In this document: in pieces, positions 1-64,000 of the stretch
Layout of the letters: every line of letters starts with the position of its first letter
Position numbering within the stretch: the first letter of the stretch is position 1
Assembly (NCBI GenBank): GCA_027946365.1
Contig: JAPEUQ010000013.1
Coordinates: forward strand, 248,001 to 312,000
DNA from: Kalmusia sp. IMI 367209
Taxonomy: Eukaryota > Ascomycota > Dothideomycetes > Pleosporales > Didymosphaeriaceae
DNA length: 64,000 bases
Reading direction: 5' to 3'
Made by a program: the position numbers and the translations under genes
Notes under the pieces: model-generated
What the model was told of the DNA's origin: nothing
The model's database searches: none
What the model saw: the letters and a program-made list of their open reading frames with translations, nothing else

Positions 1-473
1 GGCAAGCCAGAGAGTCCCGGAAGACGAGTCGCGAGCAAAAGGTAACGTACGTCTATCACGGATTGCCAATCCTCGTCATTCAAATCCTCGACTCGTTCTG
101 TGAAAATGCATTTCGGAATCACGCCAGCCATGTTCACCGCGCCGTCTAATTTCCCCCACTTCTCCGCGATCTCGTCTATCCAGGCGTCTACCTCTTCTCT
201 CTTTCTTACGTCAGCGCGCGTCGCGAGGATGTCACCGCCATCTTGGCAAAGGTCTCGGAGGCTAGCGTGGGCCTTGGAGAGTTTGGTGCTGCTGTTGCTC
301 ATGATGGCTACTCTGGCGCCTTGGGAGACGAGCAGGGCAGCGGTGGCGTAGCCGATGCCTGAAGAGCCGCCCGTGATGGCTACTACTTTTGAGCGGAGGT
401 TGAAGATGGGAGGCATCATTGAATAACTCTTCGACGCTGGTGTTTCCGCTATGGGGGCGATGTTGATTGACAT
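1..473 (-). CDS. SDR family oxidoreductase (3' part beyond left edge)
   Basis: The minus frame from ATG 471-473 encodes the N-terminal part of a classical short-chain dehydrogenase/reductase. Visible signatures are the nucleotide-binding glycine motif TGGSSGIG near residue 30 and a structural NMAG, a variant of the usual NNAG, near residue 105. The frame reads to about position 51, where GTACGT on the minus strand looks like an intron donor. In the family the next residues (NLTG-like) would follow that intron, which lies at or beyond the window edge. The catalytic Ser-Tyr-Lys part is therefore not visible. An NAD(P)-dependent alcohol or ketone oxidoreductase is likely; the substrate cannot be told. 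Confidence 0.8.
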   Translation of the reverse strand, partial: MSINIAPIAETPASKSYSMMPPIFNLRSKVVAITGGSSGIGYATAALLVSQGARVAIMSNSSTKLSKAHASLRDLCQDGGDILATRADVRKREEVDAWIDEIAEKWGKLDGAVNMAGVIPKCIFTERVEDLNDEDWQSVIDVRYLLLATRLPGLSGL

Positions 474-1064
474 TTTGATCGAGAACAGGGAAAACGACGA
501 ATACCAAATTGAAGCGCTAGGCCGGTGAAGAAATCCGAGATGCAAGTTATTCAAATTTTTACAATGAGTCCTGGCATGTTTATACCAGTGAGCGCATGGC
601 GTTGAAGTGGTGGTCTTTTCGCAAGAGGATTACTACTCTGCGAAGGATCTACGCTAAGCTTCTGTACTTCCTAGTAGGGTGTAGAAGACAGCTACTAACA
701 ACTTTAATCCAAGAGCGAATGATAAGGATGGGTGGGTCTTTTGGTGTGTACCTCCGATGTTCGATGGAGCTTCCGGAAGTGTACTGGCTGTGCAGATGCA
801 TGACTCGTTCTTGGTGCCCCGCGCGTGCTACCCCACGCATTGGTGTTGTTCATGCAAGATCAGTACGATTGAGGAATACTAGGTCGTGTATGCAGTGTGT
901 TCATGCCAATGCTATTCCTGGAAACATCACTCGAGCAGAATGCAAGAAGGTAGACTATCTTCCATAGCTGCGGCTTGTACTTGGACTTTCCGCTTGCGCA
1001 TGATGTTCCCTATACCATTTCGTTGCGTTTCCAGCTACGTCTCCGTTTACACTTAAAAGAGTCC
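474..1064. other. Intergenic region, no gene seen
   Basis: It lies between the start of the left-edge SDR and the 3' end of the MFS carrier. A 123-codon open frame on the plus strand (596-967) has no recognisable domain and a cysteine/arginine-rich composition unlike its neighbours, so I treat it as chance. The part near 474-600 should hold the SDR promoter. Confidence 0.5.
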
Positions 1065-2666
1065 CTAATCAAATGTACCCTCAGGTCTTGCTTGCAACAC
1101 CCAGATCTCCCTCTCCGCCTTCGTCACAGGTTCCTTCGGTAACAATTTGAACAAATACGGTCCCGCAACCGCCAACAAAGCGCCAAACCCACACGTCGCC
1201 GTCAACGTACTGAACCCTACCAAATGTTGTAGCGCATTGCTGCTCGGCCAAAGATAACTCCCATAGATTATCGCCAGATGTCCAAACGAGTTAACAAACG
1301 CAATAGCGACCGAGCGCTTCTGATCCGGGAACGGAATGCATTCGCTCGTCCAATTGAGCATAAGCGGAAGCCCAGTGTACAGCCCTGCGACCAAGAGGCA
1401 CATCATGATGTACTTTGCCACGACCGCTTTGACCAAGGCAGAAACAAGGCAGGCGATGGCGCTAAGGCAGAAGAGCCCTGCACTGTGCCACCTGCGGTCT
1501 TGAAGCGTGTCTGAACTCCAAGACAGCCCGAGTTGGAACACGGTGCCTACGATCCAGATAGGTACTGTCATCCACTGCGCAGTCACTTTCGTGTAGCCCA
1601 TCGTCTTCAGGATAGTAGGCACGAAGTACGATATTGACATACCCAGGATAATGATACTGTACGACACGAGGAAAAACCAGGTCTTCCCATCTGTAACGAC
1701 GGCCTTGAACGCCTGCCACGATGTCATTCTCCGGCTGGTAGATGTGACGCTTACGTGGCGATCGGCGAGAATTCGGATGTGCGCGAGGCGGCGTTGGTCT
1801 GGCGTGAGGAATCGCGCGGTAAGAGGGTAGTCTGGGAGTAGGAAGTATAGAGCAAAGCCGCAGACGACGGTCAACACGCCTTCTACGATAAAGAGCCAAC
1901 GCCAGCCGGGAATCCCGCGGGCGCCTTCAAGACCGTTGATGATGGCGCCCGCCATGATGCCGCCTAGGGCCGGGGCGATGGTGCCAGATGTGTAGAATAT
2001 ACAGAAGCGTTTACCTACGAAGTCATCAGAACCCCTTCCGGACTTGAACCAAAAGGAAATTGAACTTACCTATCTCCCTCTTAGTATAGTAACATGTCAA
2101 CAGAAAAATCGCACCTGGGAACAGCCCAGCTTCTACACATCCAAGAAAAAAGCGGCCCGCCAGAATCCCCTCGTAGTTCTTAGACTGCGACAACGCAATC
2201 ACGATGCTTCCCCAGACCCACACTGTTGTGGGCAGATAAAGCGAGGGTCGGCATTTGTTCATTATCATATTAGATGGCACTTCGCAGAGGAAATAGCCTA
2301 CGAAGAAGAGGTAAACTAAGAGGGAGTAGTCGCCGTCGGCCATGTTGAGAGTTTCGCTCATACCCGCAGCGTTTGCGTTGGCCTTGGATTGGTGTCAGCA
2401 CGAGTTCATGGATAACATTTCTCACTTACAATGTTTCCACGATCGAGATAAGCGAGGACGTACATCCACCAGAGGCATGGAAGTAGAACAAGATCGATTT
2501 TCCGAACGAGGCGCTTCTCTTCTGGAGTGTCGGGGATGTAATTTTGCAGTGCAAGGACCATCTCTGGATCGACGTTCAAATCTGCCACGTTGCCCTTGAG
2601 GACGATGTTCTCATCGGCTTTATTAATCGGACCATTTTTGGTGTCTTTGGTGTCGGTGTGAGCCAT
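1065..2666 (-). CDS. MFS transporter, anion:cation symporter (allantoate/nicotinate permease-like) family
   Basis: Three exons (2666-2430, 2382-2070, 2014-1065) join in phase to 499 residues, the usual size for this family. Donors are GTAAGT and introns are 47 and 55 nt. A cytosolic N-terminus of about 60 residues precedes the first membrane segment, which contains the LDRGNI signature; NANAAGM follows and is typical of Dal5/Tna1-type carriers. A second block GRFFLGCVEAGLFPG matches the conserved TM4-TM5 region. Roughly 12 hydrophobic segments are visible, so it should be a plasma-membrane importer of small carboxylates or vitamins such as allantoate, nicotinate or pantothenate. The exact substrate cannot be read from sequence. 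It runs in the same direction as the FAD oxidoreductase upstream, about 800 bp away. Confidence 0.88.
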
Positions 2667-3460
2667 TGTTGGCTGGATTCGCCTTGAAGCGAGAGTTCGT
2701 TCGTTGAACTAAGTCGAGTCTGAAGGCAATTGCGAGCCACGTTTCTGGCTGGAGACGAGCGCGAGGGATAGTTTACGCTCTTAAACCATTGATGCGACCC
2801 CCAACTTTGGAGTCTGCCACGCATGACTCTACGCAGCCGCCCAGCATTGTAGTCGAGCACCGAGTCCCATGTACATGATTGCTACACGCGATTAACGACC
2901 GGGTTATCTTTACCGCACAACTATCTCTTAGGTTCTGAATGCCTATCTTTGTCAGGGATTGTTTGATCCTTCAAAAGCACAATATAGGATATTGGAACGG
3001 TACCCGGCCAAGACACTCTCCGCATTCCCAAGGCTTGGCGTTGTGGGTAACACGGATCGCAGCACCACCAAAGAGGGCAATATTAAGAGTTGTTGCAATA
3101 AAGTCAGTAGAGTGTACGATGTTCTTCTTGGCTTTCGAGCGTTAGTGGCTTGGATCGGCGATAACACCGAGATTTTTGTATATCGTTGTCAAACAACGTA
3201 GTGCTACGTTTCTTAGCCTCTTGGAATTTTGAGTATTCTGTGAGGCGACTTGAGTTTGGTCACGCGAAAGGAGACAACAAAAGCACACACTATGTGACTA
3301 AGCGTTGGACTTTTCTGCATGTTGTATTCTTTGTCTTTGTGTGGCTTCGTGTATTTCAAGAAGTTTCTGCGACTTCAGCGATACGCGAATGATCTCAGCA
3401 CTTTCTCGACATGCTATGTAACCCGAATACCATGATCACAAACTCAACGACTTCCCTGAC
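2667..3460. other. Intergenic region, no gene seen
   Basis: About 790 bp between the start of the MFS gene and the 3' end of the FAD oxidoreductase. Only short overlapping open frames without domains occur. It should hold the MFS promoter. Confidence 0.5.
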
Positions 3461-5098
3461 TCAGAGCTTCGACTCTTTCACCCTCCGATGCATATCCAGC
3501 GCGAAGTTCTCCTTACTCTCCAGCCTCGCTCTAGACTCTTTAAACAAACTCGGAATCCCCGTGTTTTCAAAAGGAACATCTTTTAGCACCATCTCGCTGA
3601 GACCCTTGGCTGCCAGAAATATCTGCGGCATCCCGTGGCCCGTAAAGCCACCCATGATAAACATATTCTGTCTCCCCGGAACCGGACCTATGCGCGGGAA
3701 TTGATCGGAAGAATATCCCATGACTACACAAGACCTATTAGCCTGTCATAATTACACACGAATGCAATCAAACCAAGAATCTGAGAAGAACTTACTCCCA
3801 GCCCACACCTGCTCCGTATACGCTCCACTGTCCTCCCAACCCCGAAAATATCTCTGCATGTACCCGTCGAAGTAATTCTTTCCTTTCTCGATAATCTTGC
3901 TGTCGTCAACGTTGCCGTACCATTCGTCCAGATCTCTTAAGTATGTTCTCCGCGCCCCTCCCACGATGATGCTCCCGTCGGTCCTTGGAATCAAGTAATC
4001 AAAGTCCAACTCATTGAACCTCAGCGCATACGAATTGTTCAGCAAGGGCGGCATAGAAGGCCCGGGAGTAACGATGCGGCTACATATTGTGCGGTAGGGA
4101 ATGATCTTGTCTTGGTATTCTGGGAGGAGGGCGGCTGTGTAGGCGTTTGTTGCTATGATGATGGTGCGCGCGCGGATGGTGCCGCGGGGGGTAGTTACGG
4201 GCCATGTGCCGTCGGGGGACTGGCTGGAAGGGATAGATAGGGCGGGAGTGTGGGTTTGGAGGTTTACGTTGGAAAAGGTAAGGGCGTGAGTGAACATGTG
4301 GTGGATTAATTTGTATGGCCAGAGATGGGCTGTCGTGTATTTGTATACGCCTTTTGCACCTTTAATGCCAGAGATCTGTAAGTAGTGCTTAGTATTACGG
4401 ACGAGGCTTTGTTGTTGAACTGTCGAGCATGTATCGCTGATGGACTGTCAGAAAAACTACGTACCATCTCAGCATCTTTCCTAGGCGTGTAAAAGGCCGT
4501 CTTCGCTACTTCTCCCCCATTAGCAATGAATTCATCGTATCGAGCTTTAAGCGCTTCGTTGTGTTCCACAGATAATTGGACGTCGACAGCCTGTGTGACG
4601 TTGAAATCGCAGTCCACTCCCGTCTCTCGAACGTACTCCTTTATCGCGTTCAAGTTCGCTATTTCAAACTCCGCAATCTCAGCACCAGCCTTAACCCCGA
4701 ATATCCTGGCGGCGCTAGATGCGACGTTATATGGATCTGGCTTGCAATGACCACCTAAAATCCCATATTCAAGTTAGCGATGTTCGCTAGAGATACTACT
4801 ACAACAAAAGATGAAATGTGCAATGGATAGTAGTAAAATCAGAGATGCTCATACCATTACGTCCAGAAGCGCCAGAACAAAGCTGCCGAGCTTCCAAGAT
4901 GACAAAGGATTTGTTCGCAGATTCTGCCTGTGATAAGAAATGCGTGATGAGGGATGCGCCCGAGTATCCAGCCCCAACGATGAGAACGTCGCATTCGGCA
5001 GGTAGGGACTCTGTCGAGCGATAGTCGTCCAATGCGCCAGGTGAAGAGCGCCAGAAAGATGACATGCCATTTGCTGGCGGTAAGGTCGTCTTGGCCAT
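3461..5098 (-). CDS. FAD-dependent oxidoreductase, DAO family (glycine/D-amino-acid or amine oxidase-like)
   Basis: Four exons (5098-4855, 4754-4465, 4375-3796, 3723-3461) join to 458 residues with correct phase at every junction. The dinucleotide-binding motif DVLIVGAGYSG lies near residue 37. GRNGGHC, split by the first intron, and the FAD-contact block WAGIMGYSSD, split by the last, are hallmarks of fungal DAO proteins. A C-terminal MGGFTGHGM completes the FAD site. The family oxidises amino or imino groups of small molecules, releasing aldehyde or ketone, ammonia and H2O2; several fungal relatives are annotated as gamma-glutamylputrescine oxidase-like. No clear signal peptide or peroxisomal C-terminal SKL is present: the protein ends in ESKL, with Lys-Leu preceded by Ser, which is SKL itself, so peroxisomal import by PTS1 is plausible. 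Confidence 0.9.
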
Positions 5099-6006
5099 AT
5101 TCTAACAATTGGTCAAACTCGTCGAAATGTAGACAGTGTGAGTATGCGCGTTTAATATCGCCGAAATTCAATTTACTACTTGTTCGACAGCATAGCACTA
5201 CTCGCCGTACACGCCTATCCTCCACTTTGCCTGTAGAGCGAGCGCTGTGCATAGCAAACCGTGACCCACTCACTTCTCGGGAGAAAGTCCGAGATAGGCG
5301 GGATGTTCGTCGTCGGGAACCACACTAGTACGTAAACCACACGCCAGGGCCAAGCGCCGCTATCACCGGGTACTGACATCCACTCGAGCAGCTTGGCGGG
5401 GTAGTTCATCAGATTGTTATCCATTGCCATGACGCCTTGGCAATGATACTGTACCACTTAATCTACACCTTGGACAAAGTCCAAATAGACATTGAGGTCA
5501 TTGATCGTACCTTTCTCTGACTGATTCACCCTGGGTTCGTTCATGCTTATGCTCGTCTCGCTCACTGTCCAAGCCCTGTCTTGCTGCATGCAAAGGCAGC
5601 TCAGGTAGGAAGTCGATGCGACGCGGCAAGTTCTGTCTTCGATCGAGGGTTGAACCTGAATTGTTTTATTTGATATGGTTTGCTCCAATGGTGACTCTGA
5701 TCATCGCTCTGACCTCGTTCTGACCATCTTCTGACCTCGGGCGTGTGTCGGACGAACCATGCCGACGTCTACCGGAGAAACAAAAGCATATAACGCCGAC
5801 ATTCTGAACCGGAAATGCCATCGTCCGAGTGTGAGGAGAACGTGCTCCAGATTCTATAAGTAGGGGCGGATGTCATGTTTGTACGAAATGATTTTCCATT
5901 ACTATCTGAAGCAGAGCAAAGCAAAGCGGCTGAAACGACTCTATTACACGAAAAAACAGTAACAAAAGGGAAGAGAAGAGAGTGAATTAGCCTGCTTGCC
6001 GTTACA
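5099..6006. other. Intergenic region between divergent genes
   Basis: About 900 bp between the divergent starts of the FAD oxidoreductase and the VOC gene; it should contain both promoters. Small open frames (for example 5215-5457 minus) have no recognisable content. Confidence 0.5.
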
Positions 6007-6510
6007 ATGTCCAATCGCGCGATCAATCACATAGGCATCCATGTGCCTGACCTAGATGCCGCCGTCAAATGGTACACCAAACACTTTGGCTTCAAGCAAA
6101 TCCGCAGCAATATGAGCTTCGACCGCACTGCAATGCCATCCGCTACAATCTTTCGCATTTACGGCAACAAGCTACATAAGGTTGAAGTCGCTTTCCTGAG
6201 CGCCAGCAACGATGTCGGCTTCGAGCTCTTCCAGTTCATCGATCCCCCCATGTCCGAGCCTTCGAGTTTCGAGTATACGAGAGGGGGTGTATTCCATATC
6301 GCGGTCACGGATCCAGATCCAGTGGCAGTACTTGAGAGGGTGGTGCAGGCAGGAGGGAAGTTAATTGGAGAACCTGTTGAGATACCGAGAGGTGAGGGAC
6401 ACGAGAAGATGGTGGCATTGTATTTGCAAGATCCCTGGGGTAATGTGATTGAGGTGTGTAGCACAAGCTTCGATAATATGGTGGTGGATCGGAGCGTTTT
6501 TGAAAAATAG
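6007..6510 (+). CDS. VOC (glyoxalase/dioxygenase fold) family protein
   Basis: A single exon of 167 residues. Two beta-alpha-beta-beta-beta modules are visible. The first starts with NHIGIHVPDLDAAVKWYT (residues 7-24) and ends with the KVEVAFL strand; the second starts with GGVFHIAVTDPD (about 98) and ends with LQDPWGNVIEV (about 140-150). H8, H102 and the Glu of NVIEV occupy the usual metal-ligand positions, with a further acidic residue in GFELFQF. Bacterial and fungal relatives include glyoxalase I, fosfomycin-resistance-type proteins and ring-cleaving dioxygenases, so the reaction is not determined. It is divergent from the FAD oxidoreductase, and the two could act on the same metabolite; that is only a context guess. 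Confidence 0.88.
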   Translation: MSNRAINHIGIHVPDLDAAVKWYTKHFGFKQIRSNMSFDRTAMPSATIFRIYGNKLHKVEVAFLSASNDVGFELFQFIDPPMSEPSSFEYTRGGVFHIAVTDPDPVAVLERVVQAGGKLIGEPVEIPRGEGHEKMVALYLQDPWGNVIEVCSTSFDNMVVDRSVFEK

Positions 6511-6577
6511 CATGGCCGATCTGTTGGTCTGATTGAGTTAATTATTGCCATTGCGATGCTTTCCCTCGTCTTTACCG

Positions 6578-7943
6578 CTATTGCACTGTCCATTGGCATT
6601 GACAAGCGGATTCGGAACTATCCTGCTGTCTCTTTGCTCGGATGAGAGTAGTAGTGTTGCTGCTAGATGCATCGAGAGCGGCCGCAGAGTCACTAGTACT
6701 AAGGAAGTACTTAGGAGCACCGTTATTTCGTAGTTGGCCCGTAGTCAATACCGTTTGTTGTTCACAATAGGCTTGAGTATCATTTGCGAGCCACTGTTCT
6801 GAAATGTTCATGACGTAAGGAAACGGTGGTGGCGGGGCGGTTTCCGTGGTCTTATTGTTTCTGCTTTCCGTACTGTTGGTGGTTGTATTTGTATGTTGAG
6901 ATGGGTAGATGAACCCTTCTACTATAGTATTATTGAAAAAGCAGAGCCAAGGTTGGTCTTTTGGTGCGAGATTTGTTTTCATTGTACTCGATGCTGTATG
7001 CTCGGATGCACCTATAAAGGACAATTGATCTTCTGCTACGAGAACAGTGCGATCGTAGATTGCTCGAAAATGGTAAGCGGTTCCACTCTCTAATTGTTTA
7101 GAACGTTGGACCAGATCGAGCTTTACTGGCCTTATCGAGAAATGCTGTTGCCCATAAGTGCTTTCATTGCTATTCTCGATGGACTCGGCTGAAAGATATA
7201 ATTCCCGAGGTTGGGTTTCCGTCGAAGAGATCACGACACTTAGAAATGCCTTTTTGGTGCATGTCCACGTGGCAGACTCATCATTGACGGTGATACAGGC
7301 AGAGATCTGCTGACGAGGATAATCGAGGGTGATTAGAAAAGTTCCTTGGGTTAGGGAAGAACCGTTTGGAATGCTCAATGACGTGATGATTCCAGTGGAC
7401 TGGTCATCAGAACTTCTTCGTGAAGATAGTCAGAAGGCGTCTTATATTAGGGTGAAAACGTACCTTTTACTCAGGTGGGGCTTGATTGATAGAAGGCTTA
7501 GGCTGATAGTCAATAGTAGACTGAATTGCACCTGAGTCAAGATGTTAGGGTACATGTAAAGCGAAGCAGATATTTATGGGTCGTCTTACGCATAAAAGGG
7601 CTAAGGTACGTTGTTTAACTGATAGCTGGTACCACTTTCTCTTGGCAAAGATACCCCATGCCGTTTTCGGGAGTGGAGGCAATGGTTTCGTCGGCCGCCT
7701 TTGAACTGAGGATGTAGCTGGAACGACTTCTTTTTCTTCGGTACCTGGGGACACGATCTTGGCGCCTGCACTATTGGATCGTTCAATGGGAACTGTCTCA
7801 AGCCCCTCCTCAATCAACTCGTTCGCATCCTCATGCGTGGATGCTCTTCTGACACTCTGCTCGCAGCTTACTGGGAAAAGTGTCACGATACTTGGTAACG
7901 CTGGAGCCGGTGTCTTCTTTGGCGATCGCTGAGGAAATCGCAT
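6578..7943 (-). CDS. Predicted single-pass membrane protein with glycosylated C-terminal ectodomain (DUF7820-like)
   Basis: Three exons (7943-7590, 7531-7464, 7412-6578) give 418 residues with consistent phases. The N-terminal third is disordered and Pro/Ser/basic-rich (RPTKPLPPLPK). The small middle exon supplies a hydrophobic segment containing SLLLTISLSLLSI, the likely membrane anchor. The C-terminal about 270 residues are beta-rich with many NxS/T sequons and cysteines, including CQCQW at the end. This layout matches a fungal family I associate with the name DUF7820; that label is from memory and was not searched. The function is unknown. An open frame continues upstream of the chosen ATG to about 8018 (SLPEYLDS..), so the true N-terminus may lie in an upstream exon. 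Confidence 0.65.
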
Positions 7944-9779
7944 GGATATAGGCGATCGTGAGAAGGTGGTTTGATGGCTGCAACTGGTTGCAGATCGCGA
8001 GTCTAGGTACTCCGGAAGGCTTGTTTAGTATTCAGTATGCAAGAGCCTCGGAACTAGAAAGCAAAAAATAGTTCCGAGCAACCTTCTCAAGTATTATCGA
8101 TAGTGCACTGAGAGGGGCTTTTCACTGCAGCAAACAAGAGTGCAATGTGGGGCTAAGAAGTGTTCCATATTTGCTGTGCCTCTTCCTGTTCCACACTGTG
8201 GTCCAAGATAGAGACATGATATTGGTGGAATCCGCAGGCCTGTAGAGAGAGGTACCAACAACTGAACCCGCAAAGCGTACTGCCACTGTGCCGTGTGACA
8301 GACTCCCAAGAGGCAATTCCACGTCCCGGCATAATTGATGCTTCAAAGGCCATTGGCTTGCACGCCCAACGTAAGTGGAGGTGGACCGTGCGTGCCGCTC
8401 ACGAAATGAAAGACTGGCCGCTATTGGTCACTGCGGGACCTTTTATGCAAGAAGCTTCGATGAGACATTGCAACCGATGTGATTTTGAGTATTGGTGTCT
8501 GGTCGCGAAAGCATCGCCGCCTATCGATAACTAGGCACAAAACCGCTTCTGTAGCCAAAGCACAAAGAGAAGGAAGCGGTTAAGCACTCTGTTGGCTTCG
8601 GGGGCAGAAGGGTGAGAGTTTTGCATCAAGACATGTAAGAATTGGGGCTGCTTCCAATCATGTGTCACCCAGTGATAATGAAGAATGGCAACATTCTGAC
8701 CGGATGGGATTCGAGGGAAACCCGAGGAGAAAAATCTGAGGCAGTGAGAAGAGAGCAAGGGGGAACGCTGAAGAGATAGTAGCGATGCATTTCAATTCCT
8801 TTTGGATTATTCGGCTGAATGTAGCATGCGATCCGGAAGACGACGATGTCGTAGAGGCGCGGGAAGGGACATGGTGGTGTCGATTGCCAGCGCTTTCTGG
8901 TTTAGCGCAAGAGGATGAGATAAGCAAATGCCCGTTCGCCCCTTCCTTCGCATCGATCTTCATCTTTCCTGTCGGCTCCAAGTCGATCGATCATGCCGAT
9001 GTTTCGAAATGTCAGACAGATATACACCCGGCCTCGTGGACATCGTGGCTGGTTGCAAGCGCCGGACGTTGGTCAGCATGCAACCTGCGTCGCACAAGAG
9101 GAATGCTGCGCCTGGTTTTATGACCACGGTAGAGTTTTTGCCAGCCTCTGAACTCACCACATCAGGAAAAAGGCAACTAAGTCCTGGTGATCCGACTGCT
9201 CATCAGTGCGACCTGATCCAAAACCTTTCCGTTCTCTAAGCAGCGTCGAGCATTCGGTACAAGGGGATCCGACCTGACAGCTGAAGTGAGCAGGCTGTAT
9301 GCGTTTTCCTAATACTTGCAGCTCTTTACTGGCATTTATATGACTGACACACAGTTATTTGAAGCTTTCGGCACAGCAACTTTCAAATCTGGGCATCACA
9401 TGCAAAGTTATCACGTTTTGATCTTCTCCACACGTGTAGTACAAATGCCTCGCCGAAAGACAACCCACTAGTCGTGACGCAAAAACCTCGACGCATCAAG
9501 ACTAGAAGCTGAGCAGCGTCCCATGGCTGCGCTGATACCCCGCAACCAACAATGTACAGGAGAGCCTCAGGTCCACGCAACCTCATTTGCCGAGCTTGCA
9601 GCACCCACCTGCGCAGTCTGGTAGATGGCGCTCTAAATCCACTATGCGAAAGTTCGGATCAGCATTCTAATTCTGGTTGACACCAGGTTAGCATGCAGCT
9701 GATCGACCCAAGGCTGCGACTAAAAAAGAGCTGAGATAATAATAACAATGCGTGGTCAGCCTGATCAGCCATCGCCAAC
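7944..9779. other. Long intergenic region, no convincing gene
   Basis: About 1.8 kb. Short open frames on both strands (for example 8658-8981 minus, 8785-9123 plus) have no domain, no splice-consistent extension and no coding-like composition. The segment next to 7944-8018 may be 5' coding sequence of the neighbouring DUF7820-like gene. Confidence 0.45.
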
Positions 9780-10724
9780 ATGGCGAACTCTATTTATGTG
9801 CCGTACGTCTCTATCGACACGAGTTATGGTGGTAGCGAGGTTATCCCTCTGTCCTTCGTTGAGAGCAACCATCACAAAACCGCGGATAACGACCTTTTGC
9901 TACCGGCTCCGAAGAGAGTTATCATGGCAGATACGTCTGCAAGCAGGCTGACCTTCTGGTCCATGTTCGTTTCAAATTTCGTTCTTTCTGCTCTTTCGAT
10001 TACGAATCTGGGGCTGATTAGTTCGATGGTGGGCTTCATTCTGCACCAAAAAGGTTTGTAATTCTCTCCATGTACTTTTCGCAATCACTGGCATGCTGAT
10101 TCCTATCTTACCAGACCACGTTGTTACGTATCAAGTAAACTGGCCAGGAAACACCGTACAACTTGCCACCCACCCGAAAAACCTCTGGGTCAACCAAGGC
10201 CACGAGAGCAACGGCGTCGCAGGATACGGCTTCTTCCTAGGCCTGATTGCCATGTACATAGCCTACCGACAAAAGCACCGAGCAGGAAAAGTACGTGCGT
10301 CGCCCGACTGCACTTCACATTCAGCTAACCCTTGTAATCCCAGCGTCCCTCCAAGACCCTCATCGCACTCTTCGTCCTGCAGCTCCTCGCCGTGCTCTTC
10401 ACCCTCTCGGCCCTCATCTTCGTCTTCCTCGTCACCAGTCAAACGAACCATCAGCACATCCGCGAGTCCGTCGCGCGCTCAGACGCGCCTTACCCCGAGC
10501 ACTGGTGGACGCCCGAGAACTGGTACAAGGCGGTGCTCGAGCTGCCGCTCGCCTCGGAGCAACGGCGCCGTAGCATCAGTTCGGCCGTGACGCATATGGT
10601 GGCTTGGAGGTGGATTCTCGTTCCCATCTTGGTGGTCGACGTGCTCACGTTTGGAATTACCACCTTCGAAATGGTCAGGCAGCGGAGGGTTTCGAAGCAG
10701 CCTGTGTTCTTCGAGGAGAAATGA
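9780..10724 (+). CDS. Integral membrane protein of unknown function, about four TM segments
   Basis: Three exons (9780-10053, 10115-10290, 10344-10724) join to 276 residues; the donors are GTTTGT and GTACGT. Hydrophobic segments occur at roughly residues 55-80 (SMFVSNFVLSALSITNLGLI), 115-140 (GVAGYGFFLGLIAMYIAY), 155-180 (LIALFVLQLLAVLFTLSALI) and 235-260 (WILVPILVVDVLTFGITTF). Between the third and fourth is an extracytoplasmic loop with HWWTPENWYKAVLELPL. It resembles fungal integral membrane proteins with no assigned role. The ATG at 9780 has a good context (CCAACATGG); an earlier ATG at 9748 is out of frame. Confidence 0.75.
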
Positions 10725-11098
10725 TAGTCCCTTGTAAATCACAATGTAGGATACGCAGGAGGGCATAGGGCGCATTAGTCGTCCGCTTCGCCTTATTGAA
10801 ATGCGACAGCCGAAGTCCCAAGCCATGGAACCAAACGCTGTTGATGTGAAGCAATGAAATCAAGTTTTCACATACATCAAAACAAACACCATTCCATATA
10901 CCAAGCACACGTTCTCATCAGCGGGGGAATTTTATCTATTCCTAGAGCTAGCGACCTATCAAGCAGATATATGGTCCTCACATATCATTCTCGTCGTTAC
11001 GTCTTGACTGCTAAAAACAGACTGGCATGGACCAAATAGTTACGTGCTAAAGCTTCCTAAATCCAGAGCAGCCAATTCATTCTCTCCACTCTGCAAAT
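10725..11098. other. Intergenic region between convergent 3' ends
   Basis: About 370 bp between the 3' ends of the four-TM gene and SOD1. Nothing beyond 3' untranslated sequence is expected or seen. Confidence 0.5.
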
Positions 11099-12041
11099 CT
11101 AAGAGGAGATGCCGATGACACCGCAGGCAGGGCGGGTACCAGCGTTGCCGGTCTTCTTGGACTCGGGGTGGTCAGTCTTGCCGAGGTCGTCGGTGCCGGA
11201 GTGGACGACGATGGTGCGCTGTGAATGAGATGTTAGTATTTGCTGTGGAGGAGTAGATGGAGGGGAATACATACCCCAATAACGCTGTCCTGGCCAATGA
11301 GCTTGATGAGCTTGTCCGTCACGGATCCTTGTGCGTTGCCCTGGCCATCGGTCTTGAAGTTGCCTAGGTCACCAACGTGGCGGTTCTCGTCGGTGGGAGC
11401 ACCGTGCTCCTTGCCGTGAGGGTTGACTGCCTCTGTGTTAGCAGCCATGTCCGCCGTTTTCTCTGTATCCACATGGGGCTTCGATGGTGGTGTTGCTGGA
11501 GTGCTTACAGTGGGGTCCGGCCGACGTGCAGCCGTTGGTGTTGTCGCCAAAGGTGTGGACGTGGATGCCACGCTCAGCGTTGGCATCGTTGCCGGTGATG
11601 TCCCATGAGATGCTGGTGGGAGAGGACTCGCTCTCCTGCTCGAGGGTGACGGTGCCCTTGACGTTGGAGTCACCACGGAGGACGGCAACTATGAGCACTC
11701 GTTAGCAACCGCTGTCTACCAGTTCTATCATACCTTTAGGGGCCCTCGCGTATTGCAGGCGGGTCGTGCTGGCCATCAAGGTCTCCCCTAAGCAGGGCGG
11801 TGATTGGAGCGCAGGTGAAGGCTTGCATGGAGATCAGGAACACCCGCACCTCCAGCAGGGTCCTCACAGCTGCTCCACAGCCCAATTGAGCCTCTCCCAT
11901 TGTCCGAGCTGGGTCGTGAGTGGTGTAGCAGCATACAAAATGTGCTCAATCTCGCTCGGACAGCTCGGACGCCTGCCCCGCTTCACCCCAAGCGGCAAGA
12001 CCCTAGGCGGAACGAGATGTGGACATACCGGCTTTGACCAT
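11099..12041 (-). CDS. SOD1: Cu/Zn superoxide dismutase
   Basis: The enzyme dismutates superoxide to O2 and H2O2 in the cytosol and mitochondrial intermembrane space. Four exons: 12041-12029 (only 13 nt, encoding MVKA plus one base), 11688-11509, 11426-11275 and 11218-11099, giving exactly 154 residues. Copper ligands H47, H49, H64, H121 and zinc ligands H64, H72, H81, D84 are all present, as are C58-C147 for the disulfide and R144. The first intron is 340 nt, far longer than the others. Without the tiny first exon, a false start at 11776 would be chosen; MVKAVAVLRGD is the family N-terminus, which decides the start. Confidence 0.96.
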
Positions 12042-12549
12042 TTTGGAGATGTGTATATATTAGATGGGTATGTTTGGATGGACTGGTGTCTGATTGAAGT
12101 TTTGAAGGTATTCTGCTGCTGTGGAGAGGAGGAGAGGAGTTGTAAGCTTCGGCTTCTCCTCAAGCGGGGCACATTGCGTGACGCAACTGAGCGCTCCATC
12201 TCCGGTCTTAGCTCCGAGTCTCGTCCAAGCAAATGATAAATCCTGCCCCTCTCTGACAAAACCAGCTAGCCAATAATTGCACATTGCCCACGCTCGCGGA
12301 TGTTGGATGATTGAGGCGAAGATCTTCAAATTGACGTCTCATTACACATGTGGTATTCGCTATCAAGCATGGTTCATGGTTCATGGTTCATTCGATATTT
12401 TCCTAACTGCAACGTCTACAACCTAGTCTCATTCTTGAAAGGGAGAACATGGAGGGAAAACACCTTGTGCAAATTTCGTGATGCATTTTATTCCTAACGT
12501 GAGGGGGAAAGAAGCGCAGAGAAAACGACCGATATCGGGCTTGCTTTTC
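12042..12549. other. Intergenic region with a short tandem repeat
   Basis: Holds the SOD1 promoter and the transaldolase 3' flank. A 7-nt unit CATGGTT is repeated three times at about 12369-12389. No gene is seen. Confidence 0.5.
12369..12389. repeat. Three tandem copies of a 7-nt unit
   Basis: CATGGTT occurs three times head to tail between SOD1 and TAL1, followed by a partial copy. No function is evident. Confidence 0.7.
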
Positions 12550-13740
12550 TTACGACTCAATCTTCTTTCGCAGAATGTCTTTGAGCGTCACAGCGTCAGC
12601 GGCAAACTTGGAGATTCCCTCGCGAAGCTTCTCGACAGCCATCTGCTCCTCGTTGAAATCGAAACGGAAGTCGGCCTCGTTGTTAATGTACGTCTTCTTC
12701 TCGATATCGAGCGAGCTCGCTTGTGAAGCATCGAGCTTCTTGGGAACCTCATCCTTGGAGTTGTACAGCGACTCGAGAAGGTTGGGCTGCTAAAGTTAGC
12801 ACCGAGGTTTCCGGCATTCCGCTTTGGGCACGACTTACAGCAATGGTCAGGTAATCGCAGCCAGCGAGCTCAGTGACCTCGCCGACGCTCCTGAAAGAGG
12901 CACCCATGACAATGGTCTTGTAGCCGTACTTCTTGTAGTAGTTGAAGATGGTGCCAACCGACTTAACACCAGGGTCCTCCTGGGCGGAGTACTCCTTCTT
13001 AGTGGCGGCCTTGTACCAGTCAAGGATACGGCCGACGAAGGGAGAGATGAGGTAGGCACCGGCCTCGGCGGCGGCGATGGCCTGGACGAGAGAGAACATG
13101 AGGGTCAAGTTGGTGTTAATGCCGTGCTTTGACTGGAGGATCTCGGCAGCCTTGATACCCTCCCATGTTGAGGCGATCTTGATGAGAATGCGGTCCTTGT
13201 CGATGCCAACCTCCTTATAGAGCTGCTCAAATTAGCATCCACAATGTCCTAGTGACTGGTCATGGCAACGTACGTCGATGATGTGTAGGGCCTTCTCTAC
13301 CGATTGCTCGGTGGAGAAGGAAAAGCGCGCATCCACCTCCGTCGACACCTTTCCGGGGATGATCTTCAAGATCTCCTTTCCAAACTGCACCAGCAGGTTG
13401 TCCAATGTAGCATCGACCTGCTCGTCGATGGAGCTTCCGTGCTTCTTGCCGTACTCGACGGCGGCATCGATCAACTTCGCGTACTCGGGCTTCTTAGACG
13501 CGGCGAGGATGAGCGAGGGGTTGGTCGTCGCATCCTGGGGCTTGTACTTGTCGATGGTCGCGAAGTCACCGGAGTCGCAGACAACGGTCTAGCATCCAAT
13601 CCTGTTAGCCTTGATTCGTCGTCGCAAGGGAGGATAGAGCAGGACGCTGTGGTAGCATCCCCGGCATCTCCGGTGCAGCGAGTGAAGGGTGGGGTACGTA
13701 CGGTGCCGGTGGCCTTCAATTGATCGAGAGAGGAAGACAT
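12550..13740 (-). CDS. TAL1: Transaldolase
   Basis: This non-oxidative pentose-phosphate enzyme moves a dihydroxyacetone unit between sugar phosphates. Four exons (13740-13702, 13588-13274, 13222-12839, 12789-12550) join to 325 residues, the normal eukaryotic length. The active-site block DATTNPSLI carries the conserved Asp. [16 protein letters not shown] carries the Schiff-base lysine. [20 protein letters not shown] and [10 protein letters not shown] are also conserved. All introns lie at phase 0 with GTACGT or GTAAGT donors. It lies next to SOD1 in the same direction. Both serve redox balance, but about 500 bp separates them and co-regulation is not shown. Confidence 0.96.
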
Positions 13741-14611
13741 TGTGTGTGATGCTCAGCAGTCCAGTTCCGGGGGGAATTTAGTGGGTATGTGTAGGAGAGG
13801 GAAATAGAGACAAAGACAATGTTTGTTGGGAGAGGGTCGGAGAATGCGCTCTGCTTTGCAGCTGCCCCGCCATAAAAAAGCCCCCGCCGCATCGTCACAG
13901 TGGCGACGCGCCGATACCGACACGGCCGGGAAAAACAGTCGCTATAGGCCCGCATCCAGGCGACGCATCAATCAGCGCCTTACGAGCCAAAGACTAAGCA
14001 GGACCCTGGCCCAAAGTCCGCTCCTGGTGTTTCTGACAGAGCTCGACCCATAGCGGAGGTAATCATACCCACTGGTGATGCAATCCGAAGATTCCACGAG
14101 CTTCATCCAGTACTATGGTATTGCCTCATGCTTCAACCCAGGCCTCGAATCACACCAACCATCGCCTTTTCACGATGCCATCTTGCGCAATCCCACATTG
14201 AGGCATAAATCTCTGAATGTCACGCCCGCCAAGCCGACATCTCAAACGCCGCTTCTCCGGCCGGCAACTCAAGGTTCACAGGCCGCCTCTCAGCCTCATG
14301 CAAGCTCCGGTCCGCGCGTAGTTCAACACTTCTTCCTGAGTCCTTGGAGTTCATCGGAACTAAGTCAGGTTTCAGAAGCTAGGCCAACAATATGCGGATG
14401 CTTTTTCCGCCAATGGTACGCACCGACGCCGCACACAACACTTCCGCAACAGATTCTGGCACAAACCAACCGCACAGGGCTTGGCACATCTGCTCCAATG
14501 GGTTTCCCAAACAATACCTGACAGAATTGGTATCCCTCGGTCAACGACATTACAGCTTGCGAAAATGTACAGATCAAGCTCAATGATTTGAACATTGTCC
14601 TGATTCAACAC
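13741..14611. other. Intergenic region, no convincing gene
   Basis: About 870 bp upstream of transaldolase. A 148-codon plus-strand frame (14075-14521) is rich in Ser, Pro and Thr and shows no domain or splice continuation; it is probably chance. The TAL1 promoter is expected near 13741-14000. Confidence 0.45.
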
Positions 14612-15684
14612 TTACAACTTCGCCGTCCTCTTCCCCCAACCTTTCTTTCCCAACCACCCAAACACCTCCTCATAACTTTTTTCCAACCTACTCACCGTAT
14701 GCCCCCTCCCACTCGGCCCCGGATCATTGAACTGCTCCACCCTTCTCGTCTGCCCCGCCCCAACCTCCAACACGGTTCCGCCCCCCAGATCTTCATCCTC
14801 CAAACATCGCAGCATTGCTTCTGCAACCTACAAACCCCCACTTAGCGCGAATGCATATGAAGTTCAGGGAAAGGGGTTGCTTACCTCTTCCGGAGTCGCC
14901 CACTCATCCTGCTTCTCATCTAAAAACGTCAATTTCTCAGGATGCTCCGTCCACAACGGCGTCTTAATGACCCCCGGTGCAACACCATTGACCCTGATGC
15001 CCAGATGCGCATCTAAACTACCCAACGAACGAATAAATCCATTCATGGCATGCTTCGCCGCTACGTAAATGGGAGTATTCAAGTTCGATGCCTGGCCTGC
15101 GATACTACTCACAATCACCACCCGCTTCGGATTCTTCCTGCTAACCTTCTCTCCGCTCTTAGGATCCAGGAACTCCGAGATGGCGAGCTGCGTCGTCCGA
15201 ATGGGATGCGTGACGTTAATGTCCAGACTGGCGTAGCGCCCGCTGTCAGGCAAGTCTTTGGATTTGGGACTGCCCGGCGGGTGCCAGAAGTTCGTCCAGT
15301 GCGGGTCGTAGATTCCTGCGCCAGGACACACGACGTCGACGCTCCCAAACTGTCTTCTCGCCACGTCGAACATGCGCTCGAGCTGCATCCAGTCTGTCAC
15401 ATCGGTCTTTTGGAAGACGGCTTTGGGAGATGTCGTGTAGGTATCGAGGAGCTTTTGTGCTTCGGGGCGGAGCGCTAGGTCTGCGATGAGCACGTTGCAT
15501 CCTTTAGATAGTAGCAGAACTGCGAAGCTGTAATTGATGCCTATCCAATATCAGCAAATGTAAGCATGTCAGACGAACTTTACACACCTGATCCTGCACC
15601 CGTGACAATCGCTGTCTTGCCCTTCACAGAGAAGGACTGCGAGTGCTCCGTGACATCTTGAACTCCCGGTTTGCGCGCAGCCAT
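14612..15684 (-). CDS. SDR family oxidoreductase (15-hydroxyprostaglandin-dehydrogenase-like)
   Basis: Three exons (15684-15588, 15540-14885, 14827-14612) give 322 residues. The cofactor motif TGAGSGIN, split by intron 1, starts near residue 26. The catalytic Ser lies in VVIVSSIAG and the Tyr-Lys pair in IYVAAKHAMNGF. VNGVAPGVIKTPLW is the usual PG motif. Compared with minimal SDRs it has an extra loop (HPPGSPKSKDLPDSG) and a C-terminal extension of about 50 residues, as in the fungal NAD(P)-binding proteins related to 15-PGDH. Substrate unknown; NAD-linked oxidation of a secondary alcohol is the likely chemistry. Confidence 0.88.
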
Positions 15685-16237
15685 TTTGTTTGCCTTTGGA
15701 CAGATGGAGAAAAATGCAAGTAGACTATGCGAGACTCTTACAAGCAAGATATAAACATTGCTACACGCGTCTAGCTACACGATGCGTAGCGATTGCCATG
15801 CTCGGCGAACCTGCCTGCATTATGAAGCGCCTTACGGTTCTCTCGTACCGAGGGTTGAACACCCCGCAGCCCCGCGTCAAGCCCCTCACCAATTGCAGTA
15901 TGCCGAAACAGCAAGCTCTCAGACCTAGACGCGTGTGGTAAATCGACAGGAGGAGTACAGACGAGTGTAGGCTCGTCTACAATGAACATTTCGAGAATAG
16001 CAACGTCTCAGGGAAAGTTTGCCGAGCGCTAGCTTTCACTCCAGGATGAAGAGGGAACGCGTTGCTTAAAGATGCAATGCTCATGTATGCTTAGCTATGA
16101 ATGTAGGTTTTGACCACTAAGTGCTAACAATAGTGAATCACAATGATGCTACCAATCCGATCCCCCCATGGATATATGCCGTCGATTCAATTAGAACGCC
16201 TCGTACGCCAAATAGTACTCCGGCCGCTTATGCAACT
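15685..16237. other. Intergenic region, no gene seen
   Basis: About 550 bp between the SDR start and the acyltransferase stop. Only short domain-free frames occur. Confidence 0.5.
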
Positions 16238-17346
16238 CTAGTTTCGCTTCCTGAGCTCACTCTTCTCTTCGCTTTCGCGCCCAGATACTCTGGGTAACGG
16301 CACGCCGTTGCCCTCTCCGCTAACATGGCTCAGCCGTATCAGCTCCTCCAGCATCGCATCCCGCGTCTTCTTCATTAGCGCGTCCACATCGCTAGCTGTC
16401 AATCCCTTTGTACTGATGGGCGGCAGAATACTGACGTCTATTACGCCCGGGTGGAACTCGCGCTTCTTTACATTCAAGACGTGGCTGTAGTTTGCGGAGA
16501 CAATCGGCACGATAGGGACTTCGGCTTGGATGGCAAGGTGGAAAGCGCCCTTTTTGAAGGGGAGGAGCTCGGGTTGTTCGGCGTAGGAGCGCGTGCCTTC
16601 GGGGAAGATGAAGACATTCTGGCGTTCGGAGCGCATTGTCTGGGCGGCAGAGTCGAAGGCGGCGCGAGCGGTTGTGCGGTTTGCGCGGTCGATGAAGACG
16701 GTTTTGGAGAGCGCCACTGTGAGATGTTAAAAGGGAGTGGTGGGAGGAGAAAGAAGAAGCGGGACGTACTAAACCAGCCGAGGAAGGGGGCCCAGCGAAG
16801 GGACTTCTTTGCGGTCACGGAGGTGTATCTGGGGAACGTGCAACCGAGCATCAGGACGTCGAGTTCGCTGTATAGTCTGTTAGTTCGTGTTTTCGTGCCT
16901 CGGTAGACTCTTGCTACACCAACGCTTTCGCACGCCCAATTGCTGAGCCTCGACAAGCACCGGCTCCACCGGCGCCGATATGGATAGTACACTCACGTCT
17001 GGTGGTTTCCCACGAACACCGCTGGCCTGGTCAACAGCGCCTCCTCTCCACTCCCGCTCTTCCCCCCATCCATAACCCTGAACGTAACCCCCGTGGTCAA
17101 CCACATAGTCCACTTGAACGCCCTTGCGACCGTCCACTGACTCAAGCCCCCGTATCCCACCGTCCTCAAGAATATGCTTGCAAATACGCCGTACATGGCG
17201 CAAATGCTCATCATGATCATGCTTGTAATGAAGAATGCCGCAAATGAGGCCAGCTTCGCGAGTTTCCCGGGAAGGATAAAAGAGAGCACGCGTAGAAAGA
17301 TGATAAGGAGCGGCGGAAAGGCCATAGTGTAGAGGAGCCAGCTCAT
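16238..17346 (-). CDS. SLC1: 1-acyl-sn-glycerol-3-phosphate acyltransferase (PlsC family)
   Basis: It converts lysophosphatidate plus acyl-CoA to phosphatidate, a central ER step in phospholipid and triacylglycerol synthesis. Three exons (17346-16997, 16867-16770, 16716-16238) give 308 residues. There are two N-terminal membrane segments (residues about 5-25 and 30-55). Motif I, NHQTELD, is split by intron 1. Motif III is FPEGTRSY near residue 190, and motif IV is VPIVPIV. FLGWFMALSKTVFIDR spans intron 2 and is typical of SLC1-type enzymes. The C-terminus ends in a charged tail (ESEEKSELRKRN). The symbol reflects family resemblance, not proof of one-to-one orthology. Confidence 0.92.
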
Positions 17347-18301
17347 GGCGGGTGTTTGTGTGGTGTGTGCAGCCGCGGGCAGGGTCTATGCGGCGATCGG
17401 TAGCATTCGAGGATTCGAGGTTTCGATGTAGGGTATGAATTCGAGGAAAGGAAGGTATTCGGCCAACTACCGCAATACAGATGCGAGGGGTGAGGGCGGT
17501 GGAGGACTGGGCGTGGAAAGCTCCAGCGGGGCGTTAACTTTTTCGATGTTGAGGGTCCGAGGCTCGGTTGGTGCTGCGCTCGCTTAGGCCGTACCAAGGT
17601 GGGAGATTATGCAAGGTTATGCTACGTTTGAGCTTGTGGATGAGCTTAAATATGCTGGGCTTGCGTTGAATATCGAAAAGATATGCAGCGTGCAATTTGT
17701 ATTGCGGGGAAGTCTGTTTTCAATGTTTGTGGGGTGCGGTTTGCGGGATCCTCATGCACTTTCAGCATGATCTACCAATGTACGCGTGACAGGACGATCA
17801 TGTCGACGAAAAGCCGCGCAGGGGAGAACTGCATGTGAACGTCACTTTTCCGACACTAAGCTGCGACGTCGGAACGATCGAAACAGGCTGTCTAGATGCT
17901 CCAATAAATCGTCAGCGATTTGTATAGATGATCACGACAAATTCACAGAAAAAAAAAAAGGGCGTTTAGCTTTAAAATTTTAAAATATGGCTCTACTGAT
18001 TTATACACTGTGTTACCGCAAGATCTATAATGCAAAGGTAGATATCTGGTCTTTCTCGTCATCTAAGGTAGGGTCGTGTCGACTTGAACATTATTCGCAA
18101 TATAAAAAGGAAAGCACAACCTACACCTCCGATGTCAATCTTCATATCCTATCACGTCCCGTCTCTCTTTCCTTTCCCGATGTCACCTACTTCTCTCCTA
18201 TCACTCCACTCTGAAATCACCGACGTAGTTTTACCTAATTTCCACCCAATCTCAAACCTAGAGAAGAACAAGCAACGCTTTCAGCATTCCAAGGACGCCA
18301 G
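17347..18301. other. Intergenic region between divergent genes
   Basis: About 950 bp between the divergent starts of the acyltransferase and caleosin genes, both of lipid metabolism. It contains an A-run of 11 at 17949-17959 and AT-rich sequence around 17950-18060. No gene seen. Confidence 0.5.
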
Positions 18302-19472
18302 ATGAGTCGGGCGCAATTTAACAGGCTGTGCAAACTTCCAGACCAGTCTGAAGACCGCCAACTTAACCCCCAAAAGCAGAACGCAGATCAATGGAACCGC
18401 AAATTCCAAGATACGGACCAGATCAGCAAGTCTCATAGAGGCGTCCTTGCCTATGACGGCCGAAAAGATAATGACAAGCTTTCGAATGGCATTCCTACTA
18501 CAGATGGGCACAACGACGAAGATGCTAAGCCGCCAAACGACCCTTCTGCCATTACTGCCAATGATGAGCCTCACTCGCACCACCTATGCCACCACTGTCA
18601 TCATGGGAACGAAAAGGATAAGGAGGTCTCCATATCTGTGGAGAGTAGGCCAAAGGAACTGGTAGTCGTTGATACCAGATCTAGAGAAGATATAGTCGTC
18701 CGATCCATCCGCCCAGTTCCCATAACCTTGCAGCGAAAACCGTTCATCGCTCGCCCTGACAGCAAGCTCCGTCACGCCGGTAACCCCTTTCCTGCCCCTC
18801 TACGATCACCCTCGATAATTTCTGACCACCGCAGGAACCGCACGCGCTTACACTGCCGCAACAGAAGAACATCCCAACGGCACGACCCACCGCGACTGGG
18901 CCCGCGTCCACTCGCACCAGACCGTGCTCCAGCAACATTGTGCCTTCTTCGACCCGGATCATGACGGCATTATTTGGCCCCGAGACACCTTCTCAGGCTT
19001 CTACAAACTTGGCTTCGGCCTCATTCTGTCCTCCCTCGCCGTCGTCCTGATCCACGCAGCCTTCTCCTACCCAACGCTTTCAACCTGGATTCCTGACCCC
19101 TTTCTCCGCATCTACATTGCAAACATCCATAAGGACAAACACGGGTCCGATAGCGGCACGTACGACCACGAGGGCCGCTTCGTGCCACAGGCGTTTGAGG
19201 ATATCTTTGAGAAATATGCGACGGGGAGGGATTTTGTGACAATATGGGATGTGGGGAGGCTAGTAATGGGGCAGAAGTGTCTGGCGGATCCGGTAGGGTC
19301 GAGTGGCGCACTCCTTGAATGGTTGACAACATGGTTATTGCTGTGGCCTAACGATGGGAGGATGACAAAGGAGGATGTTAGGGGAGTTTTTGACGGGAGT
19401 GTGTTTTATAAGATTGCAGCGAGGAGAGCGTCCGATAGGGCGTATGGTTATGAGTGGGATGCGTGGCGGTAG
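18302..19472 (+). CDS. Caleosin-family protein (lipid-droplet Ca2+-binding peroxygenase)
   Basis: Two exons (18302-18779, 18835-19472) give 371 residues; the 54-nt intron splits the conserved RHAG/TARAYTAA block. Family marks: the first heme-ligand region THRDWARVHSHQ followed by the EF-hand DPDHDGIIWPRD; a hydrophobic hairpin FGLILSSLAVVLIHAAF; then IYIANIHKDKHGSDSGTY, carrying the second conserved His. Caleosins bind lipid droplets and, in plants and fungi, use heme to oxygenate fatty acids with hydroperoxides. The N-terminal about 110 residues before the domain are longer than in many fungal homologs and include a His/Cys-rich run (residues 91-101), which may bind metal; that part is inference. 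Confidence 0.9.
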
Positions 19473-20658
19473 TGGCTTTTCAGGGTTGCGACGATGATAT
19501 GACTATCGGTATGCTGGGTTCTGCAACGTTAGCGATTAAGCATGGCCAGTACTAGTCTTTTTACGCCGAATAAGCACTTTCCACTCTTCGGAGCATTATC
19601 TTAGCTGTCGTGTAGTTCTAGCACCAGGATATGCAAATGTGCGTGGGGATTCCGGGCCCTCGCCTCAGTGGGTTCTCATCAGAGCCTGAGCAGGCGGTAA
19701 AATATCCATATACCGACTATTTGTTGTCTTCAACGCTGAGGTTTGTGCTACTTTGCGTATTGAAAGTCTGTCGATTCATTCCAACGTTGCAGCATTTGTT
19801 GCGCGGCTTAGGAATTCTATCTTAGTTACACGACTTGAACGAGATAAGTTAATTGTGAAACATCTCATGTATCGCCAGGACTGTCCACAATCACATGCTG
19901 ATATCGCTAAGTTTCGACAACGGCGGGCACCGCCGATCTGACGTATACACAAAGAGTGGCACTGGTTCACAGCATAGCTGTAATCGGATGGAGACATTCC
20001 TGTTTCGACTGTAGCACAGGCGCGATAGAAGTTGATTTCAGCTACATGCATCGAAGAATCATGACACAAATGCGAAGATGCACGCTTGCGTTCCATTTGA
20101 GAGATGGCGCGCTGGTGGAATGCAACGGATGAAGCAAGCGATGAACACAAAGCAGGAATGTTGAGCCTGGCTTCGGATGAGGCTTAGCGTGTGGGGTCCG
20201 AAGGAAGGCGCCGTTCAGCCTCGTGCACCGCTCCTTCCTCTCTTGTGCAGCCTGATGTCGTGCCTGGTTGCAAGTCTAAGACATCGATGCAGGCTCGCTG
20301 TAGTTTATATTGCCGTCCGATGTCCGCAATTCATGCTCGCTTCCATCAGATGTGGCCAGCATGTCATCGAATGCCAGAGTATTGTCTGCAAACCCACGCT
20401 TGTGGAACGCCGGCACAGCCACCATTTCGGGCGACTCAGCCCGCACCCCACAAAATGACACTTTCCATCTCCATTCACCTCACGCGCCCCCTCATTCTCC
20501 GCCCCTCTCTCCTCTTCGCGTCTCATCGGAGTTTTGCGCACGCTCTAGGCATGCTAGCGTCACCTTAGCGACCGCGCTCGATGTGTTCCTGTGGCGCATA
20601 GCTCTCGACCTCCACATGACATCTAACTTTTCTCGACCAAAGGCCCAGGCTCGGAGCA
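19473..20658. other. Intergenic region, no gene seen
   Basis: About 1.2 kb between the caleosin stop and the transcription factor start. Frames such as 19776-20150 minus and 20310-20717 plus show no domains. It should include the promoter of the downstream regulator. Confidence 0.5.
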
Positions 20659-23600
20659 ATGGCGGAGGTGGTAGGGCTCGCGGCGAGCATAGTTCAGATA
20701 GCCGGCACTGGCATTAGGCTAAGCACGACCTTGTACAACTTTGCGGGTGGTGTCAGTCGTGCGGAGCAAGATATCGCTGACATCGCGGATGATGTCAAGC
20801 TCACCGCCAACGCCCTTGACAACGTCGGCAAGGTTTTTGAAAGAGACGACGGAAGCTGTGTGATATCCAAGAAGGCCATTTCAGACGCTGGTGGGTTGAT
20901 CAAGCGATGCGAAACCGTGTTTGGCGAAGTTCAAGATCTTGTCGAGAAGAGAAGCAAAATGGGCAAAGATGGAAAGAAGACTTTGAGCGCTATTGGGAGG
21001 CTTTCGTGGCCCTTGAAAGAGCAGAGAGTCGAGTTATTGAGAAGAAGGCTGGAAAGCTTGAAGAACAGTCTCATGCTCCTGATGCACGTGCTACAGCTTG
21101 CGAATGGACAAGCCAAGGGCAACATTGAAACCAGTGCACTAGCCCAGGAGCGAGAAAAGATACGAGAACTCCACCAACGCCAGCAGGATTCGTTGAAGGC
21201 CCTACAAGCGCTCGAGAGCAAACTCGATAACGTGTCTTTATCTGACGACGAAACACTCAGTGGCTCCACCCCCCCTTCGCGTGTGCCGACTATCGATTTC
21301 TTAGTCAACTCATCCACTTTCGGGGATCCGATAGAGAGGAGAACTTCTGGTGTTGATACGAGCACAATAGAAGCACCTAGCGCGCTAGCCCACGATTCTG
21401 AAACATCGGGCAGCGAAGACACCATGACCGATGATGGTGGCGAGCATTTGACAGTCGACGAGCTCGCTCAATGTACAAGTCACGTTCAGAAGTTGTTGAA
21501 GCGTATTACCGTGTTACAGCAGTCATTCGAGGCCGGAGACCCACAGTCCGGCCGCCGCTTCCCTCGAAATAGGGTCCATAAATTATATCGACGATTTTGC
21601 CGCAAATTCGAATCGGAAATGATGGTCGCTCAGAATACTCCTATCCATGTGGCGGCACCGTTACCAGACTTTGTGCCTCCCTCTCGGCAGTACCAGGACG
21701 ATCGACGACCCAATCGCACGCAGGACTCGCAACCGCAGGCCCAACACCCATCAAGAATCTTACCAGATCCTTTTGCAATAGCTGCAGACAGGAATCATGT
21801 TAACTCGGCGTCCCCTCGGAATGACCGCACCACGCAAAGCAACATACGTGCTATAAGGCCGGCTCCAGAAGGACTCCATGCCCTGGCAGCACCTGCTTAC
21901 ACGATCTCTTCCGAACCGCTCGGACCAGGAAGTCGCCCAAAATTGCCTTCTCTAATTAGTACTATTCCACATGGGAGCCAAGCCAGCCCTACCACTGAAA
22001 CAGCGTCACCCGGTGACGACCAGGAAAATAAGCATAGTGGCACCGATGGCGATGCTGAGCAAGGCTCACACGAGGCTGGCCCGGTTGTCTATACGAAGAC
22101 GGGTCGAATTTCGAAAGCCAAAAAAGGACTCAAGGTCCACATCTGTGAAGAGTGTGGAAGGGTATGTGATGTGTACTCCTCTCGATCTCACGCGCTAATT
22201 GGATTCAAGTCTTTCACGCGAGCAGAGCATTTACGGTATGACCTCGTAACAATTTTAGCTTTGGAAAGACTAACACTTGGATAGGCGCCATCAGAAGAAC
22301 CACGGGCCCAATCAAGTGCGGTGCGAACTCTGTGGAAAGGTCTTCTTTAGAGCGGACCTTCTACAGCGGCATTTAGAGCGACAGTAAGTGCTCCGTCATG
22401 CTTTCAGGATTGCGCTCACAACTCAATTAGTAAGGATTTGCCTCAAGGATTTCGATTCAGCAATGCTGGTATATCACCCACTACAGAGGCCACGTCGCCG
22501 ATTGTTGCGGACGAGCCCCATCACCGACCCATACTGCCAGCGACAACGAGTTCTACATCTAACCTACCTCCACATTACAGTCCCGGCGATAGGTCCGTTG
22601 ACTCTAGTGGCGCCAGTGGCGCACCTACTCCATTCGAACCTCCGGCAGCATCGCCGGCGGCGGCGCAACAACCGCGTTCCGCCTGGGATACGACGAATGC
22701 AGTAGCGGACGCTTCAGGGGAACATGCTCCATACCGTCAACACGCCTGGCAGTCCGTTAATAGCTATAAAAGTAAAAAAGACGCATTTGAAGCTACCCAA
22801 CAGCAGTCGAACAGTTTCCAACGAAATCTACAACCAAAACCTGACCCAGTCAACAACGCCTCAGCCCAAAAACTTTATAGTAATATTTTGCCCGCTCCAG
22901 GCGCACCAAATACACAGTACCAGCAGACGTCACCAATTCTCCCATCGCAAGGATACTCGCAGCATAGCGCACCAAATGCACAATACCAACAGACAAACTA
23001 CCCAGAAAGCTACATTCCGGGCATGCACCGGCAGTATGGCATGTCGCCAACGCAGGCAACAGCCATGACAAACGCAGCTGCCACCGGTCCGGCTGGTTAC
23101 TACGAGCCGAATTCGCAATTAGCATCAGGTGATCAATTGCAGAGAATTTGGTGGTCTGCTTCTCGCTCCCCAACTCAAGAGTCTTACCCACCATCAGCAT
23201 CACAACCAATGCCACCAAGACCATCACTCAGCCCCCAAACCGGCAATGCGGCTGTCACCACGCCAATACAACCTTCCCTTCGAAGTCCTACAGGTAATGC
23301 TCCCGGCAATGCACCAACCCCAGAGCAAAAGCTGTCATCAGATAAAGAGGGTGTCAACTGGAGGGTGGCAGAGTCAAGTGCGCGACCGTACAGCAAAGGA
23401 AAGAAGCGATGGACCTCAAGTCAAAGAGACGGCGAGTCAAGTGGGGTTGATGATTTTGACGACGACCATTCCGCACATCGCGTTCCCATGAGTCGCTCTC
23501 TTAGCCTTGTCATGCCTCAAGATGAGAGGGACCACGCTCTAGTTGGAAAGCCTCGTCGTGAAGGCTGGTATGATGATTCCTTGTCATTTCGAGAAACCGC

Positions 23601-24672
23601 TTCTAGCGTGAGTCGCAGTCAGAATCACGTATCTTCCAGTTCTACCGATCTATCCAAAGTGCACGCGGCAGCAGCAAAGCAGCCTCCCAAGCATTTAAGA
23701 AGTCAGAGTGATACGACTATCGCGCCGGGCGTAAACAATCAGATCTCGCCTCATGGAGGGCCACCCTTGATCGCACTTTCCCCAACACTAGCGGAGAGAA
23801 GATCAGCCTCCCGCCTACGAGCAGACTCCGAGGTTTCCGACCGCAATTCTCGGACTACATCTTCCAACAACGCTATGGGTAGAGATGAAGAGAGGAAAAG
23901 TCCAAAACAGAAAGCGTTGAAGGGCCCGTTGGACCCTGAATCTCCCTATAGTCTGGCCACTATCAATCGGTATGTTCAGGGTCGAGGCCCTGAGCCTGGT
24001 GCGTATCAGGGTGATGATCTAGCAGCGTCTCGCGATTACGCATCTCCTTCGCAAGATGAACACAAAGAGATACCCTCACTTCGAGTTAGCAGACCCATTG
24101 CCGCATGTGAGAGATGCAGGGAATACAGCATCAAATGCGATGGCAAACTCCCTGCATGTACTGCATGTGCGACTACCAAGTATGCAGGCGAATGCTCCTT
24201 CGCAAGTCTGCCAGTCCAATCAAGCCTCCCGTTAGAAACGATGCAGCGAAGTCCTGTCACCAGCTCCTACGATAAGGCTTACACACGAGACGAAATCTCA
24301 GCTTGGCATATGGGCCAAGCTCCTAAGAGCCTCCACACAGACCAAAGCTATGACACGGATGAGGACCTACCTTCACCATATCTGAAGCCTCACGATCGGG
24401 GAACACGCCGAAGCACAGCGGATTGGGCTCCAGACTTATCGCTTGACGACAGCAATCAAAAACAGCAAGCGCAAGTACAATCATCGAGAAAGAGAAAGGC
24501 AGACGATGAACAGCCTGACGTCGAAGATACGAGTGCCAAATCGCACGAAAGGAAAAAGTCGAAAGGAAATCACGATGAGAGCACAGAGAAGCGAAAGACA
24601 AGCGATGGCCCTGAGAATGGGAAGGACATAGTCGATTTATTATTGGAGGAATGGACTGCGCCCGTGTATTAA
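20659..24672 (+). CDS. Large transcription factor: fungal N-terminal helical domain + two C2H2 fingers + Zn(II)2Cys6 cluster
   Basis: Four exons (20659-22161, 22210-22235, 22285-22383, 22431-24672) join in phase to 1289 residues. Residues 1 to about 150 (MAEVVGLAASIVQIAGTG..) match the helical N-terminal domain common on fungal STAND proteins and some regulators. A short coiled coil follows near 170-195. Two C2H2 fingers are assembled across three introns: C496, C499, H512, H516 and C523, C526, H539, H543. After about 550 low-complexity Gln/Ser/Pro-rich residues, a binuclear zinc cluster appears at C1102-C1132 (CERC, then IKC, then ACTAC, then GEC). The tail is basic (SRKRKADD, ERKKSKG). It is probably a nuclear DNA-binding regulator; its targets are unknown. 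The 26-nt second exon is easily missed. Confidence 0.88.
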
Positions 24673-24943
24673 GGTTTTCGTGTATTATTAATAATGTCTT
24701 TCATTTTGTTGGTTCATCCTAGTTTCTTGTTCATATTTCCAGAGCGGAGGATCACCACCGGGTTTCAATATACGTGCAGGACTAGAGTAATAAAGGTTCA
24801 TTTCCTCATTGCCATGTAGCACTGATACACCACCCCACGCCATATAATACGCCCATGTATGCCTTATACGTCTCCCAGTCTACGGCGTCCCATAAGTAAG
24901 ATACAATGATGTAACGTACCTTACCACTTCTCCACACCAAGCT

Positions 24944-25471
24944 CTACCTCCTCTCCCTTTCCTGCACCAGCCTCTCTTCCAACGCAATCAACCTCCCAAC
25001 CTTTTCTTCCTCCCGCACTCCATTCTCATTCATCCGCCTCAGCGCCGCACTCAAGGCCATCGTATCCCCCAGATCGGCCCGTAGCACGATCTCATCAGCG
25101 GTCCTCGAGCCCCTCACCTCCCTTTCCTCCGCCTTCCTCTCCGCCGCGCGGATCTCCCAAGCACTATTACCCTTGCTTTGGTGAGCCCTTAGCTCGTCAT
25201 CATATGTCAAGTGTGTCTTGTTCCTGGGCTCATACGGAGCTCCTCTCGGTATAAATCGTGACAAAGATGGTAGACGCGGTATGGTAGCGAACCTAGGGGA
25301 ATTCGTGAGAGAAGAGTAGCGACTATCAGCGAGGCTTTTTACTTCGGAGGAGCGGTCGCCTTCGAGAGGTGGAGAGGCGGAGAAGTATCCTTGCGTTGCT
25401 GTGTTCTTGAGTGGTGTGCGGGGGGCTGGGTGCTTCTTGGAGGACTCTTTGGAGGGAAGGTTAGGTGGCAT
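24944..25471 (-). CDS. Hypothetical protein with C-terminal charged helix
   Basis: A single exon of 175 residues. The first about 75 residues are Pro/Ser-rich with basic patches (KESSKKHPAPRTPLK, ATIPRLPSLSRFIPRG). From about residue 90 the chain is strongly helical and charged (AWEIRAAERKAEEREVRG, then ALRRMNENGVREEEKVGRL, then EERLVQERERR), suggesting a coiled coil. Composition and the ATG context support a real gene, and similar small proteins occur in related fungi, but no domain is recognised. It is convergent with the transcription factor, with 271 bp between stops. Confidence 0.6.
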   Translation of the reverse strand: MPPNLPSKESSKKHPAPRTPLKNTATQGYFSASPPLEGDRSSEVKSLADSRYSSLTNSPRFATIPRLPSLSRFIPRGAPYEPRNKTHLTYDDELRAHQSKGNSAWEIRAAERKAEEREVRGSRTADEIVLRADLGDTMALSAALRRMNENGVREEEKVGRLIALEERLVQERERR

Positions 25472-27223
25472 TTCAAAGGACTTTCATCAATTTTGTTGAC
25501 GAAAATGGACTTTATGCTCCAGGAGAGGGGCCAGGGAGGCTGGAGATTGTTTCTGCCTCGGTGAGGCGCGTTTGCGTTGAGTTTCTCGACGGGCGCGTGG
25601 CCATTGCTGAGATTAAGCATTATATCGCTGCAGAGCGTTTGGTACGCGTGGTGCGTGCTCGCATCTAGTAAAGTGAATGTCGGCTGTTTGTGACCGGCAT
25701 GGGTTTCCAAGGTTTCTCGTGATATCTAGGCTACAGCACGTGCTTTCTTCAGCGTGCTTATGACAAACGCCCAAGTAGCTTGTTAATATCTTTGATATCT
25801 ACCAAGCCGTCAGATACTGTATTATGTATCTCAGGATACATCTGCACGAAATCAAACTCCGAACTTTTGATCTGATACCACATTGATGGGTATGGAACTC
25901 AGCCTCGTCCTTCTTGTTTGATGGCATCTCAAACACTTAGAGTGTAGAGAGGCAAGAATTTGTGTGACGAAGAATTACTACAACATGGTGCAAGCGATTA
26001 GAATCATGATGTCATACTGGACTGTTGATTTGCATCGCCAGCTCCCCACTCCCAAGCAATACGCCATACCCCTACGAATGTACCCTGCTCGCACCCAAAT
26101 CTATGCACAACACCAATACATGCGATACACACTGTGTTCGGCACTTCAGAAGAACCAAATCTACAATGAATTCAACGAAGAAGATAGATATGCGTTGAGC
26201 GGGAACGAATAGAATGCTCTGAGTGTAATGATAGTGAGGCAGGAGGAGAGGTGGAAGTCGTCCAAGAAGCGGTTAATAAGGAGTATAGGGGGGCTCCGGC
26301 TGGGTGCGAAAGGAAGCGGATGAAGAATATGGCGGTTCTGAATAGATCCTTTGATGAGATTGATGGGATATTGAAGGGTGAGCGGGAGAAGGCTACGAGC
26401 ATGCTAGGGTAAATGTTGAGGGGTTGACAGAAAGGGGGCCCAGGGCGGGAGTGCTGATGGGGCCACGATGGAGGTGCCGTGATGCAGGACCAATGGGGCT
26501 GCTTGGGCTGAAGCTGTTGAACAAAACTCTCTAGATGGCAGACTAATATTGTAGCAAGTTCCTTCTTTATCCGCAATCCCTGCTGTTGCTCTCAACTTTC
26601 TAGATCGACAAGAGACAAATCAAGGCAGGGTTGAACGATTCGAAAAGAGTAGTGCCAGACTGTTTCGGTCGATTCCAAAACTGCATCTTCCGTGCACGTA
26701 CAAATGGCATGCTACGTGAGCACACGAGCAGCGCCAAAAAAGGAAATTGCCGGCTAGCTCTTATCCGGAACTTCTTTCCCAAAACGATCAGAGTTCACCT
26801 CTAATGGCACTCTCTAAAAAGTGTATACACCATGTTTCAGCTGTCGAAGAAAAGACCACAGAGAAGAGGTGAGACAACAACGACTTAACAATGACACAAC
26901 ATCGCTCGGTTTCCGTGCCGCGGACCCCGTCGTCATTCTCAACATCCCGAGGAAGACGTGTGCCAAGCCTCGCTACACGGACCAATCGTATCACCCAACG
27001 AGCAGTCACCGACGTGTGGTCTGATCGGAAACAATTTTGTCGGCCTTATGCCGCATACGCCGACGCCTGAGAGACTGGACCCCCCTCTGGTGGTCAACTG
27101 GTTCAGTGTACCCCACAATCAACCGGTTCCGCACTCGGCGCCTTATATTCCCTCGAGGAGTGCTCAATCGACATCCCACGTACGCCAATTTCGCTAGAAC
27201 GATCGCAAAAACACAACGTCGAG
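25472..27223. other. Long intergenic region, mostly without recognisable content
   Basis: About 1.75 kb. It should hold the promoters of the hypothetical gene and of the cytochrome b5 reductase. A 74-codon plus frame ending near 26412 (ICVERERIECSECN..) has an acidic, charged composition that could be the last exon or a remnant of a gene, but I cannot extend it upstream. Confidence 0.4.
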
Positions 27224-28235
27224 ATGTCGGGCCTATTCGCAACACAGTACGTCCAGGGCGTGTACATCCCCTCGGCGCTGCTCATAGTGGGGACTGCGAT
27301 TGTAAAGAAGGAGTGGCTGCCTTTTGCTGCAGCTCTGGCGGTCATTCTGGGCGGCTGGAAGGTGTATAGCAATGGTGAGCGAATAGTTTGGCAGGCACTC
27401 AAGCTTCAATGCTGACGTCTTGTAGCTCCCCGCAAGGTGCTCAAGCCCACAGAATTCCAAGAGTTTGAGCTCACGGAAAAGACGGTCCTGTCGCATAACA
27501 CCGCCATGTATGCATTCGCCCACGAACTTCCAGAATTCTGTGCTCATGGTCTACAGCTACCGCTTCAAGCTTCCCCGCCCGACTGACATTCTCGGCCTGC
27601 CCATCGGCCAGCACATTTCCCTTGCCGCTACCATCGACGGTAAAGAAGTCGTTCGCTCCTACACTCCCATCTCCTCCGACGAAGACCACGGCTATGTCGA
27701 CCTACTCATTAAGTCGTACCCGACCGGTAACATCTCCAAGCACGTCGCGTCTCTCATGGTCGGTCAGACAATGAAGATCAGGGGTCCCAAGGGCGCTATG
27801 GTCTATACACCCAACTTGGTCAGGCATTTTGGTATGATTGCTGGTGGCACTGGTATTACGCCCATGCTCCAGATCATCAAGGCGATCTTGCGCGGCCGTG
27901 AGGCAGGCGACAGGACTGAAGTGGATCTTATATTCGCAAACGTCAACCCTGAGGATATCCTGCTGAAGGAGGACATCGACTCGATTGCGGCCAAAGACCC
28001 CAAGTTCAGGGTACACTATGTGTTGAACAACCCGCCTGAGAAGTGGAATGGTGGCGTTGGTTTCGTCACCGCCGACATGATCAAGGCTAAGCTCCCTGCT
28101 CCGGCCTCGGATGTCAAGATCCTTGTTTGTGGACCCCCACCCATGGTTTCCGCTATCAAGAAGGCTACGGAGAGCTTGGGATTCACCAAGGCACGACCCG
28201 TCAGCAAGCTTGAGGACCAGGTCTTCTGCTTCTAG
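27224..28235 (+). CDS. CBR1: NADH-cytochrome b5 reductase
   Basis: The enzyme passes electrons from NADH via FAD to cytochrome b5 for sterol and fatty-acid desaturation, at the ER or outer mitochondrial membrane. Three exons (27224-27374, 27426-27507, 27557-28235) give 303 residues. An N-terminal membrane anchor lies at about residues 10-47. The FAD motif RSYTPIS and then [10 protein letters not shown] bind flavin. [12 protein letters not shown] and CGPPPM bind NADH, and the protein ends in FCF as usual. The HNTAIYRF block is split by intron 2 at a phase-2 GTATGC donor. The choice between CBR1 and the mitochondrial MCR1 rests on the short N-terminus without a targeting leader. Confidence 0.93.
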
Positions 28236-28565
28236 ATCTTGTCTCATATGCCAGATCCCCTGGTTGGCAATAACATCACGCAATAGCGCGTCTCTTAGCG
28301 CGGGGTAGATAAGTAGATTCGGAGGGTCACTTATATAGGAATCGGGCGGTACTCTAGACACATATGGCAGTTTAGAGCGAAAGCGAGATGTCAATCCTCA
28401 GCATTTAGAGCTTCGGTACGTTTTCTTTCGTCACAGCGCACAGAGCGCTGGAGATCTGCGCGCATTTGCACTAGCAAACTACAATTTAGTGTACATAACG
28501 TACGCCTTTTGCCCCGAAGAACTCCGAATGACCTCCGCACACTACTAACGTAGTTGTGCGGCACG
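28236..28565. other. Short intergenic gap between convergent genes
   Basis: Shared 3' flank of CBR1 and the next SDR. Nothing recognised. Confidence 0.5.
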
Positions 28566-29618
28566 TCAATGCTGCGGAACCATTCCGCCATCCACAGCAA
28601 TTACCTTGTTTGTCACTTGGAAGGATTAGCTTACACCAGGACACATGTGCTGTATTTCCTCACCATACGATGTATTAATCATCCAGAGCACCGTTTCTGC
28701 GACCTCGTCGGGTGTGCCTAGTCTCCCTACTGGAACCTCTGTGGAGTCGTTAACGCTTCACCTTTACTCCGACTCATCGAGCCTACAAAGATTTACTTAC
28801 TCTTTGACAGCTCCTCGTTACTCCCCGGTAGCATCTTCGTCTGCTCGATCAACGCCGGCGCCACTCCATTGACCGTAATCTAAACAAGCAATCAGAAATG
28901 ACAAATGTCCTCCTAGCTCCCTAGAAGTAGAAAGCACTCACTCCTTTCTTCGCATACGTCATAGCCAGCCAATGAATCAGCCCATGTAACGCACTCTTCG
29001 CACTGGCATAATGCGGCCCTATGATCCCTCCCGTGATACCAGCAACGCTCGAAATAAAGATTACCCTTCCCCAACCTTCGCCTTCCAGTGCGGGCATGCA
29101 CAGCTGCGTGAGCAGGTAGGCAGATCCACAGTTGATGCGCCAGGCGTCTTCAAAGGCGGATATGGGGACCTCGTCGATAGATTTGACGCCCTGTTGGATG
29201 AGGGCGCCATGATTGTTAATCAGGATGTTGGGCGGCCCGAGAAGGGAGACGATGTGTTCGTGGAGTTCTTTGACCTACAACACACGTACATCAGCTCACT
29301 CCCTTCTTCCCATTGCACATCCGAGAATTTTGTATACAGAGGGATGAATGGGATGAAAGGGGGAGCTCGTACTTCCTCATAATTCGAAAGATCCGCTCCG
29401 TAACACACGAACTTACTCCCAAACATATGCATATACTCCTCTTTGAACTCCTCCAGCAACGCCAGCGCAGTATCCTGGTCGGTATTGTAATGTATACCGA
29501 TGGAACAGCCTAACGCGGCAAGACGGCGACATATAATGGTCCCGATGCCTCCCGTTGCACCCGTGACGAGGGCGATTTTGCCGGCTAGGGGAGCTTTGGA
29601 GTGCTCGTGGGAAGACAT
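28566..29618 (-). CDS. SDR family oxidoreductase (FabG-like)
   Basis: Five exons (29618-29373, 29274-28942, 28879-28801, 28738-28664, 28615-28566) join to 260 residues, the classical SDR size. TGATGGIG binds the cofactor (about residue 18), then NNHG. The catalytic Ser lies in VIFISSVAG and the Tyr/Lys in HYASAKSALHG. ITVNGVAPALIEQT, then VPVGRLGTPDEVA, and the C-terminal NKVIAVDGGM are typical of 3-oxoacyl-ACP-reductase-like members. The last two exons are only 75 and 50 nt. An upstream in-frame ATG at 29789 would add a 57-residue leader; ATG 29618 has the better context (CCACCATGTC). Substrate unknown. Confidence 0.88.
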
Positions 29619-30007
29619 GGTGGTGAGTGGCTGCTGTGAAGTGGAGGAGTCTAGAGGAGGCTGGGATGTTTGTGAGGCTCTTCTGTTTTTCAGTGACGCG
29701 TTCTGAGGCATTGTTGGCATGTTACGTGGTTGTGGTATGTTGTAATGGAGTAGAGGAAGGTTTAGCCGGGCTGGGTGTAGCTTCCCCACTCGTGCCCCGC
29801 AACTTCCGTATGGGTGCTCAGCTCAGGCACGCTGCAGATCAGAGCCTTGGTTAGTCATAATGAGTCTTCGAGACATGGTGTCAAGTACTTGAAGCTTACT
29901 CTCACTCGCTCGAACACTGCCATTAATCCAAGGTCGAGCAGGGCAACCCTACGTATCGTGCTCCTCACGCCATTTAACATCTTCACAAGTACCACGAATT
30001 CACCATC
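29619..30007. other. Shared divergent promoter region
   Basis: 389 bp separate the start of the SDR (minus) and the alpha/beta hydrolase (plus). This is a possible bidirectional promoter; no specific operator was recognised. Confidence 0.45.
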
Positions 30008-31124
30008 ATGGCCCACCTCACTCGTGAGGAAGTCCTAAAATCTGGCGAGGTAGCTGCCGAATATCGAAAAGTAATTGACCAGCCCATGCGCCCCTTCATT
30101 GTCCTAAACCCCACAGGCCTTCGAAGCACGCCCCGTCGCAATCAGCGGAACCGATGTCCCAGGCTGGCGCGCGAGTCGAGCCTCACATCTTGAGAAACTG
30201 CGTCACTTGTACCCAATTGCCGGTCCAATTCCAGGTGAAGTCACAGAGACGATGCACGATGTACCTGCACGTGACGGCTACGCCATTCGAGTCCGTGTCT
30301 ACCAACCTGTCAAAGGACCGCCACAGGGCGGGAGTCCGCTCGTTATGATGTATCACGAAGGAGCGTGGATGATGGGCGACCTTACAGATGAAGATCTAAA
30401 CTGTAGAATGTTTGCGAGGGACTTAGGCTGTGTGTGCGTAAATGTCGAGTATAGGTATCTTTCCTACCCAACACAATACCTTGGTGGATATCAGGCTAAC
30501 GAGGAAAGGCTTGCACCCGAACACAAGTTTCCCACTGGGGTGAACGACTGCTGGGATGCTCTAAAATGGGCTCTTGACAACTCGGAACAGCTCAAAGCGA
30601 CACCCACGCGTGGCCTCATTGTAGGTGGCGCCTCTGCTGGCGGCAATCTTGCTGCCGTGCTCGCCCTGCTCAGCCGGGACACAAAACTTTCACCGCCGAT
30701 AACAGGCCAGTACCTCTGTGTACCTGCGCTTCTTCCAGACACTAACGTCCCACCCCAATTCGCGCATCTTTATCGTTCGCGCTTCGAAAGCCTTTCCGAC
30801 CCTGTCCTGAAAGGTTTAGACAACCCAGGAGGTGTCGAGTTTTTCTATGAGCCTGAGACGAAGTCCCCACTGTGGGATCCATACGGCCACCCGGAGGGGC
30901 ATAAGGGCGTGGCAAAAGCATTTTTCCAAGTCGGAGGATTAGATCCGCTGAGAGATGAGGCGGTATTGTATGATAGGGTGTTGAGGGAGAGTGGAGTATT
31001 TACAAGGTTTGAGCTGTACTCAGGGTATGGACACATGTTTTGGACGAATTATCCAGAGTTGGAGATGAGCACTAAGTTTGTGGAGGATACGTTGAAAGGG
31101 GTAAAGTGGTTGCTAGAGAAATGA
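30008..31124 (+). CDS. Alpha/beta hydrolase fold-3 (HSL/arylacetamide-deacetylase-like esterase)
   Basis: Three exons (30008-30070, 30117-30454, 30509-31124) give 338 residues. The nucleophile motif GGASAGGN, Asp in LDPLRDEA and His in GYGHMFW form the catalytic triad. VEYRLAPEHKFP is the conserved HSL-family block and is rebuilt only when the 54-nt intron at 30455-30508 is removed. That intron is a multiple of three and contains no stop, so an unspliced reading of 18 extra residues looks intact. The oxyanion-hole motif, normally HGGG or HGGA, reads HEGA here. It probably hydrolyses small esters or lactones; it is divergent from an SDR with which it might share a pathway. Confidence 0.88.
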
Positions 31125-31228
31125 TTTGTCAAAATTCCCCTGTCAAGCCTCAGGGCGAAGAAGGAGAGGGCACTCAACAACAATAGAGATGGACCTCAAA
31201 ATAGAGGTATGTTCCTTTCTGGGTATTA

Positions 31229-32181
31229 TCACATTTCATGCACTCTCGTTCTAGGATCCAGTTCCTGCGGCATGACCATATCGCCTTTCACCTCCCCAGG
31301 CTCTCTATCTCCCACCTCCCACGGTCGTGTCGATGGCGCCATTTCAGCCACATTGCCGGATTGGCCCCATGCTCCATCCAATTCTACGCGTTCCTTTTCA
31401 GCATCCGTCTCCCTCCGCCTCTTCACACAGAACACCAACACCCCGACCATCGCCACCAAAACCGCCGCTGCCCCAACTCCAATCCCTGCATACGCACCCG
31501 TGCCCAATCCCTTATTTTCCTCTCCCTTATCTCCACTCTCTCCCGTCGGCTTCGCGCCAGCATCACTCGGCCGTGACGGCGACGCACTCGTTTGCGACGA
31601 TGATTGCGCCGAAGTCGACATCGTGGATGACGCTGCAGTTTCGAAGTCGGCCTTCTGATATCGGATCTGTATCTGCTCTGCATACGCAATCATGGGGCCT
31701 CCGAGCGTGGTCTCCATGTACGTCGTCTTGTCGCCGTCGACTTGCGGGACTGTGATTCGGGGGGGATTTACGTATAGGCGGCTACAGGAGAAGGTGTACC
31801 AGGGTTGGTCGCGGGTTGTTGCGCAGATGTACCCTCTGCTTTAGATCAGTCTATCGATCTCATTTCTCTTGCGACTTTTTCCTTTCTTTGTTTACTATAG
31901 GAATTGACAACGTACACGGGACAACAAGTAACCCTTGTTTCTGTCATGGCACTAATTGATTCGACATTTCCACATGCAGAGGACCATGCTGAGGGGCAGA
32001 TGCCGGGGGAGTAGTAGGCGTCTGGTGCGGTGAAGGATTTTGGGTAGCAAGACTTTGTGTCTGTTTGGCCGAGAGAATGATATTTGTCGCGAATTGTGTC
32101 TTGGCTGTATATTTTACCGTAGATAGTGTCGTTGCAGCCCGGACCGGGGATGTATGTTGTCGTTAGGGCACCGAGATTCAT
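31229..32181 (-). CDS. Single-pass surface protein with Cys-rich ectodomain
   Basis: Two exons (32181-31916, 31835-31229) give 290 residues. The N-terminal about 165 residues form a small cysteine-containing domain (PGPGCNDTIYGK, SCYPKSF, ACGNVES, CCPVGYICAT). A Ser/Thr/Pro stalk follows (AASSTMSTSAQSSSQTS), then a membrane segment of about 25 residues (AYAGIGVGAAAVLVAMVGVLVF), a stop-transfer CVKRRR and a cytosolic tail of about 55 residues. This layout is common among fungal cell-wall or plasma-membrane sensor-like proteins of unknown role. No classical signal peptide is seen at the chosen start, so the N-terminus may be longer. Confidence 0.72.
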
Positions 32182-33431
32182 TGTGTCCGATTGTATGAGT
32201 ATCGTAACCTGCGGTCCCAGATGTGAAGAAAAAAGGCGAAGCCTTGGAATTGAAAATCGAAAGAGCAGACTTCGCCTCCCAGCAAAGGGGTATGCAGAGG
32301 GCCATGCAGGTCTTTAAGCGCTCCGAAACCTGCACTGTTGTATTGTGCTTCCGTTGTACCACTTGATGTACACGCTCATTGGTCGGTGGTTCCGCTCGTA
32401 ACCCTTTTTGGCATCCGGATATGTTCCACCCAAGGTGCTGGTGTACCGTCGCAATCAATTTCTGCGGGGGCGGGGTACCCACAGTGCGGGAAGTGTCATT
32501 GTTCCCAATGATCGGACTGGGCAGTATCAGGTACATAATTAGATGGGGCCAACAGTTGCAGCTACCGTCACGTTGTTAACTTGGGGTAAATTAGACCTTG
32601 TCACCACGTGCGCTTTTAGTACTTACAAATAGCGAAGAGTATCACCGTCTGTACTTCGTATTGATAGCGCCAATTCTCTCAGTAGAATAGTTGTATGTTT
32701 GAGCCTATTCATTTCTTTTTTTTTTCAAATCTTCCTATCTCTCCTTGACGGTCCAGCGAGGAGACAAATGTAGTAATCATAGGCAGTGAATTGTTCTCCG
32801 TGTAAGCTACGGGCTGTTTGTACCCATCCGGATGGCTTCCCTTTGATCATATAAAATGACTCGTTTTACAATGTATCGCGAGAATATCGAGGATCGTCGA
32901 TACGTTAGTGATTACCAGGGAGGCAAGAAGATAGACTGTGGCCTTTGGCATGTTTGAGGAAAAGTAGGATCCGATTTCGCGCTCACACTTTATGATCTCC
33001 TTGGCAGGATCTGATCAAGTAGATACTTGCTGCCATTGCTTAGGTGCTTAGTTTCGATAAGTCTTGTTATATGATTGTTGGGCTTGCGGAGCTGTGACCG
33101 ACTGACGTGTGAGAATTCACGATAGCGGAACCAGGTTTATCCAACCTCATCTCTCGCGATACGGACTGCCCTTATCCTCGTCAATCGATATGTAGTTTTC
33201 ATTCTTTTTTCTTGCTCGTGCTTGAAAGAGGGTATGCGTGTCATATGCTTAGATCGGTGCGCAGGTGCCACGTTCTAAGGTTCGGTGGCTATGCTCCGGG
33301 CTATGCTCGGAAGTGGGAACTCGAATACGAACCGGCAGCTTGCCTATTATTCGGGCGCTCCTGTGCTTTTGCCATCACCATCCTAGCATATTGTTTAGAG
33401 AACACAAGCCTCGGACAGGAATTGCCCAACA
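32182..33431. other. Intergenic region upstream of the HET genes, no gene seen
   Basis: About 1.25 kb, AT-richer than its neighbours, with a T-run near 32717-32725. Frames such as 33212-33544 plus overlap the HET start out of frame and look spurious. Confidence 0.5.
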
Positions 33432-35531
33432 ATGGAGCAGTATATGTATCAACCATTACCCACATCTTCGTCCATTCGCCTCCTGAAGTTCGACCCAGGA
33501 AACGAGGACCTTCGATGCAGCTTCGTCATCGTAGACACAAATAACGCTCCGTCATATATAGCCTTATCATATGTCTGGGGCGACCCAGCGAACCCTCTGC
33601 CTATCTACATTGACGGAAAAGTCGTTCGAATCACCCAAAACTTGCATAGTGTGCTCCTGCACTTCCGCAAAACGCCAGCTCTACTTTGGGCTGATGCGCT
33701 ATGCATCAATCAGCAGGATATACCTGAAAAAAATACGCAGGTCAACATGATGTCGAGTATCTATCAGCATGCTGCCACGGTGGCTGTATGGCTAGGTACC
33801 GATGAATACGGCGATGCAGACGATATCTTCGAGGATGCTAAAGCATTTATTGACTTCACAACCCTTGTCATGGAGTCAGAAGGTCAATTTGGTCACTTTG
33901 ATGAAGTAAGCGGCGACATATACTGGCAGCTTCCAGACAAGAGAAGTATTGTTTCTAAGCTACCTGAAGCGATCGTTACCCCGGATGAAGAGGAAATAGC
34001 ACGCCTCACGAGGTTCTTGCGTCTCCCATACTGGTCAAGAACATGGGTACTTCAAGAAATAGGCTTGGCGAAAGAAGCGGTTATCCTGTGGGGTGGCAAA
34101 GCATTTCAATGGGAGGCTTTCGGGCTGTTCGCAATGTTTCTTCATCGGCATTGTAAAGCCTTGTTCATCAAATTGGACTTGATAGCTGAACTGGAGCGAC
34201 TGGTGAACGTATATTTGACGTTTTCGCCATTCAGACCCATGTCTACCTTCCTCCACGTCCTTCACAACGTTAGACGATTCAATGCGACAGATCCAAGGGA
34301 CAAGGTTTTTGCACTACTGTCACATCCTGCTGCGCGTACAATCAGTCCGACTATTACCTCTTTGGGATGGCATGGCTATCGACCAGCTGCACCGATGGCG
34401 TGCTTTCTCACTGCGGATGATCGCGAGCGGTACCTCATCCAAGTACAATTTGAGAGGCGCACAGAAGCATCGGAGTCGTCCCGACCTCTTTTACCACCTT
34501 TGATCCAAGCTGACTACGAAAAACCGAAAGATGAAATCTACTTTGAACTGGCCATGGACCATATTCAGAGACATGAAAGCCTCGAAATACTCTCTACTGT
34601 ACAACACAACCCCAATGCTTCTGATGAGTTGTTTTGTCCCAGCTGGGTCCCTCAGTGGGATTATTACGTCGATGCACCAATCTTTGGATTCTACTCAAGT
34701 CAAAGCATGGCTTCTGCGAACAAGAGACCAATAACAACACGCTCGTCGCCTGGGGAGAAGACCTTGACGCTACGTGGTGCACTCCTCACAAGAATCACAT
34801 TACATACAGAAGTGCTGAAGCCGTCTTCCTTCAACCTCCCCCTACCAACCACTCCCACCACTGCCGACTCACCAGAAGTGCAGTCATTTTGGGCTGAGAA
34901 CCCAATCGCAAATCTTTGGTTGAAGGGGTTTCGGCATCTCGATCCGGAAAGCTATCCAGTCCTAACCGGCGAAAAATTCGCGCTATATAACCAGGGCGCA
35001 AGCAATGTATATAGTGCATACATGTCTACGTGGGTTGCAGGGATGAAGGTAGGCCAAGTCACAGGAAATTTCGCGCTATCAATACACACCAAAGCATACT
35101 GGGATCGTCTATTCTACGGTTCAGAAGGTGATTCTTCGACCTCATTTCCGCGAATAACTATCGAGAAAGATGTTCACATGGATAATCCTGTTTTGAACAG
35201 CCAACTTGCGTGGCAGCAGTATCGCGACGCAGCAATGGATGTGTGCAACAACCGCAAATTCTTTTACACGAAGAAAGGGTTCTTTGGAATTGGTCCAGGC
35301 GCACTTAGAGAAGGGGACTTTGTTGGCGTGTTGCTAGGCGGGGACGTACCTTTCATACTGCGGGAGGTATTGGATGACGAGGAAATGAGTTGGGAAGAGA
35401 GGAAACATCTGAACCTTCCAGTACCCATGGACAGAAAGTTTCAGCTTGTGGGCGAATGTTGGGTTCGCGGTTTGATGGAAGGTCAGGCCGTGGGGGCAAT
35501 GGACTTTCAGAGGAACATCACTTTAGTATAG
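33432..35531 (+). CDS. HET-domain (heterokaryon incompatibility) protein 1
   Basis: A single exon of 699 residues, a typical size for fungal HET-only proteins. Its HET domain spans about residues 42-210. Markers are YIALSYVWGDP (motif I), LLWADALCINQQD followed by KNTQVNMMSSIYQHAATVAVWLG (motif II), and RTWVLQEIGLAKEAVILWG (motif III). The rest is the usual divergent HET C-terminus, ending with ALREGDFVGVLLGGDVPF, then ECWVRGLMEG. HET domains act as TIR-like effectors that trigger programmed cell death after non-self recognition; for most members the trigger is unknown. No NACHT, ankyrin or WD40 region is attached. It is convergent with the second HET gene, with 315 bp between stops. Confidence 0.93.
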   Translation: MEQYMYQPLPTSSSIRLLKFDPGNEDLRCSFVIVDTNNAPSYIALSYVWGDPANPLPIYIDGKVVRITQNLHSVLLHFRKTPALLWADALCINQQDIPEKNTQVNMMSSIYQHAATVAVWLGTDEYGDADDIFEDAKAFIDFTTLVMESEGQFGHFDEVSGDIYWQLPDKRSIVSKLPEAIVTPDEEEIARLTRFLRLPYWSRTWVLQEIGLAKEAVILWGGKAFQWEAFGLFAMFLHRHCKALFIKLDLIAELERLVNVYLTFSPFRPMSTFLHVLHNVRRFNATDPRDKVFALLSHPAARTISPTITSLGWHGYRPAAPMACFLTADDRERYLIQVQFERRTEASESSRPLLPPLIQADYEKPKDEIYFELAMDHIQRHESLEILSTVQHNPNASDELFCPSWVPQWDYYVDAPIFGFYSSQSMASANKRPITTRSSPGEKTLTLRGALLTRITLHTEVLKPSSFNLPLPTTPTTADSPEVQSFWAENPIANLWLKGFRHLDPESYPVLTGEKFALYNQGASNVYSAYMSTWVAGMKVGQVTGNFALSIHTKAYWDRLFYGSEGDSSTSFPRITIEKDVHMDNPVLNSQLAWQQYRDAAMDVCNNRKFFYTKKGFFGIGPGALREGDFVGVLLGGDVPFILREVLDDEEMSWEERKHLNLPVPMDRKFQLVGECWVRGLMEGQAVGAMDFQRNITLV

Positions 35532-35846
35532 AGCTTCATCACTGGGGACATAACCCTTTATTGAGTATATGGTAGTACGAAACAGACATCTTCAAAATCT
35601 TCTAGCGAAGAACAACGAGATATTACCTTTTCTGGGATGACCGCTACACTCGATTTGTTCAGGGCGAAATAAATCAGAGAATGCAAATGTCACGCGGCCA
35701 TCAGCAGATACTGTGGACAACATACTCATGCTATCTCCACCACACCGGGCTCAATCTTATTCCTCCACTTTTCCGCGCTCTTTAGCGCTTTCTTCCTGTT
35801 CGCCCTCTTCGTTTCTTTTGTCGCACCCTGGAAATTAGCGGGATGA
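35532..35846. other. Gap between convergent HET genes, with a possible extra exon on the minus strand
   Basis: A minus frame 35827-35726 follows a CAG acceptor with an upstream branch-like GCTAAT. It reads about 33 lysine-rich residues (KETKRANRKKALKSAEKWR..) to a TGA. It could be an alternative C-terminal exon of HET protein 2, or chance. Confidence 0.35.
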
Positions 35847-37997
35847 TCATAAACGTAAAAAATATCCAACTCTCTTGAAACATGGCCTCCCGTGATCATC
35901 CCCTCTCACTAGCACAAGCCCTTCTTGGAAAGGCTTTACAACTTCCAAGCACGTGACTACAAGTTCACGGCCCTTGACGGCGTCAAGATCGTCGCTTGTA
36001 TCAGGCATCGTGCTTAGGAAGAAATTCAAGCCAGGATCGCCATTCCTTCCTTTCAACGTCTTTCCATCTTCACACCAAAGTAGCTCCGCCACTCTTCCCT
36101 GGACTGTCAAGAGCGCAGATCTAATGGCTCCAAACTCATTATACCCCTGCTCGATCTCCGCTCTTACATCCAATATTTTGATCTTGGTCTTGATATCGTC
36201 CCAGTTCCCCGTGTGGTCCGGATCCCACTGAATTGGAGAATCGATGCTCGTCCACGACCAGCTCGGTGCTCGATAAGTCCTTGGTCGCGGCCGTGCAGGC
36301 TCGCTGTCCAACCTATACCATAACAAGTCAAGCGCTAAATACCGGCGCCACAGGCCAGCATAATAATCGTCTCTGAAGATCTTTTTGTAGGAAGAGGCGA
36401 TGGCAGACATGGCCAGCAATTTGTCGCCCGGTTCAGTCAACTTGCGCGAACTATACGTTTCGCAGATTAAACGCCACTGCTCCAGGAAATCAACGTCCTT
36501 TGGAACCTTGATCTTCGGCGAGTCGTCGAAAAATGTTGGGTCACGCAGGCCAGCAAGATCATCGTCGAAGAATTCGTTGATGTAGGAGCCATGGGATTCG
36601 AGGAGAGAAAGGCAGCTCCAGCGCATGCCGTACGTGTCAAATGTCAGTGTGCGCTGTGACACGAGAGTTTCCTGCATCGTCCATCCACGCGAATTGATCG
36701 GCTCGTCATCTTCAGAGTAAATCGCATACTCTGCGATCACTATGGTGCCTTTTTCACCACTAGAGCAATTGTACGGTAGCTTGAAGGCATCTAGTTGTTC
36801 ACAGGGTATCCCACGGACACCAAGAAAACCGTCCTTGGCTACTGAAGCACTTGCGCCGGTGATGGTGACGAGCGCGTTCTTATATATGTTTGGCATGTTA
36901 GTGATTTCTTTTGCCTTGTCCTCATTCGAGTCTTGTAGAATGCAAAGCGCATCGACCCAGAGAAAGCGAAGTCCCAGCTCGCGAGTGATGAAAATGGCGT
37001 CCTGGATGGACTGTGAGAATGATGCCGTCTCGAGCCCGTTGACCATCTCTTGAATGTTCTTGGATGTTGTCATTGGGGTCTGAGGACCACCCCAACAGTA
37101 GCTGAGCGCAGCGTAATCACCTCTTTCATTCGCTCTGGTAATATAGACTTGGGGTCGGGGAGAGCTGATGTCAAGGACGCGCGTCGGTAGAAACAGGTTC
37201 GAGCGATGAGAACACTTCTTGTGCTTGTTATGACAGTCCGAGAGCCAGGTCCGGGCATGCTCGAGGCTCTTTGCAGAAGCGACATCTCTATAACTGCCGT
37301 TTCGTGGTCTATTCGATATATTTCGAGCTGCAGGATCATCTAAAGACTATTAGAATGTGAACTTAGTCATGCCATCAGCATCTCGCATACTTTCTGTGGC
37401 AAAGGCTTCCATTACAGGTGCATAGGCACCTTTGAAAGCCGTACGGAATGATCGTTCATCGCTTGGGGTCTTTAAATTTTCCTCTTCTCGCAAGTGAGCC
37501 ACTATACCTGCAGAGTCCGCCGTTGTACTCTCCCATTGCCAGCACAGGAACTTGACGTCGTTTTTTGCGCTTTGCTCAGCCCGCATCAGAATGATGGCTA
37601 GACGAGTGAAAGCTGGAGGCATGGTATAGTCAACCTCCAAAGTAATGCCTACATCCTCATCATCGAACGCGTAGTATGTGCGATCGAGGATGAAGTTGAA
37701 TAGAAGACAGCCTTGCGACGCTCCGTTCTCTATGGTTCCACGTGAGATATGGTAGACTTGACTAACTCGCTTGTTCTTCTTCGTGTAACTTTTGAAATTT
37801 GTGGCTGCATTTTTGGATGTGAGAAGGTCTTCGCAGTGGTGGCAAGTATGCGCTGTAGAAGCATCAGGCGCCACGACGGACAAGTCACGCATATGCGAAG
37901 CGTGTTTGCATATTTTCTTCCGTTTATGCTGACCGGCAAATGGAGAGACTATAGAGGGCTCTGGAAATGTAAGCTCGAGTAAAGATATGCCCGCCAT
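35847..37997 (-). CDS. HET-domain (heterokaryon incompatibility) protein 2
   Basis: Two exons (37997-37391, 37339-35847) give 699 residues. The N-terminal about 275 residues are the variable region seen in this HET subgroup. They include a Cys/His pair region (CKHASHM, then HTCHHCEDLL) and WLSDCHNKHKKCS just before the domain. HET motif I, YAALSYCWGG, is at about 280. Motif II is FLWVDALCILQDSNEDKAKEI plus IYKNALVTITGASA, and SRGWTMQETLVSQRTL is motif III. The C-terminus ends CFKRVGYFLRL; a spliced alternative into 35827-35726 is conceivable. It probably has a cell-death or allorecognition role. It lies only 160 bp downstream of the viperin relic in the same direction. Confidence 0.88.
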
Positions 37998-38155
37998 GAT
38001 TGTTCTGAATAACTAATGCATGATACTGACTTGACAAGCTGCTCTAGATATATCTACCTAACTTGGGGGCTGTGGTCCTATACCAAGAACTTAGTAAGCA
38101 AGGCTGAGACAAAATGTGTGAAAGCAAAGAGTGCCCCACAGGAACCTTGCAATCA

Positions 38156-38772
38156 TTATCGCATGTTTTTCCTGTTGTCATCAGCGCTGCATCCTTCTTG
38201 TTCCGACAGAGCCGAACTCGTCCAATCATAGTTATTTCTCCGATCAACAAAGGACTTCCCACCCCAGACAAACCGCTCATAGCTTCCTTCACGCCAACAT
38301 CTAGAATCGACTTACTGTTATTCACCGTCACCTCAAATTTGTCTATAAAGTACATGTATTTGTCTAGAAGTAAGTTGCTACTCACTATAGTAGAGTTGTC
38401 TCCAGGGACATAGCAAGGAAGGTGTTTGTGCCGGTCGCAAAACGTGTACCACTGCTCGTCAGTGACGAGAATGGACATCGCGTCTCGCTTCCTCGTTTCG
38501 TCGTCATTCTTACCAGTAATAATGAGGCACTGGAAGGTTTGTCACGGGAATGGCGCCAACTTTTTGATCTGAGATGACATGTCTGCGTTCTAATTGTACG
38601 TGTTGACGACGGTGTTCAGCTTGACTTCAATGTCCTACTTACAGCACCATTCAGCAATTTCAGCGAGCTAAATCATATCTCCTCCATCATCGTCGAGTCC
38701 TAGCTTCTTGTTTATCCCTAGGTTGAACAAGTCGCAAGATATGGCGAGAATGTCTAGGCGTTTACCGTGCTA
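38156..38772 (-). pseudogene. Decayed viperin-like (RSAD2-type radical SAM) gene fragment
   Basis: Read straight through on the minus strand, 38772 to about 38275 gives one frame with clear C-terminal-half viperin blocks: KRLDILAISCD, AEIAEW, VKLNTVVNTYN, FQCLIITGKND, and YVPGDNS, then LLLDKYMYFIDK, then NNSKSILDVGVKEAM. After a one-base frameshift (about 38262-38275) the adjacent frame continues with KSFVDRRNNYDWTSS, matching the viperin C-terminus, and stops at 38156-38158. In-frame stops occur at 38770-38772, 38668-38670, 38636-38638, 38591-38593 and 38542-38544. The N-terminal half with the CxxxCxxC iron-sulfur motif is not recognisable. Viperins make chain-terminating ddh-nucleotides in animal, archaeal and bacterial antiviral defence. 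This copy cannot be active. Confidence 0.85.
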
Positions 38773-39443
38773 TTGCATTGGTACGTACATATCTAAACCA
38801 ATTTTTCTACTCCACTGACGCATCCCAAAACCACCCGGTGCCGGAAAAGGCACTATCTACGCGCATCTCGCAATACAACCTCATACACTACATACATAAT
38901 CTTCATTCGTACGTAGATGCGCGAGAAACGTGATACCCCGCAAGCTCAATAATTAGGGCTTCCTCACCTCGGGAAGATCTGAACCCATTTACCTATAGTG
39001 CGATTGAAGATGCTCTCACTAGAGGCAAACCAAACTCTACAGGTATCCTGTTTGATGGATATCCACGGTGCATAGAGCAGTTTAACACTTTCTTCACGTG
39101 GCCATCGCCAGAGAGCAAGCTGTGGCAGGACTGTCGTCAAAGGAAACAGTCGCTTTCTTTTTTCAAGGGAGTAGGCGTTGTCAAATAAGCTCGCAACAAT
39201 AGTAGAATATAGTCTAGGTAGGGTATTAGTCCTTCGCAGTGATGCGATCTCCAACTATAACGAAATATCATCCCAACGTGCTTCATTTTGCATGGTTGTG
39301 TTCCTTCCTTCCATAGCACGATTTACTCCTGATCATAACACACTACAGCCAAAAAGAATAGTCAGTAAAACGCCCGGCAGCGTATGCAAAATGAAAACCA
39401 CATCGTCTTTCTGGGCTAGAGACAAACAGTCGCAAAAAGAAAT
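38773..39443. other. Region upstream of the viperin relic, no gene recognised
   Basis: If the viperin gene was once full length, its radical SAM half should lie here on the minus strand. I scanned 38773-39300 in the minus frames and found no CxxxCxxC motif. A 96-codon minus frame (38964-39254) has no recognisable content. Confidence 0.45.
39434..39438 (-). terminator. Pol III terminator of tRNA-Val
   Basis: A run of five T on the minus strand begins 6 nt after the 3' end of the tRNA, as expected for RNA polymerase III termination. Confidence 0.75.
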
Positions 39444-39526
39444 GACTCAGCCGAGGTTTGAACTCGGGACCTTCAGTGCGCTAACGCATGTTAGACTGAC
39501 GTGATAACCAACTACACCACCGAGCC
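39444..39526 (-). tRNA. tRNA-Val (anticodon AAC) with a 10-nt intron
   Basis: The minus strand folds as a full tRNA. Acceptor GGCTCGG pairs with CTGAGTC (two G-U). D arm: GTG/CAC around TAGTTGGTTAT. Anticodon stem: TCAGT/ACTGA. T arm: CCGAG/CTCGG around TTCAAAC. The anticodon loop is CTAACA..C with anticodon AAC and a 10-nt insertion TGCGTTAGCG after the base 3' to the anticodon, the standard intron site. Removing it leaves 73 nt without CCA. GTTAG in the intron can pair with CTAAC of the loop, forming the usual intron-anticodon helix. The A and B box positions are intact. Confidence 0.93.
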
Positions 39527-40064
39527 GTTGCTTGATGTAAAATTATCCAGTTGCATATAATATATAGACCTATCAAGTGTTACGCCAGCGAGGCGCATGA
39601 GCAGGAGGGCAGTCAAAGAAAGCATTGTGGGAAAACTGTGAGCGGGAAGTGGGGACGGCGGGGCTTAGTTTCGCGAGAAATATTCCGATTGGTGGTGCAG
39701 AGTTGACAGGGAACCATTAGCATGCGACCTCCCTCCTACTCCTCACTTGTTTTACGAATCCGAATCTATTTTTGAAAAATAGGCCTTGTAGAGCTACATG
39801 TATCGTAGTGCCGCTTTGGCATCACATGGACAGTCAAATTTTTTCAAAATTATTTTATTCTGATGTTGCAACTTTATCGCACAGGTGACAAACAAGCTAG
39901 GGGGAGAGGTTTTGATCATTAATAGTAAACTCGTTACATCCAAATCAAAGCGCCGCCCAATGCCCAATTTCGCTAATGTGGTGGTATCTCGGTCTCCAAA
40001 TAAGTTCAAATCAAGTCCCGAAAAACGCCTCTCAGTTCCCAATTCTCTTACGTCCTCTCTACAC
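39527..40064. other. Intergenic region, no gene seen
   Basis: About 540 bp between the tRNA 5' flank and the 3' end of the DOMON-b561 gene. Only short domain-free frames occur. Confidence 0.5.
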
Positions 40065-41598
40065 CTACTTTACGTAGACGGGCACCCCCGGGTGCATGTT
40101 CATTAGATACTGCGGTCCAGGCATCGTTCCTCCGCCAACAACTCCCCTCCAATCTGCACTCCCTTCACTTCCTGCGCTTAGTCCCCGCTTGTGTCCATCC
40201 CAGCTCTCTTGTCCACCTGACAACTTCTTCTTGACTCCCCACTTCGCGAGCCCAAAGTCTCGCTCGTCTTCTTCGCCTAGTCGGCGCCGTGTGGTAGCGC
40301 GTGCATAGGCTGAGCCACGCCGCCGCACGCATAGCATGATGAAGGTGGTGAAGACGAAAACAAGGAGCGTGATCGCGACGTAGGCGAGGATGATGGGATT
40401 TGCGGTCGAAGAGAGGCGGAGCCCAAGACCGCCGGTTAGGACGAGGACCGTGAAGGTAAGGTTTGTGAGGGGCATATGAAGACGCGGTATCCACGATTTC
40501 AATGCAGCGAAGGGGCGGGTGGGCAGGAGCGACATGAGGAGGATGGGGAGCAGCGCTAGGAAGGCGAGGATCTGGTGTGGGGAGGTGTAATACTTGGACT
40601 GTACAGTGGTTAGTCTGGAATGCACTATTGAGGTTTGCGGGAGAGAGGCTTACGCGGTTGTAAGACGGACTTGTTGCGATTCCGAGAGCGTATGATATGA
40701 TGAGGAAGACCAGGATGGCGATGGACATTCCAACATGAATCTTAATGTTACGGAAGAAGCCCGCGAGAATGACATTGATCGGCCATAGCACGAATAGCGC
40801 TATACAGCCCATGAAAGCGTGCGCGAGGTTCATCCTATCGTGGTCTTTCACTATGCCTTGAAGCTGGACACCTTTCAGCTGGGTCTCGGGCTGAGGAGTT
40901 CCGGCATCAGAGCTACTCGCGGCCACCATATCCATCGTGAACTTTCCGTAGCGAACATGTCGTCTAAGTGGCGCATTGAGATCGTCGGATTGCAATCGAG
41001 TTCCAGGTCCGAAGGCGAAGATCATAGGGTTAGTGGTGGAGGAAGTATCAAGGAAGCCGCCGGGCCAGACACGGCAAGTGCGACAGATTGCCTTGAGGAC
41101 GAACATCTCATCCTCGATTCCGGTTCCATTCAAAATGTCCAACCGAATGCTTGGCGCGAAGCTGGGTTCGGTGTTGCCGGTTGAGAGGCGAGGGCTCACA
41201 GTGAAGTCTGCAGCGCATTAGGACTTATACGAAAGCCAACCTCTGTGTCATGAGTGAAGGATGCATCAGGGGAGGACATACTGTCTCCATTCGCATTGGG
41301 ATACAGCACCAGCATCAAGCTGTTCTTCATGTTTTCTCCGAACCCCACACCCACCCATGAGTACGCCGGGCTTGTGAAATAAATGAAGACATCGGTTGAG
41401 TCGTTTGCCAGGCTAAGTGAGAACTGTGTCTCCGTCTCCTTGAGATAGAATGTCGAAGCCGGTGGGCTTTCCTGTTGCTGTGCGTGAAGAAGGGTTGCGA
41501 ATACTGCTCCTCGTCAGCCCCCATCCGTCGAACCCACCATCAAACCCGAAGTGTTACTTACGCGCAACAACCAGCGCTCTCACCCAAAGTCCAAACAT
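40065..41598 (-). CDS. Secreted-type DOMON plus cytochrome b561 membrane protein
   Basis: Four exons (41598-41562, 41503-41282, 41207-40654, 40598-40065) give 448 residues. A signal peptide (residues about 1-20, ending FATLLHAQ) is split by the first intron. Next comes a DOMON/cellobiose-dehydrogenase-type cytochrome domain (TFYLKETETQFSLSL, SPAYSWVGVGFG, with a Met in GENMKNSL). Then about five or six hydrophobic helices of a b561 ferric-reductase-like domain, with histidines in NLAHAFMG, IKIHVGMS, TSPHQILAF and RLHMPLTN that could ligate two hemes. The basic C-terminal tail is cytosolic. Such proteins move electrons across membranes, perhaps for iron reduction or extracellular oxidoreductases. 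Confidence 0.88.
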
Positions 41599-42846
41599 GC
41601 TGAGCGGCAAGAAAGAACGAAACTTCAAATGAAAAGAAAGGGTATTAGAGAATTAATCGCACACTCAGTGTGCGTAGTGGCGTCCGTCTCGCAACAGCAA
41701 TCAATCAATCCAGAAAACCCTCACTCAGCGGCAGCATCAGCGCCCCCTCCGGCGTATATACGCCCCCCCATGCTAACGCCAGCAGCTCACCCAACCGCCC
41801 ACACAAGTGTGCCAATCTCACCCTCACATTGAAACGCAGCGCGTACACTCACACCTGCCAGGGCTTCTCGCACCTTGCATCAGCAGACGAGCGCTGCCAC
41901 CCAATGAGTTGGCGCGACCGCAGGGCGCGTAACGTAGCGTATGGCGACGCCAGGGGTCGACCGCACGTCCCTAAAAATACCCGCCCACACAACTTGCGCC
42001 CTCGTCGGCGAAGCCAGCTGCCGCATGCTGTCGCATGCTTGGCCATGGCCCTCAGCCTCGCGAAAGCAGTGAATCGGAGGAATGATGACTTCGCCGAGCG
42101 ATGCATGCTAGATGAACGTCGGCGAAGCGGAACGAGGCGCCTTCCCCTTCCGCCGCCAGCTAGGCCGTTACGGGTGCTTCGTAGACGCTTCCTCGTGGAT
42201 GCGCCCAGCGGTCATGACCATTGCCTGCTTAGGGAATTCACTGCGAGATGAATCACGTGCTGAAGGAGTTTCTGTATAACAATCGACGCGTTATCATCGC
42301 TCATGTTTACATACATTTACGGACTGATCGAAAAGGAAAGAGACACACACCATACGAAAAGACCCACCATTACGATCCAGACGCTCAAACATCGATTCAG
42401 CAAGGAAAGACATACAAAGGGATGAAAAACAGAGGTCGAAGCCCTCCATAGCTCCAATGCTAGTCATGAAAGTCGTAAATATGCAAAGTCCAACGGCCGC
42501 GTCGTGCTCTTAGACATTATGAGGAGAGACAGCGCCATGACCACTGGGCGGCATATCGTAAAATCGTGGGTATCATCCTCATAGTTTTGGCGAAAAGTCG
42601 ATGGAAGCTTGGACTGTCTTCCGAAAAGGGAATGTCGCGGAAGCTAGGAGGAAGGTTACACAACTTCCATTAAAGCACGTCTTGGTGCCAGAAGGAGACA
42701 TGAATAGGGCTCTAGCCAAAATAGTATGCCATCGCCATACCGATATTCCGTCAAACCGAATATTTGTAAGACAGTCTCCTTCCTCTTCACGCAAGGACGC
42801 GAAGTCCTGAATGCGGCGAGTCCGAAGTATGGCAGGTGCCAGGCAT
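41599..42846. other. Intergenic region, no convincing gene
   Basis: About 1.25 kb upstream of the DOMON gene and downstream of the DUF8035-like gene. A 193-codon plus frame (41670-42251) is Arg/Pro-rich with no domain and is probably chance. Confidence 0.45.
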
Positions 42847-44713
42847 TCAACGGTATCTGGTACGCTGACGATCGATGGAGAATTCGTGCTCAGAGTAGCG
42901 ATCCTCCCAATCTCGAGGTCGACGTTCGCGAATTTCTTCACGCTCATACTCGATCTGGCGTATGCGGGATTTGCGTCGGCGTCGAATGTCGTCAGAAATC
43001 TCTACCAACTGGAGAACATCCTCCTATGCTTTGTGTTAGCCTGTATCCAAGTCATGCAAGGGTCCTACTCACGTATCGCAAATATTCCATAACATAATAA
43101 AAGTCATCTGTCTCCTCATAGTCGTATCCCATAGAATCGATGGCTTCTTTAATCACAAGATCTTTGGTAATCTCCGTCCACATATCCTTCGGTTTTGCTT
43201 TCACTGGAGCAGGCGCACCAAAATCGGTTGCAATCTCTTCATCACCACTGATGAATTTAGAGCGGCGCACGCCGTTGTAGCGTTGCCAAGTGATTTCTTG
43301 TGCTCCGCCACCAAGACCATCCATTCGGACACGGTTAGTCCCAGGCGGTACATCTACAATGGCCCAGTCTTTGGTCGCGCCATTGTACGCTTCTCCTGGG
43401 TATCCTCGCTCGAGAGCTTTTCGGTTGTAGTAATCGGCTTCCTGATCAAAGTCCGAGTCGATCGGGGCGGTGCGAGCGCGTCTTGGTGCACTGAGCGATC
43501 GTCTTCTCAGGCTAATGTCAGTTTCGCGGGTTGGTCGCTCGATGACCTCTCGCTCGAACGTGATGTCTTCCTCATAATCTCTACCAGGACCACGGCTCCT
43601 AAATACAAAATCAGTTTGTCATTAAGCAAAGTAAAGCAAAGCCATCACTTACTGATTTCGTCTTATCGAAATCTCCAGGCTTTCGTTTTGAGGAGGTGAT
43701 GGAGGGGGCGGCGGCGGGGTTGGTGATCGAGCTCGCTCGACTCCTATCAAGCTGTCAGACAACGCGATGAGGCTAGGGTCATGGGAACTTACCATGGTCA
43801 ATATGTCTGTGATGCGTGATGATCTCTTGGATGATGGGCGGTCGGATTTCCGGCTCTGGTGGCGGGGTGGAGGCGGGGAGGTGGTGGTGTGGGAGAACGC
43901 TCTTCTTTGCGTCGGATAATGATCTCGTCTTTGATCACTTCACGTTCACGCGGCGGTGGGGAAGGTTCCCGGCGACGTACAACGAATTCCTCTCGCTCTC
44001 TCGCAACCATTTCTCCGCGCACACGAGGAGGCGGCAAACTCCTCTCTCGACCTCTAATCACTAATGTGTCCTTGTGTTCATCGCGTCCAGTACGGCTATC
44101 CTCGCGATGCTCGTGGCGGAAAATGACATCGTCCCTCTCAACCTCGCGGCGCCGCGGCGGAGATCGCTCACGGAACTTGATCTCCTCGCGCTCAATGTCG
44201 ACTTCACGGGGCCTTGGGCGATCGCCACCGCCCCGGCGGAAGACAATATCCTCGCGCTCGATCTCGCGAGGCGGCGGAGGTCCTCTAGGCCTTGATTGGT
44301 CTCGGTGTCGGATGGTGATGTCGGTCTCTTCGCGTTCGACCTCTCTTGGGCGACGGCGCTCGCCCTCGCTCCGTCGGATACTGATGTCGTCCCGCTCAAC
44401 TTCCCCTCACGCTGGAAGGAGGACCGGGACGGCCACCGCGGACCACAAGTGTGTCTTCTTCGACCTCTCTACGGCCTCCACGTGAACGAGTGTCAAAGTC
44501 TTCTTCTCGTCGCTCTCGCACTACCAGCTGACCAGCATTGGAGCGTCGGTCGTAGTCATGGTGGAGGAAGTCGGGAACGCTACGACGGGGGTCTCCGCCG
44601 CGCCTGAGCTCCAGATCAAGTTCGTCGTAGCTGCGGTCACTGCGGCCGCCGTTGCGATAGAAATCGCGCTGGCGCTCTTCGTAGAGCTCGGCAGTGGGGT
44701 AGCGCCGCGACAT
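42847..44713 (-). CDS. DUF8035-like charged-repeat protein with two frame breaks
   Basis: Four exons (44713-43793, 43743-43653, 43598-43073, 43023-42847). Exon 1 carries many degenerate repeats of the type EVERDDIxxR or EIEREDIVFRR, rich in Arg, Glu and Pro. Exon 3 holds a more conserved region (TKDWAIVDVPPGTNRVRMDG, then DMWTEITKDLVIKEAIDSMG). Exon 4 is a charged helix. This resembles fungal proteins I know as DUF8035; the label was not searched. Exon 1 changes frame twice, each time by +1: at a G4 run (44403-44406) and at a C4 run (43863-43878, minus-strand sense). Ignoring one base in each gives a coherent 570-residue protein with all splice phases correct. Function unknown; an RNA- or chromatin-related role is only a guess from composition. 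Confidence 0.75.
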
Positions 44714-44793
44714 AGCGGGACAGTCAGCGAAGGACAGGACTCAAGATGGCGAACGTCGACTTGAGCGACCCGGATGATGGACTGGCTGGTGAT

Positions 44794-44830
44794 GGAAGAG
44801 AAGAGGAGAGGAGAGGAGAGGAGGAGAGGG
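44794..44830. repeat. GAGGA/GAGAG-type microsatellite
   Basis: A purine-only stretch built of repeated GGAGA units lies just upstream of the DUF8035-like gene start, probably in its 5' untranslated region or promoter. Confidence 0.8.
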
Positions 44831-45661
44831 CTACTAAGGCAAGGCTATTACGGCGCAGAGGTCAGGCAGGGCGCGGGCCTTGGAGGGGTTGGCCAGGTTG
44901 GGTAGCCGCAACCCACACTACGTCACTGCCTCGCAAGTTTCGTGAGGAAAGCTGCGTGATCAGCCGAGGCGTGCATGCCCGACCAGGACGCCGCCCGGAA
45001 GACAGACTACAAAAAGCAATGCGGCAAGGCCCCGGCGAGCCAGTTTCTACGCCTTACCAAGATGCAACCTGTCACTGCTAGTGTGCGGCGGTACTTCCAC
45101 GATGCGCTATGGACAAGCTCCGTAATTCGTGGAGGAGGCACAGATCCGACCTTTGCCGCAAACTTCTCTTCGAAGTGCCTTTGGGTTTCGAAGCCAGGCA
45201 CAGTATCAAACAATGGGAGCCTAATCTAGCTCTCCCGGTAACGAGGGGTCTCCTAAGTGCAAGCAAATCCGTGCTCAATGAGCGACGGATCGGCCGAGGC
45301 GTTACTTGTAGCTCTCCCGCCGTCTGTTGCGGAACGTGACTATCCCGTCCGAGCGTTCCAGCGATCCTCCCGTGCTCACCATTAACTCGGTTGCTGGGAC
45401 TGTTGTTCATCCCAAGAACTCAGTTGTAATGCGAACTGGACATCGCGATGCTTGACGTATGCCGTGTGCTCCAGTGTTCATGGGCATCGGAGCCCGCTAG
45501 TATTACCTGAATCACCCCTGCCACGCACACGCGCATGATGACGTTCGCTTGGGCTAAAGGCATGTGGAGTCACGGTTGACCCAATGCACCCCAGCCTGGT
45601 TTCTATCACGACCGGTTCGGAGGTGAACTGGGGGGTCGAATCACGATGGTTTCATTGGGTC

Positions 45662-45674
45662 TTTTTTTTTTTTT
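45662..45674. repeat. Poly-T tract (13 T)
   Basis: Homopolymer of 13 T in the intergenic region. No gene context. Confidence 0.85.
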
Positions 45675-46551
45675 GGTAAAAAACGTGGTACGAAGGTGTC
45701 GTTGCTTCTGTTTCCCCACCACTCGGGCCCATATACTTCCTGTTTTCTCTTGCTAAGTAGAATTAATATGTAGTAGTACGCATCAAGGTTGCAGGGTGTG
45801 ATCTGGATATCGATCGAGGATGCAAGTGGATCCCCGAGCACATGTACATCATTCCTACTTCGCGTCTTATCCAGGGTAGTTTGGTTGGAGAGAAGATAAT
45901 CGAGACATCCTGGTGTTAAAATTGCAAAAGGAAACCCGACGAAAATCTATATGCTTAATGCAAGGAGACAACACAGCAGATCCGTCTCCTGCTAATCGCG
46001 ATATAAACGCAACACTCAGCTGCAGGAGCATAAGCATGAGAGTCAGTAGTGAGCGGGATCATGGTAGTTTACGAATTCAAATGACGGCACTTTCCAGGGC
46101 TTATCGCATGGAACCACGCTGCAAGCGTTAACAATATATCACATTAGGGTCTCAGAAGGGCAAGAAAGCGGCACAATGACTCGACGCGCGTCAGGAGTTT
46201 GACGCATCAAGACCAGTGGAGGTCTCAGGGGACGAAAAGCCGATGCACTTGTGAAAGAATGCAGCTATTACGGAAGGAACTTATTGGCGACATCACATAC
46301 AAATGGGCAACACGTTTGCTTGAAAATGTGGATTGACTGTGACTAGTCACACTGTTTACTCATATCGAAAAGCAGAGCCATCTCATCTGAAATCATGAGC
46401 TCATAGAATTTCCAAACGCCGAAGACCGATAACCATGAGTCCATCCCATTCACAGAAACATGTCGCGATATCCAATGCGCCCTAACCGACAACCATGCAG
46501 CAGCCGGCGAAGAGTCGAGCAGACAGTCGGGACAGAAAGAAGATAAGACGC

Positions 46552-47143
<592 letters not shown>

Positions 47144-49027
47144 GTTGGAAGTGTATTAAGGTTGATGAAGTTGTGATGGGTTGATGGCGTGGAGCGCGGA
47201 ACGCGTGTAGCTGTGCCGGCGTGTATGCGGGTGTTGAGAATAGCAAAGTTGTGGAAGAAAAGAGCAAGAAAGAAAGGCGAAAGTTGCGGGCGGCAGCGGT
47301 ATTTAAAAGTTAAGCGGGGGGCGCTGGATCACAGCGTAGGCGGCAGGCGTGGCTAGCCGGATCAGGAAGCGGCGGCGAAGGGTCAAACAACTTCAGATCA
47401 GGCGGGAAAGCGCAGTCCTCGACGTGCTGGAAAGCAGCGCGTTGAATTTCCTGCCAGATTGTTTGCGGCACGGCCAGCGAGATTGATACTAAACGCCAGG
47501 CCGCTTAGTCATGCCCCGCGAACACCAAATCGTCTCACCTCCACCATCCCCATCGTCAACCCGAATACGCTGCCAGCCTTCGTTTTGGTGCTGCAGCGCC
47601 TCGAATAATGTTTTCAACGCTGATATGAACTCCTATGCGCAACTTCAGATCCCAAAAATTGTTTTCGGTGGAGTAAGAGGCGTACATAGCCAACCGCTAC
47701 GCGTTTCACGTACGACTTCGACGCGTCGCTGTTCCGCAGATGCCCACCCATCTCATGAACACATGACAATACTCAAGTCAGACTTACTAGACGTTACCTG
47801 TCACGTAAATCTACGGGTCTCAGTTACATACTCAATTTACAGAAGCAATTTGCACCAATTTCTTTCACCATCTTCATGGTCAACATGATACCTACAGAGA
47901 ACACCTACGCTTCAAGCAGGATAGGCAAACCTCTCGTGTCTGATCGCGCATTATCTGTCTATATGTGACTCACTCGGTTTGCATTAATCATTTCCAAAGA
48001 GCTGTTACCTCACAGTGAGACAAGTGTGGTACCAGCTTTGGGCCAACGAGACCCTCCAATGTCGGTATGTTGATGGTGATATTTACTAACTTTTTATCGA
48101 GCAATATCCATATGTATATTTCTTCAGATGTCAAGGAGATTCTCAGAGAATCAAAATAGGAGCTCATGCTTGCAACCCACGAAACAACTCTAGATCGATC
48201 GTCAGTCCGACGCAAAGTGCTGCACCTCTTCCGTACCGATACGTACCCAAGGCTTCCGGAACTGTTTTCAGTAGACTAAAGCATCGGGATTCTACTACTA
48301 TTGGTTTGTTTTGGATGGCAAAAGAAAACTAAAAATTGCCACTACCGGGTGATGAACACGCTGGAGAAGCACTTCCTGTGATCCCACCAATATAACCCGA
48401 GATCTGGATGACTCCGGACCACAATGAGTCACACATTCGTACTCCGCATACTAGGCGCCCTGCAATGTCACGCGACTGAGAGTAAAGCCAGGACAGATGA
48501 GGGGCAAAGGATAGGCTTTAGTGGCTGAAGAGTAGCGACGCAGCTGCCAGAAAAGGAACAGAGCAGATGGACGATTCGAAGATAGGTTTTAATGGTCTCG
48601 GACGTTGCCAAGGACTTGTTCATGTATCTAGTTAGTTACGCGTAGTACCGTACGACAGACAGTATTATCGAAGAACAACTGAAGGCATCCAAGTATCCAA
48701 ATCTTTAGATTGCTTTTGCCATCGCTCTCTCAGCAAACTTACAAAGCAGCCGAAAACAGGTACGCTGGGTCAACGAAAGCTAGGAGGCGCAAGATTTATT
48801 AACACATGTATAAAAATGATCGGCAGCTACCCATAAACACCAAGCACTTGAAGCCGATCCACAAAACGCCTCCAAACTGCATGTCTCCTTTAAGGAGCTT
48901 GACTATTGCCACGCAGAAAGCAATGCTGTCAACCATCCTCATGATCTTTACAATCCATAATGACCCGTCGTCGCCGTACTACTCTACTCGGAGCCGTGCA
49001 GCAAACCACTCACCCCACATTCTGCAC
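47144..49027. other. Long intergenic region, no gene seen
   Basis: About 1.9 kb between the histone H4 start and the clathrin light chain stop. The H4 promoter should lie at 47144-47500. The 47511-47888 plus frame has no domain. Nothing else is recognised. Confidence 0.5.
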
Positions 49028-49952
49028 CTAGTAGCCAGTCGCCCCCGGAGCCTTCTCATCTTTCCGCAAGCTGAGGAGGATCTCCCGGAACCGTTGTTTC
49101 TCGCTGCCAGATGCACCGCCCTTCACACCCTTGCCGCTCAGATCCACCAATTTCGCGATGCGCTCCCAGCTCGTTCCGCCGGCCGTTGTATCATCACGGT
49201 TTGCAAGGAACTCTTCGGCTTCCTTCCGCGTCTTGGCCACCTCCTTATCCTTCTTGTTGTTGTAGTTCTCGTAGAAGTCGTCAATGTTCTCCCGTGCCTC
49301 TTGGATGGTCTTATTCTTGCGCTCGGCGGACACCTCGTCGCGGTGCTGGATCTGCAGGTCGCGGCGCTCACGCCATTCGCGAATGACTTCGGGCTCGGGT
49401 GAATCTGACCGCACGGGGGTGAAGGATGGTTGTGGCTGGCCGGGGAGGAAGGGAAGGGTGGAGCCTGTGATGGTACCGCCAGGCGCCATATGCTGTGTTG
49501 TTTAGATCATTGTAGAGAGAGTAGATCAGTCGTTAGGCTGAACGCATGATGATATTCACCGCATTCTTCGCGACTCCAAAGGAAATGCATGAATCTTACC
49601 TCGTTAGACGTGTCAATTGCTGGGAAAGAGCTCTCAAATCCCAACATCTCTTCGTTGCCCTGATTCGCCTGATAGGAAGTGTCTCCGCCTAGCAGGTCAT
49701 CATCGCCATCCTCGACTGTGGCCAGTTTGTCATTTCCGGTAGCGAACTCGTTCGCGGCGTCGCCGAGTAGTGCGCGCTCAGTGGCCTCGAGGTCGAAGTC
49801 GCCAGCGCCATCAGTCCCCACAAGATCGATGTTGCCGTCGCCGCGCGCCTCGGTGTGGCCTAAGATTGTTCAGCAAGCTATAGCTAGATCCGGGGTTAAG
49901 TAGCTGTCTTACCAGCATCGAACTCGTCGAGGGAGGGAAACCTGTCTGCCAT
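49028..49952 (-). CDS. CLC1: Clathrin light chain
   Basis: It binds clathrin heavy-chain hubs and regulates coat assembly at the plasma membrane and trans-Golgi. Three exons (49952-49913, 49859-49600, 49492-49028) give 254 residues. The acidic N-terminus (MADRFPSLDEFDAG, then GAGDFDLEATERALLGD) precedes a conserved light-chain segment (EMLGFESSFPAID). The central heavy-chain-binding helix carries VIREWRERRDLQIQHRDEVS, then the coiled coil ENIDDFYENYNNKKDKEVAKT. The C-terminal WERIAKLVDLSGK and RFREILLSLRKDEKAPGA are typical. Intron positions are phase-consistent. Confidence 0.95.
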
Positions 49953-50336
49953 TGTGTGTGACAATATGCGAGTAACAGTGGGTAAGAAGAAGATAGAGGG
50001 GTAGGTGTTTGGTCTATTACGAAGTGTGGATCTGTTTGCCGTGGAGAAATAGATGGTTGTTACCGCTCCTGGGGATAAACGGCGCTAGTGCGGAGGAGCG
50101 TTTGTCCGAAGCCGAAGAGCTTCTTTCCTCACTCTGTAGGAACACAACTTCACATAAACCATCACATTCCTGCAGCAACGCGGTGTGCGCTCATCTCAGT
50201 CGCTGGCGCACTCTACGAGCTCTCGGGTCTTAGTCTACATAGTGCGCGCTTCGGATTACGTAGTTATCTCGCCAGGGGAGTAGGTGTTGGGGCTACGCAT
50301 TCAGCTTTTGACAGCCTCAACGCGTGACTCGACAGC
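49953..50336. other. Shared divergent promoter region
   Basis: 384 bp between the starts of clathrin light chain (minus) and the CID protein (plus). No gene seen. Confidence 0.5.
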
Positions 50337-51863
50337 ATGGCTTTTACCGAGGATAGCTTAAAGGCGAAGCTTTCATCGCTCAACGAGACTCAGGATTCCA
50401 TCTCGTCAGTTGGCCAGTGGATCTTGTTCCACAGGTACTACTTCCCTTGGCCTCATCGTCAACTATGCGCCAATGATCTTGAAGGTATCGAATCGCAGAG
50501 TTCGATTTGATACATACTCAAGGCCATGTTTAGATGCTTTAAATTGATGCTAATCGTAATTGCGTAGACGACATGCCGAAAAGATCGCTCATCTTTGGTC
50601 GCAAAGAGTTAAGGACTCAACACCAAACAAGAAACTGACCCTCGTCTATCTTGCAAATGGTGCGTTTTCAGTATGAGCACTATGCCTTCGCTGCTAATCT
50701 AGGAACAGAGATTATCCAACAATCCAAAATTCGCAAAAAGGATGAGTTCCTTAAGGCTTTTGACCCCATCATCGCTGGAGGTACTACTTCAGCCTACAAA
50801 GGCTCACCACCAGAGATACAATCTAAAATTAGACGAGTCGTCGACGTCTGGAAGCAGCGCCAGATCTTCAGACCGCAGATCCAGGATGAAATCGAACGTT
50901 CTCTTGAAGGTATGCTCACTGCAGTCTCGTAAGCGCTTTATTGTCACATTGACCATGATAGACATTGATCGTTCGCGCTCGAGTCGGAAGCCTCTAGGCC
51001 AACTCGGCGGATCCCTCTTCTCCGGCTCCTCCATTCCTCCTGAGCTCAAGCCCGTCGAGCCTCTCGCAACCGCCCTTCAGAAAGCTGATCTCGCCGCCAA
51101 ACCAGCCGTTGTATCCGCAAACCAAGATTACGAGAAGCTTACGGACCCGAATACCACCAGACCTTCGCCTCCTATGCACGCAGCCGCTCTCGCTAGCCTC
51201 GTGAAGAAACTCGCAGTGGCCGAGAACGCCGTAGCAGATAGCATCAAAGCCCGCCAGGCACTTGTGTCCGGGTTAGAAAAGCTGCTAGAGACGAACCGCA
51301 CAAAGCTAGACGAAGAACAGGCTCACATCGCCGACCTAAACACGCGTAAGGCCGCCATTGAGGATCGTAAGAGCTTGGTAGAAACCGCGATTCTTCAGGG
51401 CCTATCTGCCGCAGAGACAAACAAGATATCCGCCGCACCACTTCCCAGCGTCGCCCAAACATCTCACGAACGACCCGATGTCGAGGCACTCACCCCACCA
51501 CCCGTAGAATCCTTCACGCCCGTTGGATCTCCAACCTTGCGGCCGGATATACCTGATGTGCCCGATGATGTCTTCCGAGAGCCGCCGGCTAATCCCTTGA
51601 CGCCAATAGCAGTCAGCCCGCGTCCAGGTGCATCTGCCAGTTCGGCGCCTGCTACAGTTATTGGCGCGCCTAATGCTATTCCTGGTGCGGATTTACTGCA
51701 TAGCTTGGCGCATGCGAGACCCGCTGATGAGAACGGGGTGTATGGCCAGAGAACATACAAGAAAAGGAAGATGAGTCAGAATGCAGCTCAGGATGAGTTT
51801 GCGGCTTTTGAGGGGGATACGGCGATGAATGGGATTGACTCAACCTTGGGTGATCTGATCTGA
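50337..51863 (+). CDS. RTT103: CID-domain RNA polymerase II CTD-binding protein (RTT103/RPRD-like)
   Basis: Such proteins bind Ser2-phosphorylated CTD of RNA polymerase II and assist transcription termination. Four exons (50337-50434, 50568-50659, 50709-50909, 50962-51863) give 430 residues. The N-terminal CID covers about residues 1-130: SLKAKLSSLNETQDSISSVGQWILFHR, broken by an intron, then AHLWSQRVKDSTPNKKLTLVYLAN, EIIQQSKIRKKDEFLKAF and VVDVWKQRQIF. A coiled coil follows (about 215-275). The Pro-rich tail ends with a basic cluster, RTYKKRKMSQ. The acceptor of exon 3 is chosen at AACAG (50708) because it restores YLANEIIQQSK. Symbol by resemblance. Confidence 0.9.
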
Positions 51864-52168
51864 GCCCTACGTCTGGTTCAGCTTCAGAGTAAGATGCTAG
51901 CGGATCGGAGTTGCGAAATGCAGGGGCAACCAAGCTTATGGAAATTACGATGCTATGGGAGGATTTTGTATTCCTATTCTGCCCGAGATCATATGTATTT
52001 TGAAGCGTATGTCATACTCAACTGACCGTCTCCGTCATTCATAGATACCATTAGCAATCCTGTTGTACATGCACACCCGTTCTGCCACGAATGCGCTTGT
52101 ATGCTGCATAAACAGATCGAAACTCGCCTAACGACTCCAAAGAGTGTTTTTTCACAGAGGGATTCATC
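51864..52168. other. Gap between convergent 3' ends
   Basis: About 305 bp of 3' flank between the CID gene and CDC37. Nothing recognised. Confidence 0.5.
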
Positions 52169-53714
52169 TTATGACTGACCAGGCATCTTGTGCGACCTCT
52201 CGATCTCCTCCATGACTTTCTTTCCTTCGTCCGTCGTGGCATCAACAACGCCTTCCTCCAAGCTCAACATACCGCCATCACCTAGCTTGCCTACAACTTC
52301 CTCTGCCTCGTCGACACTCATCTTAGCTAGGACCTTATTCACCTCATCGAGCTTCCCGCTCTCGAGGGCGCGCTGCAGCCCTGGAGGAAACGACTCAAAG
52401 ATCTGACGCGACGCTATCTCGATCGCGCGTGCCTCTTCCTCTGTCGATGTAGGCTCCTTCGGTGGTACTTGGATATTGATAGTAGTATTCGGGTCCACGG
52501 CGTGTAGCTGGATCTGTTCCACACCCTCGCCCGACGCATTCTCCTCGCGCTCTTTCCTAATTTCAGCCGCGCGGTCGTGGATACGGCGGTACGTTGAGTC
52601 GACGTCGTCGTTGAAGAGCTTGTTCGCTTGATGGTCCTTGGTCTGCACGCGCTTGAAGAAGAGCGCTACGCCATCTCTACCGCCTAATTGCCTGCAGTAC
52701 TGTAACAATAGGCCCTGATGCACGCACTGTTTCGCATGTTTAGGCTTGCCGTCGAGCTCCGAGTTGAATGCTTCTACTAGAAGGCCATCTGTCTCTTTCT
52801 CTTTTAGTATCTCCGGGTGTGCAGATATAAAGCTGAGGCAGGCACTCCAATCGCCGCGCTTTATCTTCGCAAATTCCTTTGCGAGCGGGGAGGCTTCTAT
52901 GTCGTCGTCATTATCATTGATAGCAGTACCTTCCTCGACGTCGGCGTCGGCGCCGGAGGACTGGCCTGTGTCAGTGCGATGGGGGTCAGGTCGTTTCGGC
53001 GGATTAAGCAGCTCCACCGAGGACTCCTGCTTTTTCGATACCACAGAAGAAGAAGCCTGTTCCTGTTTAACATTTGAGTAATTGAAGCCGTCGTGGATAT
53101 CGTCGCTCGTGATATGCCTCTTTTCCTCCGCCTCCAGCTCTGCCAGCTTAGCTAGCAACTCCTTCTGCAACCCCACCACGCGCGCCTTGTGCTCATCCAG
53201 CCCCGCGATAAATGCACTCAACCGATTGTCCTCCACCTTCTTCTCGTCCATCTCCTTCTTCACCTGATCCACCAGACTGGCCATCATCTGTGGATATGTC
53301 GGCTTGTCCTTGATATGCTCGTGCACTCCCTCGGGAGGTGGCGGCGGCCTATCTTCTCCACTCGCCATCATGCCCTCCATCAAGCTTTGGAAAACCAGCT
53401 GATCTGTGTTGCCCTCGCCATCCTTGTCCTTGTGCGATTTGAGTGCAGTAAGCAGGCGCTCGATGCGCTCGGTGAGGCCATCGTTGATGATGCGCTCATA
53501 TTTGAGGGTTTTGATTTGGTGCCTGCGGCGGTCACGCTCTTGGTGGATTTGGGCTTGTTTGGCGCGTATGAAAGATTTCTTATCGACGTTAGGGTGCACT
53601 TCTATGTCGCTGTCGTCGGAGAGCTCGAGGGCGTCCTGCGCATGTACGTCAGTCTGTCTATTGGGCTTTGTAGATTGCGGGAAGGCTCACCCACTTGCTG
53701 TAATTGATCACCAT
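52169..53714 (-). CDS. CDC37: Hsp90 co-chaperone Cdc37
   Basis: It loads protein kinases onto Hsp90. Two exons: 53714-53691 (24 nt, MVINYSKW) and 53635-52169, giving 496 residues. The N-terminal signature VINYSKWDALELSDDSDIEV includes the conserved serine that CK2 phosphorylates in this family (within LELSDDSD). HPNVDKKSFIRAKQAQIHQER follows. The central Hsp90-binding domain includes AKEFAKIKRGDWSACLSFI and HPEILKEKETDGLLVEAF, then QCVHQGLLLQYCRQLG. The C-terminal domain ends MPGQS. The tiny first exon is required for the invariant N-terminus. Confidence 0.96.
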
Positions 53715-54290
53715 GGTGGAAAAGACAGCAGTGTTGAGTATTTGCGAGGTGTTGTGCTCAGGTGAAACTCTCTGATTTGCTTGCGGTCAGTACGCGCGGG
53801 GCAGCTGCAGCTTGGAGTGGGCTGTGAGCTTGGGCCTCGAGGGAGAACATTCGAGCATCTCAACCTACAACACACTGATTCACATCGCTTGCACTATGCC
53901 GATAAGGCGCTGCCACTTATTGCCTGCTGCCTTATGGAGCAATTTGCCATGCCGCTATTTGGATTTTCGGTCCAGGGAGATTTTCTCAGACGCCGCTTTC
54001 CATACACAGCACCCGCATCCCACCATCGAATACAACATACAGCTTAAGCTTCACCACGACTAGTACTCACAGTAATTGTACCGCCACATTCTGTGGTGCT
54101 GGGCAAAATCCGGCATATGGCATCCGATCTGCACTCAGCCTTATTCCACAATGGCGGCACACCCCGCTCGTGGGGATGCGGGGCCATGGAGCCTCATAAG
54201 TATGCAGATACCTGCTCGACTTCAGAAACGCAGTCTTGACTTCGTCTCTACATCACCTAATTTTGCCTAAATCTTAGTACAAGATCCGAG
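53715..54290. other. Divergent intergenic region
   Basis: About 575 bp between the CDC37 start and the GFA gene start; it should contain both promoters. No gene recognised. Confidence 0.5.
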
Positions 54291-54707
54291 ATGAACGGCT
54301 CCTGTGCTTGCGGCTCGGTCAAGTTCGTCACATCATCCGAGAAGCCTCTCAACCTCTACCACTGCCACTGCATCGACTGCCGAAGACAGTCTGCTTCAGC
54401 ATTCGGGACCTCCGCCATCTTCCCCTTCTTCAGAGTTGACGACGATCCGAATGTCTCTTACTTCTCCCGTGTGTGTGATAGCGGACGGAAACAAAAGTGC
54501 TACTTTTGCAACAAGTGCGGCAGTCGGATCCTACACGCGCATGTCGTTGACGGCGGAGACCCACAAGTCGTTGCCGTGAAGGGAGGTCTGTTAGAAGGGC
54601 TAGATTGGAAGAACGCGAAACACATCTTCACCAGAAGTGCGGTTGTGCCAATCCCTGAAGGCGTCGAATCCTGGGTAGCGGAACCGGATTTTGGGAAGGC
54701 TAAGTGA
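54291..54707 (+). CDS. GFA/CENP-V domain zinc protein
   Basis: A single exon of 138 residues covering one complete glutathione-dependent formaldehyde-activating (GFA, Mss4-like fold) domain. Zinc-binding cysteines are visible in GSCACGSVKF (residues 3-12), YHCHCIDCRRQSASAFG (about 25-41) and YFCNKCGSRI (about 75-84). The C-terminal half contains VVAVKGGLLEG and KHIFTRSAVVPIPEG. Fungal genomes carry many members; few have known functions, and glutathione adduct formation is shown only for bacterial Gfa. Confidence 0.9.
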   Translation: MNGSCACGSVKFVTSSEKPLNLYHCHCIDCRRQSASAFGTSAIFPFFRVDDDPNVSYFSRVCDSGRKQKCYFCNKCGSRILHAHVVDGGDPQVVAVKGGLLEGLDWKNAKHIFTRSAVVPIPEGVESWVAEPDFGKAK

Positions 54708-55680
54708 GCTTGAATCATCAACCTTGAGGTATGAATGTTCGTCGGTACGAGTTATGAACCTAGCCCATTCTTACGTGTACAGGTTTTGGAGTCTTGGAGT
54801 CCTCAATCCAATATTGTCAATGGTGTCAAGGTCCTGAAGACAGTCCAAACTGTCGTTCGACTCGGGACGGATCTCCCTGCCGTGACACCGGCCCCAGCTA
54901 TCATTGCTGCCATTATCACTTTTCAGCCCAAAATATGACGTCCTCACCTCTGCATTCACAGAAGGCGCAGTAGGAATGCATACGCAGCAATCAATTTTAC
55001 CCCACGACATGCGAAGCGAAGGGCGTCAACCCGGAAAGACGCACCGCCATATATGAAACACACGTGCCGTTTAACGTTCCGAGACGCCCAACCACGAAAT
55101 CTCCACCAATTAGACAAATATTAAGCTTTTTCGGTCCACTCAATGCAGTCCTGTTTTTAAAAACAACAACCCATTGCCGCCGGCAATCCATTCTGCAATC
55201 TGTGGCAACCTCGCTTGCGCTTTCCTCACTCTGCCTTTACCTTCGTGACCACTTGCAGCAGGCACCCAACCTTGAAATCCGCCAACCATGAGCTTGCCCT
55301 CTCCCATGGCAAGTTTTTGAATCGCCAAGTTGTCATGTTTTCGCCGAAGGAAGGGTTTAGTGGTCACAGACCCGCACGTTTATGTTGTAGCGCGTTTCGT
55401 TTAATCTATACACCATCCTTCATGATCGCCGTCATTACGTCCTGATCAGACATTCCAAACAATTTAGTACCTTGGCTCACATAGCGCTGTATGCTCCTCC
55501 CCTTCACTTAATGTCGGGGAGGTTGTGTGTTAATATAAAAGACGGCTCTCTTTTCTCCATAGTTCTCTCATCCCAGGTCAAGCACCGGCATATTCATTCT
55601 TTTATACCTTCCTCGTTCCAACTTCTACATTCGCTTCTCAGATTAAACGCAGGATCGTCGTTCTTTCAAATTCATTTACA
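54708..55680. other. Intergenic region upstream of the LPMO gene
   Basis: About 970 bp. No gene seen. The last about 250 bp look like a promoter with a TATA box. Confidence 0.5.
55534..55540 (+). promoter_or_regulatory. Probable TATA box of the LPMO gene
   Basis: TATAAAA lies 141 bp upstream of the ATG of the secreted monooxygenase, followed by a pyrimidine-rich leader, a usual arrangement for strongly induced secreted enzymes in fungi. Confidence 0.5.
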
Positions 55681-56469
55681 ATGAAGTACCTTCTCCCTAC
55701 TCTCGGCTTTGCCGCCGCCGTTGCTGCTCACGGCTACGTCGACAACGCGACGATTGCGAATAAGGTTTACACCTTCTATCAACCATACACGGACCCGTAC
55801 ACGTCGCCAACGCCCCAGCGCATCTCGCGCCCCATTCAGGGCAACGGACCCATCCAAGATGTGACCATTGCCGACCTTCAATGTGGTGGCTACTCTGAGG
55901 GAGGCATCGTTGGCTCATCACCTGCCGCTCTTCACGCCGAAGTCGCTGCCGGTTCTCAGATCTCGCTCCGATGGACGCTGTGGCCTGACAGCCATGTTGG
56001 TCCCGTTGTGACCTACATGGCCCGCTGCCCCGATGCGGGTTGCAACAACTACATGCCAGGATCTTCGTACGTACACGAACTTAGGTAATTTGGATATCGC
56101 TAACTGTAGCCAAGCGCCGTCTGGTTCAAGGTCAAAGAGGAGGGCCGTGAAGGCACCTCCAATGTGTGGGGCGACACCAAGCTCATGAAGGCCGGTGGCG
56201 TCGCCACTTACACCGTGCCTAGCTGCCTGAAGCCTGGTTACTACCTCGTTCGCCACGAAATCATTGCTCTGCACGCTTCCTACACCTACCCTGGTGCGCA
56301 ATTCTACCCCGGCTGCCATCAGCTCAAGGTCACTGGCTCTGGATCCACCACTCCATCAGGGCTTGTAGCCTTCCCCGGTGCTTACAAGGGCACTGATGCT
56401 GGTATCACTTACGATGCGTACAAGGCGCAGACTTACACAGTGCCGGGACCGAAGGTCTTCACTTGCTAG
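55681..56469 (+). CDS. AA9 lytic polysaccharide monooxygenase (formerly GH61)
   Basis: This is a secreted copper enzyme that oxidatively cleaves cellulose or related glucans. Two exons (55681-56066, 56115-56469) give 246 residues. A 16-residue signal peptide (MKYLLPTLGFAAAVAA) is followed directly by HGYVDN, so His1 of the mature protein forms the copper brace. The second copper His is in WPDSHVGPVVTYMA. HASYTYPGAQFYPGCHQLKV carries the axial Tyr and conserved Gln. The intron acceptor at CAAG (56114) restores YMPGSSAVWFKVKEEG, the family motif. There is no carbohydrate-binding module; the protein ends GPKVFTC. Confidence 0.94.
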
Positions 56470-57014
56470 ATGAGTTTTTGATGCTCGGGCGGGAGAAATC
56501 TTGCCCTTGATGTCATCATTGTATATATTCGCTTCAAATTTATCGGTCTTAATGATCGTAACAATATTACCTACGTGCTGTGCAGTCACATTGTGTAATC
56601 CTTTGATATCTTGACAAGATCTTAGTCACCCTAATGTGAGATACTAACATCGACTCCATGCGGCCCTTGCTATGTCCATCAACAGATAATTGGTGCTGAC
56701 TAAATACTACTGGTCCTCACAAGGTATGCGACTGCTTCCATTGTGCAGAGCACATTATAGCCCTTCGACATTCTTACCACGCATCAATATCAGGATTTCA
56801 GATCATCGTGCACTCACAACGCAACTTCAACAATGCAGTCCATGAAGTATAAAGCAATTCCCAATATCCACCATGTACTAGTCAAAACACTCCACGAGCA
56901 ACAGAGAACACAGGACAGTTCAGCTTCTGAACGAATAGGTTTCTTCAAACGCTTTCTGAGCTCTTGACTCATCTAGCAGACTGAGCATCTAAAACAGCTC
57001 ACCTCCCTAACAAC
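56470..57014. other. Intergenic region, no gene seen
   Basis: About 545 bp between the LPMO stop and the CCCH gene start. No feature recognised. Confidence 0.5.
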
Positions 57015-57743
57015 ATGGTTTCCTCTTCACGCAAGCGCGCCACTGCCGCCAGGAAGGCAAAGCTCGGCGGCCGCAAGGATTCGGTGACTAATTCATCGCA
57101 GTGCAACAATACTATCAACCAAACAGCAGTCAACGAGACCAACGCTAGGTGCGAGGAAGCTCCACTCCCGATGGCCTGGCCATACCCTGAACTGACATCA
57201 ACCACACACATCAATGCCAAGGGTGACGAAGAGCAGCTCGTCGGTGGATGGGTTACCACTCGTGGTCAGAGGGTCCGGCGCGATATCGGTGGGATCTTTC
57301 AGGAGGAAGCATTGTCTTCGGACGTCAACCCCAACACTGAATTCGCGAAGCCAGGGCACCCTCTCCACGAGTTATGGAAGCAGTATAACTCTGGAAGACC
57401 TACAGAGTACAAGCCCAATACCGTACCGATCAACCTTCGTCCTGAGCAACAGGCAAAAGCTGCTGAGAAGGACGCAGAGAAGGGCATCACCTACGTAGAC
57501 GCTGCCAGCCATAATCTCAAGGGCAACGTAGAAAAGACTAAGAAGCACATTACCGGCATCAAGGAGTGCCCGTACTGGTCCCAGGGCCGCTGCAAACATG
57601 TGGACACGTGCCACTTCCTGCATCCGCCGGAGAAGGCGCCCAAAAATTCGCCTGCAAGTCCTTGGCGAAGTGGCACTGCTCCAGGGGGCATGCGTGTGGG
57701 TGGAAGCACCCGTCCGAGTGGGCTCATCGCCGTTGGACACTGA
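57015..57743 (+). CDS. CCCH zinc-finger protein, second finger displaced by a frameshift
   Basis: The open frame gives 242 residues. The first finger CPYWSQGRCKHVDTCHFLH (C-x7-C-x5-C-x3-H) lies near residues 194-212. The N-terminus is basic (SSRKRATAARKAKLGGRK). Right after the finger, at a run of five A (57642-57646), the neighbouring frame takes over coding-like sequence. It holds CKSLAKWHCSRGHACGWKH, a second perfect C-x7-C-x5-C-x3-H finger, then SEWAHRRW, and ends at 57802. In the printed frame the tail (SPWRSGTAPGGMRVGG..) is low complexity. One missing A, or two extra, would restore a tandem-finger protein. Probable RNA-binding function. Confidence 0.75.
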   Translation: MVSSSRKRATAARKAKLGGRKDSVTNSSQCNNTINQTAVNETNARCEEAPLPMAWPYPELTSTTHINAKGDEEQLVGGWVTTRGQRVRRDIGGIFQEEALSSDVNPNTEFAKPGHPLHELWKQYNSGRPTEYKPNTVPINLRPEQQAKAAEKDAEKGITYVDAASHNLKGNVEKTKKHITGIKECPYWSQGRCKHVDTCHFLHPPEKAPKNSPASPWRSGTAPGGMRVGGSTRPSGLIAVGH

Positions 57744-57802
57744 GGGTTGGCATAATGGATTGGTTACTCATTTTCCCTTCTTTCTTGCTGGTTGAGTTAT
57801 GA

Positions 57803-58476
57803 TATTGAATTTCATTGATTATGAGATCTGCTGGTAGGTCTAACTCTTTAGTAATATACCCATCTGTTCTGAGAAATGTCTTCTTCTTAGTGATGTGTCC
57901 TCGATCGATCTAGACAAGAATTTACCATCCGCTCAGATATTGAGGCCATAGAGAGGGAGAGAGATCTTGTATCTTTGGTAACGTTGCCTTCGAGCAACCA
58001 AGTATAATAGCGAGTAGAGTAAGGGGAACTAAATCAAAGCTGCAACTGTATTACAAGATTAATGAATTGATATTGTGATGGCACTTCCAGTACTCTTTAG
58101 CGCCGTAAATCGATCGTAGTAGTGAGAGTGCGGTGGAGAAAGATGCCGATGCACGTAGAAGCAGGGGTGACGTCGGAGTTTCGCGTAAACTAGCACCCCA
58201 CAAACGGACTCGGTCCCTGGCTGGGCAACCACACACTCTAGACACACGACAGCCCCGAACATACCTTCCCTTGTTCAGTGCACCCATATTCCAACTTTGC
58301 AATACTTCTGGAAGAGCCAATTGCATATCTTCTACTCGTTTTCGCCACCGGATACTCGCATTTCGTGTGAGGTGAGTGTGTCTGTGCTCGTTGTGTACCC
58401 CACTATATCTGCTGAGCTCTTGTGAACACGGTAGCTAACAGCTTCCCGCGTAGCACAACGCGACCACCCACCCACC
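57803..58476. other. Intergenic region, no gene seen
   Basis: About 670 bp between the CCCH gene and Tudor-SN, presumably including the Tudor-SN promoter. Short frames only. Confidence 0.5.
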
Positions 58477-61361
58477 ATGTCCCTCCTCGAAGCCAAAGTA
58501 AAGAGCGTTCTCTCTGGCGACACGGTTATACTGCACAACATTAGCAACCCTAAGCAAGAGCGCACGCTGAGCTTAGCCTTCGTCACTGCGCCTAGGTTGC
58601 GGAGGGAAGGAGACGAGGTAGGTCACATTCCACAAATTATCTCACATTACACTGCACATACATATATCATATTGGATGGAGTTACATTGTCTGCTTTTGG
58701 CAAGACGTCGGCATGCTAGGAGTAGTCCCTTGTCATACAGCGCTGCAGCGTTCATTATGGATGTTAGTACATTGAAGATAGAGCTGACAGTCACAGCCAT
58801 TTGCTTTCGAATCACGAGACTTTCTCCGCCGCCAGCTCGTTGGCAAAGTGGTACAATTCAAAGTACTATACAAGATCCCCACAGGCGCCAACCGTGAGTA
58901 TGGCCTCATCTCGCTACCAAACCGAACATCGTTGCCCGATCTCGCTGTCGCCGAAGGCTGGCTGAAGCTTCGAGACGACGCTGGTCGTAAAGACGACTCG
59001 GAGGAGGCTTCTGCTCTCTTGGAGAAGCTTCAAGTGTTCGAGGCACGCGCCAAGGCAGACTCAAAGGGCTTATGGCAGGAATCCGGCGGCAGGATCAATT
59101 CGAGCTCCGAATTGAGTGATCCGAAACAATTTGTTGAGGAAAACAAGGGCAAAGATATTACCTGTAAGTGTAGAAGTAGGCTTGGACGGAACTAAGATGG
59201 CTAATCGCCAGCAGCAATTGTTGAGAAGGTCCTCGCCGGTGACCGTCTCATTGTTCGGCTACTACTCTCCCCGACCGAACACGTACAAACGATGGTCCTC
59301 CTTGCGGGTGTTCGAGCACCAGCCACAAAGCGAACGAACCCTTCGGATGGCAAGGAACAGCCAGCAGAGCCTTTGGGTGACGAATCGCAACAATTCGTGG
59401 AGACGCGGTTACTGCAGCGAAATGTTGTCGTCAATGTGCTAGGGACAAGCCCCAACGGACAAATCGTGGCGACTGAGAAGCACCCCACAAATGGCAGCAT
59501 TGCACCATCCCTGCTTAAGGCAGGTCTGGCGAAATGCACCGATCACCACACTACCTTGCTCGGATCAGAAATGAGCACTCTCAGGCAAGCTGAGAAGAGT
59601 GCGAGGGACAGCAAGCAGGGCGTCTACCAAGGCCATGTTGCGCAGAAGACTTCGTCAGCTAACGAGAACGAAGCAATCGTGAGCAGAGTTCAGAGCGCCG
59701 ATACCCTTTTCTTGAGGAACAAGGCAGGCGCCGAAAAACGCATCAACCTCAGCAGTGTCCGCCAGCCAAAACCGACTGACCCTAAGCAGTCGCCATGGGG
59801 ACCGGAAGCGAAGGAGTTCCTGCGCAAGAAATTGATTGGAAAGCACGTGAAGTTCCACATCGACGGAAAGCGACCCGCCACCGAAGGCTACGATGAGCGC
59901 GAGATGGCTACCGTGACATATCAAGGCAAGAACATTGGTCTAGTGCTCGTAGAGAATGGCCTAGCTTCCGTTATCCGTCACCGTCAAGATGACACGGACC
60001 GTAGCCCAATCTACGACGACCTCCTACTCGCCGAATCAGCTGCTCAAGAGACGCAGAAGGGACTCTGGTCACCTAAGGCTCCCGCGGCTAAGCAGTACGT
60101 TGACTACTCGGAGTCGCTCGAGAAAGCAAAGCGCCAGCTCACCCTGCTTTCACGGCAACGCAAGGTCCCCGCCATTGTGGACTTCGTGAAGTCAGGATCT
60201 CGATTCACTGTCCTTGTTCCTCGCGAGAACGCAAAGCTTACCTTCGTTCTTTCTGGTATCCGTGCACCACGGTCTGCAAGAAACCCTACTGATAAGGGCG
60301 AGCCGTTTGGACAGGAGGCGCACGACTTTGCGAACAAGCGGTGCCAGCAGCGAGATGTTGAAATCGATGTCGAGGATTGCGACAAGGTAGGTGGCTTCAT
60401 TGGCGCCCTCTACATCAACCGCGAGAACTTTGCAAAGACCCTTGTTGAGGAGGGTCTTGCATCTGTACATGCCTACTCGGCTGAGAAGTCTGGCAATGCA
60501 AACGAGCTCTTTGCTGCCGAGAAGAAAGCGAAGGATGCGCGAAAGGGACTGTGGCATGACTACGACCCTTCGCAAGATGAGGAGGCTGAACAAGCTGATG
60601 CAGGTGCCGAGACCAACGGTCAGAATGGTGATGCTGCAGCAGAACGTCGGAAGGACTATCGTGATGTAGTGGTCACGCATGTCACTGATGAGGGACGACT
60701 AAAGCTGCAACAAGTCGGAACGGGAACAGCCGCCTTGACTGAGCTCATGAACGCCTTCCGTAGCTTCCATTTGAATCCCACAAACAACCAGGGCCTACCT
60801 AATCCCCCGAAGGCCGGCGAATTCGTAGCTGCCAAGTTCACCGCTGACGACGAATGGTACCGAGCCCGCGTGCGACGCAATGACCGAGAAGCAAAGAAGG
60901 CCGAAGTTGTCTACATCGACTATGGCAACTCGGAAGTAATCCCCTGGTCGCGCCTCCGCCCTCTCACGCAGTCACAATTCTCCCCGCAAACCAAGCTGAA
61001 GGCTCAAGCTCAGGATGCGCAGCTCTCCTTCACCCAGCTCCCCGGAAATCCCGAGTATCTTGCCGATGCCGTGAACTTCATTGCCCAGGAGACAGCCGAC
61101 CGCCAACTTGTCGCTAACGTCGACCAAGTGGACAAGGACGGTACGCTCTGGGTCACCCTCTTCGACCCCAAGCAGAGCGACAAGCCTGATCAGAGCATCA
61201 ACGCAGAAGTCATCAGTGAGGGTCTCGCCATGGTGCCGAAGAAGTTGCGGACTTGGGAACGCAGTGCGACCGATATCCTAGGTCCCTTGAACAAAAGACA
61301 GACGATTGCGAAGGAGGAGAGGAGGGGTCAATGGGAGTATGGCGATCTTACCGAGGACTAG
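58477..61361 (+). CDS. Tudor staphylococcal nuclease (Tudor-SN/SND1)
   Basis: An RNA-binding cofactor with several SNase-like domains and a Tudor domain, linked to RNA decay, stress granules and transcription in eukaryotes. Three exons (58477-58617, 58797-59163, 59215-61361) give 884 residues, the family length. The SN1 start is SLLEAKVKSVLSGDTVILHN. Further SN repeats begin near SIVEKVLAGDRLIVRLLLSP (about 170), ENEAIVSRVQSADTLFLR and ARSVPAIVDFVKSGSRFTVL-like sequence (about 490). The Tudor core is FVAAKFTADDEWYRARVRR, then VVYIDYGNSEVIPWSRLRPL (about 715-770). A partial SN5 closes the protein. Intron 1 (179 nt) interrupts REGDE/PFAFESRDFLRRQL. Confidence 0.95.
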
Positions 61362-62018
61362 ATGCACAAAGTCTCGTTATCAGTCGTTCCGGGCGTTTTT
61401 GACAGGCGACACATGCATATGGGTTGGCAAGAGACGGTGTGCCCCCTCCTTTATTGTAAGAGGAGGCACGGGTTGAGAATGATCATAGCTAACGGTCTTG
61501 GGTATTCCTCGCTTTTGCTTAAGCGTATCGGTTGAGGTTGCATAGCGGGTAGATACACTCAAAAGTATAGTCAAAATGATATAGTGGTTCTCGAAACCGA
61601 CTTCAGCCTACTGCGGCTGCAAAACACATTCTGCCCTACTGACAAGCAGGAGTATTCACATTTCCTTGTACAAATTCACATGCAGTAAAGCGCCATCAGT
61701 GCAAGCACGTGACCTCTCGCGATGAGAGAAGGTACTATATAGAGCTCACAACAATATGGTTGGAGCGGAACGACTATGAATCTCGCTATCGCGGCCAAGG
61801 TGTCCCTTCCCTCCTCGTATGTAGGCATCAGCCAGTCGTTCGTGATTTACCAATTGCACCTCCGCACAGCCCAGCAGGTGGCGGGACAAGGCTGACAGCC
61901 ACACCCCGCTCTAAGCTGAGCTTGTTCTAACGTTTATTTCGCAACCTTCAAGATAGCAACGCTAAGACTATATCCTCTCCGAAAGCCACATCGTTCAGCT
62001 TCAACAACACGCGACAGT
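61362..62018. other. Intergenic region upstream of the NLR gene
   Basis: About 655 bp. No gene recognised; it presumably includes the NLR promoter. Confidence 0.5.
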
Positions 62019-64000
62019 ATGCGCCTTTTACGACGCTGCGACATCGGCGGTTACAGTCTGACTCAATTCAATGATGATACAACTCCCTCATATGCAATAC
62101 TTTCGCATACGTGGGGAGCAGATGCTGAGGAGGTCACCTTCGACGATATAAACAATGACGTTGATAATGATAAGCCTGGGTACGAGAAGATTCAATTCTG
62201 TGGAGAGCAAGCTGCGCGGGACGGCCTAGAATGGTTTTGGATAGATACATGTTGCATCAACAAGTCGAACAAGGCCGAACTCTCACAGGCTATCAAATCC
62301 ATGTTTCGCTGGTACCAGAACGCGACAAAATGCTACGTCTACCTATCGGATGTATCGACAGTCAAGCGGAAAACAAGTGGCAAAATCGTTCATTGGGAGT
62401 CAGCTCTTCGAGGCAGCCGTTGGTTCACTCGGGGTTGGACTCTCCAGGAGCTTCTTGCACCAAGATCCATCGATTTTTTCTCCAGGGAGCGCAAGTTTCT
62501 AGGCAGCAAAATATCGCTGACGCAACAAATCCACGAAATCACGGGTATACCTAAAGCAGCAATCCGAGGAGCGCGTTTGTCCCAATTCACTATTGATGAG
62601 CGATTATTATGGATAGAACACCGTCAAACTAAGCTCGCAGAAGATAGAGCGTATTCATTATTAGGCCTTTTCAATGTTTATATTGCACCACTTTATGGTG
62701 AGGGGACAGAGGGAGCATTCAGACGACTACTTGACGAAGTTCACAAGCTGAATAGATGTATCCAGGCTATACGTCTCACAGATCCACGAGACGACAAGAG
62801 GCGTATTGAAGATACAAAAGGAGGTCTGGTCAATGGCTCATATCGCTGGGTGCTTGATCATCCTAATTTCCATCAGTGGCAATGCGACCTACAAAGCCGA
62901 CTGCTATGGATCAAAGGTGACCCAGGCAAGGGGAAGACGATGCTTCTTTGTGGTATCATTAATGAAATGAAAGAATCAAGATCGCACCATCTATCTTTCT
63001 TCTTCTGCCAAGGTACCGACTCGCGTATCAATAACGCCACTGCCGTGTTGCGAGGTCTAATCTACCTGCTTGTCGACCAGCACCCTTCATTGAGCGTGCA
63101 CTTACGAAAGAGGTACGACCAATCAGGAAAATCCATTTTTGAAGATGCAAATGCTTGGGTCGCCGTATCAGATGTTTTTACAAACATGGTCCACGATCCT
63201 CAACTGAAGGCTGCCTGCTTGATCGTCGACGCCCTTGACGAATGCATCGCAGACTTACCAAAACTCTTAGACTTGATCATCTATACCTCATCATCATCTT
63301 CAACCCACGTAAAATGGCTCTTTTCAAGTCGAAACGAGGTTTCCATCGAACAGAAGCTGAAATCTGTTGACACACGCGCGAGACTGAGCCTAGAGCTGAA
63401 GCAGAACGCGGAGCAGGTGTCCCATGCCGTTAACGTGTACATTGATGACAAACTGTCCCATATTGAGTCACTTGAAGACAGCGACTTACGGTACCAACTT
63501 CGAGATACTTTACGCCAGAAAGCAAATGGCACATTCCTTTGGGTCGCACTCGTTGTACAGGAGCTTGAAAAACCCGAGACCTGGGATCCTTTGAAAGTGG
63601 TTGAAGAAGCTCCAACCGGCTTATACGAACTTTACGACCGCATGGTAAATCAGATTCGACAGCTAAGCAAGCGAAACTCTGAGATTTGTCTGCTTTTACT
63701 CTCTATTGTCTCTGTCGCATACCGTCCGCTTCACCTAGCTGAGATAGGCAGTTTATGTGGACTATCGGGCCAGACTACGGTAATGACAGGAGTCTCAAGA
63801 AAGATTGTGGCAATGTGTGGCTCATTTATCACCATTCGAGATGACCAGGTGTACCTCATCCATCAGTCAGCTAAGGACTACTTAAACGAGGATGTACGAG
63901 CTGCAGTGTTACAGACTCAGGGCAAGATTCATTATCACATATTTTCTCAGTCGCTTAAGCTCATGTCCAGTGTATTGAAGCGCGACATGTATGGTCTACA
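62019..64000 (+). CDS. HET-NACHT NLR-type protein (3' end beyond right edge)
   Basis: The frame from ATG 62019 is open to the window end: 660 codons and no intron. The N-terminal HET domain has SYAILSHTWGADAEEVTFDD (about residue 26), FWIDTCCINKSNKAELSQAI, YQNATKCYVYLSDV, then SRWFTRGWTLQELLAP and the closing AEDRAYSLLGLFNVYIAPLYGEG. A NACHT NTPase follows: Walker A in WIKGDPGKGKTML (about 305) and a Walker B-like CLIVDALDEC (about 400), then KWLFSSRN (sensor-like). This is the HET-E/HET-D layout; WD40, ankyrin or TPR repeats would be expected beyond the edge. Such proteins control vegetative incompatibility and probably innate immunity by triggering cell death upon ligand sensing. Confidence 0.92.
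   Translation, partial: MRLLRRCDIGGYSLTQFNDDTTPSYAILSHTWGADAEEVTFDDINNDVDNDKPGYEKIQFCGEQAARDGLEWFWIDTCCINKSNKAELSQAIKSMFRWYQNATKCYVYLSDVSTVKRKTSGKIVHWESALRGSRWFTRGWTLQELLAPRSIDFFSRERKFLGSKISLTQQIHEITGIPKAAIRGARLSQFTIDERLLWIEHRQTKLAEDRAYSLLGLFNVYIAPLYGEGTEGAFRRLLDEVHKLNRCIQAIRLTDPRDDKRRIEDTKGGLVNGSYRWVLDHPNFHQWQCDLQSRLLWIKGDPGKGKTMLLCGIINEMKESRSHHLSFFFCQGTDSRINNATAVLRGLIYLLVDQHPSLSVHLRKRYDQSGKSIFEDANAWVAVSDVFTNMVHDPQLKAACLIVDALDECIADLPKLLDLIIYTSSSSSTHVKWLFSSRNEVSIEQKLKSVDTRARLSLELKQNAEQVSHAVNVYIDDKLSHIESLEDSDLRYQLRDTLRQKANGTFLWVALVVQELEKPETWDPLKVVEEAPTGLYELYDRMVNQIRQLSKRNSEICLLLLSIVSVAYRPLHLAEIGSLCGLSGQTTVMTGVSRKIVAMCGSFITIRDDQVYLIHQSAKDYLNEDVRAAVLQTQGKIHYHIFSQSLKLMSSVLKRDMYGL

Follow-up and report, generated by a model that had tools for sequence, protein, structure and literature searches.

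A viperin pseudogene and a second viperin relic in the genome of a filamentous fungus

Viperin makes chain-terminating nucleotides against viruses. The window analyzed here, the whole stretch of 64,000 nucleotides, carries on its minus strand a broken copy of the C-terminal half of viperin (relic 1). Very probably it is a pseudogene of the viperin of the main ascomycete lineage that has lost its 5' half; a second viperin (relic 2) has also decayed elsewhere in the genome, and none appears to be left. The gene family is a known one in fungi, and a pseudogene such as relic 1 is ordinary in itself. Only the combination with relic 2, by which a single genome seems to have lost viperin twice, goes beyond the routine. 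The second relic and the apparent double loss are new. By title or start of abstract, no report of viperin loss or viperin relics in fungi is found among the open-access papers listed.

Relic 1 and its relatives

A single frame on the minus strand (38778-38278) encodes the C-terminal half of viperin and is broken by five in-frame stops, four TAG and one TGA. The stop at 38772 is at the extreme edge, ahead of the first conserved block. This main block (38278..38778, minus strand) extends from just before LDILAISCD to KSILDVGVKEAM and has 167 codons, 5 of which are stops. The C-terminal end, KSFVDRRNNYDW and the tail (38156..38277, minus strand), follows a frameshift and is in a different frame. 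For a filamentous fungus, the initial annotation had described a relic of viperin with at least seven blocks in a given order on the minus strand, five in-frame stops, and one frameshift. The seven named blocks, the stops, and the frameshift are all found. The first six blocks belong to the one frame of 38778-38278 and the seventh to the next frame within 38290-38159, and the extent given for the relic, 38156..38772, is correct to a few bases. Relic 1 keeps the colinear order of the family-specific C-terminal half of viperin.

When the whole genome is searched with the viperin profile TIGR04278, relic 1 is found with E 1.1e-41 and 146.8 bits, at profile positions 153-320 of 347. This is under the curated cut-off of 450 bits, which is out of reach for half a gene. 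With the stops entered as X, the translated main block matches TIGR04278 (E 8.9e-43, 146.6 bits), the prokaryotic viperin model NF038283 (E 7.2e-26, 91 bits), and the PADLOC pVip model PDLC02903 (E 9e-24). Both prokaryotic pVip models recognize relic 1, but NF038283 gives it a lower score than TIGR04278 does. Searched in the same way against PDB, the main block matches 6b4c viperin with E 2.8e-40 and 141.6 bits over 166 residues. At E up to 1 there are nine PDB matches; every one carries the name viperin, viperin-like, or radical SAM protein and aligns to the same half. Mouse RSAD2 (5VSL) represents the vertebrate members of the same family. It matches relic 1 over the C-terminal half of viperin with E 2.1e-35 but scores below the fungal 6B4C (125.7 vs 141.6 bits), and unlike RSAD2, relic 1 is not functional. 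A Pfam search of relic 1 gives no match at E up to 1. Note that at E up to 10 TIGR04278 also matches 11 of 14 control genomes, no fungus being among the 14 and no match exceeding the cut-off; weight is therefore given to strong E-values only. The similarity of relic 1 to viperin is far beyond chance.

The frameshifted end is recognized separately. Of the tblastn matches listed, the 40 that do not belong to the main match all fall within 38290-38159, and 38 of these 40 have E 2.9e-6 to 1e-3 when searched against the window. Against the whole genome the end appears with one query, as a row of its own apart from the main match (E 0.119). Where at least 95% of the intact rows agree, relic 1 retains 42 of 59 columns; the other 17 are altered, one of them to a stop.

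Possibly the C-terminal half is still expressed and has a new role, in the form of a short protein or at the upstream end of a HET transcript. A stop-free frame of 165 codons exists at 38541-38044, about 88 codons of which are viperin; by itself it matches TIGR04278 with E 4.7e-22 and PDB with E 9.2e-18, and a HET gene comes next on the same strand. The viperin match, however, spans all five stops and the frameshift, 17 of the 59 strongly conserved columns are altered, and viperin chemistry should be impossible without the iron-sulfur half. Continued expression in a new role is very improbable.

Relatives of relic 1 are found by a phmmer search of a 5.8-billion-protein collection, in which 292 candidates are scored and 120 listed. 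With E 0.001 as the limit, 149 of the 292 pass. The best of the 292 (E 7e-62) is protein P0001 of Karstenula rhodostoma, 63% identical to relic 1; on the alignment 105 of 162 positions are identical. This protein has 342 amino acids and a radical SAM domain and is apparently intact. The host was placed by its lipoyl synthase alone. With a 363-aa piece as query and 7999 candidates scored, the closest are an unnamed sequence (90% identity) and Bimuria novae-zelandiae (87%), over 86% of the query, followed by further Dothideomycetes. Bimuria and Karstenula both belong to Didymosphaeriaceae (Pleosporales), and K. rhodostoma and the host fungus are probably in one family. The suggestion of the initial annotation that related strains may carry the intact gene is right to the extent that this one probable family member has an apparently intact protein. 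Bimuria is absent among the 120 viperin matches listed, which says nothing about a lack of the gene in Bimuria. Other named matches come from Daldinia, Lasiodiplodia, Botryosphaeria, Fusarium, and Alternaria, and many of the named ones are Ascomycota.

The position of relic 1 was examined in two trees, both built without prokaryotic rows and with many rows unnamed. The first includes the 120 listed proteins minus ten under 250 amino acids, and relic 2 is partly misaligned in it. The second includes 32 chosen rows and the two relics, with relic 2 represented by its clean pieces. Relic 1 lies inside a 62-row group in the first tree (support 81, not starred) and inside a 26-row group in the second (95/96); in both groups the named members are fungi. 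On the trees relic 1 falls within the fungal viperins. Its join with the Karstenula row is without support (40/0, second tree). Vertical descent of relic 1 is most likely.

Viperin was presented in the initial annotation as an enzyme of animals, archaea, and bacteria. This is too narrow, as indicated by the many ascomycete matches, a characterized fungal enzyme (PMC9642334), and a clade of animal and fungal viperins (PMC10732462). It is reported that the thermostable viperin of Thielavia terrestris (TtRSAD2) makes ddh nucleotides (PMC9642334), that animal and fungal viperins form one clade, and that the last eukaryotic common ancestor is inferred to have had viperin (PMC10732462). PDB 6B4C is reported as the viperin of Trichoderma virens (PMC8124187). 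Viperin in fungi is already known, including a characterized enzyme and a solved structure, so its presence in a fungus is no surprise. Relic 1 resembles these ascomycete viperins in its C-terminal half (63% identity to Karstenula, 166 residues aligned with 6B4C) but differs from them in having no detectable iron-sulfur half and in being broken by stops and a frameshift.

The missing iron-sulfur half

The Karstenula protein has 135 residues ahead of the point where relic 1 starts, and the cysteine motif CNYTCGFC is among them. In relic 1 this N-terminal (iron-sulfur) half is undetectable. With the 85 of the 120 listed proteins that have a separable N-terminal half as queries, the best tblastn match in 38701-40100 has 22.3 bits, vs 20.4-24.6 bits in 20 dinucleotide-preserving shuffles. 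That the half is not found agrees with the initial annotation. Over the whole window the best match has 27.3 bits, at a distant place and without a shuffle control. The half would be expected at 38779..39442, where there is no trace above the shuffled controls; three ORFs tested there give a single Pfam match at chance level (ADK, E 0.076, under its cut-off). A search of the genome for the radical SAM domain finds five places, neither relic among them. Relic 1 thus lacks two features of a functional viperin, the radical SAM iron-sulfur motif and an open frame over the whole enzyme.

The missing and the retained halves are about equally conserved: columns conserved in at least 95% number 34 of 90 in the missing half (counted from residue 46 of the Karstenula protein) and 59 of 167 in the retained part. 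Since halves equally conserved are expected to be equally visible, deletion of the 5' half is likelier than slow decay, and relic 1 probably lost it by deletion.

An error of sequencing or assembly might also make a living gene look broken, but only the presence of a frameshift speaks for it. Such an error would have to produce the missing half, five stops, the frameshift, and many conserved-site changes in combination, and the HET frames that adjoin relic 1 are long and open. The probability of this is negligible, and the damage is taken as that of a pseudogene.

The second relic and the viperin content of the genome

In the whole genome TIGR04278 matches two places only, with E 10 as the limit: relic 1 and a place on a 145-kb contig (C18:97638-97919; E 1.9e-15, three TGA). 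The same two places come up when two intact proteins and the stop-free frame of relic 1 are used as queries. The initial annotation is incomplete in this respect, because the second relic lay outside its stretch. Relic 2 extends over about 97600-98190 of C18 (about 1469-2056 of L010) as pieces in several frames and is more decayed than relic 1. One frame matches 6b4c viperin with E 6.5e-23, and another has weak matches to the same proteins (E 0.02-0.03). By eye, the pieces appear to continue to a C-terminal end. No N-terminal half is detected in the 1480 bases upstream of relic 2 (23.5 bits vs 20.0-25.4 in shuffles). On the same contig, a few kb before relic 2, there is a 583-codon open frame with a DUF7924 match (L011:3783-5531).

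In the second tree relic 2, with 83 residues placed, groups with P0097, P0107, P0109, P0113, and P0114 (93/86), and a 95/96 branch separates this group from relic 1. A tree that makes the two relics sisters is rejected (p-AU 0.008). With relic 2 inside the clade of relic 1, p-AU is 0.076, above the 5% rejection level, in a test that also forced together rows standing apart in the free tree. Relic 2 was put on the columns of P0097 by pairwise alignment, which biases the tree toward P0097. As this placement favors the P0097 clade, the lineage call is of moderate strength: relic 2 probably belongs to another fungal viperin lineage than relic 1.

Two coding pieces of relic 2 are separated by 118 bp (L010:1829-1946) that start with TGT, end with ACA, and are flanked by CTAAG and CTAAA. 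Dozens of copies of 63 bp of this insert exist in the genome at 84-100% identity. Some of these copies form five pairs with a spacing of about 6.7 kb (on C25, C29, C13, C10, and C12). Three pairs were compared: in one the two copies are identical over 195 bp, and in the other two they are about 95-96% alike. The 118-bp stretch can be read as an internally shortened solo LTR. An intron, the other candidate for the interruption, is excluded by the genome-wide DNA search, which points to a piece of an LTR.

Relic 1 may instead have begun as a fragment: the 3' half of a viperin gene, brought in by duplication or transposition, would never have been a working gene at its present place. In keeping with this, the C-terminal half alone is detected in both relics, and just 5' of relic 2 there is a 142-bp repeat (L010:1309-1450) that is 79% identical to C18:69512-69653 on the same contig. 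A parent copy, however, is not found in the genome, and neither is any further DNA copy of 38100-39460. In 36500-41000 no repeats of at least 16 bases occur, whether direct or inverted, and for several relatives the match of relic 1 ends only two or three residues short of the native C-terminus. Arrival as a fragment is unlikely for these reasons, and the loss of a resident gene is the preferred reading.

The gene behind relic 1 was very probably a viperin of the main ascomycete lineage, a radical-SAM nucleotide dehydratase of fungi. Its enzyme presumably converted CTP or related nucleotides to ddh nucleotides, which would halt RNA polymerases. This gene lost its 5' half, probably through a deletion, and also acquired the five stops, the frameshift, and the changes at conserved sites, with no order implied. 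A second viperin, probably of another fungal lineage, has decayed on another contig, where an LTR retrotransposon left what can be read as its solo LTR within the relic.

No intact viperin is found in the 42.8-Mb, 30-contig assembly with the TIGR04278 profile and the two intact-protein searches, in an assembly that is perhaps incomplete and in which a many-intron gene could score poorly. The host fungus appears to be without viperin now, with two different copies lost. Piwi domains are found at three loci in the genome, all free of stops, so RNA silencing has probably been kept. A tentative interpretation, somewhat short of an even chance, is that viperins of two lineages were once together in a fungal ancestor and have both died out, with the RNA silencing genes kept, as part of a birth-and-death turnover of viperin in Pleosporales. 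If this is true, turnover may occur because chain-terminating nucleotides are costly once the target viruses are gone, and viperin relics would record past antiviral pressure. A natural comparison is offered by this genome, which seems to have dropped two viperins, and by a probable member of its family whose protein is apparently intact. The comparison bears on whether fungi gain protection from mycoviruses through viperin and on what the loss of viperin costs. In the available parts of the literature cited here on fungal viperins, no test of the role of viperin for the fungus itself is found.

Neighborhood of relic 1

Upstream of relic 1 is a tRNA gene on the minus strand (39443..39526), detected by Rfam (RF00005); ARAGORN with bacterial settings finds no tRNA. 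Directly downstream and on the same strand as relic 1 is a probable HET-domain gene (35847..38012, minus), separate from the viperin gene. It consists of the open frames 37350-38012 and 35847-37346, the latter containing the HET domain, and the two frames are joined into one gene by inference. The HET-domain genes at 33399-35531 (plus) and 35847-38012 (minus) lie beside relic 1 tail-to-tail. The genome has at least 150 HET matches (150 scored of 370 candidates). HET genes are so common in this genome that adjacent ones are unremarkable and give no reason to propose a fungal defense island.

Repeat-induced point mutation (RIP) was considered as a cause of the decay of relic 1 and rejected: no 500-bp step of the window satisfies the three values used (TpA/ApT of at least 1.1, (CpA+TpG)/(ApC+GpT) of at most 0.75, and a composite index of at least 0). 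In relic 1 these values are 0.83, 1.04, and -0.20, respectively. The composite of -0.20 is above the window mean of -0.50 and above those of two neighboring genes (-0.69 and -0.62), and old or mild RIP may have acted on relic 1.
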